Below the pieces are notes generated by a model. The model ran no database searches. It was not told where the DNA came from and worked only from the letters and a program-made list of their open reading frames with translations. Source: Prochlorococcus sp. MIT 0603 (GTDB taxonomy: Bacteria > Cyanobacteriota > Cyanobacteriia > PCC-6307 > Cyanobiaceae). Taken from it: 64,000 nt of DNA. A program made the position numbers and the translations under genes. The first letter of the stretch is position 1. Each line of letters begins with the position of its first letter. The stretch spans positions 310,001 through 374,000 of the forward strand of contig NZ_JNAW01000004.1 in assembly GCF_000760215.1 (NCBI RefSeq), in the 5' to 3' direction. Shown in pieces: positions 1-64,000 of the stretch.

Positions 1-471
1 CAACTCAGTAAAAAATCAACCTTGCAAAAAATATTAAGACCTGGACTTAAGTTCATTACGAAACAAAGATGGTTAAGCAGAAGCTTATTTAAAAATGCTG
101 CAAAGCCTTCATTTATAAAGAAGGTTTTGCAAAAAGCTTATCCAAGTGGATCCAATATTGATGATGGTTTAATTAACCTTCTTCATCAACCAACTAAAGG
201 ATTGGGAGCCCCTGAAGCATTTCATGGCTTTATAAATATATTCAATGATTCCTTAGCACCAGAATTAATGGAAGAATTGGATTTACCGGTGGATATGATC
301 TGGGGTGAAGATGATCCTTGGGAATCATGCACTGAAGCGAAAAATTGGTTCTTAACAATTCCATGTATAAAGTCTCTTGAAATTATTAAGCATTCAGGTC
401 ATTGCCCTCACGATGAAAGCCCTGAAAAAGTTAACCCTATTTTGGTAAAACTAGTTCAGCAAGCAACGTAA
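1..471 (+). CDS. Alpha/beta hydrolase, C-terminal part (5' end outside the window)
   Basis: The reading frame is open from base 1, so the N-terminus with the nucleophile region is missing and about 156 residues remain. The visible part fits the cap and C-terminal half of an alpha/beta hydrolase: a stretch reading DMIWGEDDPW carries the acidic residue normally found after strand 6, and SGHCPHDESPEKV carries the catalytic-type histidine followed by the usual helix. The substrate cannot be told; cyanobacterial relatives are simply annotated as hydrolases. Its 3' end overlaps the convergent sigma factor gene by 16 bases. Fold assignment is fairly sure, function is not. Confidence 0.75.
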   Translation, partial: QLSKKSTLQKILRPGLKFITKQRWLSRSLFKNAAKPSFIKKVLQKAYPSGSNIDDGLINLLHQPTKGLGAPEAFHGFINIFNDSLAPELMEELDLPVDMIWGEDDPWESCTEAKNWFLTIPCIKSLEIIKHSGHCPHDESPEKVNPILVKLVQQAT

Positions 472-1460
472 GCTTCAACGGTATTTCCATACTTGCGTAA
501 TCCTCGCAGAGCATCTCTTTCAAGATTTCTCACTCGATCTCTACTTATACCAAGAATCCTACCAATACCAGTCAGAGTCATAGGCTCTTCACCATTCATG
601 CCATACCTCATTCTTAAAACTCTATGCTGCATTTGAGGTAACTTTTGCAATATTACGTCTAAATCTCCCTTCATACATTCCATCTCAATCTCTTGATTAG
701 GTAAATCTGTATCAGAAGCTATCAAATCTAATAGCGCTGTATCATCTCCATCTCCCACTTTTGATTCTAGGCTAATAGGCTGACTAGCCCTGAACATTAA
801 TTCTTTCACTTCCTCGATTGGAATATCTAAAAAATTAGCTAGTTCTTGCATAGATGGAGTTCTAGCTAACTGCTGACTCAACTCTCTCTGACCTTTTTTT
901 AACTTGTTTAATATTTCAGTAATATGAATTGGTAATCTTATTAATCGACTTTTTTCAGCAATAGCTCTTGTAATACCTTGTCTAATCCACCAATATGCAT
1001 ATGTAGAAAACTTATAACCTCTTGCAGGATCAAACTTCTCAACGCCTCTTACCAAACCAATTGTTCCTTCTTGGATTAAATCCAAAAGTTCCATATTCCT
1101 CTTTGTATATTTTTTGGCAACACTAACTACTAAACGCAAATTTGAAGCAACCATTCTCTCTTTTGCTCGATTACCTCGAATTAAACGTTTTTTTAACTGT
1201 GCAATTTTAATTCCAGCTTCTTTAGCTAGCTCTTCTTGGGTCGGCTTCGTTCCATTGATACTTTCAAGTTCTGATTCCAATTTTTCTAAAGAGTTCAAAT
1301 CTTGAACTTGACGACCTAATGTTATTTCCTGCTCGTTTGTTAGTAGTGGAACTCTCCCAATATCCCTTAAATATGAGCGAACTAGATCAACCTCAGCTAC
1401 AACTTTATTAGTTGATCCACTTACATATGACTTGGTAGAAATACTCTGAGCAGAAGTCAC
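456..1460 (-). CDS. Group 2 (SigA-like) RNA polymerase sigma factor
   Basis: This 334-residue protein directs RNA polymerase to promoters. It has region 1.2 (about residues 24-46, LVRSYLRDIGRVPLL), a complete region 2 (about 97-165, including DLIQEGTIGLVRGVEKFD and FSTYAYWWIRQGI), region 3 from about 170, and region 4 with a helix-turn-helix near 296-318 (LTGIGRILGISRDRVRNLE). Region 1.1 of the primary sigma factor is absent, which places it in the non-essential group 2 family that cyanobacteria use in light, nutrient and circadian responses. The specific paralogue cannot be named with certainty. It is transcribed from its own spacer of 107 bases behind mgtE. Confidence 0.93.
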   Translation of the reverse strand: MTSAQSISTKSYVSGSTNKVVAEVDLVRSYLRDIGRVPLLTNEQEITLGRQVQDLNSLEKLESELESINGTKPTQEELAKEAGIKIAQLKKRLIRGNRAKERMVASNLRLVVSVAKKYTKRNMELLDLIQEGTIGLVRGVEKFDPARGYKFSTYAYWWIRQGITRAIAEKSRLIRLPIHITEILNKLKKGQRELSQQLARTPSMQELANFLDIPIEEVKELMFRASQPISLESKVGDGDDTALLDLIASDTDLPNQEIEMECMKGDLDVILQKLPQMQHRVLRMRYGMNGEEPMTLTGIGRILGISRDRVRNLERDALRGLRKYGNTVEAYVAC

Positions 1461-1540
1461 GACGAAAATCTATTGCGTTTTGTAAAGAATATCATTAAGA
1501 ACTGTAAAGTTGTGAAAATCAACTCAAATTCCAGGGAATT

Positions 1541-1556
1541 TAGGTAAAAATACCTA
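1541..1556. promoter_or_regulatory. Short hairpin between mgtE and the sigma factor gene
   Basis: TAGGTA and TACCTA form a perfect six-base inverted repeat around a four-base A loop. It lies 11 bases past the mgtE stop and about 80 bases in front of the sigma factor start. There is no long T run after it on the minus strand, so it may be a weak terminator, a leader structure, or chance in AT-rich DNA. Confidence 0.25.
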
Positions 1557-1567
1557 TGCAGAGCTGT

Positions 1568-3001
1568 CTACTGAATTATCTTGGTTAGAAGCCACGAAGC
1601 AGTTCGTAAATAAATCCAAACTCCAACCACATCAGTTGCTGTGGTGATAAAAGGAGCTGACATTAAAGCTGGGTCCAGTCCCATCCTATGAAACAACAAA
1701 GGCAAAGAAGCCCCTGCCGTGGCTGCCAAAGTAGTTATAGCCAATAAACTAATACCAACAGCAGCGCCCACTAAAGGACCTTCTCCTTGCCACCATGCAA
1801 AAGGAACTACAAATAAAAGCATAAGCAATCCAAGCAATGCACCTGCAATCGTTTCCCGGAAAATCGCTTTTAAAAAACCTAAAGCTTGAATTCTTTGAGT
1901 ACTTAACCCTCTAATAACAACTGTAGAACTTTGTGCCCCAATATTTCCACCAGTCCCTATCAATAAAGGAATAAAAGCTGCTAATAAAACTACTTGTCGT
2001 AATACATCACCATTAGATGCAATAACCTTTGTAGTTAATCCATTAGCAAAAACCAAAACAATCAACCAAACCACTCTCCTTCTAGCAACTGCAAACAAAT
2101 TACTTTGAAAATAATCATCTTCATCTCCTGCCTGAACAGCTCCAGCTGCATAAATATCCCTAGTAGCTTCTTGTTCTATAACGTCAATAACATCATCAAC
2201 AGTGACTATCCCAACTAATCGCTTTTCTCGATCAACGACTGGTAAGGCCAGAAAGTCATACCTTTGAATTGCCCTTGCAACTTCTTCTTGATCAGTATCT
2301 GTACGAACATTAACTACCTCTCTTGTCATTACGTCACCAATTGTTGTATCAGGATCTGCCGTCACCAAATCCCTTAAAGATAAAATTCCAGTTAAATGTC
2401 TCTCGCGATCTGTAACGTAAAGGCTATAAATTGTCTCAGTATAAGGTGCTTGCCTTCTAACAATATTTAAAGCATCAAAAGCAGTATGAAATTCCTTTAA
2501 ATCAATAAATTCATTAGTCATTAATCTCCCAGCCGTTTCAGCCTCATATCCCAACATTTGAGCAGTTACTCGCCTTTCTTCAGGACTTAATTCAGCCAAC
2601 AATCTTCTAACTACCTTAGCAGGCAATTCATCAAATAATCTCACCCGGTCATCTGGTGACATCCTTTCAACTAATTCCAAAACCTCATTGGAGCGAAGTC
2701 GATCCAGAAGACTTTGTTGTACAGCAGCATCTAAATATTCGTAAACTTCTATAGCCTCATTCTTATTTAATAATCTAAAAGCCAAAGCTTGCAAAATCAA
2801 AGGCAAACTGCCTATTGATTCCGCAATATCTACAGGCTGAACAGGCTCCAATAAAGTCTTAACGCCATCATAATTACCAGCAGCAAGCATTGCCTCAAGC
2901 TGTTGAGAAACCACCTCGGCTAAGTGAGGTCCATTTACAGATGAATCATTACTAATAGATGTACCTATCTGTTCATTCATAGGCACACTGAAAGACCTCA
3001 A
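1568..3001 (-). CDS. mgtE: Magnesium transporter MgtE
   Basis: MgtE is a homodimeric Mg2+ channel of the inner membrane gated by cytosolic Mg2+. The 477 residues show the expected order: an N-terminal superhelical domain (about 30-165, with SPDDRVRLFDELPAKVVRRLL), a CBS pair (about 180-290, with LTGILSLRDLVTADP and LVGIVTVDDVIDVIEQEA), then about five membrane helices. GGNIGAQSSTVVIRGLS and the last-helix ATDVVGVWIYL match the conserved pore region including its aspartate. A second methionine at residue 8 could be the true start. It lies 11 bases after a fluoride-channel gene and may be read with the gyrB-to-crcB group. Confidence 0.95.
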   Translation of the reverse strand: MRSFSVPMNEQIGTSISNDSSVNGPHLAEVVSQQLEAMLAAGNYDGVKTLLEPVQPVDIAESIGSLPLILQALAFRLLNKNEAIEVYEYLDAAVQQSLLDRLRSNEVLELVERMSPDDRVRLFDELPAKVVRRLLAELSPEERRVTAQMLGYEAETAGRLMTNEFIDLKEFHTAFDALNIVRRQAPYTETIYSLYVTDRERHLTGILSLRDLVTADPDTTIGDVMTREVVNVRTDTDQEEVARAIQRYDFLALPVVDREKRLVGIVTVDDVIDVIEQEATRDIYAAGAVQAGDEDDYFQSNLFAVARRRVVWLIVLVFANGLTTKVIASNGDVLRQVVLLAAFIPLLIGTGGNIGAQSSTVVIRGLSTQRIQALGFLKAIFRETIAGALLGLLMLLFVVPFAWWQGEGPLVGAAVGISLLAITTLAATAGASLPLLFHRMGLDPALMSAPFITTATDVVGVWIYLRTASWLLTKIIQ

Positions 3002-3012
3002 ACATATTATGT

Positions 3013-3387
3013 CTATAAGGACGAAAATAATCGCCTAATTCTTTGACCGATTAAAAAACCTAACGTTAAAGACAAAAAACCCGCAAGCATGGTGATGCAG
3101 ATCAAACCTATTGCTTGAAACAATAAACCGCTATTAATCATTAAAAATGCATCCAAAATCAGACCACTGAAAGTAGTTAAAGATGCACAAAAACCTAGTA
3201 CCAAGAAAACTTGAAACCTAGAACTAATTGTGAATCCTGAAATCAAACCAAGAAAACCAGATCCAAAAACATTAGCTATAAAATCATTGTTAACTTTAAA
3301 ACGAAGCAAAGCACCTGAAATTGAGCCTATGCAAATCAAGAAAAATTGATCCCTTCTCAGAACAAAATCATAGAAGCTCCTAAGCAT
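3013..3387 (-). CDS. crcB: Fluoride channel Fluc/CrcB, second subunit gene
   Basis: This 124-residue protein of about four membrane helices belongs to the Fluc/CrcB family, which exports toxic fluoride as a dual-topology dimer. Family marks are present: GSISGALLRF near residue 20, an asparagine in helix 2 (IANVFGSGFLGLISG), and the helix-3 break with phenylalanines (FCASLTTFSGLILD). Its ATG overlaps the stop of the upstream crcB by eight bases, so the two are probably translated together. Two different neighbouring copies suggest a heterodimer, as described for paired Fluc genes in other bacteria; that is inference here. Confidence 0.87.
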   Translation of the reverse strand: MLRSFYDFVLRRDQFFLICIGSISGALLRFKVNNDFIANVFGSGFLGLISGFTISSRFQVFLVLGFCASLTTFSGLILDAFLMINSGLLFQAIGLICITMLAGFLSLTLGFLIGQRIRRLFSSL

Positions 3388-3775
3388 TTACACAATAAAA
3401 ACCGAATAAAGCCATAATGATACCAATGAATATAGACACAAACAAAGAAAGAGATAGATCCATCCATCTATGGTTTAAATAATAGTGATGAAACTCAAAA
3501 ATCAAAGAAGAGAAAGTACTAAAGCTTCCAAGCAAGCCTATGCTTAACAATAAATAGAGAGGCTCATTATCTAATAAAAAATATGTTTTTTGTTGGAGTC
3601 CAAGTAAGATACCAAGCAAAAATGTGGCAATTGAATTGACTAACAAAACCCCATATAGATCTGATTTTGTATGTATAAAAATCTTTTTAGAAATTTGCAT
3701 TCTTAAAATTGCACCTGGAGCAGCCCCAATTGCCACAAACAAAGAAGATCGATGATCTCCTAAGAAATTAAACAT
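3380..3775 (-). CDS. crcB: Fluoride channel Fluc/CrcB, first subunit gene
   Basis: This 131-residue membrane protein is the first of two tandem CrcB homologues. It has GAAPGAILRMQ in helix 1, the polar asparagine in helix 2 (LLVNSIATFLLGILLG) and GLLGSFSTFSSLIFEF in helix 3, where the Phe, Ser and Thr residues of the pore normally sit. It is clearly diverged from its neighbour, so the pair is an old duplication and not a recent copy. It overlaps the SH3-like gene upstream and the second crcB downstream by eight bases each. The likely role is fluoride export. Confidence 0.88.
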   Translation of the reverse strand: MFNFLGDHRSSLFVAIGAAPGAILRMQISKKIFIHTKSDLYGVLLVNSIATFLLGILLGLQQKTYFLLDNEPLYLLLSIGLLGSFSTFSSLIFEFHHYYLNHRWMDLSLSLFVSIFIGIIMALFGFYCVNA

Positions 3776-4105
3776 TTATCCATCCACGTCTAGTTGACAA
3801 AGAAGGTCTATCAATCAATCCCAAGTTAGGTAATTGAACCTGCAACCAACTGTTACCCTCTTCAGGGTGCCAAAGACGTATTACTCTAAGATGAGTCCCT
3901 AATTCTAATGTAAATAAAGAAGGCGCAGAGATATGAGGACTAGTACGCAAAACACAAGAGTTACCAACAATAAAAAATTCCATTTCTTTAGAATTAGAAA
4001 TTTCTAACTTGCTTCTAGTAGCTCCTCCGGCTGGTAAAGCAATAGGTGCAAATAACGCAAGGCTTAACAAGCATCCCCAATGAAAACAGAATTTCATATT
4101 TATCA

Positions 4106-4106
<1 letters not shown>
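3768..4106 (-). CDS. Small secreted SH3-like protein of unknown function
   Basis: The 112-residue product starts with a probable signal peptide (about residues 4-28, a basic and hydrophobic run ending in LPAGGA) and then has a short domain resembling a bacterial SH3 fold: VGNSCVLRTSPHISAPSLFTLELGTHLRVIRLW followed by WLQVQLP and a closing RRGWI. Such domains often bind cell wall. The start codon shares one base with the gyrB stop (TAATG), so it is probably translated by re-initiation after gyrB; a methionine at residue 4 is an alternative start. Function is unknown, and the link with fluoride channels is only positional. Confidence 0.68.
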
Positions 4107-6109
<2,003 letters not shown>

Positions 6110-6254
6110 TTACAAAATTCATTTACCAAGAAACCTTATTCAACCTGGAAAATTCAATCTACCACTGGTAACCAAGAAAGGCTTGCAAGAAATTACTAAA
6201 AGAACAAAAATCCTTTCTAAATAGAGAATTATGACCATCTACTAAGCAGCCTTT

Positions 6255-7154
6255 ATGCCCAAGTCAAAACCAGTTGTCATAGTGTTACTTGGGCCAACAG
6301 CAAGTGGGAAAACTGAACTTGCCATTCAAATAGCAAAGCAAATAAAAGTCAGTATTCATAATATTGATTCCCGCCAGTTATATAAAGGGATGGATATTGG
6401 TACTGCAAAACCAACTTTAGAACAGCAAAAAGAAATAAAGCATCATTTATTAGATCTAAAGGAACCTAACAATCCAATCACATTAAAAGAATTCAAAAAA
6501 GAAGCTGAATCTAATCTCACAAAAATCATTGGAAAAGAAAAAATTGGATTTCTGGTAGGTGGTAGTGGTCTTTATTTAAAAGCTTTGACCAGTGGACTAT
6601 GTCCACCTGCAGTACCTCCCCAGAAGCAGTTGAGGAAATATCTTACTGAAATTGGGCAAAAGGAATGTCACCAATTGCTTGAGAAATGTGATCCTTGTGC
6701 ATCCAGAAAAATTGCGCCAAAAGACACCACTAGAACAATCAGAGCATTAGAAGTATTTTATGCAACTGGTAAAAGAATAAGCTCTTTGCAATCTTCCCAA
6801 CCTCCAGATTGGAACTTAATTGAACTGGGACTGAACCCAAGCAACCTTCATCAAAGAATTGCTAAAAGAACAATAAAATTATTTAACAATGGTCTAATTG
6901 AAGAAACAAAACAATTAATCCACAAATATGGGGAGAAACTGCCTTTGCTGCAAACAATTGGTTATGAGGAAGCTCTAAAAGTCGTTAAAGGATCTTATTC
7001 ATTATCTGAAGCAATAGAAAAAACAACAGTCAGAACTAATCAATTTGCCAAGAGACAAAGGACTTGGTTCCGAAAGCAACATAACCCAAAATGGCTAAAT
7101 GAAAAAAACTCTCTTGAAGAAGCTCTCTCTTTTATCCAAAACGGTATAGGGTGA
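6255..7154 (+). CDS. miaA: tRNA dimethylallyltransferase
   Basis: MiaA adds a dimethylallyl group to adenosine 37 of tRNAs that read codons starting with U. The 299-residue protein begins with the P-loop [13 protein letters not shown] (about residues 11-23), followed by the conserved [17 protein letters not shown] segment with the DxRQ substrate contact, [11 protein letters not shown], and [14 protein letters not shown]. The length matches the family. It is followed by infC 64 bases downstream on the same strand. Confident assignment. Confidence 0.96.
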
Positions 7155-7218
7155 AGTAAGTAGATGCAAAATTGGGCTAATTCCTCATTTCTTCTGCTTT
7201 GTTCCATCAACACATTGA

Positions 7219-7827
7219 ATGCCACCACGTCCCCGGTTTGATCGTCGAGCTCCTGTTCGAGAGCTCCCAAACATTAATGAAAGGATTAAATATCCAAACC
7301 TCAGGGTAGTTGATGCTGACGGAGCTCAGCTTGGAGTTATTAGTCGTGAAGAAGCATTAGAGGTAGCTCAAGATAGAGAGCTTGATCTTGTTTTAGTTAG
7401 TGAAAAGGCTGATCCTCCCGTTTGCAGGATCATGAACTATGGGAAATTTAAATTCGAACAAGAGAAGAAAGCAAAAGAAGCAAAGAAGAAATCTCATCAA
7501 ACTGAGGTTAAGGAAGTAAAAATGCGCTACAAAATTGATCAGCATGATTATCAAGTTCGTATTGGCCAAGCAACGCGCTTTCTTAAGGCAGGAGATAAAG
7601 TTAAATGCACAGTAATTTTTAGAGGTAGAGAGATTCAACATACAAATCTTGCAGAATCACTTCTTGCCCGAATGGCTAAAGACTTAGAAGAGCAGGCTGA
7701 AATTCAGCAAGCAGCAAAAAGAGAAGGTAGAAATATGATTATGTTTTTAACACCGAGAAAAACCCCTCTTATAAAAAAAGAAAAAGAAGAGGAAGTTAAT
7801 TCCAAAGCAAAAAGAACTATTGAATAA
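7219..7827 (+). CDS. infC: Translation initiation factor IF-3
   Basis: IF-3 keeps the 30S subunit free and checks initiator tRNA and start codon. The 202-residue protein has the N-terminal domain ([35 protein letters not shown]) and the C-terminal domain ([34 protein letters not shown]). The chosen ATG gives the short Pro- and Arg-rich leader [15 protein letters not shown] seen in cyanobacterial homologues. The start here is an ordinary ATG, unlike the rare AUU of enterobacterial infC. The usual partners rpmI-rplT are about 29 kb away, so the classical infC-rpmI-rplT operon is split. Confidence 0.96.
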
Positions 7828-7920
7828 GCGCTCCCAGAATTATTTGATATAGCTAGAGAAAAAATAATATTTCATTAAAATCTTTTTATTGCTCAAATGA
7901 ATTGAGAACCTGTCACATAA

Positions 7921-7952
7921 GCTTAGGACAAACATTTAATTGTCCCCCAAGC
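7921..7952. promoter_or_regulatory. Extended inverted repeat in front of the GntR-family gene
   Basis: GGACAA and TTGTCC form a perfect dyad around eight AT-only or AT-rich bases, and the symmetry resumes outside it with GCTT and AAGC after unpaired bases. The element ends 43 bases before the regulator start codon in a 168-base spacer. A GntR protein commonly binds such a dyad, so autoregulation is a reasonable inference. It could also form a hairpin in the leader RNA. Confidence 0.5.
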
Positions 7953-7995
7953 ATTATTTGAGTATCGTGGCCTCATTGAAACTTGACATAAAGGT

Positions 7996-8979
7996 GTGAA
8001 ATACCATATTCAGCAGGAGAGTGACATCCCTGCATCAACGCAACTTTATAATCAAATTTGTTTTGCTATAGCTGCAAGACACTATCCTCCAGCTCATAGA
8101 CTACCTAGTACAAGACAATTAGCTATGCAGACGGGATTGCATAGAAATACAATCAGCAAAGTATATCGTCAGTTAGAAACTGATGGAGTTGTAGAAGCAA
8201 TAGCTGGATCAGGGATTTATGTTAGGGACCAAAAAAAACGAGAATCACAAAACTCTAATAATTTTAGGAAAAAAGCAATTACTGATTTAGACCATGAAGT
8301 AAGAAAAAGTGTTGATGAACTTCTTAATTCTGGATGCACGCTACAACAAACAAGAGAACTGTTTACTCAAGAGATCGACTGGAGGCTGCGTTGCGGAGCA
8401 AGGGTATTAGTTAGTACTCCTAGAGAGGACCTAGGTGCATCAATGTTAATAGCAGAAGAATTAGAACCGAATCTTGATGTACCCATAGAAGTAGTACCAA
8501 TGGAAGAATTAGAAGGAGTACTTGAAAGTTCGAACATTGGGACAGTCGTCACTAGCCGCTATTTTCTTCAACCATTAGAAGAAGTAGCAAAAAGGCATGG
8601 TGTCCGAGCAATTGCTGTAGACCTAAGTGATTTTGACAAAGAGCTTGCAATGCTTAAAGAATTACGGTCCGGTAGTTGTGTAGGCATTGTGAGCATTAGC
8701 CCAGGAATACTTCGTGCAGCAGAAGTGATCTTGCACAGTATGCGAGGTAATGAATTATTACTGATGACTGCAAATCCTGATGTAGGGAGTCGTTTATTAG
8801 CACTTCTAAGAGCAGCTAATTACGTTCTATGCGATAGTCCTAGTCTTCCTTTAGTAGAACACACCATTCGTCAAAACCGATCACAACTAATTCGTATGCC
8901 ACAAGTGCATTGTGCTGAAAAGTATCTCAGTGAATCCACTTTAGAACGACTAAAAAAAGAAATCGGTCTTCTTAAATAA
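7996..8979 (+). CDS. GntR-family transcriptional regulator
   Basis: The 327-residue protein has an N-terminal winged helix of the GntR type (about residues 12-78): STQLYNQICFAIAARHYPP, HRLPSTRQLAMQTGLHRNTISKVYRQLE and the wing GVVEAIAGSGIYV. This layout is closest to the YtrA or MocR type of head. The remaining 230 or so residues look like an alpha/beta domain (VGIVSISPGILRAAEVI, SRLLALLRAANYVL) that I do not recognise as a known effector family; it is not the aminotransferase domain of MocR. Translation probably starts at GTG 7996. An inverted repeat just upstream may be its operator. Confidence 0.85.
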   Translation: MKYHIQQESDIPASTQLYNQICFAIAARHYPPAHRLPSTRQLAMQTGLHRNTISKVYRQLETDGVVEAIAGSGIYVRDQKKRESQNSNNFRKKAITDLDHEVRKSVDELLNSGCTLQQTRELFTQEIDWRLRCGARVLVSTPREDLGASMLIAEELEPNLDVPIEVVPMEELEGVLESSNIGTVVTSRYFLQPLEEVAKRHGVRAIAVDLSDFDKELAMLKELRSGSCVGIVSISPGILRAAEVILHSMRGNELLLMTANPDVGSRLLALLRAANYVLCDSPSLPLVEHTIRQNRSQLIRMPQVHCAEKYLSESTLERLKKEIGLLK

Positions 8980-9000
8980 CACACTTCTTTCTTTGAGCAA

Positions 9001-9747
9001 ATGCTTAAAGCTTTTTCTTCAGATCTAGCAATTATCCGTGAAAGAGATCCTGCAGCAAGGGGTCTTTTGGAAATAATACTTTGTTACCCAGGTTTTCAAG
9101 CTTTAGTACTTCACCGTATTAGCCATAAACTTTGGAAGCTAGGGCTACCGCTTATCCCAAGAATTATTAGTCAAATCAATAGAACTTTTACTGGTATTGA
9201 AATCCATCCTGGAGCGAAAATCGGTAAAGGAGTCTTTATAGACCATGGGATGGGTGTTGTTATAGGGGAAACAACTGAAATAGGAAATAATTGCCTGTTA
9301 TATCAAGGAGTAACACTAGGTGGGACAGGGAAAAGCCATGGCAAAAGACATCCAACCCTCTCAGCAAATGTAGTAGTAGGCGCTGGAGCAAAAGTTCTAG
9401 GAGCTATAACAGTTGGTGCAAATACAAGGATTGGAGCAGGATCAGTGGTGGTAAGAGATGTTGCTGAAGACAGCACGGTAGTAGGAGTTCCTGGACGAAT
9501 TATTCACCAAAGTGGTGTTCGTATTAACCCTCTAGCGCATTCAGCTCTTCCAGATGCTGAAGCGTCAGTAATTAGAAATTTAATGGAAAGAATTGATCAT
9601 TTAGAAAGTCAAGTGCAAATTCTAAATAACAATCTCAATGAAATCAGCAATGGCAATTTACCCGATAATATATCACCAGGAAAATCGCAAAGTCTTAAAG
9701 ATCGAGAAATTATTGAATTTCTAGGAGATAAACTAGATGAAGAATAG
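9001..9747 (+). CDS. cysE: Serine O-acetyltransferase
   Basis: CysE acetylates serine with acetyl-CoA, the first step of cysteine synthesis. The 248-residue protein has the helical head (DPAARGLLEIILCYPGFQALVLHRISHKLW) and the left-handed beta helix built from hexapeptide repeats: IEIHPGAKIGKGVFIDHGMGV with the catalytic Asp and His, IGETTEIGNNCLLYQGVTLGG and KRHPTLSANVVVGAGAKVLG. A C-terminal tail of about 50 residues follows the conserved core. The stop codon directly abuts the stop of the convergent secA gene with no base between. Confidence 0.96.
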   Translation: MLKAFSSDLAIIRERDPAARGLLEIILCYPGFQALVLHRISHKLWKLGLPLIPRIISQINRTFTGIEIHPGAKIGKGVFIDHGMGVVIGETTEIGNNCLLYQGVTLGGTGKSHGKRHPTLSANVVVGAGAKVLGAITVGANTRIGAGSVVVRDVAEDSTVVGVPGRIIHQSGVRINPLAHSALPDAEASVIRNLMERIDHLESQVQILNNNLNEISNGNLPDNISPGKSQSLKDREIIEFLGDKLDEE

Positions 9748-12594
9748 TCAACTTTCTGCTTGATTTGATGGGGGTGCAGGTTGAAACATGAACATAGAAT
9801 AGATAACATTTCTTCTCATATTTGTCATCATTTCAAGAAACATATCATAACCTTCATTCTTATATTCAATTAAAGGGTCTTTTTGTCCATAGCCCCTCAA
9901 GCCAACAGATTCTCTTAATGCATCCATGGCTTGCAAATGCTCGCGCCATAATGTATCAATTTGCTGAAGAATAAAAAATCTTTCAGCCTCTCTCATTAGT
10001 CCTGGTCTTTGCTCTTCAATTTGAGACTCTTTTAAATCATAAGCATTACGTAGTTGCTCTTGAAGAAATGATTGAAGTTCATCTATATTTAAACCTTGAA
10101 GTTCTTGTGCTTTTAAATCACTCAATAAATAAACAAATTCTTGAACTTTACTCACTAATTGTTGTAAATCCCACTCTTCAGACGGTAGATCAGAGTTAAC
10201 ATAAGCATAAACAATTTCTTGCATTGTTCTTTCCCCATATCCAATAACTTGCTTCTTTAAGCCTATTCCTTCTAACACTCTTCTTCTTTCAGAATATACA
10301 GCTCTTCTTTGGTTATTCATTACTTCATCATATTCAAAAACCTGTTTTCTGATGTCAAAGTAATAGGTTTCTACCTTCTTTTGTGCACTTTCTAATGATC
10401 TAGTAAGCATCCCAGACTCAATTGGCATATCTTCATCAACTCTAAAAGCATTCATTAATGCAGCAACTCTTTCACCTCCAAATATTCTAAGCAAGTTATC
10501 ACCTAAAGACAAAAAGAATCTTGTACTACCTAAGTCTCCTTGACGACCAGATCTACCTCTTAATTGATTATCAACTCGTCTAGATTCATGACGCTCTGTA
10601 CCTATAACATGCAAACCACCTGCTTCACGAACATGAGTTTCTTCTTGTTTCACAACAACATCGTATTCTGACTTTACTAATGAAATAGCTTCCCTTAAAG
10701 ATTGAATTAAAACATCATTAGTTGGAGCTTTTTCTGCAGCAGTAGATATGCGATCCTCTAACTCGATTGAAGATAGAGCTCGATCACCCCATTCTTTAAT
10801 TAGTTCACGCTCTAATTTAATGAGAACCTCTTGTGTTTCCTCTGTCAAAGCACAAGGGTAAAGGTTACCAACTGAACTCATCTCAATAAATTCTTTTTCT
10901 TTTTTAGAATTGGAAGTATCACTTCCCTCTCCAAACCCAGAAGCAGATTCTTGTTGGCGTTGCAATGGAATAGGAGGCTTATGTCCTTCCTCAGGTTTAA
11001 CTAATTTTAAAAACAAAGCCTCTCTCACCTTTAAACGAGCCATATAGTCGCTATTACCGCCAAGAATTATGTCAGTCCCTCTACCAGCCATGTTCGTTGC
11101 AATAGTTACAGCACCAGCACGACCAGCTTGAGCAATAATCTCAGCTTCTCGCTCTACATTCTCTGGTTTTGCATTCAAAAGATTATGAGGTACTTCTTGC
11201 TCGGTCAATAAAGAACTTAAAACCTCACTTTTCTCTACACTGGTTGTACCAACTAAAACAGGTCTACCTTGGTTATGAATATCTACTGTTTCATTGGCTA
11301 CAGCTCTCCATTTAGCCGATTCAGTTTTAAAGACCTGATCAACCCAATCATTTCTGGAACGTGGGCGATTAGTTGGAATGACTGTTGTCTCAAGTTTATA
11401 AGTTTTCTCAAATTCAACTTCTTCTGTTTTGGCAGTTCCTGTCATGCCTGCAAGACGAGGATATAAAAGAAAGAAATTCTGATAAGTAATAGAAGCAAGT
11501 GTTTGAGTTTCAGGCTGAATTGCTAATGCTTCTTTCGCTTCTATTGCCTGGTGCTGTCCATCACTCCATCTCCTACCAGGCATAACACGACCAGTAAATT
11601 CATCAACAATCACGGCCTCATTATTTCTTACAATGTAATTAACATCCTTAACAAACAACTCTTTAGCTTTTAAAGCATTAGTTATATAATGAGCCCAAGG
11701 ATCTTTAGGATCAAAAAGATCATTTACTTGCAATAATTTCTCAGATTTAGCAAATCCTTCATCAGTGAGGGTACATGTTCTTTGCTTTTCATCAACCTCA
11801 TAATCCCCTTCAGGGTCAATTCCATCTTTACCAACCTCAGCTGCTCTTTTTAAAGTAGAAACAACTTCGGATGCTTTCTTATATTTTTCCTGGGGTCGTT
11901 CAACTTGTCCAGAAATAATCAAAGGTGTTCTAGCCTCATCAATTAGAATTGAATCAACCTCATCAATTATACAGAATTGAAAATTTCTTTGAACAATTTC
12001 ATTAATATCACTAGCCATATTATCTCTTAAATAATCAAAACCGAGCTCGGAATTTGTTGCATAAGTAATATCACATGCATAATTTTTACGCCTTTCAATA
12101 GGATTCATATCTTGCTGAATTAATCCGACAGATAAGCCTAAAAATCTATGTACTTGCCCCATCCACTCTGCATCGCGTCGTGCCAAATAATCATTCACAG
12201 TCACAACATGTACGCCTCTACCTGTCAAAGCATTTAAAAAACTTGGCAAAGTTGCCACCAAAGTTTTACCTTCTCCGGTTTTCATCTCAGCAATTTGACC
12301 CTCATGCAAAACCATTCCGCCTATTAATTGCACATCAAAATGACGCATACCCAAAACTCTTTTACTTGCTTCTCTAACTACTGCAAAAGCTTCAGGGAGA
12401 AGTTCATCTAAACAATCTCGCAGCATATTATCTGAAGCATTCTCTAAACGACTTCGGAAATCAGCTGTTTTAGATCTCAACTCATCATCAGTCAGAGAAG
12501 TTATCTCCTCTTCAAGAAGGTTGATATCAGTCAAAATTGGCTGATAACGCTTCAGCTTGCGGGCATTTGGATCTCCCAGCAAAAGCTTGAGCAT
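9748..12594 (-). CDS. secA: Protein translocase ATPase SecA
   Basis: SecA drives export of proteins through SecYEG across plasma and thylakoid membranes. The 948-residue chain shows [14 protein letters not shown] (Walker A, near residue 105), [35 protein letters not shown], the preprotein cross-linking region, [14 protein letters not shown] and [20 protein letters not shown]. Between about 550 and 640 there is a cyanobacterial-type acidic and polar insert. The usual C-terminal zinc-binding motif is absent; the protein ends in [14 protein letters not shown]. It is divergent from the GNAT gene and convergent with cysE. Confidence 0.98.
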
Positions 12595-12722
12595 AATTAC
12601 AGCAAGTAAAAAGACTTCTTCAGCCTAACTACCAATACACCAAGACGTCACTAAACAATTACGCGCTATAAAAGAAATATGCAATTTCTCTCAAAATTCA
12701 AGATTGGCATTCAAATGATGGA

Positions 12723-13199
12723 GTGGTCCAAATGCAAAAATTAATACTTGTAAAACATGCCAGAGGAGCACCTGGTCTAAGGATATTGGGATTAGGTCCA
12801 AATCTTTTACCTGCCAGAGGGTTATCCAAACTAAGAGATTTGCTTAATCAACATACTTTTTGGGCAAATGATCGAAACATCAAAAGCATTCGAAAATTAT
12901 TAGCAGGCAGTTCAGTCGTCATAAGCATATGGAGAAATAGAAAAATCATTGGGTTTGGACGAGCAACAAGTGATGGAATATATCGAGCTGTTTTATGGGA
13001 CATAGTTGTTGCTGGTGAATTGCAAGGCCAAGGGGTAGGAAAACAAGTAGTGAAAGCACTTTTATCCCATCACGCAATTAAAGGTGTAGAAAAAATTTAT
13101 TTAATGACAACTAATAGTTCCAATTTCTATGAACAAATGGGTTTTTCAACTTGCCACAATCAAATATTGCTCTTGAAAGCAAGCAATTCACAAACCTGA
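12723..13199 (+). CDS. GNAT acetyltransferase, Ycf52-like
   Basis: The 158-residue protein is a GCN5-type N-acetyltransferase. The acetyl-CoA loop is seen as VVAGELQGQGVGKQVVKALL (about residues 98-117), preceded by IIGFGRATSDGIYRAVLWDIVV and followed by the C-terminal NFYEQMGFS. The GFxRATSDG...WDxVV block is characteristic of plastid Ycf52 and related cyanobacterial enzymes, some of which have been described as arylalkylamine or serotonin N-acetyltransferases. The native substrate cannot be deduced. GTG at 12723 is the assumed start; ATG at 12732 is the alternative. Its 3' end faces tRNA-Gly. Confidence 0.82.
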   Translation: MVQMQKLILVKHARGAPGLRILGLGPNLLPARGLSKLRDLLNQHTFWANDRNIKSIRKLLAGSSVVISIWRNRKIIGFGRATSDGIYRAVLWDIVVAGELQGQGVGKQVVKALLSHHAIKGVEKIYLMTTNSSNFYEQMGFSTCHNQILLLKASNSQT

Positions 13200-13221
13200 A
13201 GGCAGTAGTTTGATTTCAAAA

Positions 13222-13292
13222 GCGGATGAAGAGATTCGAACTCTCGACCCTCTCCTTGGCAAGGAGATGCTCTACCACTGAGCTACATCCGC
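13222..13292 (-). tRNA. tRNA-Gly (anticodon GCC)
   Basis: Read on the minus strand, 71 bases fold as a cloverleaf: acceptor GCGGATG with CATCCGC, D arm GCTC/GAGC around AGTGGTA, anticodon stem TCTCC/GGAGA with loop TTGCCAA, five-base variable loop, and T arm with loop TTCGAAT. The anticodon GCC reads GGC and GGT glycine codons. CCA is not encoded. A T-rich stretch follows the 3' end on the minus strand. Confidence 0.97.
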
Positions 13293-13378
13293 ATTCAGAA
13301 AAAAAAAATTTGTTCTTATAAAGCATGCCCTAAAAAAGGGGATATGGTCAATGGATTCTTTTAATTGACACTCGTTGA

Positions 13379-13855
13379 TTAATTCAAAGCACTCATTAGA
13401 GATCCCATTTCAATAGCTTGTAATGCATAATTCCAACCAAGATTGCTTTTGACACCTGATCTTTCCAATGCTTGTTGCATAGTATCCGTGGTTAATACTC
13501 CAAACACAATAGGAACACCCGTTTCTCTTGAAACTGCTGCTATACCCTTGCTAGATTCATTAATGACAACATCAAAATGAGGTGTATCTCCTCTAATTAC
13601 AGCTCCTAGTGTGATTAGCACTTGATAACGGCCACTTTTAGCTAAAGATTGGCAAACTAATGGTAATTCAAACGATCCTGGCACCCAAGCTACATCTAAC
13701 TGGGAACTATTTTCAGATATATCAATACCATGCCTACTTAAGCAATCAAGACATCCGCTTAAAAGCTTATTAGTAATCAAATCGTTAAAACGAGCTGCAA
13801 CAATTGCAACCTTTAAATTAGAAGCATTGGTGAAACGTCCTTCAATTGTTACCAT
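13379..13855 (-). CDS. ribH: 6,7-dimethyl-8-ribityllumazine synthase
   Basis: RibH condenses a ribityl-aminouracil with dihydroxybutanone phosphate in the penultimate step of riboflavin synthesis and usually assembles into large shells. The 158 residues include [35 protein letters not shown] and [17 protein letters not shown], in which the histidine at about residue 93 is the catalytic base. [17 protein letters not shown] and [17 protein letters not shown] complete the signature. It lies 57 bases after psbZ on the same strand. Confidence 0.97.
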
Positions 13856-13912
13856 GTCTTGCTATGAAAAATCCCGATATACCCACTACCATCGCATGCT
13901 ACGTGTTCAAAT

Positions 13913-14110
13913 TCAAACAAAGAAATCAAGTAAGCCATTAATCAAAACTAGGTGAAACCAGACACCCCCTATGATTTCTATCTTTTTGATCTCTCCATTA
14001 CGACGATCTTGAGGATCTGATTGTGTCATATAAAGCACTGGGACACCAATAACTAATAAAAGTGACGCAAAAAGAAGGGCGTTAATAGCAACTGAACTAA
14101 GTACCTGCAT
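13913..14110 (-). CDS. psbZ: Photosystem II protein PsbZ (Ycf9)
   Basis: The 65-residue protein has two membrane helices separated by a polar loop, as in PsbZ, a small subunit at the edge of photosystem II near CP43. The first helix ends in the family-typical LLLVIGVPVLYMTQ, and the second is IGGVWFHLVLINGLLDFF. The loop is more charged (DPQDRRNGEIKK) than in plastid PsbZ. The length agrees with the family (about 62). It is divergent from mutS. Confidence 0.88.
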   Translation of the reverse strand: MQVLSSVAINALLFASLLLVIGVPVLYMTQSDPQDRRNGEIKKIEIIGGVWFHLVLINGLLDFFV

Positions 14111-14187
14111 GGGGAATGGAGCGATGGAGCAAAAGCTCTCTTCATTTCAATAATTGTCACATGAGAAGGGACATTTTTTACAAAGAT

Positions 14188-14259
14188 GACAAGGGTTGTC
14201 GCGAGGCTTCACATCCAAAACCCCAAAATCGCCTTACCATGCCAACAACAACATTGGCA
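14188..14259. promoter_or_regulatory. Two inverted repeats in the psbZ-mutS spacer
   Basis: GACAA-GGG-TTGTC lies at 14188-14200 and TGCCAA-N8-TTGGCA at 14240-14259. Both are perfect dyads in a 160-base divergent spacer between a photosystem gene and mutS. The second ends 11 bases before the mutS start, where a bound protein or RNA hairpin could affect expression. No known factor can be assigned. Confidence 0.3.
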
Positions 14260-14270
14260 GAAAATAATCT

Positions 14271-17003
14271 ATGACTGCCGAAAACATGCCTTTACAAGGT
14301 AATTTTTTCGTTAAATCTGAAGAAACTGCCACAGAGTCCAACTCTTTACAAAGCAAGAATAAGAGCAATGATTCTGCACTAAGTGAAGATGAATTGATTA
14401 AAGATGGTCAACTAAGACCTCGAACAAGACAAAAAACTTTAAGAGAAAACAATGGATTAGAAGAAAATCCCTCTTCCCCAGAAGAAGATGGCCCTAACTG
14501 GTCTCATCACAACCTTGTTAAAAAAACAGAACTGACACCTGTTCTGAGACACTACGTTGAGCTAAAAGTTCAAAACCCAGGGCGAATTTTGTTATATAGA
14601 CTTGGGGATTTTTTTGAATGTTTTTTTGAAGATGCAATTCTTCTTTCTGAAATCCTAGAACTTACTCTTACAGGCAAAGAAGGTGGAAAAACTATTGGGA
14701 GAGTGCCAATGGCTGGTATACCTCATCATGCTGCAGAACGCTATTGCTCAATATTGATTCAAAAAGGTCTATCTGTAGCAATATGCGATCAACTGGAAAG
14801 TATTCATAACAAAGAAGGGAAACTTATTAAAAGGGGAATAACACGAGTCCTGACACCTGGGACAGTCATTGAAGAGGGAATGCTCCCAGCGAAAAGAAAT
14901 AATTGGTTAGCAGCTATTTCAGTTGAATCAAATCAAAATAATTCAGATTATAAATGGGGTTTAGCTAGTGCTGATATAAGTACTGGCGAATTTAAAGTTC
15001 AAGAAGGGGAAGGTATAAGCAATCTTGAACAAGAACTATTAAATATTGAAGCATCAGAAATTATTTGCGAAGAAGTAGGAAATAAAGTTTTTGAAACATG
15101 GAACTCAAAAAATATAAATTTAAATCAACAATCGAAAACCTCTTTTAGTGTTGCAGAGTCCAAAGCAATACTAAGAAAGCATTACAAACTAAAAACAATA
15201 GCTGGGCTTGGGCTAGAAGAGTTGGAGTTAGCTCTTAGAGCATCTGGTGGTTTAATAAGTTATTTAAATGAAACTAACCCGCTTATAAAAACAGAAAAGA
15301 AGCCTATTAGCTCTAAAGTTCAACTTGAATTTCCAAGAATAAAATCTTCTGGAGAATCATTACTTATAGATGCTCAAACTCGAAGAAATCTTGAAATAAC
15401 AAAAACTCAAAGAGATGGCCAATTTCAAGGTTCATTTTTATGGGCAATTGATCGTACACTTACATCAATGGGAGGAAGATGTTTACGCCAATGGATCGAC
15501 AATCCACTCATTACTGCTAGTGAAATACTTAATCGACAAAATGTAATTACTGTATTAGTTAAAGAAAGAGCATTAAGAAAAAACTTACGTAATCTATTAA
15601 GAACAATGGGAGACCTTGAGCGTCTTTCAGGAAGAGCTAGTGCAGGACATGCAGGTGCAAGAGAGATTATGGCTATTGCAGATAGTCTTCGAAAACTACC
15701 AAGGCTATCTGCAAATATAAAAAATATATCCACAACTCTACCTGAATGGTTTGCCGAACTAGAAAAAATTGATCCAAAACTAATAAACTTATCTAATAAC
15801 ATTAAGAATATATTAATAGATAATCCACCACTAAGCATTACTGAGGGAAATATAATTCATGATGGTATAGATCTAGTATTAGATGGGCTTAGAAATCAAC
15901 TTGATGACCAAGAAAAATGGCTTTCAAATCAAGAGTTAAAAGAACGGAGGATTAGCGGCAATAATAATCTGCGCTTACAGCACCATAGAACTTTTGGTTA
16001 CTTTCTATCAGTTAGTAAATCAAAGTCGGCGGAAGTTCCATCTCACTGGATTAGGCGGCAAACTCTATCCAATGAAGAAAGATTTGTTACTCCTGATCTA
16101 AAATCAAGAGAAGGAAAGATCTTTCAATTAAAATTAAAATCAGCAAATCGTGAATATGAGTTATTCTGTAATCTGCGAGATAATGTAGGCAAATCAGCAA
16201 ATATTATTCGTAAGATTGCAAAATCGATCGCAGGCCTTGATGTGCTTTTAGGACTAGCAGATCTAGCTGCGACAAATAACTATTGTGCACCAACTATTTT
16301 AGATAATACTTTATCAAGACAAATAAAAATAAAGGGCTCAAGGCATCCAGTAGTCGAGCAAATGTTAGTTGAAGAAGATTTCGAGCCAAATGATATTAAT
16401 CTAGGTCAAAATCAAGACTTAATAATACTTACAGGACCTAATGCAAGTGGTAAAAGTTGTTACTTAAGGCAAATTGGTCTAATACAATTACTCTCTCAAA
16501 TTGGAAGTTGGATTCCAGCAGAAGAAGCCTACATCAGTATTGCAGATAGAATTTTTACACGAGTTGGAGCTGTAGATGATTTGGCAGCAGGTCAATCAAC
16601 TTTCATCGTGGAAATGACAGAAACCGCATATATATTAAATCAAGCAACTGAAAAGTCTCTAGTTCTTCTAGATGAAATTGGAAGAGGAACATCTACATTT
16701 GATGGATTATCTATCGCCTGGTCAGTAAGTGAATTCCTAGCGGATGATATTAAAAGCAGAACAATATTTGCAACTCATTATCACGAGTTAAATGATCTCT
16801 CAAACAAGATGGGAAATGTAGCTAATTTTCAAGTTCTTGTGAAAGAAACGCCAGAAAAACTGACTTTTCTACATAAAGTTGTCCCTGGTGGTTCAGACAA
16901 AAGTTATGGGATTGAAGCTGCTCGTTTAGCAGGAATCCCTTCAAATGTAATTACAAAAGCAAGAGCAGTCCTAAATAAACTTGAAGAGAGAAAGAAATTC
17001 TAA
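14271..17003 (+). CDS. mutS: DNA mismatch repair protein MutS
   Basis: MutS finds mismatches and calls the repair machinery. In 910 residues the conserved protein begins at about residue 88 with LTPVLRHYVELKVQNPGRIL and LYRLGDFFECFFEDA, the mismatch-reading Phe-x-Glu motif in its cyanobacterial form. The ATPase has the P-loop LTGPNASGKSCYLRQIG, DDLAAGQSTFIVEMTE, SLVLLDEIGRGTSTFDG and FATHYHELNDLS. The first 85 residues are a polar, low-complexity extension of the sort seen in marine picocyanobacteria. It converges with cobH. Confidence 0.97.
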   Translation: MTAENMPLQGNFFVKSEETATESNSLQSKNKSNDSALSEDELIKDGQLRPRTRQKTLRENNGLEENPSSPEEDGPNWSHHNLVKKTELTPVLRHYVELKVQNPGRILLYRLGDFFECFFEDAILLSEILELTLTGKEGGKTIGRVPMAGIPHHAAERYCSILIQKGLSVAICDQLESIHNKEGKLIKRGITRVLTPGTVIEEGMLPAKRNNWLAAISVESNQNNSDYKWGLASADISTGEFKVQEGEGISNLEQELLNIEASEIICEEVGNKVFETWNSKNINLNQQSKTSFSVAESKAILRKHYKLKTIAGLGLEELELALRASGGLISYLNETNPLIKTEKKPISSKVQLEFPRIKSSGESLLIDAQTRRNLEITKTQRDGQFQGSFLWAIDRTLTSMGGRCLRQWIDNPLITASEILNRQNVITVLVKERALRKNLRNLLRTMGDLERLSGRASAGHAGAREIMAIADSLRKLPRLSANIKNISTTLPEWFAELEKIDPKLINLSNNIKNILIDNPPLSITEGNIIHDGIDLVLDGLRNQLDDQEKWLSNQELKERRISGNNNLRLQHHRTFGYFLSVSKSKSAEVPSHWIRRQTLSNEERFVTPDLKSREGKIFQLKLKSANREYELFCNLRDNVGKSANIIRKIAKSIAGLDVLLGLADLAATNNYCAPTILDNTLSRQIKIKGSRHPVVEQMLVEEDFEPNDINLGQNQDLIILTGPNASGKSCYLRQIGLIQLLSQIGSWIPAEEAYISIADRIFTRVGAVDDLAAGQSTFIVEMTETAYILNQATEKSLVLLDEIGRGTSTFDGLSIAWSVSEFLADDIKSRTIFATHYHELNDLSNKMGNVANFQVLVKETPEKLTFLHKVVPGGSDKSYGIEAARLAGIPSNVITKARAVLNKLEERKKF

Positions 17004-17019
17004 GTCTTTGAAAACTGAT

Positions 17020-17646
17020 TTAAACAGATGCTCTTAATAAAGCATTAATCGTTGCTGCTGCCATCGCAGCACCTCCTCTATTTCCATCTATTCGTATTTG
17101 TGGTAAATCACAATTTGATAGCAATCTCTTACTCTCAATAACGCTTATAAAACCAACAGGCATTCCAATAATCAAACTAGGAGACATTGCCCCCTGGGTG
17201 ACTAAGTTCAATAAAACTTCCAAAGCTTTTGGTGCACTCCCAAATAAAACTAAAGGTGATCTACTATTGGAAAATTGATTTGAAAGATCACTCCAAGCTC
17301 TCTCTACACCAATTGCAGTACGAGGAGTAGAAGCAGTGGTATTCAATGGAGTCCAATCTAAAACACAATAAACTTGAGATTGCAATGTCCTCATTGCCAT
17401 TGGTGAAATAGCCGCTGCAGCCATATATGTATCAGTCAAAATAGGTGCTCCTGCTTGCAATGCAGATACGCCTATATGACAAGCATTAGGAGAGAATCTC
17501 AAGTAATCCTGGATAGAAAAGTCACCCGTAGAGTGAATTAGTCTCTCAAGAACTTGTTGCTCTAAAGAATCCACAAATGAGGTTTTAAGCCTTGAACGAA
17601 TATATCGAAGGCTTTCGAGGAAAATCGGATGGTCAATTGTCGTCAC
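17020..17646 (-). CDS. cobH: Precorrin-8X methylmutase
   Basis: This enzyme moves a methyl group from C-11 to C-12 of the corrin ring during cobalamin synthesis, giving hydrogenobyrinate or its cobalt form. The 208 residues show ERLIHSTGDFSIQDYLRFSP with the catalytic-type histidine near residue 38, ALQAGAPILTDTYMAAAAI, LFGSAPKALEVLL, IIGMPVGFISVIESK and the closing GNRGGAAMAAATINALL. This order matches CobH/CbiC. The rest of the pathway is outside the window. It converges with mutS, 16 bases apart. Confidence 0.94.
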   Translation of the reverse strand: MTTIDHPIFLESLRYIRSRLKTSFVDSLEQQVLERLIHSTGDFSIQDYLRFSPNACHIGVSALQAGAPILTDTYMAAAAISPMAMRTLQSQVYCVLDWTPLNTTASTPRTAIGVERAWSDLSNQFSNSRSPLVLFGSAPKALEVLLNLVTQGAMSPSLIIGMPVGFISVIESKRLLSNCDLPQIRIDGNRGGAAMAAATINALLRASV

Positions 17647-17711
17647 TTTTGTTTGCTCAAAAAGAATTTTTTAAGGCATGATTTATAAAGAAATACCAAT
17701 CAGCTACTCTC

Positions 17712-18713
17712 ATGCCAATACATTTGATCTGGGGAGATGATTGTGGCGGTATTAATAGATCAATAAATAAATTCATTGAACAAGCAATAGAGCCTCAATG
17801 GACAAGTATTAACTTAAGTCGGCTAGATGGACAAAATCCAGCACACGCTCATCAGTCGCTTGAGGAAGCCAGAACTCCACCCTTTGGCACAGGTAAAAGG
17901 ATTGTACTAGTCAATAGAAGTCCATTTTGCAATGGGTGTTCAACTGAATTAGCAACTCATTTTGAAAGCGTAATCAATTTAGTCCCTAAAAACACATATC
18001 TAATCCTAATCAATCAAAACAAGCCAGATGGTCGATTAAAAACTACTAAATTATTAAATAAATTAATTAAATCAAATCAAGCATTTGAGAAAAGTTTTGT
18101 TCTTCCTGCAATCTGGGATGGAGTAGGTCAAAAACAACTAGTAGAGCGAACAGCTAAAGAAATGAATATAGAGTTGAAGGAAGAAGCAATATTTTCTCTT
18201 GTGGAAGCATTAGGAAACGATAGTCAAAGACTGATTTTAGAGCTAGAGAAATTAGTTCTCTTACAAGAAGCAAAAACGATGAAGACAACAATGCAAAAAG
18301 TAGTAATTACTAAAGAAACAGTTGATGAGCTAATACATACCATTTCAGCAAACTCTCTTCAAATTTGTGATTACCTTCTCACAGAAAAATGGGGAGATGC
18401 TCTTTCAAGAGTGGATTACCTTCTTAATCAAGGTGAAGCAGCTTTAAGGATATTAGCTACAATTACAACACAAATAAGAGGTTGGCTCTGGGTCAGTCTA
18501 CTTGAACAAAATGAGCCAAAAGAGGTCAGTTTTATTGCTAAGCAAGCAGGAATTGCAAATCCAAAAAGGATTTATGTGATACGTAAACAAATTAAAGGTA
18601 AATCCCCTGTATTTTTTATTGGCTTACTTAGCAAAGCATTGGAAATAGAAGAATTATTAAAAAAAGGAATCCCTGCGAAAAATGCATTTCGAGATTGTCT
18701 ACTAATAAGATAG
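17712..18713 (+). CDS. holA: DNA polymerase III subunit delta
   Basis: HolA is the wrench subunit of the clamp loader that opens the beta ring. The 333-residue protein has the HolA pattern: an N-terminal degenerate nucleotide-binding fold (MPIHLIWGDDCGGINRSINK, FGTGKRIVLVNRSPF, TYLILINQNKPDGRLK), a lid region with LVEALGNDSQRLILELEKL, and a C-terminal collar with LLNQGEAALRILATITTQIRGWLWV and the final GIPAKNAFRDCLL. No Walker A is expected in this subunit. It lies 51 bases before lysC; dnaX, another loader subunit, is at 32313. Confidence 0.9.
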   Translation: MPIHLIWGDDCGGINRSINKFIEQAIEPQWTSINLSRLDGQNPAHAHQSLEEARTPPFGTGKRIVLVNRSPFCNGCSTELATHFESVINLVPKNTYLILINQNKPDGRLKTTKLLNKLIKSNQAFEKSFVLPAIWDGVGQKQLVERTAKEMNIELKEEAIFSLVEALGNDSQRLILELEKLVLLQEAKTMKTTMQKVVITKETVDELIHTISANSLQICDYLLTEKWGDALSRVDYLLNQGEAALRILATITTQIRGWLWVSLLEQNEPKEVSFIAKQAGIANPKRIYVIRKQIKGKSPVFFIGLLSKALEIEELLKKGIPAKNAFRDCLLIR

Positions 18714-18764
18714 TGATCTAAATTTAAACTTCTCTAAAAGAATCAAACCTTCACAACAAAGTAA

Positions 18765-20525
18765 ATGACTTTTCTGGTGCAAAAATTTGGTGGCACCTCT
18801 GTTGGCAGTGTGGAGCGAATTAAAGCAGTTGCAAAACGAATTGCATCATGTAAAGAAGCTGGGAATGACCTGGTAATTGTTGTTTCGGCAATGGGCAACA
18901 GCACTGATGAACTAACTAATCTCGCTTTAGCAATAAGTAGCAATCCGCCTGCAAGAGAAATGGATATGCTTCTTTCTACTGGAGAACAAGTCACAATATC
19001 TTTATTATCAATTGCTCTAAATCAACTTGGCATCGCAGCAACATCAATGACTGGTTCCCAAGTCGGGATTATTACTGAATCAGCTTATGGTAAAGCTCGA
19101 ATCCTAGAAATTAAAACAGAAAGAATTAAAGAACTTTTAAAAGCAGGGCATGTTGTGGTTGTAGCTGGTTTTCAAGGTACAAGTCTTAGTAGTAGCAAAA
19201 CAGCAGAAATAACAACTCTAGGAAGAGGTGGGTCTGATACATCTGCGGTAGCACTTGCAAAAGCTTTAAAGGCAGATGCATGTGAAATCTATACAGACGT
19301 TTCAGGTGTTCTCACTACTGATCCACGTACAGTTCCAGACGCGCAACTCATGAAAAGTGTTAGCTGTGATGAGATGCTTGAATTGGCAAGTCTTGGTGCA
19401 TCAGTATTACATCCAAGAGCAGTTGAAATCGCAAGAAATTATGGGGTAAAAGTAGTAGTACGTTCTAGTTGGGATGATCAGCCAGGGACAACACTTACAA
19501 GCAAAGGTGAGTATTCTCTAGCAAAAGAAGGCTTAGAGCTAAGCCGACCAGTCAATGGGATTGAATTAGTTGAGAACCAAGCAGTCATAGGTCTTTCACA
19601 TATTCCCGACAAGCCAGGAATTGCAGCAGAATTATTTGAATCACTATCTAAAGGAGGAATAAATGTAGATTTAATTATACAATCTACCCATGAAGAGAAT
19701 AGTAATGATATCACTTTTACTATTTCAGAGAAGGATTTAAAAGAAGCAAAGGCTGTAACTCAAAAAGTAATTAAAAAATTAGGAGGTGAAGTTACTGTTC
19801 AAAACAAAATGGCAAAATTAAGTATAAGTGGGGCAGGCATTATGGGGAGACCAGGAATTGCAGCAAAATTCTTCGAAACACTTTCACAATCTGGAATTAA
19901 TTTAAGACTAATAGCAACTAGTGAGGTCAAAGTTAGCTGTGTTCTTAATTCTGACTTAGGAACAAAAGGGCTTAAAGTTGTTAGTGAGATTTTTAATCTC
20001 AAAAACAAACAAATAAGAATTAATCCTAAATATACTTACATTGGCGAACCTGAAGTTAGCGGTGTTGCTTTAGATCCAAATCAAGTTCAAGTAAGTGTTA
20101 TAAATATTCCAGATATACCTGGATCAGCAGCAACTATTTGTCGCTCATTTGCTGATGCAGGAATCTGTTTGGAAACGATTGTACAATCAGAAAGAAAGCA
20201 TAAATTTAATGGTAAAACTATAAGCTTTACTTTGAAAAAATCTGACCGCAAAAATGCAGATAATGCTTTAACTCCCCTATTGAAAATGTGGCCTAATTCC
20301 TATATGGAAGATGGTAAAGCAATTGCAAGGGTTAGCGCAGTTGGAGCAGGAATGCCAACAAGTGTAGGAACAGCTGGGAAAATGTTTAGGGCACTTGCAA
20401 ACGCAAATATTAATATCATGATGATTGCAACAAGTGAAATTAGAACCACCTGCGTTGTAGCAGAAAAAGATGGAATTATTGCTCTACAAAAAGTACATAG
20501 CTTCTTTAATTTAAATTCTATTTAA
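18765..20525 (+). CDS. lysC: Aspartate kinase with four ACT domains
   Basis: LysC phosphorylates aspartate, the first step towards lysine, threonine and methionine. The catalytic domain fills about residues 1-245 (VQKFGGTSVGSVERIK, STGEQVTISLL, GRGGSDTSAVALAKAL, EIYTDVSGVLTTDPR). Behind it lie two pairs of ACT domains, with ISGAGIMGRPGIAAKFFETL and VSAVGAGMPTSVGTAGKMF marking the ends of each pair. The total of 586 residues is the long cyanobacterial form; most bacterial enzymes have two ACT domains and about 410-450 residues. Feedback control by lysine and threonine is the expected role of the ACT part. Downstream steps asd and dapA are at 26604-28540. Confidence 0.96.
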   Translation: MTFLVQKFGGTSVGSVERIKAVAKRIASCKEAGNDLVIVVSAMGNSTDELTNLALAISSNPPAREMDMLLSTGEQVTISLLSIALNQLGIAATSMTGSQVGIITESAYGKARILEIKTERIKELLKAGHVVVVAGFQGTSLSSSKTAEITTLGRGGSDTSAVALAKALKADACEIYTDVSGVLTTDPRTVPDAQLMKSVSCDEMLELASLGASVLHPRAVEIARNYGVKVVVRSSWDDQPGTTLTSKGEYSLAKEGLELSRPVNGIELVENQAVIGLSHIPDKPGIAAELFESLSKGGINVDLIIQSTHEENSNDITFTISEKDLKEAKAVTQKVIKKLGGEVTVQNKMAKLSISGAGIMGRPGIAAKFFETLSQSGINLRLIATSEVKVSCVLNSDLGTKGLKVVSEIFNLKNKQIRINPKYTYIGEPEVSGVALDPNQVQVSVINIPDIPGSAATICRSFADAGICLETIVQSERKHKFNGKTISFTLKKSDRKNADNALTPLLKMWPNSYMEDGKAIARVSAVGAGMPTSVGTAGKMFRALANANINIMMIATSEIRTTCVVAEKDGIIALQKVHSFFNLNSI

Positions 20526-20530
20526 AACTT

Positions 20531-22561
20531 TTACCTTACCAATTTTTTCCTTAGCTCATGAATTTTATCTCTTAATTTTGTAGCTTGTTCAAAATCTAGA
20601 TCTTTTGCTGATTGCTTCATCTTCATCTCCAATTCATCAATAATATTAGGGAGTTCCTCAATTGAAATATCAATAGTATTTGATTTCAATTTATCCACAA
20701 CATCACCTGCAATTTCAACCAAGTCACTATCTAAACCATCTTTTCTTAATTTTCTAGAAAGTTCTAAGAAAGAAAGTATAGAATTATTAGCTTTTTTACC
20801 AGCTGGCATAGGTATTATATTATTTTTCTGGTTATAAGTATCTTGAAGAAGTCTCCTTCGTTCTGTTTCTGAAATTGCTCGTTTCATAGAATCTGTCAAA
20901 TTATCTGCATACAGCAATGCTGTTCCTTCCACATGACGAGCAGCTCTACCTATGGTTTGAATTAAAGACCTTTCTGCACGAAGAAAACCTTCCTTGTCAG
21001 CATCAAGAATAACAACTAGAGAAACCTCTGGTAAATCTAAACCCTCTCTAAGTAAATTTACACCAACTAATACATCATATTCTCCAATGCGAAGATCCTG
21101 AATAATTTCAATTCTTTCTATGGAATGAATTTCAGAATGAAGATAACGAACTTTAATATTACTTTCAGATAAATAATCTGTTAAATCTTCTGCCATCCTT
21201 TTGGTTAATGTAGTTATTAGAACCCTCTGCTTCTTATCAACCCTAACTTTAATCTCATCAATAAGATCCTCTACCTGACCTTTTGTAGGACGAACCTCAA
21301 TAATTGGATCTAATACACCTGTAGGCCTTATAACTTGTTCAACAATTGAATTACTACTAAGTTCCAATTCCCAAGTACCTGGTGTTGCACTAACAAAAAT
21401 CGTTTGATTAGCCTTACCCCAAAATTCTTCGGATTTCAATGGTCTATTATCTGCAGCACTAGGCAATCGAAATCCATGCTCAATTAAAACCTTTTTTCTT
21501 GATTGATCGCCATTATACATTGCAAGTAATTGGGAACAAGTTACATGGCTTTCATCTACAATCAATAGCCAATTCTTAGGAAAATAATCAATTAAACATT
21601 CAGGCGGAGTTCCAGGCTTTCTTCCAGACAAATGAAGTGCATAATTCTCTACACCATTACAATAACCAACTTCTCTTAGCATTTCTAAATCATATTTTGT
21701 TCTTTGTTCAAGTCTTTGTGCTTCGAGTAGTTTACCTTGAGTATTAAAAAAATCTATTTGTTCATTTAGTTCTGTTTTAATAGAATTAATTGCTAGCAAA
21801 AGTCTTTCCTTAGGGGTCACAAAATGCTTGGCTGGATAGATACATATGGAGTCTAAATTATCTAAAATCTCACCAGTAATTGGATCAATATATTTTATAG
21901 CCTCAATTTCTTCTCCAAAAAGTTCTATTCTAACTAATCTATCATCATAAGCTGGTCCAATTTCAAGCACATCACCTTTCACTCTAAATTTACCGCGAGA
22001 AACATCAATGTCATTACGAAAATATTGATTACCAACCAACTCTCTTAATGCAGAACGAAGGTTAATATCCTCGCCTACTTTAAATCTTATAGCTGCCTTT
22101 AAATATTCACTAGGTATCCCTAATCCATAAATACAACTTATTGAAGCAACAACTATTACATCATTCCGTTCAAATAAAGATCTTGTAGCTGAATGCCTTA
22201 ACATGTCTATTTCTTCATTTATAGAAGAAGTCTTAGCTATATAGGTATCACTGACTGGAACATAAGCTTCAGGTTGATAGTAGTCGTAGTAAGAAATAAA
22301 ATACTCAACAGCATTATCAGGAAAAAATTCTCTCAGTTCATTGCAAAGTTGAGCTGCTAAAGTTTTATTATGAGCCAAAACTAAAGCAGGTCTAGCAGTA
22401 TTAGCAATTACATTTGCAATCGTAAAAGTTTTACCAGTACCTGTTGCTCCTAAAAGAGTCTGATATTTCTTGCCGTTATTAAGTCCATCGACTAAACTCA
22501 TAATTGCCTTTGGCTGATCTCCTTTAGGAGAATAAGGAGCATTCAAATGATACTTAGACAT
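20531..22561 (-). CDS. uvrB: Excinuclease ABC subunit B
   Basis: UvrB is the damage-verifying helicase-like core of nucleotide excision repair. The 676-residue protein has Walker A GATGTGKT at about 38-45, the beta-hairpin region [18 protein letters not shown], the DEAD-like VDESHV, then [36 protein letters not shown] and [10 protein letters not shown]. The C-terminal UVR motif that binds UvrC is present ([21 protein letters not shown] region). It converges with lysC, leaving only five bases between stops. Confidence 0.97.
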
Positions 22562-22660
22562 ATAAAGTGAAAGCCTCCAGCAAAACCATTACGTGATATC
22601 TCTGATATAAATATAAAAATAATCTTATTTTAAAAGATAAACTAACTTTCCAATATTCAT

Positions 22661-23443
22661 TTATTTAAGAGCAGTTGAAACAAGCGATTGTGGAGAATAA
22701 GTAACTTGTCGAATGCTTCGAACCATCGCTACCATTTCCAATTCATTATCCAGACGATTAATAGCTGAACCAATACCAACACCACTAGCTCCACTAACTA
22801 AAGCCATTGGAACAGTTACATCTGACAAACCTGATGCACATAACAAAGGTGCTGTACAACCTATCTCTGCAAAACTTTTAGAAAAACTATGTAAAGAAGC
22901 TAATGTTGGTGCAGCCTTCTCAATAAGACCTAGGACACCGGAGTGGGAAGGCTTAGAGCTTGTCCCTCCTTCTGTTTGAATTAAATCAGCACCAACTTCT
23001 ATTAGATCTAAAGCTAATTGAGACTGTTTATCAAGCGACAAGGTATGAGGAACAGTTACAGATAAGACGACATCAGGAAGAAGTTTTCTGGTTTCAAGAG
23101 TTAGAGAAAGAACTTCATCTGCATCAAACACTCTCCCTTGTGAATAAAACGAATCAAAATTACCTATTTCAATCATTGTTGCACCAGCCTGAATTGCTGG
23201 TGGGAAAAGCTTAGGCTCTACAGCGCTAACACAAATTGGCAGACCAGAAACCTCTAAAGCCGCTTTAACTAAATCTGGAGAACAAGCAATATCCAACAAA
23301 TCAGCCTTCCCTATAGAAGCAGCTCTTGCAATTTTCTGAACAGAAGATTTATTAAAATTGTTTAACCCAGAAATGACTTTTAGAACTGTATGATTCAAAA
23401 AACTCTTATGAAGTTCATAAGGGAGACTCTGAAGACGCGACAT
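22661..23443 (-). CDS. ycf23: DUF561 protein, Ycf23 family
   Basis: The 260-residue protein matches the Ycf23/DUF561 family of cyanobacteria and red-lineage plastids, a predicted TIM barrel without proven activity. Typical segments are LKVISGLNNFNKSSVQKIARAA, ADLLDIACSPDLVKAALEVS, PICVSAVEPKLF, GATMIEIGNFDSFYSQGR and the phosphate-binding-like GASGVGIGSAINRL. The fold resembles enzymes such as ThiG or nicotinate-nucleotide pyrophosphorylase-type barrels, but no substrate is known. It lies 99 bases upstream of uvrB on the same strand and diverges from tilS. Confidence 0.85.
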   Translation of the reverse strand: MSRLQSLPYELHKSFLNHTVLKVISGLNNFNKSSVQKIARAASIGKADLLDIACSPDLVKAALEVSGLPICVSAVEPKLFPPAIQAGATMIEIGNFDSFYSQGRVFDADEVLSLTLETRKLLPDVVLSVTVPHTLSLDKQSQLALDLIEVGADLIQTEGGTSSKPSHSGVLGLIEKAAPTLASLHSFSKSFAEIGCTAPLLCASGLSDVTVPMALVSGASGVGIGSAINRLDNELEMVAMVRSIRQVTYSPQSLVSTALK

Positions 23444-23528
23444 TAATTTAAGAACGAATAACCTAATTGTGATATTAGTTCCTGATCAAGAACTAAACCA
23501 AGTCAATTTGGTGACTTAACCTAAAAAA

Positions 23529-24539
23529 ATGTCACTATTCTCAAAACCAGAGAAACCTTGGAGCCTTTGGCATGAAAGGCTCCACAAATCACTAAAACAC
23601 AAAAGCAATCTCCTCCCAAGTGGATCCTCTCTTTTAATATCGATTTCAGGAGGCCAAGACTCGATGGCACTTTTGAGATTAATTCTTGATCTCAAAAGAA
23701 TTTATCAATGGGAGTTACATGTTTGGCATGGAGACCATGGTTGGCACAAGGGATCTACAAAAATATCCAACCAACTAAAAAAATGGTGCGCCAATCAAGA
23801 TGTTCCATTCTTTTTTAAAAAGACTAACAAAAAAAATGTGCTTACTGAAAAAGATGCCAGAGAGTGGCGTTATACAAACCTGATAAAGCAAGCAGAGCTA
23901 CTATCCAAAGCAAATCCTTCATTACCATGCAAACATGTTTTAACAGGACATACTGGCAGTGATCGAACAGAAACTTTTCTGATGAATCTTGCTAGAGGAT
24001 CACATTTAAAGGGTTTGAGCAGTTTAAAAGAATGTCGAAAATTAGAAAAGGATATTGAACTCATTAGACCAATGTTGATATTTAGCAGAAAAGAAACCAA
24101 ACAAATATGTAATGAACTGGATATTCCTATTTGGATTGATCCATCAAATTCAAATTTGAATTTTAGTCGAAACAGAATTAGGGAAGAAGTAATACCTGTT
24201 CTAGAAGATCTTCACCCCGGAAGCAGTATTCGAATAGCACAACTTGCAGATAATCTTTCAAAATTAGATCGTGATCAATATCAACTAACGAAATTTGCAA
24301 TTAAAGCAATAAGCTATGGGCAAGGATTGTGCAGAGAAAAAGTCGGCAAGCTTTCTCTGACAGCAAGAGCAATGATCTTAACTCATTGGATCAGAGAAAA
24401 TAATGGCCCTATTTTATCGACTAAACAACTTCAAGAATTTAGTAGAAAAATTTCACCAGGCAAGCCTCCTGGAACGATCCATTTATCAGATGGATTACAA
24501 ATTAGCTGGAACAAGCACTCAATATTGATAATTAAATAA
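23529..24539 (+). CDS. tilS: tRNA(Ile)-lysidine synthase
   Basis: TilS changes cytidine 34 of the CAU isoleucine tRNA to lysidine so that it reads AUA. The ATP-binding PP-loop SGGQDS is at about residues 40-45, followed by WHGDHGWHKGS, LTGHTGSDRTETFLMNLARGS and IWIDPSNSNLNFSRNRIREEVIP. With 336 residues it is the short form: the catalytic domain and one helical domain are present, and the extra C-terminal domain of the E. coli enzyme is not seen. It is convergent with the RNase J gene. Confidence 0.94.
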   Translation: MSLFSKPEKPWSLWHERLHKSLKHKSNLLPSGSSLLISISGGQDSMALLRLILDLKRIYQWELHVWHGDHGWHKGSTKISNQLKKWCANQDVPFFFKKTNKKNVLTEKDAREWRYTNLIKQAELLSKANPSLPCKHVLTGHTGSDRTETFLMNLARGSHLKGLSSLKECRKLEKDIELIRPMLIFSRKETKQICNELDIPIWIDPSNSNLNFSRNRIREEVIPVLEDLHPGSSIRIAQLADNLSKLDRDQYQLTKFAIKAISYGQGLCREKVGKLSLTARAMILTHWIRENNGPILSTKQLQEFSRKISPGKPPGTIHLSDGLQISWNKHSILIIK

Positions 24540-24558
24540 TCGCTTTTTTCAAAAAATA

Positions 24559-26529
24559 TCAACCCACTGCAGAACGACGTCGTCTTGTCCTGCCAATAGG
24601 TTCTTCATTCTTAGTAGCATCATCTAAATTAGTTTTTGCATCAATCTTAGTTTTCGCGATATGAGATTGATCTGGTTGACTATGTTGATTAGACGCTTGG
24701 TTTCTAGAAGGATTTACCTTTTTTTGAATGCCTTGAGAATGATTAGGTTCCTCATCAAGTCTCCCTTTATAAGCTGGGGTACCACTAGGTGCAGGCTGCA
24801 CTAAACAAAGTATTAAGGGCTCTACTTGAAACTCTCTACGCATTCTTCTTGCTAAACCAGATTCAACTTCTCTTTGAAATCCAATCCAATCTACTTCAAC
24901 AGAATTTGAACTGACCTGCCTAGACAATTGTTTCCATCTATTCTGCAAAACCCATACAATTTCCTTTTCTGTCCACAAAGACATCTTTCGTGGTTCAGCA
25001 GTTGTCACTACTCCTCTTAAATTGACACGAGGCGGGGCAACCATCACCCCATCAGTACTAACCGCTACCAAAAGAGTAATTACACCATCTTCAGCAAGTT
25101 GTTGCCGTTCTTTTAAAACACGTGCATCTACAATCCCATTTCTAGATGCATCTAGAAGCTCGATCCCAGCTTTGACTGGTTGACCTCTACTAATTGAATT
25201 AGAAGTTAGTTGGACTACATCTCCATTCTCAAGAAGCAAAATATTGTTCTCTGGAACCCCCATAGACTGAGCACTCTTACTATGACAAACAAGCATTCTG
25301 TGCTCTCCATGAACTGGTACAAAATACTTTGGTTTTGTTAATGCCAACATCAACTTCTGATCTTCTTGAAAACCATGTCCAGAAACATGGATTCCTTCTC
25401 CCTTTCCATAGACGACTTTTGCGCCAAGTTGCATTAAACGATCAATAGTATTCACTACAGATATTGTGTTTCCTGGAATTGGACTAGCTGAAAAAATAAT
25501 TGTATCTGTTGTTTTGACTTGAACATGTTGATGCTCTCCTCTTGATATACGACTTAAAGCTGCCAATGGTTCTCCCTGACTTCCTGTCATTAGCAACAAT
25601 GTCTCTCGATCTGGCATATCTCTAATTTGTTTTATAGGAACAAATAACTCATCAGGAGCCTTCATGTAGCCGATTTCCCTTGCTTTAGCTATTACATTCA
25701 ACATTGATCTACCAAGTAATCCAACTTTTCGTCCATGCTTAAGAGCTAGTTCCAAAATCATCGCAACACGATGAATTGAACTTGCAAAAGTGGTAATAAT
25801 TACTCTCCCCTCTGCTTCAGAAACATGACGTTCTAAAGAAGGAAAGACTGTTCTTTCAGATGGACACCAACCTGGAACTTCTGCATTAGTTGAATCACTA
25901 AAAAGGCACAAAACACCTTGTTCTCCATGATGAGCAAGACGAGCAAGATCAAAATGCTCACCATCTACAGGGGTATGATCAAACTTAAAGTCACCAGTAA
26001 ATATTACTGTTCCAACTGGTGTTTTAATAGCTAACGAGAAACTGTCAGCCATAGAATGAGTATTTCTAATAAATTCAACAGAAAAAGATTGACCTACTTT
26101 CACCACGTCTCTAGGGCCAACTGTTTGAATTGTTGTTCTATCTGTTACCCCCGCTTCTTCCATTTTTCCCTGCAACATTGACATTGCCAAGCGCGGTCCA
26201 TATATGACAGGAATATTGAAATGCTTTAAGTGATGTGAAATTCCCCCTATGTGATCTTCATGCCCATGGGTAACAATCATTCCTCTAATTCTTCTCTGAT
26301 TCTCACGCAAATAGCTTGTATCAGGCATAACAACATTTACACCATGCATTCCATCACTTGGAAAAGCTAAGCCTGCATCCACAAGCATTAATTCATCTCC
26401 ATATTCAAAAACGCATGTATTCTTGCCAATCTCATGCAATCCACCAAGAGGGATCACCTTTAGGGTTGGTTCTTTAGAATTAGGATCTTTAGAAGAGTTA
26501 ATAGGAGAATTCTTAGCACTGATAGTCAT
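24559..26529 (-). CDS. rnj: Ribonuclease J
   Basis: RNase J is a metallo-beta-lactamase/beta-CASP nuclease with endo- and 5'-exonuclease activity in RNA turnover. Of 656 residues, about 22-575 form the core: LGGLHEIGKNTCVFEYGDE, the zinc motif THGHEDHIGG (H88, H90, D92, H93), IFTGDFKFDHTPVDG, LLMTGSQGEP, and SGHGFQEDQKLMLALTKPKYFVPVHGEH split over the beta-CASP motifs. The last 80 residues are polar and low in complexity and end in a basic GRTRRRRSAVG, a typical cyanobacterial tail. It lies 74 bases downstream of dapA on the same strand. Confidence 0.96.
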   Translation of the reverse strand: MTISAKNSPINSSKDPNSKEPTLKVIPLGGLHEIGKNTCVFEYGDELMLVDAGLAFPSDGMHGVNVVMPDTSYLRENQRRIRGMIVTHGHEDHIGGISHHLKHFNIPVIYGPRLAMSMLQGKMEEAGVTDRTTIQTVGPRDVVKVGQSFSVEFIRNTHSMADSFSLAIKTPVGTVIFTGDFKFDHTPVDGEHFDLARLAHHGEQGVLCLFSDSTNAEVPGWCPSERTVFPSLERHVSEAEGRVIITTFASSIHRVAMILELALKHGRKVGLLGRSMLNVIAKAREIGYMKAPDELFVPIKQIRDMPDRETLLLMTGSQGEPLAALSRISRGEHQHVQVKTTDTIIFSASPIPGNTISVVNTIDRLMQLGAKVVYGKGEGIHVSGHGFQEDQKLMLALTKPKYFVPVHGEHRMLVCHSKSAQSMGVPENNILLLENGDVVQLTSNSISRGQPVKAGIELLDASRNGIVDARVLKERQQLAEDGVITLLVAVSTDGVMVAPPRVNLRGVVTTAEPRKMSLWTEKEIVWVLQNRWKQLSRQVSSNSVEVDWIGFQREVESGLARRMRREFQVEPLILCLVQPAPSGTPAYKGRLDEEPNHSQGIQKKVNPSRNQASNQHSQPDQSHIAKTKIDAKTNLDDATKNEEPIGRTRRRRSAVG

Positions 26530-26603
26530 GAGAAAAGCATAATAAACGACTTGGATTTACTAATGAGATTAAGGCTCTCAAAAAGGCAATTGCAAAAACC
26601 CTT

Positions 26604-27512
26604 TTAGGTTTCTCGCAAGGCTGTGAGGGTTTTGAAGAGTTCTTTTTTCATTTGATCACTTAAAGGAGATAATGGACTGCGTGGTTCGCCTACAGGCCAT
26701 CCAACAAGTTCAAGGGCTGCTTTCACAGGGATGGGGTTAGTTGTAGCAAATAAAGCTGAAAAAAGCGGTTGCAACTGTTCGTGATATCCAAGAGCAAGCC
26801 TACATTGGCCTGAGCAATATGATTCAATCATTGCTTTTAGACTCGGACCAACTAGATGACTCGCTACACTAACAACTCCAACAGCACCAACAGATAACAT
26901 TGGAAGAATGAGACTATCATCTCCACTATAAATTGCCAATGAAGAACCACATCTCATTCTCAATTCAGTAACTTCTGTTGTATTACCACTAGCAGCTTTG
27001 AAACTAATAATATTTGGAGAATCCATAAGTTTTTCAACAGTCTCTGGCAGGATTGAACAACCAGTCCTTCCAGGAATGTTGTAAAGCATTAGAGGCAAGT
27101 CTGGCGCAGCTTTGGCAACAGCTCGAAAATGTTCTTCTAAGCCCTCTTGAGGAGGCTTATTGTAATAGGGAACTACGACTAAGGCACCATCTGCACCTGC
27201 TGCGGCTGCATGAGCAGTTGCATTAATAGCTTCAGAAGTACTATTACTACCAGTACCAGCCAAAACCTTGATTTTTTCATCAACTGCATTCCTAACAGTG
27301 TCGAGTAATTGATACTGTTCTTTCCAAGTAAGAGTTGGTGATTCTCCAGTAGTTCCACACACAACAATTCCATCAGAACCCTGTGCAGCCAAGTGTTTTG
27401 CAAGTTTCGCTGCTACAGCAAAATCTACAGATCCATCTTGAGCAAATGGAGTAACCATTGCCGTAAGCAAACGTCCAAATGGAGCAGGTGATAATTCGGC
27501 GAGATTACTCAT
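26604..27512 (-). CDS. dapA: 4-hydroxy-tetrahydrodipicolinate synthase
   Basis: DapA condenses pyruvate with aspartate semialdehyde, the committed step to lysine and diaminopimelate. The 302-residue barrel shows [55 protein letters not shown] with the catalytic tyrosine near 144, and ISFKAASGN with the Schiff-base lysine near 172. Its ATG overlaps the asd stop in an ATGA arrangement, so the two consecutive pathway enzymes are translationally coupled. Confidence 0.98.
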
Positions 27513-28540
27513 GATCCTTTAAACAAAAGTTCAGCAATTTGAATGGCATTTAATGCAGCACCTTTTCGAATTTGATCGCCACACAACCACAATTCCAAAG
27601 CATTTGGATTACTGAAATCTTTTCTAATTCTTCCTACTGCAATATCATCTTTTCCATTGACATCACTTGGCATTGGGAATCTATTAACTTTAATATCTTC
27701 TAATAATTTAACACCTGGTGCATTACTTAATATCTCCCTAGCCTCATCTAAAGGAAATGGCTCGTTAAACTCAATATTTACTGATTCAGAATGTGCTCTT
27801 AGAACAGGAACTCTTACACAAGTAGAAGTTATTGAAAGATTAGGTTCACTCATAATCTTTCTTGTTTCATTGATCATTTTCATTTCCTCTTCACAATAAT
27901 TGTTTTCTTGAAGAGGGGAATTATGAAGAAACAAATTAAATGCAAGAGAATATGGCAAAACTTTACTTTGAGGAGTCTTTCCATTTAAAACATCCTGAGT
28001 AAGTTGTTTTAACTCCTCCATAGCCTTAGCTCCTGCACCACTGGCAGACTGGTAAGTCGAAACAACAACTCTTTTAATTGGAAGCCTAGATGCTAGAGGC
28101 GCTAAAACTAAAGATAAAAGAATGGTGGTGCAATTGGGATTAGAAATTACTCCTTTATGGGTAAACACTGCATCTGGGTTAACTTCTGGGACAACCAAAG
28201 GAACATCAGGTTCCATTCTGAATGCATTGGAATTATCTACCATTACTGCACCTAAAGAATTGATAATCGGTCTCCATTGTTTAGAAATAGAGCTCCCTGC
28301 TGAAGCCAAAACTAAATCAACATTTTCAAATTTTTCTTTAGAAACCTTTTCTATCAAAAGATTCTGTCCTTTCCAAAATTGTTTTTGACCAGCAGATCTT
28401 TCCGACGCCAATAATCTCAATTCCTTGATTGGAAACATTCGTTCTTCAAGTATTTTCAAAATTTCAACACCAACTGCTCCGGTTGAACCAAGAACAGCAA
28501 TAGTTGGAGGCCGATCCGATAAGAAGTGATTAAAAGTCAA
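27509..28540 (-). CDS. asd: Aspartate-semialdehyde dehydrogenase
   Basis: Asd reduces aspartyl phosphate, the product of LysC, to aspartate semialdehyde, the substrate of DapA. The 343-residue protein has the NADP-binding start [28 protein letters not shown], the catalytic cysteine in [11 protein letters not shown] (about residue 137), [18 protein letters not shown] and [16 protein letters not shown] with the active-site histidine. Its stop overlaps the dapA start by four bases. It is divergent from tig across 165 bases, which should hold both promoters. Confidence 0.97.
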
Positions 28541-28705
28541 ACCATCAAAAGCAAAAGGTAATTCTTAAAGAATCAATGCTATCCAAATTTGCAAAATCAA
28601 AACAGACTAATGTCCAAAAATCGATAAAAGAATAATAGTTTTTGATAGATGGTCTTACTCTTCCATAAAGTAATAGGCCAATGAGGTCTGATCCTAAGCA
28701 AACCA

Positions 28706-30106
28706 ATGAGCATTCCCCAATTAAAAATTAAAACCAAATCTCTTCCTAAAAGTCGCCTAGCAATTGAGTTTGAAGTCCCAGCTCAACAATGCAATGCAAG
28801 TTTTGAAGATGCCATATCTACTTTGTGCAAATCTGCAAATCTTCCTGGTTTTAGAAAAGGTAAAGTTCCTAAAGCAGTTATTTTGCAGCAAATTGGATCC
28901 AAAAGAATTCAAGCTTCAGCATTAGAAAAATTGTTAGAGAAAGTTTGGAAAGAAGCACTAAAAGATCAAACAATAGAACCTCTTTGCGAACCAGAGTTAA
29001 CAGGAGGGTTCGAATCATTACTCGAAACTTTCAATCCAGACAAATCATTAAAACTAACCTTAGAAACAGACATAACACCTACTCCCAAACTCAAAGCTTC
29101 AAAAGGTCTGACTGCTGAGGCAGAATCAATCTCATTTGATAAAAGCAAAGTGGATGAACTAATAGAGCAGTCTCGGAAACAACTTGCCACGATCATCCCA
29201 GTAGAAAACAGGCCAGCATCGCAAGGGGATATTGCTGTAGTAAGTTTCAGCGGAACTTTTGCTGATGATGGAACTGAGATAGATGGAGGTAGTGGAGAAT
29301 CAATGGACATAGAACTCGATAAAGGTCGCATGATCCCAGGGTTCATTGAAGGAATTTGTGGTATGAAAATCAATGAAAAAAAAGATATTGAATGCACTTT
29401 CCCCAAAGATTATCAAGATGAAAAAGCCCGTGGAAGAAAAGCATTATTTAATATTCAATTAAAAGATATAAAAGAACGCGAACTACCTAAACTTGATGAT
29501 GCTTTTGCCAAACAAGCAGGGAATAAAGAAACTATGACTGAGCTTCGGAATGATCTGACTAATAGGTTAAAAGAAGATGCGGAAAAGCGTAATAAAAAAA
29601 ATCGTCAAGATTCCCTACTAGAAGCTCTAGTTAAAGAATTAGAAGTTGAGTTGCCAAAAACACTCATTGATCAGGAAATCCGCAATTTAATTGAGCAAAC
29701 TGCAAGAAATTTTGCACAGCAAGGAATGGATGTGAAATCAACTTTCACTCCAGAACTAGTTAATTCCCTTATGGAATCATCTAGGCCTGAAGCAGAAGCA
29801 AACCTCAGAAATAACTTTGCTCTAAATGCTCTAGCAAAAGAACTGAAAATAGAAATAGATGAAAAAGTACTGGAAAACAAACTAAAAGAAGTCAGAAAAG
29901 AACTTGCTGGAGAGAAAAATATTGATCAGAGTAAATTGAAAGAAGTAGTGAAAGATGATCTTCTTGAAGAAAAACTTTTTGAATGGCTTGAAGAAAACAA
30001 TACCGTTGTAGAGAAAACCTCAGAAAGCCAATCAAAAGCAAAAAATAAGTTTTCAACTAAGCAAAAAGCGTCCACATCAAAACCTAAGAAAAAAACTAAA
30101 GATTGA
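28706..30106 (+). CDS. tig: Trigger factor
   Basis: Trigger factor is the ribosome-bound chaperone and peptidyl-prolyl isomerase that meets nascent chains. The 466 residues contain the ribosome-docking GFRKGKVPKAV (about residues 50-60), the FKBP-type domain (GDIAVVSFSGTFADDGTEIDG region, GRMIPGFIEGICGM), and a long helical C-terminal chaperone part. The last 30 residues are rich in Lys, Ser and Thr. It leads the tig-clpP-clpX run that is widely conserved in bacteria. Confidence 0.97.
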   Translation: MSIPQLKIKTKSLPKSRLAIEFEVPAQQCNASFEDAISTLCKSANLPGFRKGKVPKAVILQQIGSKRIQASALEKLLEKVWKEALKDQTIEPLCEPELTGGFESLLETFNPDKSLKLTLETDITPTPKLKASKGLTAEAESISFDKSKVDELIEQSRKQLATIIPVENRPASQGDIAVVSFSGTFADDGTEIDGGSGESMDIELDKGRMIPGFIEGICGMKINEKKDIECTFPKDYQDEKARGRKALFNIQLKDIKERELPKLDDAFAKQAGNKETMTELRNDLTNRLKEDAEKRNKKNRQDSLLEALVKELEVELPKTLIDQEIRNLIEQTARNFAQQGMDVKSTFTPELVNSLMESSRPEAEANLRNNFALNALAKELKIEIDEKVLENKLKEVRKELAGEKNIDQSKLKEVVKDDLLEEKLFEWLEENNTVVEKTSESQSKAKNKFSTKQKASTSKPKKKTKD

Positions 30107-30161
30107 CCAATCAGATAAATTACACTTATAAATTATTAAACGACTGGCTTTCTAATTAAAG

Positions 30162-30812
30162 GTGATTCACGCCAATTACTTGCATCCAATTAAAAACCAA
30201 TGGATCAGTGAACTTCCAACTTCTGGTACTGGGATACTGCCAACGGTAGTGGAACAATCTGGACGTGGAGAAAGAGCCTTTGATATCTACTCTCGGCTTC
30301 TTAGAGAAAGAATCATTTTTCTTGGAACAGATGTCAATGATGAAGTCGCAGATGCATTAGTTGCACAAATGCTTTTTTTAGAAGCTGAAGATCCTGAAAA
30401 AGATATTCAACTGTATATCAATTCTCCAGGAGGATCAGTAACTGCAGGTCTGGCTATCTATGACACTATGCAGCAAGTTGCCCCTGACCTTGTAACTATC
30501 TGTTATGGCCTTGCAGCGAGTATGGGATCTTTTTTGCTTACAGCTGGTGCTAAAGGGAAAAGACTAGCCTTACCAAATTCACGAATCATGATCCACCAAC
30601 CCTTAGGAGGAGCACAAGGTCAAGCGGTTGAAATTGAAATCCAAGCAAAAGAAATTCTTTTTCTAAAAAACACCTTAAATAGCTTGCTTTCAGAACATAC
30701 AGGTCAATCAGTTGAAAAAATTTCTGAAGATACAGACAGAGACCACTTCCTTTCTCCTCAAGAAGCGGTTGAATACGGCCTGATAGACAAAGTAATGAAC
30801 AGCATTAACTAA
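30162..30812 (+). CDS. clpP: ATP-dependent Clp protease proteolytic subunit
   Basis: ClpP forms the barrel of the Clp protease. The catalytic serine is in [12 protein letters not shown] (about S120), the histidine in [14 protein letters not shown] (about H145) and the aspartate in [10 protein letters not shown]. The 216-residue protein starts at GTG 30162 and keeps the long N-terminal segment with [18 protein letters not shown] seen in the true proteolytic ClpP, not the inactive ClpR. It follows tig and precedes clpX, its unfoldase partner. Confidence 0.97.
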
Positions 30813-30922
30813 AAGAAATCATTACGGAAAGCTGACTAACCACCTATTCGTGACGATCCTATTAGTAAGAGCTGATCATTATTTTATAGATCATCTTTTC
30901 ATCCTGGTATCTTCCAAACGCG

Positions 30923-32278
30923 ATGGCAAAATTTGAAGCCCATCTGAAATGCTCATTCTGTGGTAAATCACAAGAGCAAGTTAGAAAATTAATTGCAGGG
31001 CCAGGCGTTTATATCTGTGACGAGTGTATAGATTTATGCAACGAAATTTTGGATGAAGAGCTAATAGAAACATCAGAAAAAACAAAGCATGGGAACAATC
31101 AAAAAATAGAATCCTCTGTAGTTAATAGCAGTAAACCTGCACCAACCCTAAGCTCCATACCTAAGCCAATAGCAATAAAAGAATTCTTAGATCAGCAAGT
31201 AGTAGGTCAAGAAGAAGCGAAAAAAATTCTTTCTGTTGCAGTCTATAACCATTACAAACGCCTTACATGGCAAGGCAATGAGGCTATCCAAGAAAATCTT
31301 CAAGAAACGAAACTGCACAAATCTAATATTTTACTTGTAGGTCCTACAGGAAGTGGAAAAACACTTCTTGCTCAAACCCTTGCGGAATTTCTTGATGTTC
31401 CATTTGCTGTTGCAGATGCAACTACTCTTACAGAAGCTGGGTATGTAGGAGAAGATGTTGAAAATATCCTCCTCAGACTCCTTCAGAAATCAGATATGGA
31501 AGTGGAAGTTGCTCAACGAGGAATTATTTATATTGATGAAATTGATAAGATTGCACGCAAAAGTGAAAACCCCTCTATTACTAGAGATGTTTCGGGAGAA
31601 GGAGTTCAGCAAGCTTTATTAAAAATGCTTGAAGGAACAGTAGCTAATGTGCCACCACAAGGAGGTAGGAAACATCCTTATCATGACTGCATACAAATTG
31701 ATACGAGCCAAATCTTGTTTATCTGTGGGGGTGCATTTGTTGGATTAGAAGATATTGTTCAAAAGAGACTGGGGAAAAATTCCATTGGTTTTATGACTTC
31801 AGATGGTCGAAATAAGAATCGTAAAAATAATGAAATACACAAGCTCCAAGTCTTAAATAATTTAGAGCCTGATGATTTAGTGCGTTATGGACTCATACCA
31901 GAATTCATTGGTCGAATGCCAGTAACTGCAACCCTTGAGCCTCTCAATGTTGAAGCATTGGAAGCAATACTCCAAGAGCCAAGAGATGCTGTAATCAAGC
32001 AATTTATAACATTAATGAGTATGGATAATGTACATCTAACTTTTGAAAATGGCGCTATAAAATCAATCGCTCAAGAAGCATTTAAAAGAAAAACTGGTGC
32101 TAGAGCTTTAAGAGGAATCGTAGAAGAATTAATGCTTGATTTAATGTATAAGCTGCCATCACAAGAGGAAATAAAAAACTGTAAAGTTACTAAAGAGATG
32201 GTAGAAACAATGACTGGTGGGGAAAAAATTGTGCCATTACCTTCATCTGATAAAAGAGACAAACAAGAATCTGCTTAG
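30923..32278 (+). CDS. clpX: ATP-dependent Clp protease ATP-binding subunit ClpX
   Basis: ClpX unfolds substrates and feeds them to ClpP. The 451-residue chain has the four-cysteine zinc-binding domain (C10, C13, C32, C35), a variable linker to about residue 80, Walker A GPTGSGKT at 140-147, [15 protein letters not shown], Walker [15 protein letters not shown], the pore and sensor regions with [16 protein letters not shown], and the IGF-type loop near [11 protein letters not shown] that docks into ClpP. It lies 110 bases after clpP and 34 bases before dnaX. Confidence 0.98.
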
Positions 32279-32312
32279 ATCAACAACACATTAATTCCTG
32301 CTTCATAGCAGC

Positions 32313-34001
32313 ATGAGCAATAACTACCTACCGCTGCATCACAAATATCGTCCTAAATGTTTCGATGATTTAGTTGGTCAAGAGTCAATTGTATCTACAC
32401 TAAAACAAGCGCTTTTAACAAATCGAATAGCTCCTGCATATCTTTTTTGTGGGCCTAGAGGAACTGGGAAAACATCAAGTGCAAGAATTTTGGCACGTTC
32501 CTTAAATTGTCTAGAAACAGAGAAACCTACAATTAAGCCATGCGGGGAATGCAATTTATGTCAAGAAATAGGAAAAGGAATAGCTCTTGATGTTATTGAA
32601 ATCGATGCAGCATCTAATACAGGTGTTGATAATATCCGTGAATTAATAGAAAAAGCTCAATTTGCACCAGTTCAAGCTCGATGGAAAATCTATGTAATAG
32701 ATGAATGCCATATGCTTTCAACCGCTGCATTCAATGCACTCCTCAAAACACTTGAAGAGCCACCTTCTAAAACAGTTTTTATTTTAGCCACAACTGATCC
32801 TCAAAGAGTATTGCAAACAATTCTGAGTAGATGTCAAAGATTTGATTTCAGAAGAATACCAATGCGATCGTTAATAACTCATTTGCAAGGGATTGCATCA
32901 AAAGAAAATATTGACATCGACATTGATTCCATAGAGCTAATTGCCCAGAGAGCTGAAGGTGGACTAAGAGATGCAGAAAGCCTCTTGGATCAATTAAGCC
33001 TACTAAAACCTCCAGTTAAATTAGAATCAGTATGGCAACTTCTTGGAGAAGTTCCAGAAAAAGAACTTATAAATATGGCTGCAGCAGTATCAAAAAAAGA
33101 TCCTATAAGCTTATTAAATATTGTTAGGATGTTATTCGATAATGGGAAAGAACCTATCGATATATTGCAAGGATTTACTTCAATACTTAGAGATTTATTA
33201 ATAATCAAAGCATTAGGTAGTGATTCTAATTTATGTAACATATCAAATAACTCTTATCCAGAATTAGCGGAAATAGGTAAAACATTAGAATTAGAAAATA
33301 TTTTATATTGGCAAACATATTTAAAAGGTTCAGAATCACAAATTCGTGCAAGTCTTCAACCTAGACTTTGGCTTGAAGTTCTATTACTTGGGATGTTAAA
33401 TTCAAATGATATAAATAGAGGATATAAAGATCATAAAGTTGAATTCACTAATCAAAAAGATATCACTAATACAGTTACGCCTAATCAAAAAGATATCACT
33501 AATACAATTACGTCTAATCAAGTTAAATTAAATGAGGAGGTAAAGATTATCGAAGCTCCTAATAATAGCAAAGATTTACTCTTAGAAACTTGGAAGAGGA
33601 TACTTTCTCAAGTTGAATTACCATCAACTAGAATGCTCTTATCACAACAAGCCCAATTAACAGATATAACAAAAAATAAAGCTGAGATTTCAATATCAGA
33701 AAATTGGATGGGAATGATACAAAGCAGGAAAGGGATTATTGAAAACGCAATTCAAAAATCAATTGGTGGTACCAGAGAATTAATATTTCAAAAGCAAATA
33801 AATAGAAAAGCTCAAGAAGATAAAGATTTAGATAGAGATAAGGACTTATTTAAAAATGATCAGGGCAAAGAACAAAAAGGTAATTTTATTCAAGATGGAA
33901 AAACAAATGATAAAAAAGATAATTTAATAACAAAAGAAACTGAGAGCTTTGCCAAATTTTTCAATGGAGAGGTTATTGATGAAATAAAAGATAATGAATA
34001 A
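32313..34001 (+). CDS. dnaX: DNA polymerase III subunits gamma and tau
   Basis: DnaX is the ATPase of the clamp loader. The 562 residues show HKYRPKCFDDLVGQ, Walker A GPRGTGKTSSA (from 47), a zinc module with CGECNLC, VIEIDAASNTGVDNIRELIE, VIDECHMLSTAAFNALLKTLEEPP and ILSRCQRFDFRRI. After the conserved part (to about 375) comes a variable, Lys- and Asn-rich tail containing an exact-length tandem repeat and a short conserved-looking helical block. No intein interrupts it, though some cyanobacteria have one in this gene. A programmed frameshift site was not evident. Confidence 0.95.
   Translation: MSNNYLPLHHKYRPKCFDDLVGQESIVSTLKQALLTNRIAPAYLFCGPRGTGKTSSARILARSLNCLETEKPTIKPCGECNLCQEIGKGIALDVIEIDAASNTGVDNIRELIEKAQFAPVQARWKIYVIDECHMLSTAAFNALLKTLEEPPSKTVFILATTDPQRVLQTILSRCQRFDFRRIPMRSLITHLQGIASKENIDIDIDSIELIAQRAEGGLRDAESLLDQLSLLKPPVKLESVWQLLGEVPEKELINMAAAVSKKDPISLLNIVRMLFDNGKEPIDILQGFTSILRDLLIIKALGSDSNLCNISNNSYPELAEIGKTLELENILYWQTYLKGSESQIRASLQPRLWLEVLLLGMLNSNDINRGYKDHKVEFTNQKDITNTVTPNQKDITNTITSNQVKLNEEVKIIEAPNNSKDLLLETWKRILSQVELPSTRMLLSQQAQLTDITKNKAEISISENWMGMIQSRKGIIENAIQKSIGGTRELIFQKQINRKAQEDKDLDRDKDLFKNDQGKEQKGNFIQDGKTNDKKDNLITKETESFAKFFNGEVIDEIKDNE
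33450..33515 (+). repeat. Two tandem 33-base repeats inside dnaX
   Basis: Units 33450-33482 and 33483-33515 differ at only three bases or so and encode two copies of an 11-residue unit, NQKDITNTVTP and NQKDITNTITS. The start of a third unit (AATCAA) follows. The repeat is in frame and sits in the variable linker of DnaX, so copy number changes would be tolerated. Confidence 0.9.
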
Positions 34002-34016
34002 AAACTTATAAAAAAT

Positions 34017-35348
34017 TTAACCTTTGTGAATTGTTTTGACCCAAACTAAATTCTTAGAGAAGACTGACATTTTAATAGTTATAAAGGGTATAACGAAAAA
34101 CCAATGTGATAAATAAATGATCGAGATGAATAAGTTAAAGATGGTTGGTGAAGGTATGCTAGGTCCACAGAAACTTCTTTGTCTACAACCTCTATAAAAT
34201 GCAATACCAGAAATACTAAAGGCTATAAAAGTTAATGGCCAATAAGCTGGTGTAGTTTTAGTAAGAATCGCACTAAATATATCGATAAAAGAAATGACCG
34301 GCAAAGCATATTGCAAAAGAAAAAAAGATATTAGGTCTAAATACTGGGAACTATTTAAGTTCTTAGATATAAGCAAAGGCCAGTAATCAAAAAATCGTTG
34401 AAGACCACCTTCTGCCCAACGTTTTCTTTGTTTAATCAAAGCATTAAGTGATTCAACACCCTCTTCATGAATAGGTGGATCCCACAAAATTCCAATAGAT
34501 GCTCCTGTAATCAATAAGCGAAAACTTAAATCCAAGTCATCCGTAACTGTTCCCTCATTAAACCCACCACATTCATCTAAGGCACTTCTTCTTAGGAGTG
34601 CGCCATTACCTCTTAATTCAACCACTCCTCCTGCTAATTGACGTCCTTCTTGAATAAGAGTATCCATAGCCATTTCCATGGCTTGACAAGAAGTAAGAAG
34701 ATTTTGATTAGAATTAACAACTGCTTTTCGTAATTGAACTGCAGACCACTTACCATTCTTTGCAAAAGGAATTAATCGCAATAATATATCGTCAGTAAAA
34801 TCAGCATCAGCATCCAATATAAAAACCCATTCTCCACCAAGATTTTTTAACGCATAATTCAAAGCAGCTGACTTCCCACCACTCGAACTTCTAGATCTAC
34901 TTATAACTTGCAAGTTATCGATCTCTTTCTTGCATTTATCTAAAATTGTGGGGGTTGAATCTTTACTTCCATCATCAATAATGCATATCTTTAATTTTTC
35001 CAGTGGGTATTTCAATGCTGAAAGTCTTTGAACCAATCTTCCAACTACCGCTTCTTCATCTCTAGCTGAAACTAAAACATCTATAAAAGGCAAATTAATA
35101 TCTTGAATTTGATTATCATGGAAATCCAAAACCTCATATTCAGACTTTGCTCTTCCAAGCAAAACCACCCTCAATCCATAGATACCCAAGAAAACAGTAA
35201 GAATACTCGCAGGAAAAAGGTTTTTAGGCGAATCAACCAAATGAGGCAAAAAGCCTGCTAAAACACAGCAAAACAAAAACAAAAATGATTTGCCTCGTCG
35301 GTTTTCTGGATTAACGCAAGCTACTTCCATGGAAATAGAGAGGTTCAA
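34017..35348 (-). CDS. Membrane-bound family 2 glycosyltransferase
   Basis: The 443-residue protein has two N-terminal membrane helices (about 22-65), a GT2 catalytic domain and C-terminal membrane helices (from about 345). Catalytic marks are VLVSARDEEAVVGRLVQRL, CIIDDGSKDSTPTIL, FILDADADF, GALLRRSALDECGGF, TDDLDLSFRLL and KQRKRWAEGGLQRF, the last being the QxxRW motif of processive synthases. The sugar donor and product are unknown; envelope polysaccharide or glycolipid synthesis are the likely settings. It lies 28 bases downstream of the SpoIID-domain gene on the same strand. Confidence 0.88.
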   Translation of the reverse strand: MNLSISMEVACVNPENRRGKSFLFLFCCVLAGFLPHLVDSPKNLFPASILTVFLGIYGLRVVLLGRAKSEYEVLDFHDNQIQDINLPFIDVLVSARDEEAVVGRLVQRLSALKYPLEKLKICIIDDGSKDSTPTILDKCKKEIDNLQVISRSRSSSGGKSAALNYALKNLGGEWVFILDADADFTDDILLRLIPFAKNGKWSAVQLRKAVVNSNQNLLTSCQAMEMAMDTLIQEGRQLAGGVVELRGNGALLRRSALDECGGFNEGTVTDDLDLSFRLLITGASIGILWDPPIHEEGVESLNALIKQRKRWAEGGLQRFFDYWPLLISKNLNSSQYLDLISFFLLQYALPVISFIDIFSAILTKTTPAYWPLTFIAFSISGIAFYRGCRQRSFCGPSIPSPTIFNLFISIIYLSHWFFVIPFITIKMSVFSKNLVWVKTIHKG

Positions 35349-35376
35349 CGAGAGACTCTAAGGTGTCTTTCCAAAA

Positions 35377-36921
35377 CTATTTAAAAGATTCATATGATGT
35401 TCCTGGGTAGTAATACTTGAGAATCTTTCGGGTAGTCCATCCACGCAAGGCCAAATCAATTGCCCCAGCTTGGGATAAACCAGCACCATGTCCAAATCCT
35501 CCTCCCGTAAATTCCCAAACTCCATCTTTTACTTCTTCAACAAAAAAAAGCGTACTAGGTAAATTTTTAAATTTCCTACGAATACCATCTAAACGAAGAA
35601 CAAGCTTAGACTTATTCATCTTTCCAGCAATTTCTAAGGCTAAAACTCTTCCACTAGGACCACGCTCAAGAACACGAACTATTTTGGGATACTCGTTTTC
35701 AGAAAGATTCAAAAGTTTTTTCATATTTTTTGCAGTTACAGTTCTCTTCCACCTAAACAAACGATGACCATTGCCAAAAGCTCCATCTCTTTTCGCTAAA
35801 AGCCTTTTGATTTGATCATTATCATCCAAAGGAAGATCAAACTGATTTTTCCATCTTATAGGGCCATCTACAAATGTTCGCAAATAAGGGACAGGAGCAA
35901 TAGACCAGGCCTCATGACCTGCAGCGCTAACACCACCATTGGTAGCATGATAAACCGCATTAATAGGTTTTCCTTCCCAATTCAAAACCTTCCCATTTGT
36001 TTGTTTAATCGCGCGAGCGACTGCTTCAGAGGCACGTGAAGGATCTTTGTAAACCTGACATTGAGTATCAGTGCACAAGTGATATCCATCTATTTCAAAA
36101 CGATGACTATTAGAGATAGCCCATGTTCTCGCTAAAACTGCCTGAGCAGCTAAAGCATTTGGAGGGGATGAGCTACCAATTTCATGAGGTAGAACACCAA
36201 GTAAATACTTTTCAATAGAAACCTTTTCAAGAAATGTCCATGTGCCATATGCATCTGGCTTCAAAAAAAATGGCCCTTGATACAACCCATTCTTCCAAAG
36301 CAATCCATCGGGAGCTTCAATAAAAATTTTGCCTGACAAAAAATATTCTCCAAAACCTAATTTCAAAACTGGCTTTACTTCATGAAAAACTTTCTCGCGA
36401 AAAACCTTTGATTTTAAGGTTTTAGGCAAAGGTATTTGCTTTGCAACCCATATCTCCCAATCCAAAGGGTGAGCAATCACATTAACAATGCCATCTTCCT
36501 CTAACAATGAAGAAATTCTCTGAGCAGACTCAAAACTTGGAAATGGTCCAATGACTTGACGCTCAAAGACTTTCGAAGATTTCAATGGAACTTTGCGCCA
36601 TCCAATAGAAATTTTGGAAGATTTGTGAACTAATCCATTTGCATCTTTTAAAAGCAATGGAGTCCCAGCACTAACCAGTTCTAAATGAGACACTTGGGAA
36701 GTATCCATATCCTGTTTGCCAAGATATGCTTGTAAGCTAACAAGAAGTGCATTCGTATCATTAACTGACAATGGCTTAGGAATTTTTGGATGAGTAGGGA
36801 AATAAACATCAGAAATCACTTCATCATTTACTAATTCCTCTGCCTTAAAACCATTATCCAAAGTGCTTATCAGCAAAAAGAAACTGGATAAAAGCAATGG
36901 TTTAAAAAATAGTTTCTTCAT
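35377..36921 (-). CDS. SpoIID/LytB-domain protein, exported
   Basis: The 514-residue protein begins with a signal peptide (KKLFFKPLLLSSFFLLIST). Residues of about 110-165 resemble a SPOR-like module (IGPFPSFESAQRISSLLEEDG). The C-terminal half is the SpoIID domain: VSIEKYLLGVLPHEIGSSSP, NALAAQAVLARTWAI, YHLCTDTQCQVY, AVYHATNGGVSAAG and GGFGHGAGLSQAGAIDLALRG. In sporulators SpoIID is a lytic transglycosylase acting on stripped glycan; the conserved glutamate in PHEI is present. Cyanobacterial homologues are probably cell-wall enzymes or amidase enhancers. The exact role is unproven. Confidence 0.87.
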   Translation of the reverse strand: MKKLFFKPLLLSSFFLLISTLDNGFKAEELVNDEVISDVYFPTHPKIPKPLSVNDTNALLVSLQAYLGKQDMDTSQVSHLELVSAGTPLLLKDANGLVHKSSKISIGWRKVPLKSSKVFERQVIGPFPSFESAQRISSLLEEDGIVNVIAHPLDWEIWVAKQIPLPKTLKSKVFREKVFHEVKPVLKLGFGEYFLSGKIFIEAPDGLLWKNGLYQGPFFLKPDAYGTWTFLEKVSIEKYLLGVLPHEIGSSSPPNALAAQAVLARTWAISNSHRFEIDGYHLCTDTQCQVYKDPSRASEAVARAIKQTNGKVLNWEGKPINAVYHATNGGVSAAGHEAWSIAPVPYLRTFVDGPIRWKNQFDLPLDDNDQIKRLLAKRDGAFGNGHRLFRWKRTVTAKNMKKLLNLSENEYPKIVRVLERGPSGRVLALEIAGKMNKSKLVLRLDGIRRKFKNLPSTLFFVEEVKDGVWEFTGGGFGHGAGLSQAGAIDLALRGWTTRKILKYYYPGTSYESFK

Positions 36922-37030
36922 TGGAGAATGAAATACTAAATCAGCAAAAAATAATTAATCAATAAACCAATTTGGCTTATGGGAGTCTTAGGAAGTAGGG
37001 TAACGGATTGTATTTGTGTGTTGGCCAAAA

Positions 37031-37228
37031 ATGCCTAAACTCAAAACTCGCAAAGCAGCGGCAAAGCGATTTAAAGCAACAGGCACTGGCAAGTTTATGC
37101 GGCGAAGAGCTTTCCGTAATCACTTGCTAGATCATAAGAGCTCTAAGTTAAAGAGGCATCTAGGCACTAAAGCTGTGGTAGATGAACGTGATGCAGAGAA
37201 CGTTAGCCTAATGCTCCCCTATAGCTAA
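37031..37228 (+). CDS. rpmI: Ribosomal protein L35
   Basis: The 65-residue protein [20 protein letters not shown] and onward is a standard L35 of the large subunit, very basic and ending in a short C-terminal helix with [13 protein letters not shown] place the start at ATG 37031; an in-frame TTG 15 bases upstream would add MCWPK, which no L35 carries. It is followed by rplT after 54 bases that hold a short tandem repeat. Confidence 0.96.
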
Positions 37229-37235
37229 CACGAAA

Positions 37236-37264
37236 CAACTCCAACTCCAACTCCAACTCCAACT
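37236..37264. repeat. Hexanucleotide tandem repeat between rpmI and rplT
   Basis: CAACT followed by four perfect copies of CCAACT fills most of the spacer between the L35 stop and the L20 start. It has no coding role and contains no ribosome-binding-site-like run. Changes in copy number would alter the spacing between the two coupled ribosomal genes. Confidence 0.9.
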
Positions 37265-37282
37265 AATTCAAACCTTTTACTC

Positions 37283-37630
37283 ATGTCACGCGTAAAAAGA
37301 GGAAATGTAGCTAGAAAAAGAAGAAATAAAATACTTCGATTAGCCAAAGGCTTTAGAGGAAGTAACGGTTCTCTTTTCCGAACAGCAAATCAACGTGTCA
37401 TGAAGGCACTATGCAATGCCTATAGAGATCGAAGACGTCGTAAACGTGACTTTAGAAGGCTATGGATAGCTCGAATTAATGCTGCCGCTCGAATTAATGG
37501 TATTAGCTATAGCAAATTAATAGGAGGTTTAAAAAAGGCCGATATTCAAATCAATAGAAAAATGCTTGCTCAGCTTGCGATTTCTGATCCTGGTAACTTT
37601 CAAAAGATCGTAACAGGGATTCAAGGCTAA
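37283..37630 (+). CDS. rplT: Ribosomal protein L20
   Basis: L20 is an assembly protein of the large subunit and in several bacteria represses its own operon. The 115 residues match throughout: [59 protein letters not shown] and [16 protein letters not shown]. An AT-only palindrome, possibly a terminator, begins 20 bases after the stop. Confidence 0.97.
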
Positions 37631-37650
37631 AGTTATTAATTCAAGTTTTT

Positions 37651-37672
37651 AAAATAAAGATATCTTTATTTT
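37651..37672. terminator. Perfect AT-rich palindrome after rplT, possible terminator
   Basis: AAAATAAAGAT and its exact reverse complement stand directly next to each other, giving 22 bases of perfect dyad that continues into more T residues. As RNA it would form a stem of eight A-U pairs with a GAUAUC loop. The stem is weak, so termination is only a guess based on its place after rplT. Confidence 0.35.
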
Positions 37673-37746
37673 TTACCCTTAGAATAAAATAAATACTTAG
37701 TTCTCAGCTTTTAACTGAATCTCTTAGCAACTAGATTAGTTTTTCA

Positions 37747-38304
37747 ATGCCAACATCCTTACCTCAAACTTACCTCATTATATTAAGTAGTTTATTATTC
37801 ATTCTTGCAATTTTAGTAGGAAGACAGGTTTTCAAAGTAAGAGGTAATGAAATAAAACTTCTTAAATTAGAAAAAAGTGGTGCCATTGATTCAAGCAATT
37901 CAGAAAAACTTTATGAACTAGGATCTGCTCAATTAAACAAAAGATTATATCCTCAGGCTTCTCTTACTTTAAAAAAAGCATTAAAGAAAATTAATGATGA
38001 GCCAGATGATGCAAGAGCAATTATAGAGAATGCATTAGGGTTTTCATTAGCAGCACAAGATAATTTTACAGAGGCAATTAAACATTACCAGAATGCTATT
38101 AATGTTAAAAATGATTATCCAGTAGCAATGAATAATCTAGCTTATGCCAAACAAAAGTTACTTAAAGAAACAGATGCATATGAAATATATCAAAAAGTAT
38201 TAATGCTAGACCCTAAAAATAAAACAGCCAAAAAGCAAATTGAAAAAATAAACAAAATGCGTAAAAATAATTCTGAAAATATTATTTATAAAAAAGGATT
38301 TTAA
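37747..38304 (+). CDS. ycf37: TPR protein, Ycf37-like photosystem I assembly factor
   Basis: The 185-residue protein has one N-terminal membrane helix (about residues 7-27, LIILSSLLFILAILVGRQVF) and three TPR units. The run LYELGSAQLNKRLYPQASL, then ENALGFSLAAQDNFTEAIKH and NNLAYAKQKLLKETDAYEIY, aligns by eye with cyanobacterial Ycf37, the homologue of plant PYG7, which supports photosystem I assembly or stability. Length and topology also agree. A different membrane-anchored TPR protein cannot be ruled out. It lies between rplT and thiG on the same strand. Confidence 0.72.
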   Translation: MPTSLPQTYLIILSSLLFILAILVGRQVFKVRGNEIKLLKLEKSGAIDSSNSEKLYELGSAQLNKRLYPQASLTLKKALKKINDEPDDARAIIENALGFSLAAQDNFTEAIKHYQNAINVKNDYPVAMNNLAYAKQKLLKETDAYEIYQKVLMLDPKNKTAKKQIEKINKMRKNNSENIIYKKGF

Positions 38305-38334
38305 GTATTAAAAAATCAATCAAATTATTTTTCA

Positions 38335-39165
38335 ATGAATAATAATTCTTCTCTTCTTAATATTGGCAATAAAAGCTTTCAGAGCAGGCTTTTAATTGGC
38401 ACTGGCAAATATAATAATCTCAAACAAATGAATGAGAGCATTGTCAAATCAGAATGTGAGGTCTTAACAGTAGCTGTAAGAAGAATTAAATCAGATGACT
38501 CTAAACATCAAGGCATTATGGGAGCAATTAATTGGAAAAATATTTGGATGTTACCTAATACGGCAGGATGCACTAATGCAGAGGAAGCAATACGAATAGC
38601 CAAGCTTGGAAGAGAATTAGCAAAACTTGCTGGGCAAGAAGATAACAATTTTGTAAAGCTAGAAGTTATTCCAGATCAAAAGTATCTCTTACCTGATCCA
38701 TTAGGCACCTTGAAAGCTGCAGAACAACTTATTAAAGAGAATTTTATTGTTTTACCGTATATTAATGCAGATCCAATTTTAGCAAAAAGGCTGGAAGAAC
38801 TTGGTTGTGCATCAGTCATGCCTCTAGGATCAGCCATTGGTTCAGCACAAGGCATTCTGAATGAAAGTAATATCAAAATTATTATCGAAAATGCAAAAGT
38901 ACCAGTAATAGTTGATGCTGGGATAGGTTTGCCAAGCCATGCAGCTAAAGCAATGGAACTAGGAGCAGATGCAGTACTAATAAACAGTGCAATTGCTATG
39001 GCCAGAAATTCAAGCACAATGGCTGAAGCTATGCGACAAGCGGTTCAAGCTGGAAGAAAAGCGTTTATTGCTGGGCCTTTACAAGAAAGTTCTGAAGGGA
39101 ATCCAAGCTCTCCTGCATATGGAATATCTAATTTTTCACAACCTATGGAGAGTAACGGTAAGTAA
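38335..39165 (+). CDS. thiG: Thiazole synthase
   Basis: ThiG builds the thiazole phosphate of thiamine from deoxyxylulose phosphate, dehydroglycine and sulfur carried by ThiS. The 276-residue barrel shows [30 protein letters not shown], the Schiff-base lysine in FVKLEVIPD (about K108), [28 protein letters not shown] and [20 protein letters not shown]. thiS and thiO are not adjacent. The spacer to psb34 is 57 bases. Confidence 0.95.
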
Positions 39166-39222
39166 CAGAACCATAAAGAACATACAAGAAATTCATAGCC
39201 TCCACCGAGAAGTATTGATGAA

Positions 39223-39390
39223 ATGCCGGTTACCAAAGAGTCTGGAGGAAGATTAAATGCATTTGCAAACGAACCTGAAATTAGCGTCATCAACTCAGAA
39301 TCGAGTATTTACGGTAAATCTCAGATTTACGCAATTATTGTTGTACTAGGATTAATTAGTATTATCGGTATTTATTTTTTTATCAAGTGA
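39223..39390 (+). CDS. psb34: Small membrane protein, probable Psb34 (Ssl1498 family)
   Basis: A 55-residue protein is encoded between thiG and sqdB. It has an N-terminal segment TKESGGRLNAFANEPEISV and one C-terminal membrane helix (about residues 36-54, rich in Ile, Val and Leu). The pattern GGRLNxFAxEP followed by a single helix is the mark of the Ssl1498/Psb34 family, a small protein that binds photosystem II assembly intermediates near CP47. The match rests on this short motif, the length and the topology. Codons before the ATG do not extend the similarity, so this start is preferred over the out-of-frame ATG at 39218. Confidence 0.7.
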   Translation: MPVTKESGGRLNAFANEPEISVINSESSIYGKSQIYAIIVVLGLISIIGIYFFIK

Positions 39391-39448
39391 AACCTTATAG
39401 TAGTTTTTCTAGTATTGGGTCTTTTGATCTTCACTCCAGGAGTTTTGG

Positions 39449-40645
39449 GTGAAAGTTTTTGTTCTTGGTGGTGACGGCTTCTGCGGATGGCCTTGTTCTG
39501 TAAACTTGGCAGAACATGGCCATGAAGTGTTAATCGTTGACAATCTCAGTCGACGAAAAATCGATATCGATCTTGAAGTCGAATCTCTAACTCCGATTTC
39601 TAATATTGGAGATCGATTAAAAGCTTGGGAAGAAATAGGTGGTAACCCTATTCGTTTTTCTCAGCTTGATATTGCAAGCGAATATCAACGATTACTTGAT
39701 CTCATTATCGAAGAAAGTCCTGATGCAATAGTGCACTTTGCAGAACAACGCGCAGCACCCTACTCAATGAAAAGTAGTGCTACTAAAAGATATACCGTTG
39801 ATAACAACGTAAATGGTACACATAACCTTTTAGCAGCAATAGTGGAATCTGGTTTGGACATCCATGTAGTCCACTTAGGAACCATGGGTGTTTATGGATA
39901 TGGATCTCATAGGGGGGCAACTATTCCAGAAGGTTATCTAAAGGTAGAAGTGCCTCAACCAGATGGCAGTCGTTTTGAAGAAGAAATTCTGCATCCAGCC
40001 AGTCCTGGCAGTGTTTATCATATGACTAAGACACTAGATCAATTACTTTTTCTTTATTACAACAAAAACGATAAAGTTAAAATTACTGATTTACACCAAG
40101 GGATTGTCTGGGGTACTAATACTGATGCAACTTCAAGAGACCCTCGTTTAACTAATCGATTTGACTATGACGGAGACTATGGGACTGTGTTAAATAGATT
40201 CCTTATGCAAGCTGCCATAAACTACCCTCTAACTGTCCATGGAACAGGCGGCCAAACAAGAGCATTTATTCATATTCGAGATTCAGTCAAATGTGTACAA
40301 CTAGCCCTAGAAAATCCTCCTGAACATGGCGAAAGAGTGAAAATATTCAATCAAATGACAGAAAGCCATCAAGTAGGTGAATTAGCTAAAAAGGTTGCAG
40401 CCCTTACTGGAGCTAAGGTTAATTATTTACCCAACCCTCGAAACGAAGCTGTAGAAAACGATTTAATTGTTGACAATCGCTGTTTTATTGAACTAGGGCT
40501 CAAACCAACAACATTAGATGATGGCCTTCTCACAGAAGTTGTAGAAGTCGCTAAGCGTTGGTCCACTCGTTGTGATAAAAAACGGATACCATGTATATCT
40601 GCATGGACATCAACCCAAGCACAAGCAATAAATAAGTCAAAATAA
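39449..40645 (+). CDS. sqdB: UDP-sulfoquinovose synthase
   Basis: SqdB makes UDP-sulfoquinovose from UDP-glucose and sulfite for the thylakoid sulfolipid SQDG. The 398-residue short-chain dehydrogenase-like enzyme has the family-specific nucleotide fold VFVLGGDGFCGWPCSVNLAE, VDNLSRRKIDIDL, FAEQRAAPYSMKS, GTMGVYGYG and YHMTKTLDQLL with the catalytic Tyr and Lys, then DLHQGIVWGT. Translation starts at GTG, with AGGAG six bases upstream. sqdX follows five bases later, so the two form an operon; low-phosphate waters favour this lipid. Confidence 0.97.
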   Translation: MKVFVLGGDGFCGWPCSVNLAEHGHEVLIVDNLSRRKIDIDLEVESLTPISNIGDRLKAWEEIGGNPIRFSQLDIASEYQRLLDLIIEESPDAIVHFAEQRAAPYSMKSSATKRYTVDNNVNGTHNLLAAIVESGLDIHVVHLGTMGVYGYGSHRGATIPEGYLKVEVPQPDGSRFEEEILHPASPGSVYHMTKTLDQLLFLYYNKNDKVKITDLHQGIVWGTNTDATSRDPRLTNRFDYDGDYGTVLNRFLMQAAINYPLTVHGTGGQTRAFIHIRDSVKCVQLALENPPEHGERVKIFNQMTESHQVGELAKKVAALTGAKVNYLPNPRNEAVENDLIVDNRCFIELGLKPTTLDDGLLTEVVEVAKRWSTRCDKKRIPCISAWTSTQAQAINKSK

Positions 40646-40650
40646 GTCCA

Positions 40651-41799
40651 GTGAAGATCGCTTTTTTTACCGAAACTTTTCTCCCAAAAGTAGATGGAAT
40701 AGTTACTCGGCTAACCAAAACCATTGAAAGTCTTACCAAAGCTGGAGATAAGGTTGTTATTTTTTGTCCAGAAGGCTGTCCAACTGAATTTATGGGAGCC
40801 AAAGTCATTGGAGTGCCAGCCATGCCTCTACCTCTTTATCCAGAGTTAAAACTCGGCTTGCCAGGAGCAGCAGTATCAGATGCTTTAGAAGATTTCAAAC
40901 CAGACCTAATTCATGTTGTTAATCCTGCAGTATTGGGTTTGGGAGGGATCTGGCTAGCCAAAACCAATGGAATACCACTAGTAGCTAGCTACCATACGCA
41001 TCTTCCCAAATATCTGGAACATTATGGAATGGGAATGCTTGAACCATTATTGTGGGAGCTACTCAAAGCAGCACATAATCAAGCATTGCTAAACCTTTGC
41101 ACTTCCACTGCAATGGTAAAAGAGCTCAGTGAAAAAGGAATACAAAACACTGCGCTATGGCAAAGAGGTGTAGATACAGATACTTTCCGACCTGAACTGC
41201 GTAGCACAAAAATGAGACAAAGACTTTTAGGGAAATTCAGTGATGAAGGTGCACTTCTTATATATGTTGGAAGATTGTCCGCCGAAAAGCAGATTGAAAG
41301 AATAAAGCCTGTACTTAAAGCCTTGCCTAATGCTCGACTCGCACTAGTAGGTGATGGACCATACAGAAATCAACTTGAAAAAATATTTGAAAACACCCCA
41401 ACTACTTTTGTTGGTTACCTCTCGGGTGAAGCACTAGCCAGTGCATATGCATCAGGAGATGCGTTCCTTTTCCCATCAAGCACAGAAACTTTAGGATTAG
41501 TGCTCCTAGAAGCAATGGCAGCAGGATGTCCTGTCGTAGGAGCAAATAAAGGTGGTATTCCCGATATCATCACAGATGGTACGAATGGATGCCTTTATAA
41601 CCCTGATGGGGAAAATAATGGGAACGAAAGTCTTATTCTCGCGACAAAGAAACTCTTAGGAAATGCAAATGAACGTCAGGAAATGAGAGATGCGGCTCGT
41701 AAGGAAGCTGAACGCTGGGGATGGCCCGGAGCTACAGAGCAATTAAGAAAATTTTATAAACAAATACTTGAGAAACAAGTCAATGAAATGGCTGCCTAA
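40651..41799 (+). CDS. sqdX: Sulfoquinovosyltransferase SqdX (GT4)
   Basis: SqdX transfers sulfoquinovose from UDP to diacylglycerol, completing SQDG. The 382-residue protein is a GT-B family 4 enzyme: IAFFTETFLPKVDGIVTRL at the N-terminus, VASYHTHLPKYLEHYGMGML, LWQRGVDTDTFRPEL, LIYVGRLSAEKQIERI and the donor-site ETLGLVLLEAMAAGCPVVG. The start is GTG 40651. Being five bases after sqdB supports the specific assignment over a generic mannosyltransferase. Confidence 0.93.
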   Translation: MKIAFFTETFLPKVDGIVTRLTKTIESLTKAGDKVVIFCPEGCPTEFMGAKVIGVPAMPLPLYPELKLGLPGAAVSDALEDFKPDLIHVVNPAVLGLGGIWLAKTNGIPLVASYHTHLPKYLEHYGMGMLEPLLWELLKAAHNQALLNLCTSTAMVKELSEKGIQNTALWQRGVDTDTFRPELRSTKMRQRLLGKFSDEGALLIYVGRLSAEKQIERIKPVLKALPNARLALVGDGPYRNQLEKIFENTPTTFVGYLSGEALASAYASGDAFLFPSSTETLGLVLLEAMAAGCPVVGANKGGIPDIITDGTNGCLYNPDGENNGNESLILATKKLLGNANERQEMRDAARKEAERWGWPGATEQLRKFYKQILEKQVNEMAA

Positions 41800-41805
41800 A
41801 TCAAT

Positions 41806-42084
41806 TTATGCTGCATGAGGTGGAGGAGTAGGAGATCCATCCACTCTTTGCAATGGTAAAACTAACGTTGCCAACCTCTTAGGGCCTTGAGGCCTTTTCC
41901 GCCTAGGCTCCCTTACACCGAAAGGAACTCTAACCACATTGGTACCATCAACAGCCAATAATTGACCCTGACCCAAAGTAGATTCTAGAATTCCTGATAA
42001 GAATGGCAATTCAATGCCCTTCTTATCTGATGCTTTTTCTAAATGATGAAAAGAGTGTTTGTTATCCAAGTTGCCCCCATGCAA
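41806..42084 (-). CDS. Hypothetical protein (92 residues)
   Basis: I do not recognise this product. It has a mixed N-terminal half (LPFLSGILESTLGQGQLLA) and a basic, proline-rich C-terminal half (VREPRRKRPQGPKRLATLVL, ending DGSPTPPPHAA). No signal peptide, helix-turn-helix or metal motif is seen. It converges with sqdX, leaving six bases between stops, and starts 47 bases after the probable gcvP terminator. A real gene is likely from the position and the lack of any other use of this strand, but conservation is untested. Confidence 0.5.
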   Translation of the reverse strand: MHGGNLDNKHSFHHLEKASDKKGIELPFLSGILESTLGQGQLLAVDGTNVVRVPFGVREPRRKRPQGPKRLATLVLPLQRVDGSPTPPPHAA

Positions 42085-42130
42085 CGAGAAAACTGCTAAA
42101 AAGCAAAAATGCCTTACTTGATGCAGTATT

Positions 42131-42151
42131 AAAACCTAATAAATAGGTTTT
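42131..42151 (-). terminator. Probable terminator of gcvP
   Basis: AAAACCTA and TAGGTTTT pair perfectly across a five-base loop, 50 bases past the gcvP stop. Read on the minus strand the stem closes in a U run, as expected for an intrinsic terminator in AT-rich genomes. A second hairpin, AAAGTAA with TTACTTT and a four-base loop at 42191-42208, covers the gcvP stop codon itself. Confidence 0.55.
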
Positions 42152-42201
42152 CGCTCAAACCTTAACTATTAAATTAGAAATACGCTAGTCAAAGTAAGAA
42201 A

Positions 42202-45099
42202 TTACTTTTCAGAAAACTCTTCTACAGTGCTGCAGGTACAAACTAAATTCCTATCTCCAAAAGCATTATCTATTCTAGAAACAACTGGCCAGAATTTATT
42301 ATTAAACTGATCTTTTAATGGAAATGCAGCTTGCTGTCTAGAATAGGATCTATCCCAATCCTCTGAAGTGACAGTTTCCATAGTATGAGGTGCCAATCGC
42401 ATTGGATTATTATTTCGTTCAGTCCTACCATATTCAACATCTTCTATTTCTGACCTAATAGAAATCATAGCCTGGCAAAAACGATTGATCTCTGAGAAAC
42501 TTTCACTCTCAGTAGGTTCAATCATCAAAGTACCTGCAACTGGCCAACTAACAGTTGGGGCATGAAAGCCATAATCCATTAATCTCTTAGCAATATCATC
42601 AACTTCAATTCCTGCTACTCGCTTAAATTCTCTTAGATCCAAAATACATTCATGAGCCACTTTTCCATTGGGACCTTTAAATAAAATCTTGTAATGAGGA
42701 GAAAGTCGGAAAGCAATATAATTTGCAGCAAGGATTGCCAAAGCGCTTGCTTTTCTTAACCCATCTGCTCCCATCATTCGGATATACATCCAACTAACAG
42801 GTAAAATACTTGCACTACCAAGAGGGGAAGCAGCAATAGCGCCAACACTCTTACTCGTATCTCCAGAGTTAAATCCTGAAGAAGGTAAAAAAGGAATAAG
42901 ATGTTTAGATACAGCAATTGGTCCTATTCCTGGCCCTCCTCCACCATGAGGAATACAAAAAGTCTTGTGCAAATTTAAATGACAAACATCTGCACCAAAA
43001 AAACCTGGGCGACACAAACCAACTTGTGCATTTAAATTCGCCCCATCTAAATAAACCTGAGCTCCATTTGAATGAATTAACTGGCAAATCTGTTTTATAT
43101 TTGGTTCAAAGACGCCATGTGTTGATGGATAAGTAATCATCAAGACAGATAACTCTGAAGAATACTTTTCCACCTTGAAAGTTAGGTCTTGAAAGTCAAT
43201 GTTTCCATACTGATCACAATCAACTGAAATAACTTTAAATCCTGCCATCACAGCACTGGCAGGATTAGTTCCATGTGCACTTTTAGGAATTAAGCAAATA
43301 TTTCTATGGGATTGGTTGTTGTATTTATGCCAAGCACGAATTACAAGAAGACCAGCAAACTCACCTTGGGAACCTGCATTTGGCTGTAAAGATACTCCAT
43401 CAAATCCTGTTAAAGCACAAAGCCAATTCTCCAATTGCTTACTTAAATATTCATAGCCTTTTGATTGATCAATAGGAACAAAAGGATGGATTGATGCAAA
43501 CTCTTTCCAACTAACAGGCAAAAGTTCGCTAGTTGCATTTAACTTCATAGTACAACTTCCTAAAGGAATCATTCCATTAAGTAATGAAAAATCGCGACTA
43601 GATAATCTATGGATATAACGGATTAGTTCTGTCTCACTCTTATATATATTAAATACTGGCTGTTGTAGCCACGGTGAGTTTCTTAAAGGAATAGAATTCA
43701 ATATTTCTTGATAATCCAAATCAAGATCTGTCTGGGGTTCAAATACTAAGTTTTTGACATTTGCAAAAATCTGACATAACTGATGTATTTCATCTTTATT
43801 GCTTAGTTCATCAATAGAAACAGCAAATCCTTTGGCATTTAAAATTGAATTTCCAAAAGGAATTATTCTCAAGTTAAAACCTTTTAGGGCTGCTAACCGA
43901 TGTATCTCAGGAGCCTCTGAACAATAAACCTCAATTGTGTCAAAAGCAGGTGAAGAGTTAACTTCATAACCTAATTCAATTAAATATTTTCCTAACTCTG
44001 CTCTTAAAAAGAGAATCCTTTTAGCTAAAGCTTCTAATCCATCAGGTCCATGATAAATAGCATAAAAAGAAGAAATAATTGCCAAAAGAGCCTGTGCCGT
44101 ACAAATATTACTTGTTGCCTTTTCTCTACGAATATGCTGTTCTCTAGTTTGTAATGCCAATCTCAATGCACGATTTCCTGAGGCATCAATAGATTCCCCA
44201 ACTAGTCTTCCAGGTATGTGTCTTTTATAAATCTCTTTTGTTGCAAAGAAAGCAGCATGAGGCCCACCAAAACCCATAGGCACGCCAAAACGCTGAGAAC
44301 TTCCTATTGCAATATCAACTCCTAATTCACCTACAGGAGCAATCAAAACCTGAGCCATCGGGTCTACTGCAACAGTTACTAAAGCATTCGCTTTGTGGGC
44401 TTTTTCTATTACAGGAGAAGGGTCCCACAGATTTCCGTTTTTGCCAGGTAATTGGATAAGAAGACCAAAAACATTCTTATCAATATTTACCTTCTTCGGA
44501 TCAACCAACTCAATCTCCAAACCCAAAGGTTCAGCTCTTGTTTGAAGTACTGCAAAAATTTGTGGAAAAACCTCTTGATCAACGTAAAATTTTTTTGCCG
44601 AAGACACTGACCTCACTGCAAAACTAAGGCTCATCGCCTCAGCAGCTGCAGTCGCTTCATCTAATAAAGAAGCATTAGTAATCGGTAAAGCTGTTAATTC
44701 ACTTATTAAAGTTTGGAAATTAAATAATGCTTCTAATCTGCCCTGCGATATCTCTGCTTGGTAAGGAGTATAGGAGGTATACCAAGCAGGATTCTCAAAA
44801 ACATGTCGTTGAATCAAAGCAGGAGTAGCGGTTCCGTAATACCCCAAACCGATTAATGATCGTTTGATTAGATTTTTATCAGCAATTAACGCAATTTCTT
44901 TTAAAGCTTCTTTTTCAGTAGAAGCTTTGGGAAGTAAGTCACTTGGTGGATCATCATCAAGAATTTCTGAAGGAACTACCGACGCTATAAACTCCTCAAG
45001 ATCATGGTGTCCAAGCAAATTGAGAATATCTTCTTGATCCCTAGCTGAGAAACCAAGATGACGCTCAACAAATTTTCCAATACAATTGTTCCTCACCAT
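42202..45099 (-). CDS. gcvP: Glycine dehydrogenase (decarboxylating), P-protein
   Basis: GcvP decarboxylates glycine and passes the aminomethyl group to the lipoyl arm of GcvH; in cyanobacteria this serves photorespiration. The 965-residue chain is the fused two-domain type. Conserved segments are [50 protein letters not shown] and, in the C-terminal half, [17 protein letters not shown] with the PLP-binding lysine. It lies 94 bases after gcvH on the same strand; gcvT is not in the window. Confidence 0.98.
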
Positions 45100-45193
45100 A
45101 AAAAGCAGAGTCTTAGTTTTGGAAGCAAATAAAACGATTTAAATGATCGTAGAAAATTTCGCTCTTACATGAAGATAATTTGAATAAAGAGAA

Positions 45194-45583
45194 TTATGTA
45201 GAAGCAACCTTTTTTGAATATAAATCTGAAGAAAGCAATTGATCAAGCTGCTTTATATCTGTTGGTCTAACAAGGAGAAGCCAGCCTTCACCATGAGGAT
45301 CATTTTGCAATGCTTCAGGACTCTCAAGAACTGAGGAATTAATTTCAAGGACTTCCCCACTAATAGGGGCATTCATATCCTCTACAGCCTTTACCGACTC
45401 AACTGTTCCAAAACTCGAGCCTTGCTCTAGGGTTGAGCCCTGATCTGGAAGATCAACAAAAACTATGTCACCTAATTGGTCAACTGCAAAAGCACTAATA
45501 CCAATACGGACTAAATCATTCTCAATATGTGCGTACTCATGGGTATCTGCAAAAAGAAAATCATCGGGAAAATTAAAAATCAT
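45194..45583 (-). CDS. gcvH: Glycine cleavage system H protein
   Basis: GcvH carries the aminomethyl group between P-, T- and L-proteins on a lipoyl-lysine. The 129 residues include THEYAHIENDLVRIGISAFA, LGDIVFVDLPDQG and GTVESVKAVEDMNAPISGEV, where K65 is the lipoylation site, and DPHGEGWLLLVRP near the end. It sits between the methionine gamma-lyase-like gene (28 bases upstream) and gcvP. Confidence 0.97.
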   Translation of the reverse strand: MIFNFPDDFLFADTHEYAHIENDLVRIGISAFAVDQLGDIVFVDLPDQGSTLEQGSSFGTVESVKAVEDMNAPISGEVLEINSSVLESPEALQNDPHGEGWLLLVRPTDIKQLDQLLSSDLYSKKVAST

Positions 45584-45611
45584 GCAATTAAATAAATAGG
45601 AAGCTTTAAAA

Positions 45612-46916
45612 CTATTTTTTATTCTTTGATAAATCTACAATCCCTTCATTAACTAATGCAATAACAGCCTGAATAATTGCAATTTTCACATGAGCACGAT
45701 GCGTTCCTCCTTGCACATAAAGATTGTATGGCGAACGTAATGGTGCATCTGCAGAGAATTCACTTGTACTTCCATCAATAAATGTTCCTCCAGACATGAT
45801 CAACTCGGATTCATAGCCTGGCATAGAAGATGGTACAGGATTCAAATAAGAGCTAACAGGAGAAGAAAGTTGGAAAGAGCGACAAACTACTTGAAGAGCA
45901 TTTGCACTTCCTAAAGAAACAGTTTGTATTACATCACTTCTAAATTCACCAGGTAATGGTTTTACATCAAATCCAAGCTCCTTGAAAACACCAGCAATAA
46001 TTTCTGCCCCAATTAATGATTCTGCAACCATCTGAGGAGCAAGAAATAATCCCTGTAAAATCAGTCTATTTAAATTAAAATTAGTACCTCCATCCATTCC
46101 AATACCAGGCGCTGTTAATCGACAACATGACATCTCTACCAAGTCAGATTTTCCTGCTATATAACCGCCGGTAGGAACAATAGTTCCTCCAGGATTTTTA
46201 ATTAATGATCCTGCAATTAAATCTGCTCCTACCTCATTAGGTTCAATCTCTTCAACAAATTCTCCATAACAATTATCCACAAAACAAACACAGTCAGGCT
46301 GCTTACTATGTACAAAATTACAGATATCTTTAATAATTCGAATAGATAAAGAAGGTCTAGAAGAGTAACCACAACTTCTTTGAATAAATACCATTTTTTG
46401 AGGTAGTTTTAAGGCATCTTCCAAATATTGAAAATCTATATTTCCATTTTTGATAACCGATATTTGGCTATATGTAACGCCGAAATCGAATAAAGATCCT
46501 TTACCTTTCCCTCTCAATCCAATAACTTCCTCAAGAGTGTCATATGGCTTGCCTGTTAGCGATAACAAATGATCCCCTGGCCTCAATACTCCAAATAATG
46601 CAGCAGATATTGCATGTGTACCACTAACAAACTGCATACGAACAGCAGATTTTTCTGCACCTAAAACAATTGCAAATACTTTGTCAATTAAGTCTCTCCC
46701 AATATCTCCATGAGCATAACCAGTTAGAGAATTAAAGTGATGAGGACCTAAACCTTCAATGGCAAAAGCATTTAAAACCTTTTGAAGTCTAGATGAAACA
46801 CCATTAGTTCTTTTCTCAATTGTTTCTCTTAAACTTTCTTCTACATTAGAAACAAGCTCAATAACCTTATAACTAATTAAATCATCAGCAAAGAAATTAT
46901 TACTTTGATTTTTCAC
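45612..46916 (-). CDS. PLP enzyme of the methionine gamma-lyase / aluminium-resistance family
   Basis: The 434-residue protein is a fold-type I PLP enzyme of the family annotated as aluminium resistance protein or methionine gamma-lyase-like. Visible marks are GYAHGDIGRDLIDKVFA, MQFVSGTHAISAALFGVLRPG, VDNCYGEFVEE with the PLP-ring aspartate, and AGSLIKNPGGTIVPTGGYIAG with the Schiff-base lysine near K240. Its reaction has not been settled; a lyase on a sulfur or other gamma-substituted amino acid is the usual guess. It begins two bases after an unknown 246-residue protein and is followed 28 bases later by gcvH. Confidence 0.86.
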   Translation of the reverse strand: MKNQSNNFFADDLISYKVIELVSNVEESLRETIEKRTNGVSSRLQKVLNAFAIEGLGPHHFNSLTGYAHGDIGRDLIDKVFAIVLGAEKSAVRMQFVSGTHAISAALFGVLRPGDHLLSLTGKPYDTLEEVIGLRGKGKGSLFDFGVTYSQISVIKNGNIDFQYLEDALKLPQKMVFIQRSCGYSSRPSLSIRIIKDICNFVHSKQPDCVCFVDNCYGEFVEEIEPNEVGADLIAGSLIKNPGGTIVPTGGYIAGKSDLVEMSCCRLTAPGIGMDGGTNFNLNRLILQGLFLAPQMVAESLIGAEIIAGVFKELGFDVKPLPGEFRSDVIQTVSLGSANALQVVCRSFQLSSPVSSYLNPVPSSMPGYESELIMSGGTFIDGSTSEFSADAPLRSPYNLYVQGGTHRAHVKIAIIQAVIALVNEGIVDLSKNKK

Positions 46917-46918
46917 AA

Positions 46919-47659
46919 TTAATTCTTTAGGAATTGGTCAGATTCTTGTAGTAATACAAATCTAGATCTCAAACTTTGTAAAAATAAGTCGGCAGTTTGA
47001 AAAGTGGACTGGGCAATCTTTTGGTGCGTAGCAAACAAATCCAACAATTCTCCATCTAGTTCTTCAGCGGTATAGTCCTTCAAACCTGCCATTACAGCTG
47101 CAAATCTTTTTCTTCTCTCAACTGTTTTTACAGGATATGCAGCCATAACTTCTTCACGACATTGCCTCCATGATCTTCTATTGCAAAAAGAATCTGCCAA
47201 GGCCGCGCTTATATTACCTGCCTCTTCTTCTTCAATAAACCAATCAAATAAAGATGGTAAAGGAGCTAATCCTACAAAAATCTCAAACAAATGCCCAGCA
47301 GATAACGGGGTCTCATCGTCGCCAAGTAATGGAAGAGCAGACTCCAAGAGAACCTTAAGCAATTCAGGGTTATCATCTTCAAGACGATCTCTTATCACAT
47401 CAATACCTTGATAAAGAATATGATTGACTTGAGATAAAGCTAGAAAAACCTCAGGACCAGGCGAAGCAAGCTTTCCATTGCGAAGATTAGAAATCTGAGA
47501 ATTATGGACTCTACCCAAGTCAAGGCAATCAGATAGAGCTGGCAAAACTTTATGAGACCATCCATTACGCTCATGCCAAATATGAATCAAATGGGCCATA
47601 GATCTTCGCCCCTTGACTAATCGATCTCGAAAACCTTGGCTCACAACAAAATCATACAA
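46919..47659 (-). CDS. Conserved-looking protein of unknown function (246 residues)
   Basis: I do not recognise a named family. The sequence is soluble and mostly helical, without signal peptide or membrane spans. Around residues 52-82, GRVHNSQISNLRNGKLASPG followed by PEVFLALSQVN has the look of a lambda-repressor-type helix-turn-helix, and a Trp- and Arg-rich stretch sits near 155-165 (NRRSWRQCREEVMAAYP). The stop lies two bases before the PLP-lyase start, so the two genes are almost surely co-transcribed. A regulatory role for the unit is possible but unproven. Confidence 0.7.
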   Translation of the reverse strand: MYDFVVSQGFRDRLVKGRRSMAHLIHIWHERNGWSHKVLPALSDCLDLGRVHNSQISNLRNGKLASPGPEVFLALSQVNHILYQGIDVIRDRLEDDNPELLKVLLESALPLLGDDETPLSAGHLFEIFVGLAPLPSLFDWFIEEEEAGNISAALADSFCNRRSWRQCREEVMAAYPVKTVERRKRFAAVMAGLKDYTAEELDGELLDLFATHQKIAQSTFQTADLFLQSLRSRFVLLQESDQFLKN

Positions 47660-47676
47660 AGGATCAAAGTTGTTCT

Positions 47677-47706
47677 CTGATACAAATTCATATCACGTAC
47701 TATAAT
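47677..47706 (+). promoter_or_regulatory. Candidate sigma-70 promoter for the desaturase gene
   Basis: A perfect TATAAT lies at 47701-47706, with CTGATA (four of six matches to TTGACA) 18 bases upstream. The start codon follows 23 bases after the -10 box. On the other strand the same TATA segment reads TATAGT, which could serve the divergent 246-residue gene, so two promoters may overlap here. Confidence 0.5.
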
Positions 47707-47729
47707 AAGCTAATGTTAACAAGGTCAAT

Positions 47730-48662
47730 GTGGTGTCAAGGGTGATAGAAGCAACAGCTCCGTTAAGAAGACCAGTATCTGCAGATAAAGCACTTGCTGC
47801 TTCACAAAAACTGCAAGTGAAAAATAAAAAGCAATTAAGGTACCCCCAAAAATTCAAACGTCGTTGGGGCACTGTTGGATTCATGGGAGCAATCCATGCA
47901 TTAACAATATTTGCTCTACTGCCTAAATTCTGGAGCATTCAGAATGTTGCAGTTTTATTAATTCTTTATTGGATGACAGCTTGTCTTGGCGTGACTCTCG
48001 GATATCACAGATTACTTTCACATCGAGCATTTAGTGTCCCTCATTGGCTAGAACGTTTCTTTGCAACCTGCGGGGCTTTAAGTTGTCAACATGGTCCTAT
48101 TGACTGGGTAGGTCTTCATAGGCACCACCATACTTTTTCAGACACAGACGCTGATCACCACAATAGTAAAAAAGGTTTTTGGTGGAGTCATATGGGATGG
48201 ATGTTTGAACCCATACCAGCATTAGAAACAGTTCCTAATTTCAGTGGAGATCTGATTAAAGATCCTTATTACAGGTTCCTAAACAAAAACTTCTTGTTAT
48301 TACAAATTCCTTTAGGAGCTTTGCTCTTCTTGATTGGCAGTTCAACTGATGCAGGTGGATGGTCAATGGTTCTTTGGGGAATACCCTTGCGATTAGTTTT
48401 GGTTTATCACGTTACATGGCTTGTCAATTCCGCAACTCATTGCTGGGGTACCATCGCATTCGATAGTGGAGATGGATCTAGGAATAATGGTTGGGTTGCA
48501 GCTCTTACTTTTGGTGAAGGCTGGCACAATAACCATCATGCATATCCAAATTCAGCTCGACAAGGACTCTTTAAAGGTCAAATAGATTTAACTTGGCAAC
48601 ATATAAGATTTCTTCATGCTTTAGGGCTAGCGAAAAAAATAAGATTACCTATGAAGCCTTAA
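47730..48662 (+). CDS. desC: Acyl-lipid delta-9-type fatty acid desaturase
   Basis: The 310-residue membrane enzyme introduces a double bond into glycerolipid acyl chains, most likely at position 9. All three histidine boxes are present: HRLLSHR (H93, H98), HRHHH (130-134) and HNNHH (266-270), and they lie between four predicted membrane helices. DWVGLHRHHHTFSDTDADHH and GEGWHNNHHAYPNSARQG are characteristic of the DesC group. The start is one of two GTG codons (47730 or 47733). It diverges from the 246-residue unknown protein. Confidence 0.93.
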   Translation: MVSRVIEATAPLRRPVSADKALAASQKLQVKNKKQLRYPQKFKRRWGTVGFMGAIHALTIFALLPKFWSIQNVAVLLILYWMTACLGVTLGYHRLLSHRAFSVPHWLERFFATCGALSCQHGPIDWVGLHRHHHTFSDTDADHHNSKKGFWWSHMGWMFEPIPALETVPNFSGDLIKDPYYRFLNKNFLLLQIPLGALLFLIGSSTDAGGWSMVLWGIPLRLVLVYHVTWLVNSATHCWGTIAFDSGDGSRNNGWVAALTFGEGWHNNHHAYPNSARQGLFKGQIDLTWQHIRFLHALGLAKKIRLPMKP

Positions 48663-48728
48663 GATTAAGAATAAGAATTTTCACATGAAGTCAAATTCTT
48701 TCATTAGATCCCTTGCATTTCCAACAAG

Positions 48729-49187
48729 ATGGCGAAACGAGTAAAAGTTGTACTTAAAGAAGACGTACTAAGTCTTGGAAAGGACGGCGATGTTGTTGAA
48801 GTCACTCCTGGCTATGCTCGTAATTTTCTTCTTTCTCAGGGAAAAGCTTTATCTGTAACCCCTGCTGTTTTAAAACAAGTTGAACATCGTTTAGCCAAAA
48901 AAGCTGAACTTGAAGCTGCTCAGAAAAAAGATGCTCTTGATTTTGAAACAGCTCTTAAAACCATTGGAAGATTTAGTATTAAAAAGCAAACAGGAGAAGA
49001 TGGAGTGCTTTTTGGCACAGTCACTAATGGTGATGTAGCTGAAGCAATCAAGACAGCCACTGAAAAGGAAATAGATCGAAGAAATATTATTGTTCCTGAA
49101 ATTCATGGAACTGGAAAATATAAAGTACAAATCAAGCTGCATAGTGAAGTAACAGCTGAAATTAATCTTGAAGTAATTGGCAGCTAA
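48729..49187 (+). CDS. rplI: Ribosomal protein L9
   Basis: L9 binds 23S rRNA and reaches towards the next ribosome. The 152-residue protein has the N-terminal RNA-binding domain ([36 protein letters not shown]), the connecting helix ([17 protein letters not shown]) and the C-terminal domain ([17 protein letters not shown]). It leads the rplI-dnaB-mnmG run that is frequent in cyanobacteria. Confidence 0.97.
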
Positions 49188-49247
49188 AACTTAGTTAAAA
49201 AGTGAGCTTTTCAGCCAAGTACTTATTTATCCGATCGCATCAGTCAA

Positions 49248-50666
49248 ATGGTTAATATTCCTTTTCCTAAAAACGAAGAACAAGGCACAAAGAAAGAAAT
49301 AGCAAATAGACGCTATGAAAACAATCAAGTAAGAGATTTTGAAAATCAACCTGATTTAATTCCTCCTCAAAATCTTGAAGCAGAGGAAGCAGTAATTGGC
49401 GGTATTTTGTTAGACCCAGATGCAATTAGTCGAATAGCAGACTTGGTTCAACCTGAGGCTTTTTACTTAAATGCCCACCGTCAAATTTTCCGAACTGCTT
49501 TGATGCTCCATAGTCAAGGTAAGCCAACCGATTTAACCTCTATGAGTGCATGGCTAGCAGATACAGGCGAACTAGAAGGAATTGGAGGCAACAATCGACT
49601 AGTTGAACTGGTAGAGAAAATCTCTTCTACTGCATCAATTGAGCAAGTTGCAAAATTAATTAGCGACAAGTTTCTACGTCGACAACTAATCCGGTCAGGC
49701 AATGAAGTAATCAAGCTTGGGTTTGACCAAAATATGCCAATGGAAGAAGTATTAGATAAAGCCGAGCAAAAAATATTTGCAATTAGTCAGGAGAAACCAT
49801 CCAAAGGACTGATTCCTACTTCGGAGATTCTCACAAGTACTTTCAATGAAATTGAAAGTCGATCACTTGGAACCTCAGTGGCAGGAATTCCAGTAAATTT
49901 CTATGACTTAGATGCAATAACTCAAGGCTTACAAAGAAGTGACTTAATAATTGTTGCTGGTAGACCAGCAATGGGAAAAACATCAATCGTACTAAATCTG
50001 GCAAAAAATGTTGCGCAACTCCATGATCTACCTGTGTGTGTATTCAGTTTAGAGATGAGCAAAGAACAACTAACTTATCGACTCCTCTCAATGGAAGTTG
50101 GCATTGAAAGCGGACGGCTACGTACAGGGAGATTAAACCAAGATGAGTGGCCTTTACTTGGACAAGGAATTAATACACTTGGTCAACTACCTATTTTTAT
50201 TGATGACAAACCCAACTTAGGGGTACTTGAAATGCGATCTCTCTGCAGACGACTCATTGCTGAACAACAAGGAAAAGAACTTGGTTTAATTGTAATTGAC
50301 TACCTTCAACTTATGGAAGGCTCAACACCTGACAATAGAGTTCAAGAGCTCTCAAGAATTACAAGAGGGTTGAAAGCAATGGCTCGTGAACTGAAAGTAC
50401 CTGTGATAGCACTTTCTCAGTTAAGTAGAGGGGTAGAATCTCGCACTAATAAAAGACCCATGCTTAGCGATTTAAGAGAATCAGGATCAATAGAACAAGA
50501 TTCAGATCTCGTGTTAATGATCTATAGAGACGAGTATTACAATCCAGAAACTCCCGACAAAGGAATCACAGAGGTGATCGTTACAAAGCATAGAAATGGA
50601 CCGATAGGAACAGTTAAGTTGCTTTTTGAACCGGAATTCACAAGATTCAGGAACCTTGCAAATTAA
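49248..50666 (+). CDS. dnaB: Replicative DNA helicase DnaB
   Basis: DnaB is the hexameric helicase at the replication fork. The 472 residues contain the N-terminal collar (PPQNLEAEEAVIGGILLDP, EAFYLNAHRQIF), the RecA-like core with Walker A VAGRPAMGKTS (about 234-244), FSLEMSKEQLTYRLL, VIDYLQLM and SDLRESGSIEQDSDLVLM. Many cyanobacterial dnaB genes hold an intein; none is present here. It lies 60 bases after rplI. Confidence 0.98.
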   Translation: MVNIPFPKNEEQGTKKEIANRRYENNQVRDFENQPDLIPPQNLEAEEAVIGGILLDPDAISRIADLVQPEAFYLNAHRQIFRTALMLHSQGKPTDLTSMSAWLADTGELEGIGGNNRLVELVEKISSTASIEQVAKLISDKFLRRQLIRSGNEVIKLGFDQNMPMEEVLDKAEQKIFAISQEKPSKGLIPTSEILTSTFNEIESRSLGTSVAGIPVNFYDLDAITQGLQRSDLIIVAGRPAMGKTSIVLNLAKNVAQLHDLPVCVFSLEMSKEQLTYRLLSMEVGIESGRLRTGRLNQDEWPLLGQGINTLGQLPIFIDDKPNLGVLEMRSLCRRLIAEQQGKELGLIVIDYLQLMEGSTPDNRVQELSRITRGLKAMARELKVPVIALSQLSRGVESRTNKRPMLSDLRESGSIEQDSDLVLMIYRDEYYNPETPDKGITEVIVTKHRNGPIGTVKLLFEPEFTRFRNLAN

Positions 50667-50712
50667 CACTAACCAAGTAAAAAATCTTTAAATTAGAGCC
50701 ATCTCCTGTGAT

Positions 50713-52716
50713 ATGAATACTCCTTGCGATAACAAAGAAAGTTTTGATGTAATTGTTGTTGGAGGTGGTCATGCAGGCTGTGAAGCTGCACTTGCAACTG
50801 CAAAGTTAGGGCTTTCAACGGCTTTATTCACACTAAATATTGATCGGATTGCATGGCAACCATGCAATCCTGCAGTTGGAGGTCCAGCCAAAAGCCAATT
50901 GGTTCATGAAATAGATGCACTAGGCGGAGTTATAGGTGCCTTAGCTGATTCAACAGCGATACAAAAAAGAATCTTAAATGCTAGTAGAGGACCAGCAGTT
51001 TGGGCGCTGAGAGCACAAACCGATAAACGGAGATATGCACATGAGATGCTTCAAATCCTTCAAAACACTCCAAATTTGACTCTTCGTGAAGCAATGGTAA
51101 CGGGTCTTGAAGTATCCGAAATTAATGAAAAAAAAGATACAGACGAAGAGTTTGTAGATTCAATTGGCAAGATAGAAGGAATCAAAACGTATTTTGGAAG
51201 CATCTATCTCGCTAAAACAGTAATTCTCACAACTGGAACTTTTCTAAGAGGAAAAATCTGGATCGGAAGTCAGTCAATGGATGCTGGGCGTGCAGGAGAG
51301 CAACCTGCAACAGGACTAACAGAAGCATTACAAAATCTTGGGTTTGAAACCAATCGACTCAAGACTGGAACCCCTGCAAGAGTAGATCGCAATAGCATTG
51401 ATTTTAATTCATTAGAAGAACAACCTAGTGATGCAGCTGATAGATTTTTTTCTTTCGATCCTGAGAACTGGAAAAGTAGTGAGCAAATGAGTTGTCACAT
51501 AACTCGCACAACCCAAACAACACATCAACTAATTAAAGATAATTTGCATTTAACTCCTATCTATGGCGGATTTATCAATAGCAAAGGTCCACGTTACTGT
51601 CCTTCGATAGAAGATAAGATTGTTCGTTTTGCCGAAAAAGAGTCACATCAGATTTTCTTAGAGCCAGAAGGTAAAGATACTCCTGAAATGTATATCCAAG
51701 GATTTTCAACAGGGTTACCAGAAAATATTCAATTGCAATTACTTAGGACTCTTCCTGGTCTACACAATTGCATAATGCTCCGTCCAGCTTATGCAGTGGA
51801 ATATGATTACTTACCGGCCACACAGCTTTTACCTTCACTGGAAACAAAGAAAATCAAAGGGCTCTTTTGTGCCGGACAACTTAATGGGACAACAGGCTAT
51901 GAAGAAGCTGCTGCTCAAGGTCTAGTTGCTGGTATCAATGCATCACAAAGGATTCAAAATAAAGAAGCAATTCATTTTGCACGAGAAGAAAGTTATATCG
52001 GCACAATGATTGACGACCTTGTAAAACAAGACCTACGAGAACCTTATAGAGTTCTAACCAGTAGAAGTGAATATCGACTAGTGCTTAGAGGGGATAATGC
52101 CGACAGAAGGCTCACGAAACTAGGTCACAAAATAGGGCTGATTGATGAACGTCGTTGGAATATATTTCAAGCAAAGCAAAAAGCCCTAGTTGAAGAGAAA
52201 AATCGATTAGAAAAAGAGCGTATTAAAGAAAATAATACGATTTCTTTAAAGCTTGCAAAAGAGAGTGGTGCTGATATCAAAGGTTCAATCACACTAGCGA
52301 ATCTTTTACGTCGCCCAGGTATTCATATGTCTAATTTAATTCGATATGGATTAGTAAATTCAAATCTTCCACACGACATTTTGGAAGGTGTAGAAATTGA
52401 CATTAAATACAGTGGTTATCTTGAACGCCAGCACTCTCAAATTGAACAACTCAAAAAACAAAATAATAGGGTCCTTCCTAAAGGCCTAAATTACACAAAT
52501 ATAGGCACACTATCCCAAGAAGCAAGAGAAAAGTTAAATTCCATTCGACCTTCAACATTCGGTGAAGCTGCACAAATACCAGGAGTAAGTAAAGCAGATT
52601 TAACCGCTTTGCTTGTATGGGTTAAAATCCAAAATAGTAAAATCAATTCCAAAACAGCAGCACACGAAAGTAATAATAAATCTAATTCAACAATTCCATT
52701 TAAGGTGCGGAGGTAA
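50713..52716 (+). CDS. mnmG: tRNA uridine-5-carboxymethylaminomethyl modification enzyme MnmG
   Basis: MnmG works with MnmE to build the cmnm5 group on uridine 34 of several tRNAs, using FAD and methylenetetrahydrofolate. The 667-residue protein starts with the FAD fold [19 protein letters not shown] and shows [19 protein letters not shown] with a conserved cysteine, GLKTGTPAR-like [23 protein letters not shown] and [16 protein letters not shown]. The stop codon lies in the likely ribosome-binding region of the downstream ycf21 gene. Confidence 0.98.
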
Positions 52717-52718
52717 TT

Positions 52719-53318
52719 CTGGAACAAGTACTCTTTGAATCACCTAAGCCAATCTGGGAAGCCGTAACTTCATCAGTACTATCAGGTAAGGTTGCAATCG
52801 ACTTGCCTGGTGCATGGCAACTGATGTTGCTAGGAGATGGAAGTCCAACAAGACATATTAGTCTCTTAACTGGTCATGAAGTGAAAATAGAGCTAATCAC
52901 AATGCAACCTAACTCGGTTATCAACAACAGAGCACCTACAGAGATCAATGAACTTCAAGCCCCATTGCTAAGACGGCAAGTTTGGCTTCAATGTAAATCG
53001 GAAACTCTCGCATGGGCTGAAAGTTGGTGGAATCAAACAGAAGCTGAGTATCATCTTAAAAACAAAAATGAGCCAATATGGCAAAGTCTCACACAAGGCC
53101 GTTCTGAATTATTTCGTGAGGTTGATGGCCTTGCATTAGTCAACGCCAAATGGCTAGAAGATAAATTTGAAAACCAAGGTCCATTTTGGAGCAGACATTA
53201 TAGATTTTTTCGTAATAAGAAAGAGTTAACTGTAATACGAGAAGTTTTTAATCCTGTACTTGAAAAATGGCTGGGAAACTCTATGCGAAATCAAGTTATT
53301 AAATCCCCTTCTCATTAA
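52719..53318 (+). CDS. ycf21: Chorismate lyase, Ycf21/DUF98 family, with a non-standard start
   Basis: This protein resembles Ycf21/DUF98, the cyanobacterial chorismate pyruvate-lyase that gives 4-hydroxybenzoate for plastoquinone. Typical segments are GAWQLMLLGDGSPTRHISLL, ELQAPLLRRQVWLQC, LAWAESWWNQTEAEY, WQSLTQGRSELFREVDGL and GPFWSRHYRFFR. The first usual start codon in frame is TTG 52803, but the frame is open from 52704 and the translated stretch LEQVLFESPKPIWEAV continues a plausible N-terminus. GGAGG at 52709-52713 stands five bases before CTG 52719, so I choose CTG, giving 199 residues; ATT 52716 and TTG 52803 are the alternatives. Confidence 0.78.
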   Translation: MEQVLFESPKPIWEAVTSSVLSGKVAIDLPGAWQLMLLGDGSPTRHISLLTGHEVKIELITMQPNSVINNRAPTEINELQAPLLRRQVWLQCKSETLAWAESWWNQTEAEYHLKNKNEPIWQSLTQGRSELFREVDGLALVNAKWLEDKFENQGPFWSRHYRFFRNKKELTVIREVFNPVLEKWLGNSMRNQVIKSPSH

Positions 53319-53836
53319 TATCTCCTTCGACTAGACCTAGGTAAAGAACGTTTATTGTCAGTTTTATCATTCTGAGAAATACTTTTAGGTTCTTTAAATC
53401 CTGTCCTTTTTGATCGACCGCGTTGCCACCTGTCAACCGTAAAAGCTGAATCATCAGGCCATTCTTCGGTGAGCTCAGGATCCGTAATATGATCGCGAAC
53501 AGATGCAGGTTCGCCTTGAATCATCTTGGGAACTCGCAAAGAAATTGCTTTTAAAGGTCTTTTTTTCATAGGAATATTGTCAATCATATCAACATCATTA
53601 AGCGGCTTTGTAGATTCAGACCATTCTTCCTCCTCAAAAAACCAATCTATCTTCTGACCTACCCAACGACCCATATTATTCAAGGCATAACGATTGTCTT
53701 TACTACGTTGACCTGGTCGGTTCCCGGCAACTCCATCAACTAATTGTTTACCCGTTTCCACTAATTGATCCATTCTGCGTTCTATAGCATCTCGAGAACG
53801 GGATCGACGCTGATTTGGGTATCGACTGCGATTCAT
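53315..53836 (-). CDS. Arg-rich protein of unknown function
   Basis: No known family is recognised. I start the protein at ATG 53836 (MNRSRYPNQRRSRSRDAIER), because 21 additional upstream codons from 53899 give an unlike, Phe- and Lys-rich leader. The 173 residues have a basic N-terminus, a helical segment (RRMDQLVETGKQLVDGVAGN), an aromatic-acidic block (RWVGQKIDWFFEEEEW) and a basic C-terminus (KRSLPRSSRRRY). Charged ends suggest nucleic acid or membrane-surface binding, which is a guess. It overlaps the ycf21 3' end by four bases and follows the SprT gene. Confidence 0.6.
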   Translation of the reverse strand: MNRSRYPNQRRSRSRDAIERRMDQLVETGKQLVDGVAGNRPGQRSKDNRYALNNMGRWVGQKIDWFFEEEEWSESTKPLNDVDMIDNIPMKKRPLKAISLRVPKMIQGEPASVRDHITDPELTEEWPDDSAFTVDRWQRGRSKRTGFKEPKSISQNDKTDNKRSLPRSSRRRY

Positions 53837-53928
53837 ATATTTAAATTTATCGAATTTTCCTTTGAATGAATGAAAAAAAGAAAGCTTTACAAGATTCAAT
53901 AAGTATGTAATCTCAAAACAATCTGTAC

Positions 53929-54477
53929 TTAGCAGTTTTCTGAAACAGGTTCATAAATTAAAACGCAATTGGAATTCCAACGTCCATCATATAAAGCATC
54001 GCAACAATGCTTACATGCCAAACCTCTTACAAGACGTTTATAAGGAGAACGAAGGCCACAGGAAGGACATATTCCCCACCATTTGGGCAACTTTACGGGA
54101 ACTGGAAATTGATGACGAACACTAATTTGAAATTTATTCTGTGCAGAGTTTATTTCTTTCATTCGTGCATAAAAGTTAGGACCATGTCCCTCGGAAACTT
54201 TTAAAACAAGATCAATCCATGCATGAATCATCTCATGACAAAGAGTACTTTCGACTGCACTGCTAGGAAGATTCTCTAAAATTGGGCTTGATAAAACAAT
54301 TTCACATACCCTATTTCCTCGAGATTTCCTGCCATGACGATAAAAACCGGCAGTATTGCGCAATCTCCCGTCACTCCACCTCACAGAAACAAGTGGTTTC
54401 AATCCTTTAACCAGTGATCCGTCAAAATACTCACGATTAAATCTATGAAATATTGGCAACAGAGGGATTAAAGCCAT
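53929..54477 (-). CDS. SprT-like zinc metalloprotein
   Basis: The 182-residue protein has the zincin motif HEMIH (H81, E82, H85) and a third probable ligand at H98, within CHEMIHAWIDLVLKVSEGHG, followed by a zinc ribbon with CPSC (137-140) and CKHC (155-158). NREYFDGSL and WSDGRLRNTAGFY are typical of the SprT family, whose eukaryotic member SPRTN cuts DNA-protein crosslinks. The bacterial role is not known. It diverges from a membrane-anchored unknown protein across a spacer with two inverted repeats. Confidence 0.86.
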   Translation of the reverse strand: MALIPLLPIFHRFNREYFDGSLVKGLKPLVSVRWSDGRLRNTAGFYRHGRKSRGNRVCEIVLSSPILENLPSSAVESTLCHEMIHAWIDLVLKVSEGHGPNFYARMKEINSAQNKFQISVRHQFPVPVKLPKWWGICPSCGLRSPYKRLVRGLACKHCCDALYDGRWNSNCVLIYEPVSENC

Positions 54478-54515
54478 TAATTCATTATTTAGAAGAAATT
54501 ACGTAACCGAAGTGA

Positions 54516-54583
54516 TCACATTGTGACTAAAAGAGACTTAGTGTGGAATAGTCTTACTCCTTAAAGTTAGTAAAACTAACTTT
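54516..54583. promoter_or_regulatory. Two inverted repeats in a divergent spacer
   Basis: TCACA-T-TGTGA at 54516-54526 is a perfect 11-base palindrome, and AAAGTTAG-TAAAA-CTAACTTT at 54563-54583 is a perfect eight-base stem with a five-base loop. They lie in the 128 bases between the sprT-like gene and the gene at 54606; the second ends 22 bases before that start codon. They may be operators or a leader hairpin. Neither matches a regulator site I can name. Confidence 0.45.
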
Positions 54584-54605
54584 CTTCATTAATCAAATTT
54601 CAACA

Positions 54606-55028
54606 ATGGAAGGGGCTTTAGTTAAAGCAATCGGAATCAAAACACTCCTTTATGGAGGATCTGCTTTGCTTCTATTCTGGACGTTTAACGCCATAAAGCT
54701 AGTTATCGGAGCCCGGGGGATAAACCCTCTTGTAAAGCAATTCTTCGATCAAATAGCCTCCGGACGAATAGATGCTGCATATAGACTCACAACAAAAACC
54801 TATAAACAACATGTAAATAGACAAGATTTTTTAAAATTCTTAAAAGGACTTGAACTGAATAAATACAAGAATTTGAAATCAGGTCGGCCACGCATAGAAG
54901 ACAAGAAAATCATCCTTACTTTAAATCTGAGGTCTGAAGATAAAAAAACAGAATTACCATTAGAGTTCACTTTCACAAAAATTGAAAAAGAATGGAGAAT
55001 CAATCGAATTGGGAAAGCCAACAAATAA
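54606..55028 (+). CDS. Membrane-anchored protein with an NTF2-like domain, unknown function
   Basis: The 140-residue product has one N-terminal membrane helix (about residues 8-35) and a soluble part reading NPLVKQFFDQIASGRIDAAY, then RQDFLKFLKGL, RIEDKKIILTLNL and ending WRINRIGKANK. The pattern of an alternating helix, FF/AY core and a final RINRI strand is that of DUF4864/DUF4878-type NTF2-like domains. No catalytic residues can be named. It lies 21 bases before ligA on the same strand and is probably read with it. Confidence 0.62.
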   Translation: MEGALVKAIGIKTLLYGGSALLLFWTFNAIKLVIGARGINPLVKQFFDQIASGRIDAAYRLTTKTYKQHVNRQDFLKFLKGLELNKYKNLKSGRPRIEDKKIILTLNLRSEDKKTELPLEFTFTKIEKEWRINRIGKANK

Positions 55029-55031
55029 TAA

Positions 55032-57116
<2,085 letters not shown>

Positions 57117-57120
57117 AAAT

Positions 57121-57279
57121 ATGTCTAATAAAATTATTTTCTCCTTAATCAAAACAAGCTGCGGAAGGGCAAAATATAATGATTTAGCTTCAAAAGAAGG
57201 ATTTATTGCAAAAGCAAGGCTGGCTTGGTTTATATTAATAGCATCAATCCGAGATTTGAATATAAAGAATAATCAATAA
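57121..57279 (+). CDS. Small protein of unknown function (52 residues)
   Basis: Four bases after the ligA stop an ATG opens a 52-codon frame. A GAAAGG sequence overlapping the ligA end lies about eight bases upstream and may serve as ribosome-binding site. The product has a basic, amphipathic N-terminus (SLIKTSCGRAKYNDLASKEG) and a hydrophobic stretch (ARLAWFILIASI) that could bind a membrane. It ends two bases before the stop of the convergent TVP38 gene. It fits exactly into the only space available, but I cannot name a family. Confidence 0.5.
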   Translation: MSNKIIFSLIKTSCGRAKYNDLASKEGFIAKARLAWFILIASIRDLNIKNNQ

Positions 57280-57281
57280 AA

Positions 57282-57908
57282 CTATTTTTTATCTTGTAAA
57301 AGTTTACTAGCAGATCTGGCTGTTAAAAAAACTATTAAGAAGGTTGATAACAATCCTATTAAAGTCAGTAAAAAAGAAAATAAATCATTTCTATTGGAAA
57401 GTATTTCATTGAATCTTGAAATCTCACTAGCCAATGATCCCAATGAAGAGTATAAGAATGTTCCTGGGAATATAGCTAATAGTCCAATTATAAAATCTCT
57501 AAGGCTTACATTGCTTAGAGCATATGCAACATTTAAAAGGCCAAAAGGAAAAAGTGGTGATAAACGAGTCAAAATTATTATTTTCAGACCTTCATTATCA
57601 ATTATTTTTTCAGCTAATTGAAATTTAGGCAATCTATCTATGTTCTTTATAAGCCAAGTCCTTAAAAACAGTCTGCTTATAACAAATGTGATGATTGCAC
57701 CTAAAATAGCTCCTACAAATACATATAAGCTACCTAAAAATGAGCCGTATATAAATCCCCCAATCATCGTCATCCATGAGCCTGGTAAAAGAAAAATTAC
57801 CCAGATTGCATAAAATATAATAAAAGCAATGACTCCTAAAGGTGTACCAAAGAAGTGAAATTGACTTTGAAAAAAGTTTTCTACAAATTGGTAGTTAAAA
57901 TCTAACAA
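57282..57908 (-). CDS. TVP38/TMEM64 (SNARE-associated) family membrane protein
   Basis: The 208-residue integral membrane protein belongs to the TVP38/DedA superfamily. The central motif region reads GGFIYGSFLGSLYVFVGAIL and later RLSPLFPFGLLNVAYALSNV then LLAIFPGTFLYSSLGSLAS, which is the typical SNARE_assoc pattern. Related proteins have been linked to lipid scrambling or transport; the role in picocyanobacteria is unknown. It follows valS with a single base between the genes. Confidence 0.85.
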   Translation of the reverse strand: MLDFNYQFVENFFQSQFHFFGTPLGVIAFIIFYAIWVIFLLPGSWMTMIGGFIYGSFLGSLYVFVGAILGAIITFVISRLFLRTWLIKNIDRLPKFQLAEKIIDNEGLKIIILTRLSPLFPFGLLNVAYALSNVSLRDFIIGLLAIFPGTFLYSSLGSLASEISRFNEILSNRNDLFSFLLTLIGLLSTFLIVFLTARSASKLLQDKK

Positions 57909-57909
57909 C

Positions 57910-60711
57910 TTACTCTAAACCTAAAATACGCTGACGAACCAACTGAGCCTGAGATTCTGCATTAGCTAACTTATCTCTACATTCGGTAATAACTGTCTTT
58001 GGTGCTTTCTGAAGAAAACTAGAATTACTTAAACGATTTGAGAGGGATGAAATTTCCTTTTCAGCCTTAGTTAAATCTTTCTCTAAACGCATTCGCAAAG
58101 CATCTAAATCTACTAAGTTTTCAATCGGTAAAATCACTTCTAACTGACCAGAAACGCCTGCTAAAGATTTGTAATGCAATTTGCTGACAATATCTTTAGG
58201 ATGGATAACCTCTACTTCGCTCGCTCTTGTAAGTGCTTGAATATCAGGAATAGCTTTTTGTAGTAAATTTAAAAGAGACTGATTGTTCGTCACAAATCGA
58301 ACAGGAGCCTCTTGCGATGGTTTCAAGCCTGCTTCAGCTCTTAGATTTCTAACCAACCTTATTGAGTCAAATAACTCTGCAAAAGATAACTCTAACTCTT
58401 GATCTAATAATTTTTCATCCAGCCTTGGCCAAGATTGCAATGCAAGCAAGTTTGTAACAGGGCACCCTGTCACCGCATGCCAAAGCTGCTCCGTGAGATG
58501 TGGCATTAAAGGATGCAGCATTACAAAATACTCTCTCAACACCTTAAACATCACCATTTGCGAGTTTTTACGATCAATCAACTGACCCTCTGTAGGAGAA
58601 TCTCCTAAAGAAAGTCGACGTTTAGTTAGCTCAACATACCAATCACAAAAATCATTCCAAGCAAATTCATATAAACCCTTAGCAGCATCTCCAAGTAAAT
58701 AGTTTTTATATCTTTCAGATGTCTCCAAATTAACCTTGGACAGTCTTGATAAAATCCATTTATCTGATGGCTCTAAATTCAAATAATCTATATCACCATA
58801 TATCTCTTCAAAAGGAATATTTCCGCGATTGATTAAAGCAAACCTAGTTGCATTCCATAGTTTATTGGCAAAATTCCTTGCAGCCTCAACTGTTGGCGAA
58901 GTATCGGTAGCACGATCATAATCTAACCGTATATCTTGACCTGCTCCGACAACTTCTTTAACTAAAGCAAATCTAAGTGCATCAGTTCCATATCTATCAA
59001 TTAGTAGCAGTGGGTCTATTCCATTCCCCGAACTTTTACTCATTTTACGATTGTATTCATCTCTAACCAAGCCATGAATATAAACATCAGAAAAAGGTAT
59101 TTGGTCGGTAAAAGCAGCTGCCATCATTGTCATTCGCGCTACCCAGAAAAAAATAATATCAAATCCTGTTACTAAAGTATTCGTAGGATACCAACGTGAA
59201 AAATCAACATCCTTTTCATTTGGCCAACCTAAAGTCGAAAAAGGCCATAAACCACTAGAGAACCATGTATCTAGAACATCCTCATCTTGTTTAATCACTA
59301 CATTATCCCCATATTTTTGCTGAGCCTGTATTAATGCATCTACCTCATTACGAGCAACTATATAAGGGGTCTGATCAGTGACCTCATTATTTGTTTCACT
59401 CACAACAAACCACGCAGGTATGCGGTGTCCCCACCACAATTGTCGACTAATGCACCAATCACGAATACCAGTCAACCAATCACTGTAAACTTTTGCCCAG
59501 CGATATGGGACAAAACGTGGCTGGTCTTTCGTAAGTAACGAACGACAACGATCTGCCATTGGTTCCATACGAACAAACCATTGCGTTGAAAGTAACGGCT
59601 CTACCGGTACTTTGCCTCTTTCAGAAAAAGGAACCGTGTGATTATATGGTTCAACCTTAGTCAGCATTCCCTTTTCCTTTAGTGCTGCTATTACTGCTTT
59701 TCGAGCTTCAAAACGATCAAGTCCATCAAAAGGACCAGCATTTGCATTCATAGTTCCATCTTTATTCATTACTGTGATCTGTGGTAAATCATGTCTCTGA
59801 CCAATAGCAAAGTCGTTAGGGTCATGAGCAGGAGTAACTTTTACACAGCCTGTACCAAATGTCTTATCAACATGATCATCTGCTATCACAGGAATTTCAC
59901 GTCCTACAAATGGCAATAAAAGTTTTTTACCAACAAGCTTTTGATACCTTTTATCCGACGGATTTACGGCAACGGCAACATCCCCTAACATTGTTTCAGG
60001 ACGAGTAGTAGCAACTTCAAGATACGAAATAGCATCATCAGAAGATACATCTATCAAGGGATAGCGAAAATGCCAAAGATTGCCATCAACTTCTTTCATC
60101 TCTACTTCTAAATCACTCACCGCTGAACCTGAGGCTGGGCACCAATTCACAAGATATTCTCCTCGATAAATCAAACCTTGTTGATGTAAACGAACAAAAG
60201 CCTCAGAAACCGCCTTACTAAGTCCTTCATCCATCGTAAATCTTTCTCTTTGCCAATCAACTGAAAAACCCAAACGACGTAATTGCTGAACAATCCGACC
60301 ACCACTTTCCGACTTCCATGCCCATGCTCGCTTTAAAAAAGCATCTCTACCTAATTGATTTCGAGTAATCCCTTCTTCTTTTAATTGCTTTTCCAAAATT
60401 GTTTGAACAGCAATAGATGCATGATCAGTTCCAGGCAAACACAGAACATTTTTTCCTTGCAAGCGCTGAAATCTTACAATTGCATCTATCAAAGCAGTAT
60501 TAAAAGCATGTCCCATATGTAAGCTTCCAGTGACATTGGGAGGAGGAATTACAATCGCAAAAGGTTCGCCTTCATCACTAGCATTGGGATGAAAAGCAGC
60601 TAAGTCATCCCATATTGCTTGCCAACGAGACTCTGTGGCTACGGGGTCATATCTGTTAGAAAATACATCCGCTGCATTTCCTAAATCATCTTTAGCTGAC
60701 TGCTCTTTCAC
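57910..60711 (-). CDS. valS: Valine-tRNA ligase
   Basis: ValS charges tRNA-Val and edits threonine. The 933-residue class I enzyme has the HIGH signature as [15 protein letters not shown] (residues 56-70), the editing domain ([31 protein letters not shown]), the tryptophan-rich catalytic block [27 protein letters not shown], and the C-terminal coiled-coil arm ([19 protein letters not shown]). A tRNA-Val gene lies 1.3 kb away at 62017. A 65-base spacer separates it from the upstream unknown gene. Confidence 0.98.
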
Positions 60712-60776
60712 AAAAATAAATTAATTCAAACCATATAAGAAAACCCTAATGAAAATCTGAGTATTTGTAAGAATCA

Positions 60777-61232
60777 TTAGCCACTTTCTGAGGAATTCCA
60801 TGGAATTGAAATTAATTGATCATGTAATAACCATGTATTGGAATCAGAACTCAGTCTCAAACTCAAGCCAGTTATTTCTAATGCCTCTCTGCATTTTTCA
60901 TATATCAATGGTTGATCAAGCTCTATAGGCATCACGAATACCTTGGTTTCTGCAGGATCTCCCAAAATATAGAGGCCAAGTTCTTCTAATGTTCTTTCAA
61001 AAAAAATCTTTCTCATACGAATAGTTAAAGGTAATCCCAAGGCATCAGCAAAAATCTGAAGGCTTTCTCTCTCCCCTGAAAAGCCACAATTTAAAGACAA
61101 CCATATCAAGAACTTCGCCCAACTATCCACGGTCCACATCGGCTCAAAACTAGTTCTTTGATTTCGGACCAACTCAGACAAGGCAAAATCAAAGGTTTTC
61201 GCTTGAATATCTGCATGAATAGTTTTTTTCAT
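60777..61232 (-). CDS. Protein of unknown function (151 residues)
   Basis: I do not recognise a characterised family. The soluble sequence has a helical first half (VDSWAKFLIWLSLNCGF, SLQIFADALGLPLTIRMRKI) with FFERTLEELGLYILGDPAET as its most distinctive stretch, then a short strand-rich end. No catalytic or metal motif is visible. It precedes valS on the same strand and diverges from the 83-residue gene. I believe relatives occur in other marine picocyanobacteria, but this was not checked. Confidence 0.65.
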   Translation of the reverse strand: MKKTIHADIQAKTFDFALSELVRNQRTSFEPMWTVDSWAKFLIWLSLNCGFSGERESLQIFADALGLPLTIRMRKIFFERTLEELGLYILGDPAETKVFVMPIELDQPLIYEKCREALEITGLSLRLSSDSNTWLLHDQLISIPWNSSESG

Positions 61233-61296
61233 AACAACATTTTCTTTTTCTAATAAAATGAGATTTGATGGCCACCTAAAACATTAATTAAAAATC

Positions 61297-61548
61297 ATGG
61301 ATTTAAATGACCCAGAACTAGAGTTCTCTGATTTGATTTACGCCTATCAAAGCTGGGTAATGGCTGTAATCAATGATAAGAAACTAACAAATGGAGAAGA
61401 GCTTCTTACAGAAGACATAGCAGATGATGCAATTAATGCAATGAGATTCCTATCTGGTGACGTAACTAATGCTATAGAGACAAGTTTAGCAAGAGTGTAT
61501 GACGTGGATGCAGAGGAATTGGCATCATTACTGTTCCCAGAAGAGTAA
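61297..61548 (+). CDS. Small acidic protein of unknown function (83 residues)
   Basis: The 83-residue product is strongly acidic and probably helical: LEFSDLIYAYQSWVMAVIND, ELLTEDIADDAINAMRFL and ARVYDVDAEELASLLFPEE. There is no cysteine, signal peptide or membrane span. It resembles short conserved cyanobacterial proteins without known role. It stands alone, with about 100 bases of AT-rich spacer before the convergent IscA-like gene; that spacer holds no further gene. Confidence 0.62.
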   Translation: MDLNDPELEFSDLIYAYQSWVMAVINDKKLTNGEELLTEDIADDAINAMRFLSGDVTNAIETSLARVYDVDAEELASLLFPEE

Positions 61549-61648
61549 AAGATTAAAAGTTTTTAATTAAACTTGGAAGATAAAATATTAAGTTAATAGG
61601 AATAGGTTACACGTTATAAATACTTATAAACGTCCTTAAATTCCAGTA

Positions 61649-61996
61649 TTACTTATCAAGATTTAATTTAAAACCTGTGCCACATCCACTTGCCTGTGCT
61701 CCTTTTGGAGTGCTAATCAAAAAACCACCCCCAGTTAAATCTCCAAAATAATCAAGTTTTAAACCCTCTAACAAAGACAGTTGATCTGATGGAGCATATA
61801 GGGTTATTCCATCAGTTCTAGCAATCGGAACTCCAGATTGATGGCCAGATCTCAATCGAATATATAACCAGCCTTCACCAAAACTATCAGGCAATAAATC
61901 AATATGCATTAAACCTGGTGAACCAGCAAAAGTTGACTGTCGAACAAGTTCAGCAGCTGCAGTTGCTGTAATAGTTAAACCAAAAGTCTTGAGCAT
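61649..61996 (-). CDS. IscA/HesB-fold protein with a single cysteine
   Basis: The 115-residue protein has the A-type carrier fold: ITATAAAELVRQS at the start, DGITLYAPSDQLSLLEGLKL in the middle and the end TGGGFLISTPKGAQASGCGTGF. Functional IscA, SufA and ErpA use one cysteine in the middle and a C-G-C pair at the end to hold a 2Fe-2S cluster. Here the middle cysteine is missing and only the second cysteine of the pair remains (C105, the sole cysteine of the protein). It may serve in another way, bind a cluster only as a multimer, or act as an adaptor. It lies 20 bases after tRNA-Val on the same strand. Confidence 0.78.
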   Translation of the reverse strand: MLKTFGLTITATAAAELVRQSTFAGSPGLMHIDLLPDSFGEGWLYIRLRSGHQSGVPIARTDGITLYAPSDQLSLLEGLKLDYFGDLTGGGFLISTPKGAQASGCGTGFKLNLDK

Positions 61997-62016
61997 CTTG
62001 CCTTAATTGACCAAAT

Positions 62017-62087
<71 letters not shown>

Positions 62088-62275
62088 GTTATACAATTGT
62101 GCCTTAATAAGAATAAACCTAGGTATGACTAAGTGTTGAAAATTAATGGCATAGTAAAAAAATTTGAACAATAAAATTAGTCTAAACGGATGAGATGAAA
62201 TAAAATTCAGAAGATCCTCACAGGACAAAGCCTCAAAAAATGAAAAAATTCTCTATAAGCATCCGATTACAATAA

Positions 62276-63064
62276 ATGACTAATAAAATTAAAAAAACCC
62301 AATCTGATCAAGCCATAAACGAATTATTAGAAATAGTCGCAAAGCTACGGGACCCTAATCATGGTTGTCCGTGGGATATAAAGCAAAACCATAAATCATT
62401 AATTCCATATGCAATTGAAGAGGCTCATGAAGTAGCAGATGCCATTAAATATGGAAATAATGAAGATCTTTGCGACGAACTTGGCGATTTATTATTGCAA
62501 GTTGTCCTTCATGCACAAATAGCAAAAGAAAGTAACCACTTTTGCTTTGAAGATATCGCAAAATCAGCCACTAAAAAAATGATAAGGAGACATCCACATG
62601 TTTTTCAGGAGAATAAAAGAAAAAGTTTAAAAGAAGTTGAGAAAATTTGGGAAGATATCAAAAAAATAGAGCGAGGAGAGGCAACAAAAGACTACACGTT
62701 TAGTGAAAGATTATTAAAAAAAATACGATCCAAAGCTGCTCTCAATGGATCGATATACATTTCTAAAAAGAGTATTGACAATGGAATAGAGCTTAATAAG
62801 AAAGAAGATTTATGGGAAACACTTGTAAGAGAAATTACCTCCTTAAAAAATGAAATAGAAAAAGAAAATATAAAAGAAGCTAGCAATATCTTAGGCAAGC
62901 TACTATTTTCCCTTATTAATTTTGCTATCTCACATAAATTAGATCCAGAAGAATCTCTCAACAAATCAAATAGGTTCTTCTTAAATCGATTCAATCATAT
63001 AGATTCTAATAAAAATAGAGTGGAGATCCAATCTCTATCAAAAATAGACCGAAAAATTATATGA
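62276..63064 (+). CDS. mazG: Nucleoside triphosphate pyrophosphohydrolase MazG
   Basis: MazG hydrolyses nucleoside triphosphates to monophosphates and pyrophosphate, cleaning up unusual dNTPs or lowering ppGpp effects. The 262-residue protein has two MazG domains. The first is complete: DPNHGCPWDIKQNHKSL, EEAHEVADA (E48, E49, E52) and CDELGDLLLQV (E68, D71). The second is worn: the motif expected to read ELGDLLF is ILGKLLF (K208 in place of Asp). The 188-base spacer upstream holds no gene or clear RNA. It precedes the spermidine synthase gene. Confidence 0.93.
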   Translation: MTNKIKKTQSDQAINELLEIVAKLRDPNHGCPWDIKQNHKSLIPYAIEEAHEVADAIKYGNNEDLCDELGDLLLQVVLHAQIAKESNHFCFEDIAKSATKKMIRRHPHVFQENKRKSLKEVEKIWEDIKKIERGEATKDYTFSERLLKKIRSKAALNGSIYISKKSIDNGIELNKKEDLWETLVREITSLKNEIEKENIKEASNILGKLLFSLINFAISHKLDPEESLNKSNRFFLNRFNHIDSNKNRVEIQSLSKIDRKII

Positions 63065-63129
63065 GAACAAGTAACGGCTTTTATTAAATATCATCTTAAC
63101 TATCATTATCTATTTTAAATGAATTAACC

Positions 63130-64000
63130 ATGAATTATTTTATGCAATTATCAAACTTATTTAATAAGTGGAAAGATGAATATCAAGAAGACGTAAGATA
63201 TGGTCTTAAGTCTAAAAAAGTGATCGAAGCGAGAAGCGATTTTCAAAAAATATCTATATTTGAAACTAATCGATACGGTAAAGCATTGCTCTTAGATGAT
63301 TGCTGGATGACCGCTGAATATCAAGAAAAGCAATATCATGAATGTTTAACACATCCCGCATTAACAAGCGCAAAGGAACTTAATAATGTTTTGATAATTG
63401 GAGGTGGAGATGGTGGTTCAGCTAGAGAATGTCTCAAATATACAGAATTAAAACTACTAGATCTTGTTGAAATTGATAGTAAGGTAATTGAATTGAGTAA
63501 AGAATACCTTAGTAATATTGGAGGCAATTGTTGGAAAGATAAGCGACTTAATTTACAAATCAAAGATGGAATATCTTGGGTGGAAAATTCTAAGGAAAAC
63601 TATTACGATGCAATCATTATTGATGGTTCAGACCCTAAAGGCCCAGCAAAAGGTTTATTTAACAAAGAATTTTTCCAAAATTGTCATAGAATTCTTAAAC
63701 CTGATGGTGTTTTTGCATCGCAAAGTGAGTCTCCAGAAGCTTTTAGAAAAATTCACATTGATACTGTAAAGACAATTCGTGAAATCTTTGAATATGCAGA
63801 TCCTTTATATGGAAGTGTGCCTATATATCCAAGTGGTTGGTGGAGCTGGACATTTGCCTCCATAAATCACCCAAGATATCTCAAACCTCTTGAATCAAGA
63901 GCTAATCAAATACAAGAAACATGTGAGATATGGAGCCCTAGGTGGCAAAAAGGCTCATTTGATGCTATTCCTGCAAATCTTGAAAGAGAGTTTAATCATG
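63130..64000 (+). CDS. speE: Spermidine synthase (cut by the window end)
   Basis: The frame from ATG 63130 is open to the last base, giving 290 residues, so only the extreme C-terminus is missing. SpeE transfers an aminopropyl group from decarboxylated S-adenosylmethionine to putrescine. Conserved segments are the substrate entry [18 protein letters not shown], FGKxLxLDD-like [22 protein letters not shown], the nucleotide loop [32 protein letters not shown] and the catalytic-loop aspartate in [12 protein letters not shown]. It lies 65 bases after mazG. Confidence 0.95.

Follow-up and report, generated by a model that had tools for sequence, protein, structure and literature searches.

The iscA2 locus of Prochlorococcus sp. 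MIT 0603

The window analysed in this study is a stretch of 64,000 nucleotides from the genome of Prochlorococcus sp. MIT 0603 (contig NZ_JNAW01000004.1, positions 310,001 to 374,000). Its minus strand carries an iscA2-like gene (61649..61996 including the stop codon) that starts with ATG and encodes an A-type protein of 115 amino acids with a single cysteine in an S-x-C motif. The gene is located at a valS-mazG-speE locus, between the upstream tRNA-Val(tac) (62016..62087, minus strand), which marks the valS-locus position, and an adjoining conserved gene for 83 amino acids (83-aa gene, 61297..61548, plus strand). The latter served as a syntenic landmark, together with a conserved 151-aa gene (60777..61232, minus strand) and a mazG-like gene (62276..63064, plus strand). 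The mazG-like gene was named by eye, as was valS (57910..60711, minus strand), which encodes valyl-tRNA synthetase and was the source of an independent tree; a speE-like gene lies nearby. For the 83-aa and 151-aa genes, no family above the cut-off was found in Pfam or NCBIfam, and a scan for promoters and terminators yielded no signal exceeding that of shuffled sequences. The 83-aa gene has a match in eight of ten genomes examined, the two exceptions being of the high-light type.

The same gene order is present in many low-light relatives. In high-light relatives iscA2 adjoins valS and the two small genes are absent, and still other genomes have iscA2 elsewhere. Judged by its close relatives throughout the order and by its low dN/dS (see below), the iscA2-like open reading frame is a real gene. 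It is under purifying selection, and the IscA-like nature given to it in a preliminary description of this DNA is supported.

Ligand sites and fold of the protein

Cys105 (codon 61682..61684, minus strand) is the only cysteine of the protein and stands in the context A-S-G-C-G-T-G-F, as the preliminary description had reported, without naming the strand. According to the phmmer alignment with 1x0g, the IscA of Thermosynechococcus (T. elongatus), solved with a [2Fe-2S] cluster, from which all ligand-site equivalences were taken, C105 aligns with Cys103 of that protein. Ser103 (codon AGT, 61688..61690, minus strand) occupies the site of Cys101, the first cysteine of the CxC pair, and Phe39 (61880..61882, minus strand) that of the upstream Cys37. 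For this upstream site we use the label C35, following E. coli IscA. The Cys-Xn-Cys-X-Cys ligand set is therefore absent, with one cysteine left and two of the three sites gone, as described before.

The fold is kept, which was also part of the earlier description. The best solved sequence relative is 1x0g (phmmer, E 1.4e-9). An AlphaFold model (pLDDT 92.1, pTM 0.84, alignment of 43 sequences) has 1x0g_C as its top Foldseek match (E 6.7e-7), and VIA-align superimposes the two over 105 residues at 2.2 Å (Z 12.2), followed in rank by SufA, E. coli IscA and DsrR (2k4z, Z 9.4). The predicted structure thus has the A-type fold.

The profile scores are low: 13.7 bits for PF01521 (Pfam cut-off 26.3) and 30.8 of the 58.8 needed for TIGR00049 (NCBIfam, E 2.6e-7). 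Kinship with IscA, weak by Pfam, is nonetheless clear from the E value of TIGR00049, from phmmer and from the structure search. As three-cysteine picocyanobacterial members also fall below the PF01521 cut-off (a Synechococcus-type member gave no match at E 0.1, a high-light member 16.8 bits), the family cut-off carries little information on cysteine loss. A match of the analysed sequence to AIRS_C (AIR-synthase-like) lay below its cut-off and was judged spurious.

Relationship to IscA2 and other A-type proteins

The genome yielded one further A-type gene (G000:C1:118699-119019). It is of the SufA type, a name resting on its motif, and belongs to the same superfamily as the window protein but has all three ligand cysteines (GGCSG, TCGCG) and clears the Pfam cut-off. 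When PF01521 was applied to nine genomes, IscA2 scored above the cut-off in the three non-picocyanobacterial ones, and each of the six picocyanobacterial genomes had just one gene that passed, of the SufA type. Within the order, a match at E <= 0.001 was obtained in 200 of 200 sampled genomes; usually there were two, one generally being the SufA paralogue. At least one genome, G197, which is 95% complete, gave a weak SufA-like match only, and IscA2 was not found in it.

In a 45-row tree, a branch with support 91/83 unites 18 IscA2 rows from picocyanobacteria with 18 from other cyanobacteria. The stem leading to the picocyanobacteria is very long, and the alternative that joins picocyanobacterial IscA2 to SufA withstands the AU test (p-AU 0.40). 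With fair though not full confidence, we call the window gene IscA2, its orthology with other cyanobacterial IscA2 being favoured. It shares with 1x0g, and presumably with Synechocystis IscA2 (slr1565), the fold, the length and the status of a second A-type gene besides SufA. The differences are the long branch, the scores of the examined picocyanobacterial members below the Pfam cut-off and the ligands: of the three in 1x0g (Cys37, Cys101 and Cys103), the window protein has a counterpart to Cys103 alone. A further mark of the group is R60, present in 114 of 114 picocyanobacterial rows versus one of eight other cyanobacterial rows.

Some proteins with fewer cysteines than their relatives offer comparisons. 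Monothiol CGFS glutaredoxins have one active cysteine where relatives have two; they are an analogy only, and their fold is unrelated to the A-type fold. DsrR (2k4z) has an IscA-like fold, as has the window protein, and lacks the ligand cysteines, whereas the window protein retains C105 and has no dsr-type gene neighbours. According to the title of a work cited in PMC11406059, DsrR binds neither iron nor Fe-S clusters, and part of the same source describes its participation in the regulation of sulfur oxidation. The degenerate A-type domain of NfuA is short of a ligand cysteine yet required in vivo, as stated in a section of PMC8593673. It is fused to a C-terminal Nfu domain, whereas the window protein is free-standing and has no match to a NifU domain.

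Distribution of the ligand cysteines

Since the loci were collected by their match to the window protein, with the best ones taken, the proportions given here differ in meaning from population frequencies. Before scoring, we removed from the 168 distinct matches ten loci that are of the SufA or nif type or come from outside the class, all rows shorter than 95 amino acids, and IscA2 of other cyanobacteria in excess of eight. The remaining 143 sequences, 135 picocyanobacterial and eight from other cyanobacteria, were scored; resident copies read later for the comparison of gene swaps lie outside this set. The type labels used for genomes (SS120, MIT9211, MIT9313, NATL, LLI, HL, HLI, Synechococcus-type) follow what we take to be their kinship or sequence type.

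All three sites are cysteines in 76 of the scored sequences, 68 of them picocyanobacterial. Among the other picocyanobacterial sequences, 33 retain C105 only, 26 lack C103 and eight lack C35, where "C105 only" is said of the ligand sites and leaves room for cysteines elsewhere, which some of these proteins have. C105 is a cysteine in 143 of 143 sequences. The one-cysteine form is thus not common to all marine picocyanobacteria, a point which the preliminary description had raised. It had also held that three-cysteine orthologues would refute its reading by showing a strain-specific change. Such orthologues do exist; a strain-specific change is nevertheless wrong as well, as the one-cysteine form has several origins.

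Merging rows of equal state with more than 97.5% identity reduced the 143 rows to 122 for the gene tree. With the cysteine columns excluded, this tree requires at least 12 changes at C35, six at C103 and none at C105; it is built on few columns and has many open forks, and a change might be a regain. The independent ValS tree (61 rows) gives seven changes at C35 (five forced by starred branches) and four at C103 (two forced). Both sites were lost six times on it (four forced), C105 never. If the sites were equally losable, C105 would be spared in 18, 11 or 7 events with a chance of 0.0007, 0.012 or 0.06, respectively. A single ancestor for all one-cysteine forms was rejected (p-AU 7.7e-7, 41-row tree), the clades used in the AU tests having been named after inspection of the trees. 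As judged from these trees, the one-cysteine state arose several times. Since it is shared and recurrent, a strain-specific mutation or a sequencing error was rejected as its source. No statistical linkage between the losses of C35 and C103 was established, the independent pairs being too few.

Replacement residues and selection

In the 59 scored sequences that lost C103 the replacement is serine in 58 and threonine in one. The serine codon is AGY in the SS120 type (19 sequences) and the HL extra copies (six), and TCY in LLI (30), in L065 and L097 and in one of two MIT9313-type rows, the other of which has the threonine (ACT). As both AGY and TCY codons occur, cysteine was replaced by serine at this position by at least two mutational routes. 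Codons of serine and cysteine are one step apart, which favours serine somewhat. The site of the lost C35 is variable, with Phe, Ser, Leu, Tyr, Gly or a gap. From this pattern, position 103 looks held to cysteine or a hydroxyl residue, and C105 to cysteine.

The dN/dS values given are medians of pairwise values (Nei-Gojobori, pairs with dS 0.05-1.2). They amount to 0.194 in the one-cysteine SS120 type (19 sequences, 149 pairs) and to 0.189 in the three-cysteine Synechococcus type (14 sequences, 47 pairs). The values for LLI (30 sequences, 427 pairs), the HL main copy (28 sequences, 261 pairs) and the HL extra copy (five sequences, seven pairs) are 0.094, 0.089 and 0.089. Within LLI the constraint is slightly weaker on one-cysteine pairs (0.120, 20 pairs) than on C-C pairs (0.079, 253 pairs). 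By this measure iscA2 is retained in every cysteine state covered.

Relocated and extra copies

In three genomes (G002, G049 and G033) valS, the 151-aa and 83-aa genes, tRNA-Val, mazG and speE are all present and iscA2 is gone from its slot, where tblastn gave nothing below E 0.97. The sole IscA2 found in each of them is a one-cysteine copy located elsewhere, in surroundings that differ among the genomes. The iscA2 gene of G033 groups with the SS120 type in the careful tree (88/92). ValS rejects a grouping of G033 with the SS120 type (p-AU 0.0013), and iscA2 in turn rejects placing G033 among its relatives by ValS (p-AU 0.010). The one-cysteine gene was thus transferred horizontally. A phage-borne gene was rejected after a search for relatives that gave 62 pattern matches in viral_contigs, none of which was confirmed, and no phage tblastn match at 0.01.

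Two relocated one-cysteine genes, L055 and L241 (the latter in G049, which also contains L003), lie near genes for CobW-type GTPases. L241 has in addition apparent genes for a zinc-uptake transporter and a Fur-type regulator nearby, named by eye. A link of these two genes to metal homeostasis is possible; no such neighbours were seen at other relocated copies in the stretches examined.

Genus g2 comprises 58 genomes of the high-light type (this count and that of the 47 controls below were made by hand). A third IscA-type match was detected in nine of them, and a tenth genome, G073, was found on checking. All ten extra copies are of the one-cysteine form, with S-S-C-G. Their placement with the SS120 type is favoured by the trees, not proven; a simple duplication of the HL main copy is disfavoured, and the grouping with that copy is not rejected (p-AU 0.098). 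In the open frames of the extra copies L025-L031, L287, L288 and L293 there is no ATG at the expected start, and TTG is a possible start in L243.

Six of these genomes (G026, G027, G060, G095, G116 and G166) have an intact resident three-cysteine copy, and in four it is decayed. In G024 it has a dN/dS of 0.34 against other residents, C103 is replaced by Phe and a conserved Trp by Cys. The G129 resident has a dN/dS of 0.45, with C103 changed to Phe and C105 to Ser. The resident of G130 contains four in-frame stops, and that of G073 lost its frame ahead of the CxC motif. For 23 other residents dN/dS values of 0.056-0.124 were measured. Where the extra copy is lacking (47 g2 genomes), every resident gives a match of E 4.5e-36 or better, and none is counted as decayed. 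Eleven of these controls were read and all are intact, nine with three cysteines and two of HLI type (G016 and G067) without C35. The difference between four of ten and none of 47 gives a Fisher p of 0.0005, with 36 controls judged by match score. Restricted to three-cysteine sequences that were read, thus excluding the two HLI-type controls, it is four of ten versus none of nine (p 0.087). The comparison is post hoc and unplanned, and G197 was kept out of both arms.

As residents decay in genomes with the extra copy and in none of those without it, the one- and three-cysteine forms look interchangeable. This suggests that the one-cysteine protein can take over the work of the three-cysteine protein. 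The two forms may also differ in role, since six of the ten genomes retain an intact resident. The decayed G129 resident shows that C105 is not kept without exception; its loss is confined to copies decaying beside a second copy, and as far as the sequences tell, C105 is kept wherever iscA2 looks functional.

Function of the one-cysteine protein

According to the preliminary description, the protein has left the carrier role for a different conserved function. Our data do not support this, and the apparent interchangeability of the two forms makes it doubtful. The decay of three-cysteine residents, and the reliance of G002, G049 and G033 on a one-cysteine copy as their only IscA2, with the valS slot empty, rather suggest that an unchanged job is carried out with a single ligand site. 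We favour, with a confidence just short of even, the reading that the window IscA2 does the conserved job of three-cysteine IscA2 and that this job needs C105 and neither C35 nor C103. The three-cysteine site of the A-type carrier fold is cut down to its monothiol end, S103-x-C105, and C105 would most likely give a single ligand or thiol to iron or to a cluster held together with another protein. The prime candidate for this partner would be an IaiH-like HEAT-repeat protein with an invariant cysteine, followed by the intact three-cysteine SufA-type paralogue. For the one-cysteine IscA2, we infer metal or cluster binding, the identity of the partner and a physical complex. A stronger version, in which Prochlorococcus has time and again made of the three-cysteine carrier an S-x-C subunit that deals with iron or clusters solely in concert with HEAT or SufA, yet does the old job fully, spreads between lineages by transfer, has displaced the three-cysteine resident in some and drives its decay in high-light genomes, is a possibility that we regard as doubtful.

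The job of IscA2 might never have been metal carriage. It could consist in client binding or regulation, in the manner of DsrR or of the A-type domain of NfuA, with C105 as a structural or redox thiol. DsrR is indeed among the structural matches, the R60 of all picocyanobacterial rows may be a sign of a specialised surface, and the interchange of one- and three-cysteine forms fits this reading equally well. The A-type domain of NfuA, which lacks a ligand cysteine, targets NfuA to its clients, according to part of PMC8593673. However, half of the scored family keeps the full three-cysteine site, and a pure binding role leaves unexplained why all 143 scored sequences combine C105 with Cys, Ser or Thr at position 103. 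We consider this reading unlikely, though the likeliest of the alternatives. Less probable still is a homodimer whose subunits each contribute C105 to a [2Fe-2S] cluster completed by Ser103 or by two thiols from outside (glutathione), in the style of monothiol glutaredoxins. The replacement of C-x-C by S-x-C or T-x-C in all 59 scored losses would suit it, as would the CGFS glutaredoxin encoded in the same genome, but serine is a rare Fe-S ligand and we know of no A-type protein that uses glutathione as a ligand. A precedent is GrxD, with one cysteine per monomer plus glutathione, as described in a section of PMC8593673.

Slow decay, with the SufA paralogue doing the work, neutral erosion of the ligands and a chance survival of C105, is very improbable. 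It would account for the repeated loss of ligand sites and for the slightly higher dN/dS of the LLI one-cysteine pairs, and a Synechocystis iscA mutant is listed without visible phenotype in a part of PMC7058544. Yet dN/dS lies at about 0.09 to 0.19, true decay as seen in the redundant residents (elevated dN/dS, stops, frame loss) looks different, the survival of C105 by chance has the low values calculated above, and a one-cysteine gene was transferred between genomes and then kept.

These findings bear on iron handling in the iron-poor ocean, where Prochlorococcus is a very abundant cyanobacterium. A-type carrier function and the importance of each of the three cysteines are still argued over. 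Natural variation acts here as a mutagenesis experiment, as C35 and C103 disappeared on several occasions and position 103 takes Cys, Ser or Thr (n=143). Together with the apparent gene swap, these losses rank the ligands by evolution, and natural one-, two- and three-cysteine IscA2 proteins are available for direct comparison. In the open-access literature we found no published account of this ligand loss in Prochlorococcus; the main texts of PMC7144353 and PMC2682760 do not mention the genus, and the part of PMC11357015 describing HEAT domains as commoner in LL strains holds no IscA2 result.

Candidate partners

In 1x0g, one molecule provides Cys37, Cys101 and Cys103 and the other only Cys103, as given in parts of PMC6908724 and PMC6006206; the latter attributes the domain swap to a crystallisation artefact. 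The ISCA2-IBA57 complex requires all three ISCA2 cysteines, according to a section of PMC6908724. Co-evolution, as summarised in part of PMC5471300, supports a coordinating role of Cys37 and thereby three-cysteine function in the family at large. Stable cluster binding by the IscA of Synechocystis depends on IaiH, which may supply a cysteine, as put forward in a part of PMC7058544. Where IscA is absent, iron limitation has been described to be sensed by mistake.

A HEAT-repeat protein (PF13646, E 2.4e-32), by inference the IaiH (slr1098) of the literature, was found at E 1e-20 in 149 of the 150 genomes sampled from the order, and it is equally universal beside three-cysteine IscA2. Among 34 sequences, Cys77 is present in all, Cys204 in 33, Cys55 in 32 and Cys96 in 28. 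The gene of the window's genome (G000:C4:150273-151079, L250) has neighbours encoding a Fer4_13 (4Fe-4S) ferredoxin, DUF1257 and DUF2997. Judged by eye, the surroundings are similar in G028 and in G001, where this gene is the sole HEAT_2 locus found. The four genes possibly form an Fe-S-related group. The window's genome also encodes two SUFBD proteins and a separate Nfu-type protein with CxxC, besides the CGFS glutaredoxin.

A tracking of the HEAT cysteines with the cysteine state of IscA2 was not seen beyond the LLI clade. Within this clade, Cys96 of the HEAT protein is replaced by serine in all six LLI-type genomes read (L257, L258, L260, L262, L264 and L266). The same clade changed C103 of IscA2 to serine, so far a single coincidence.
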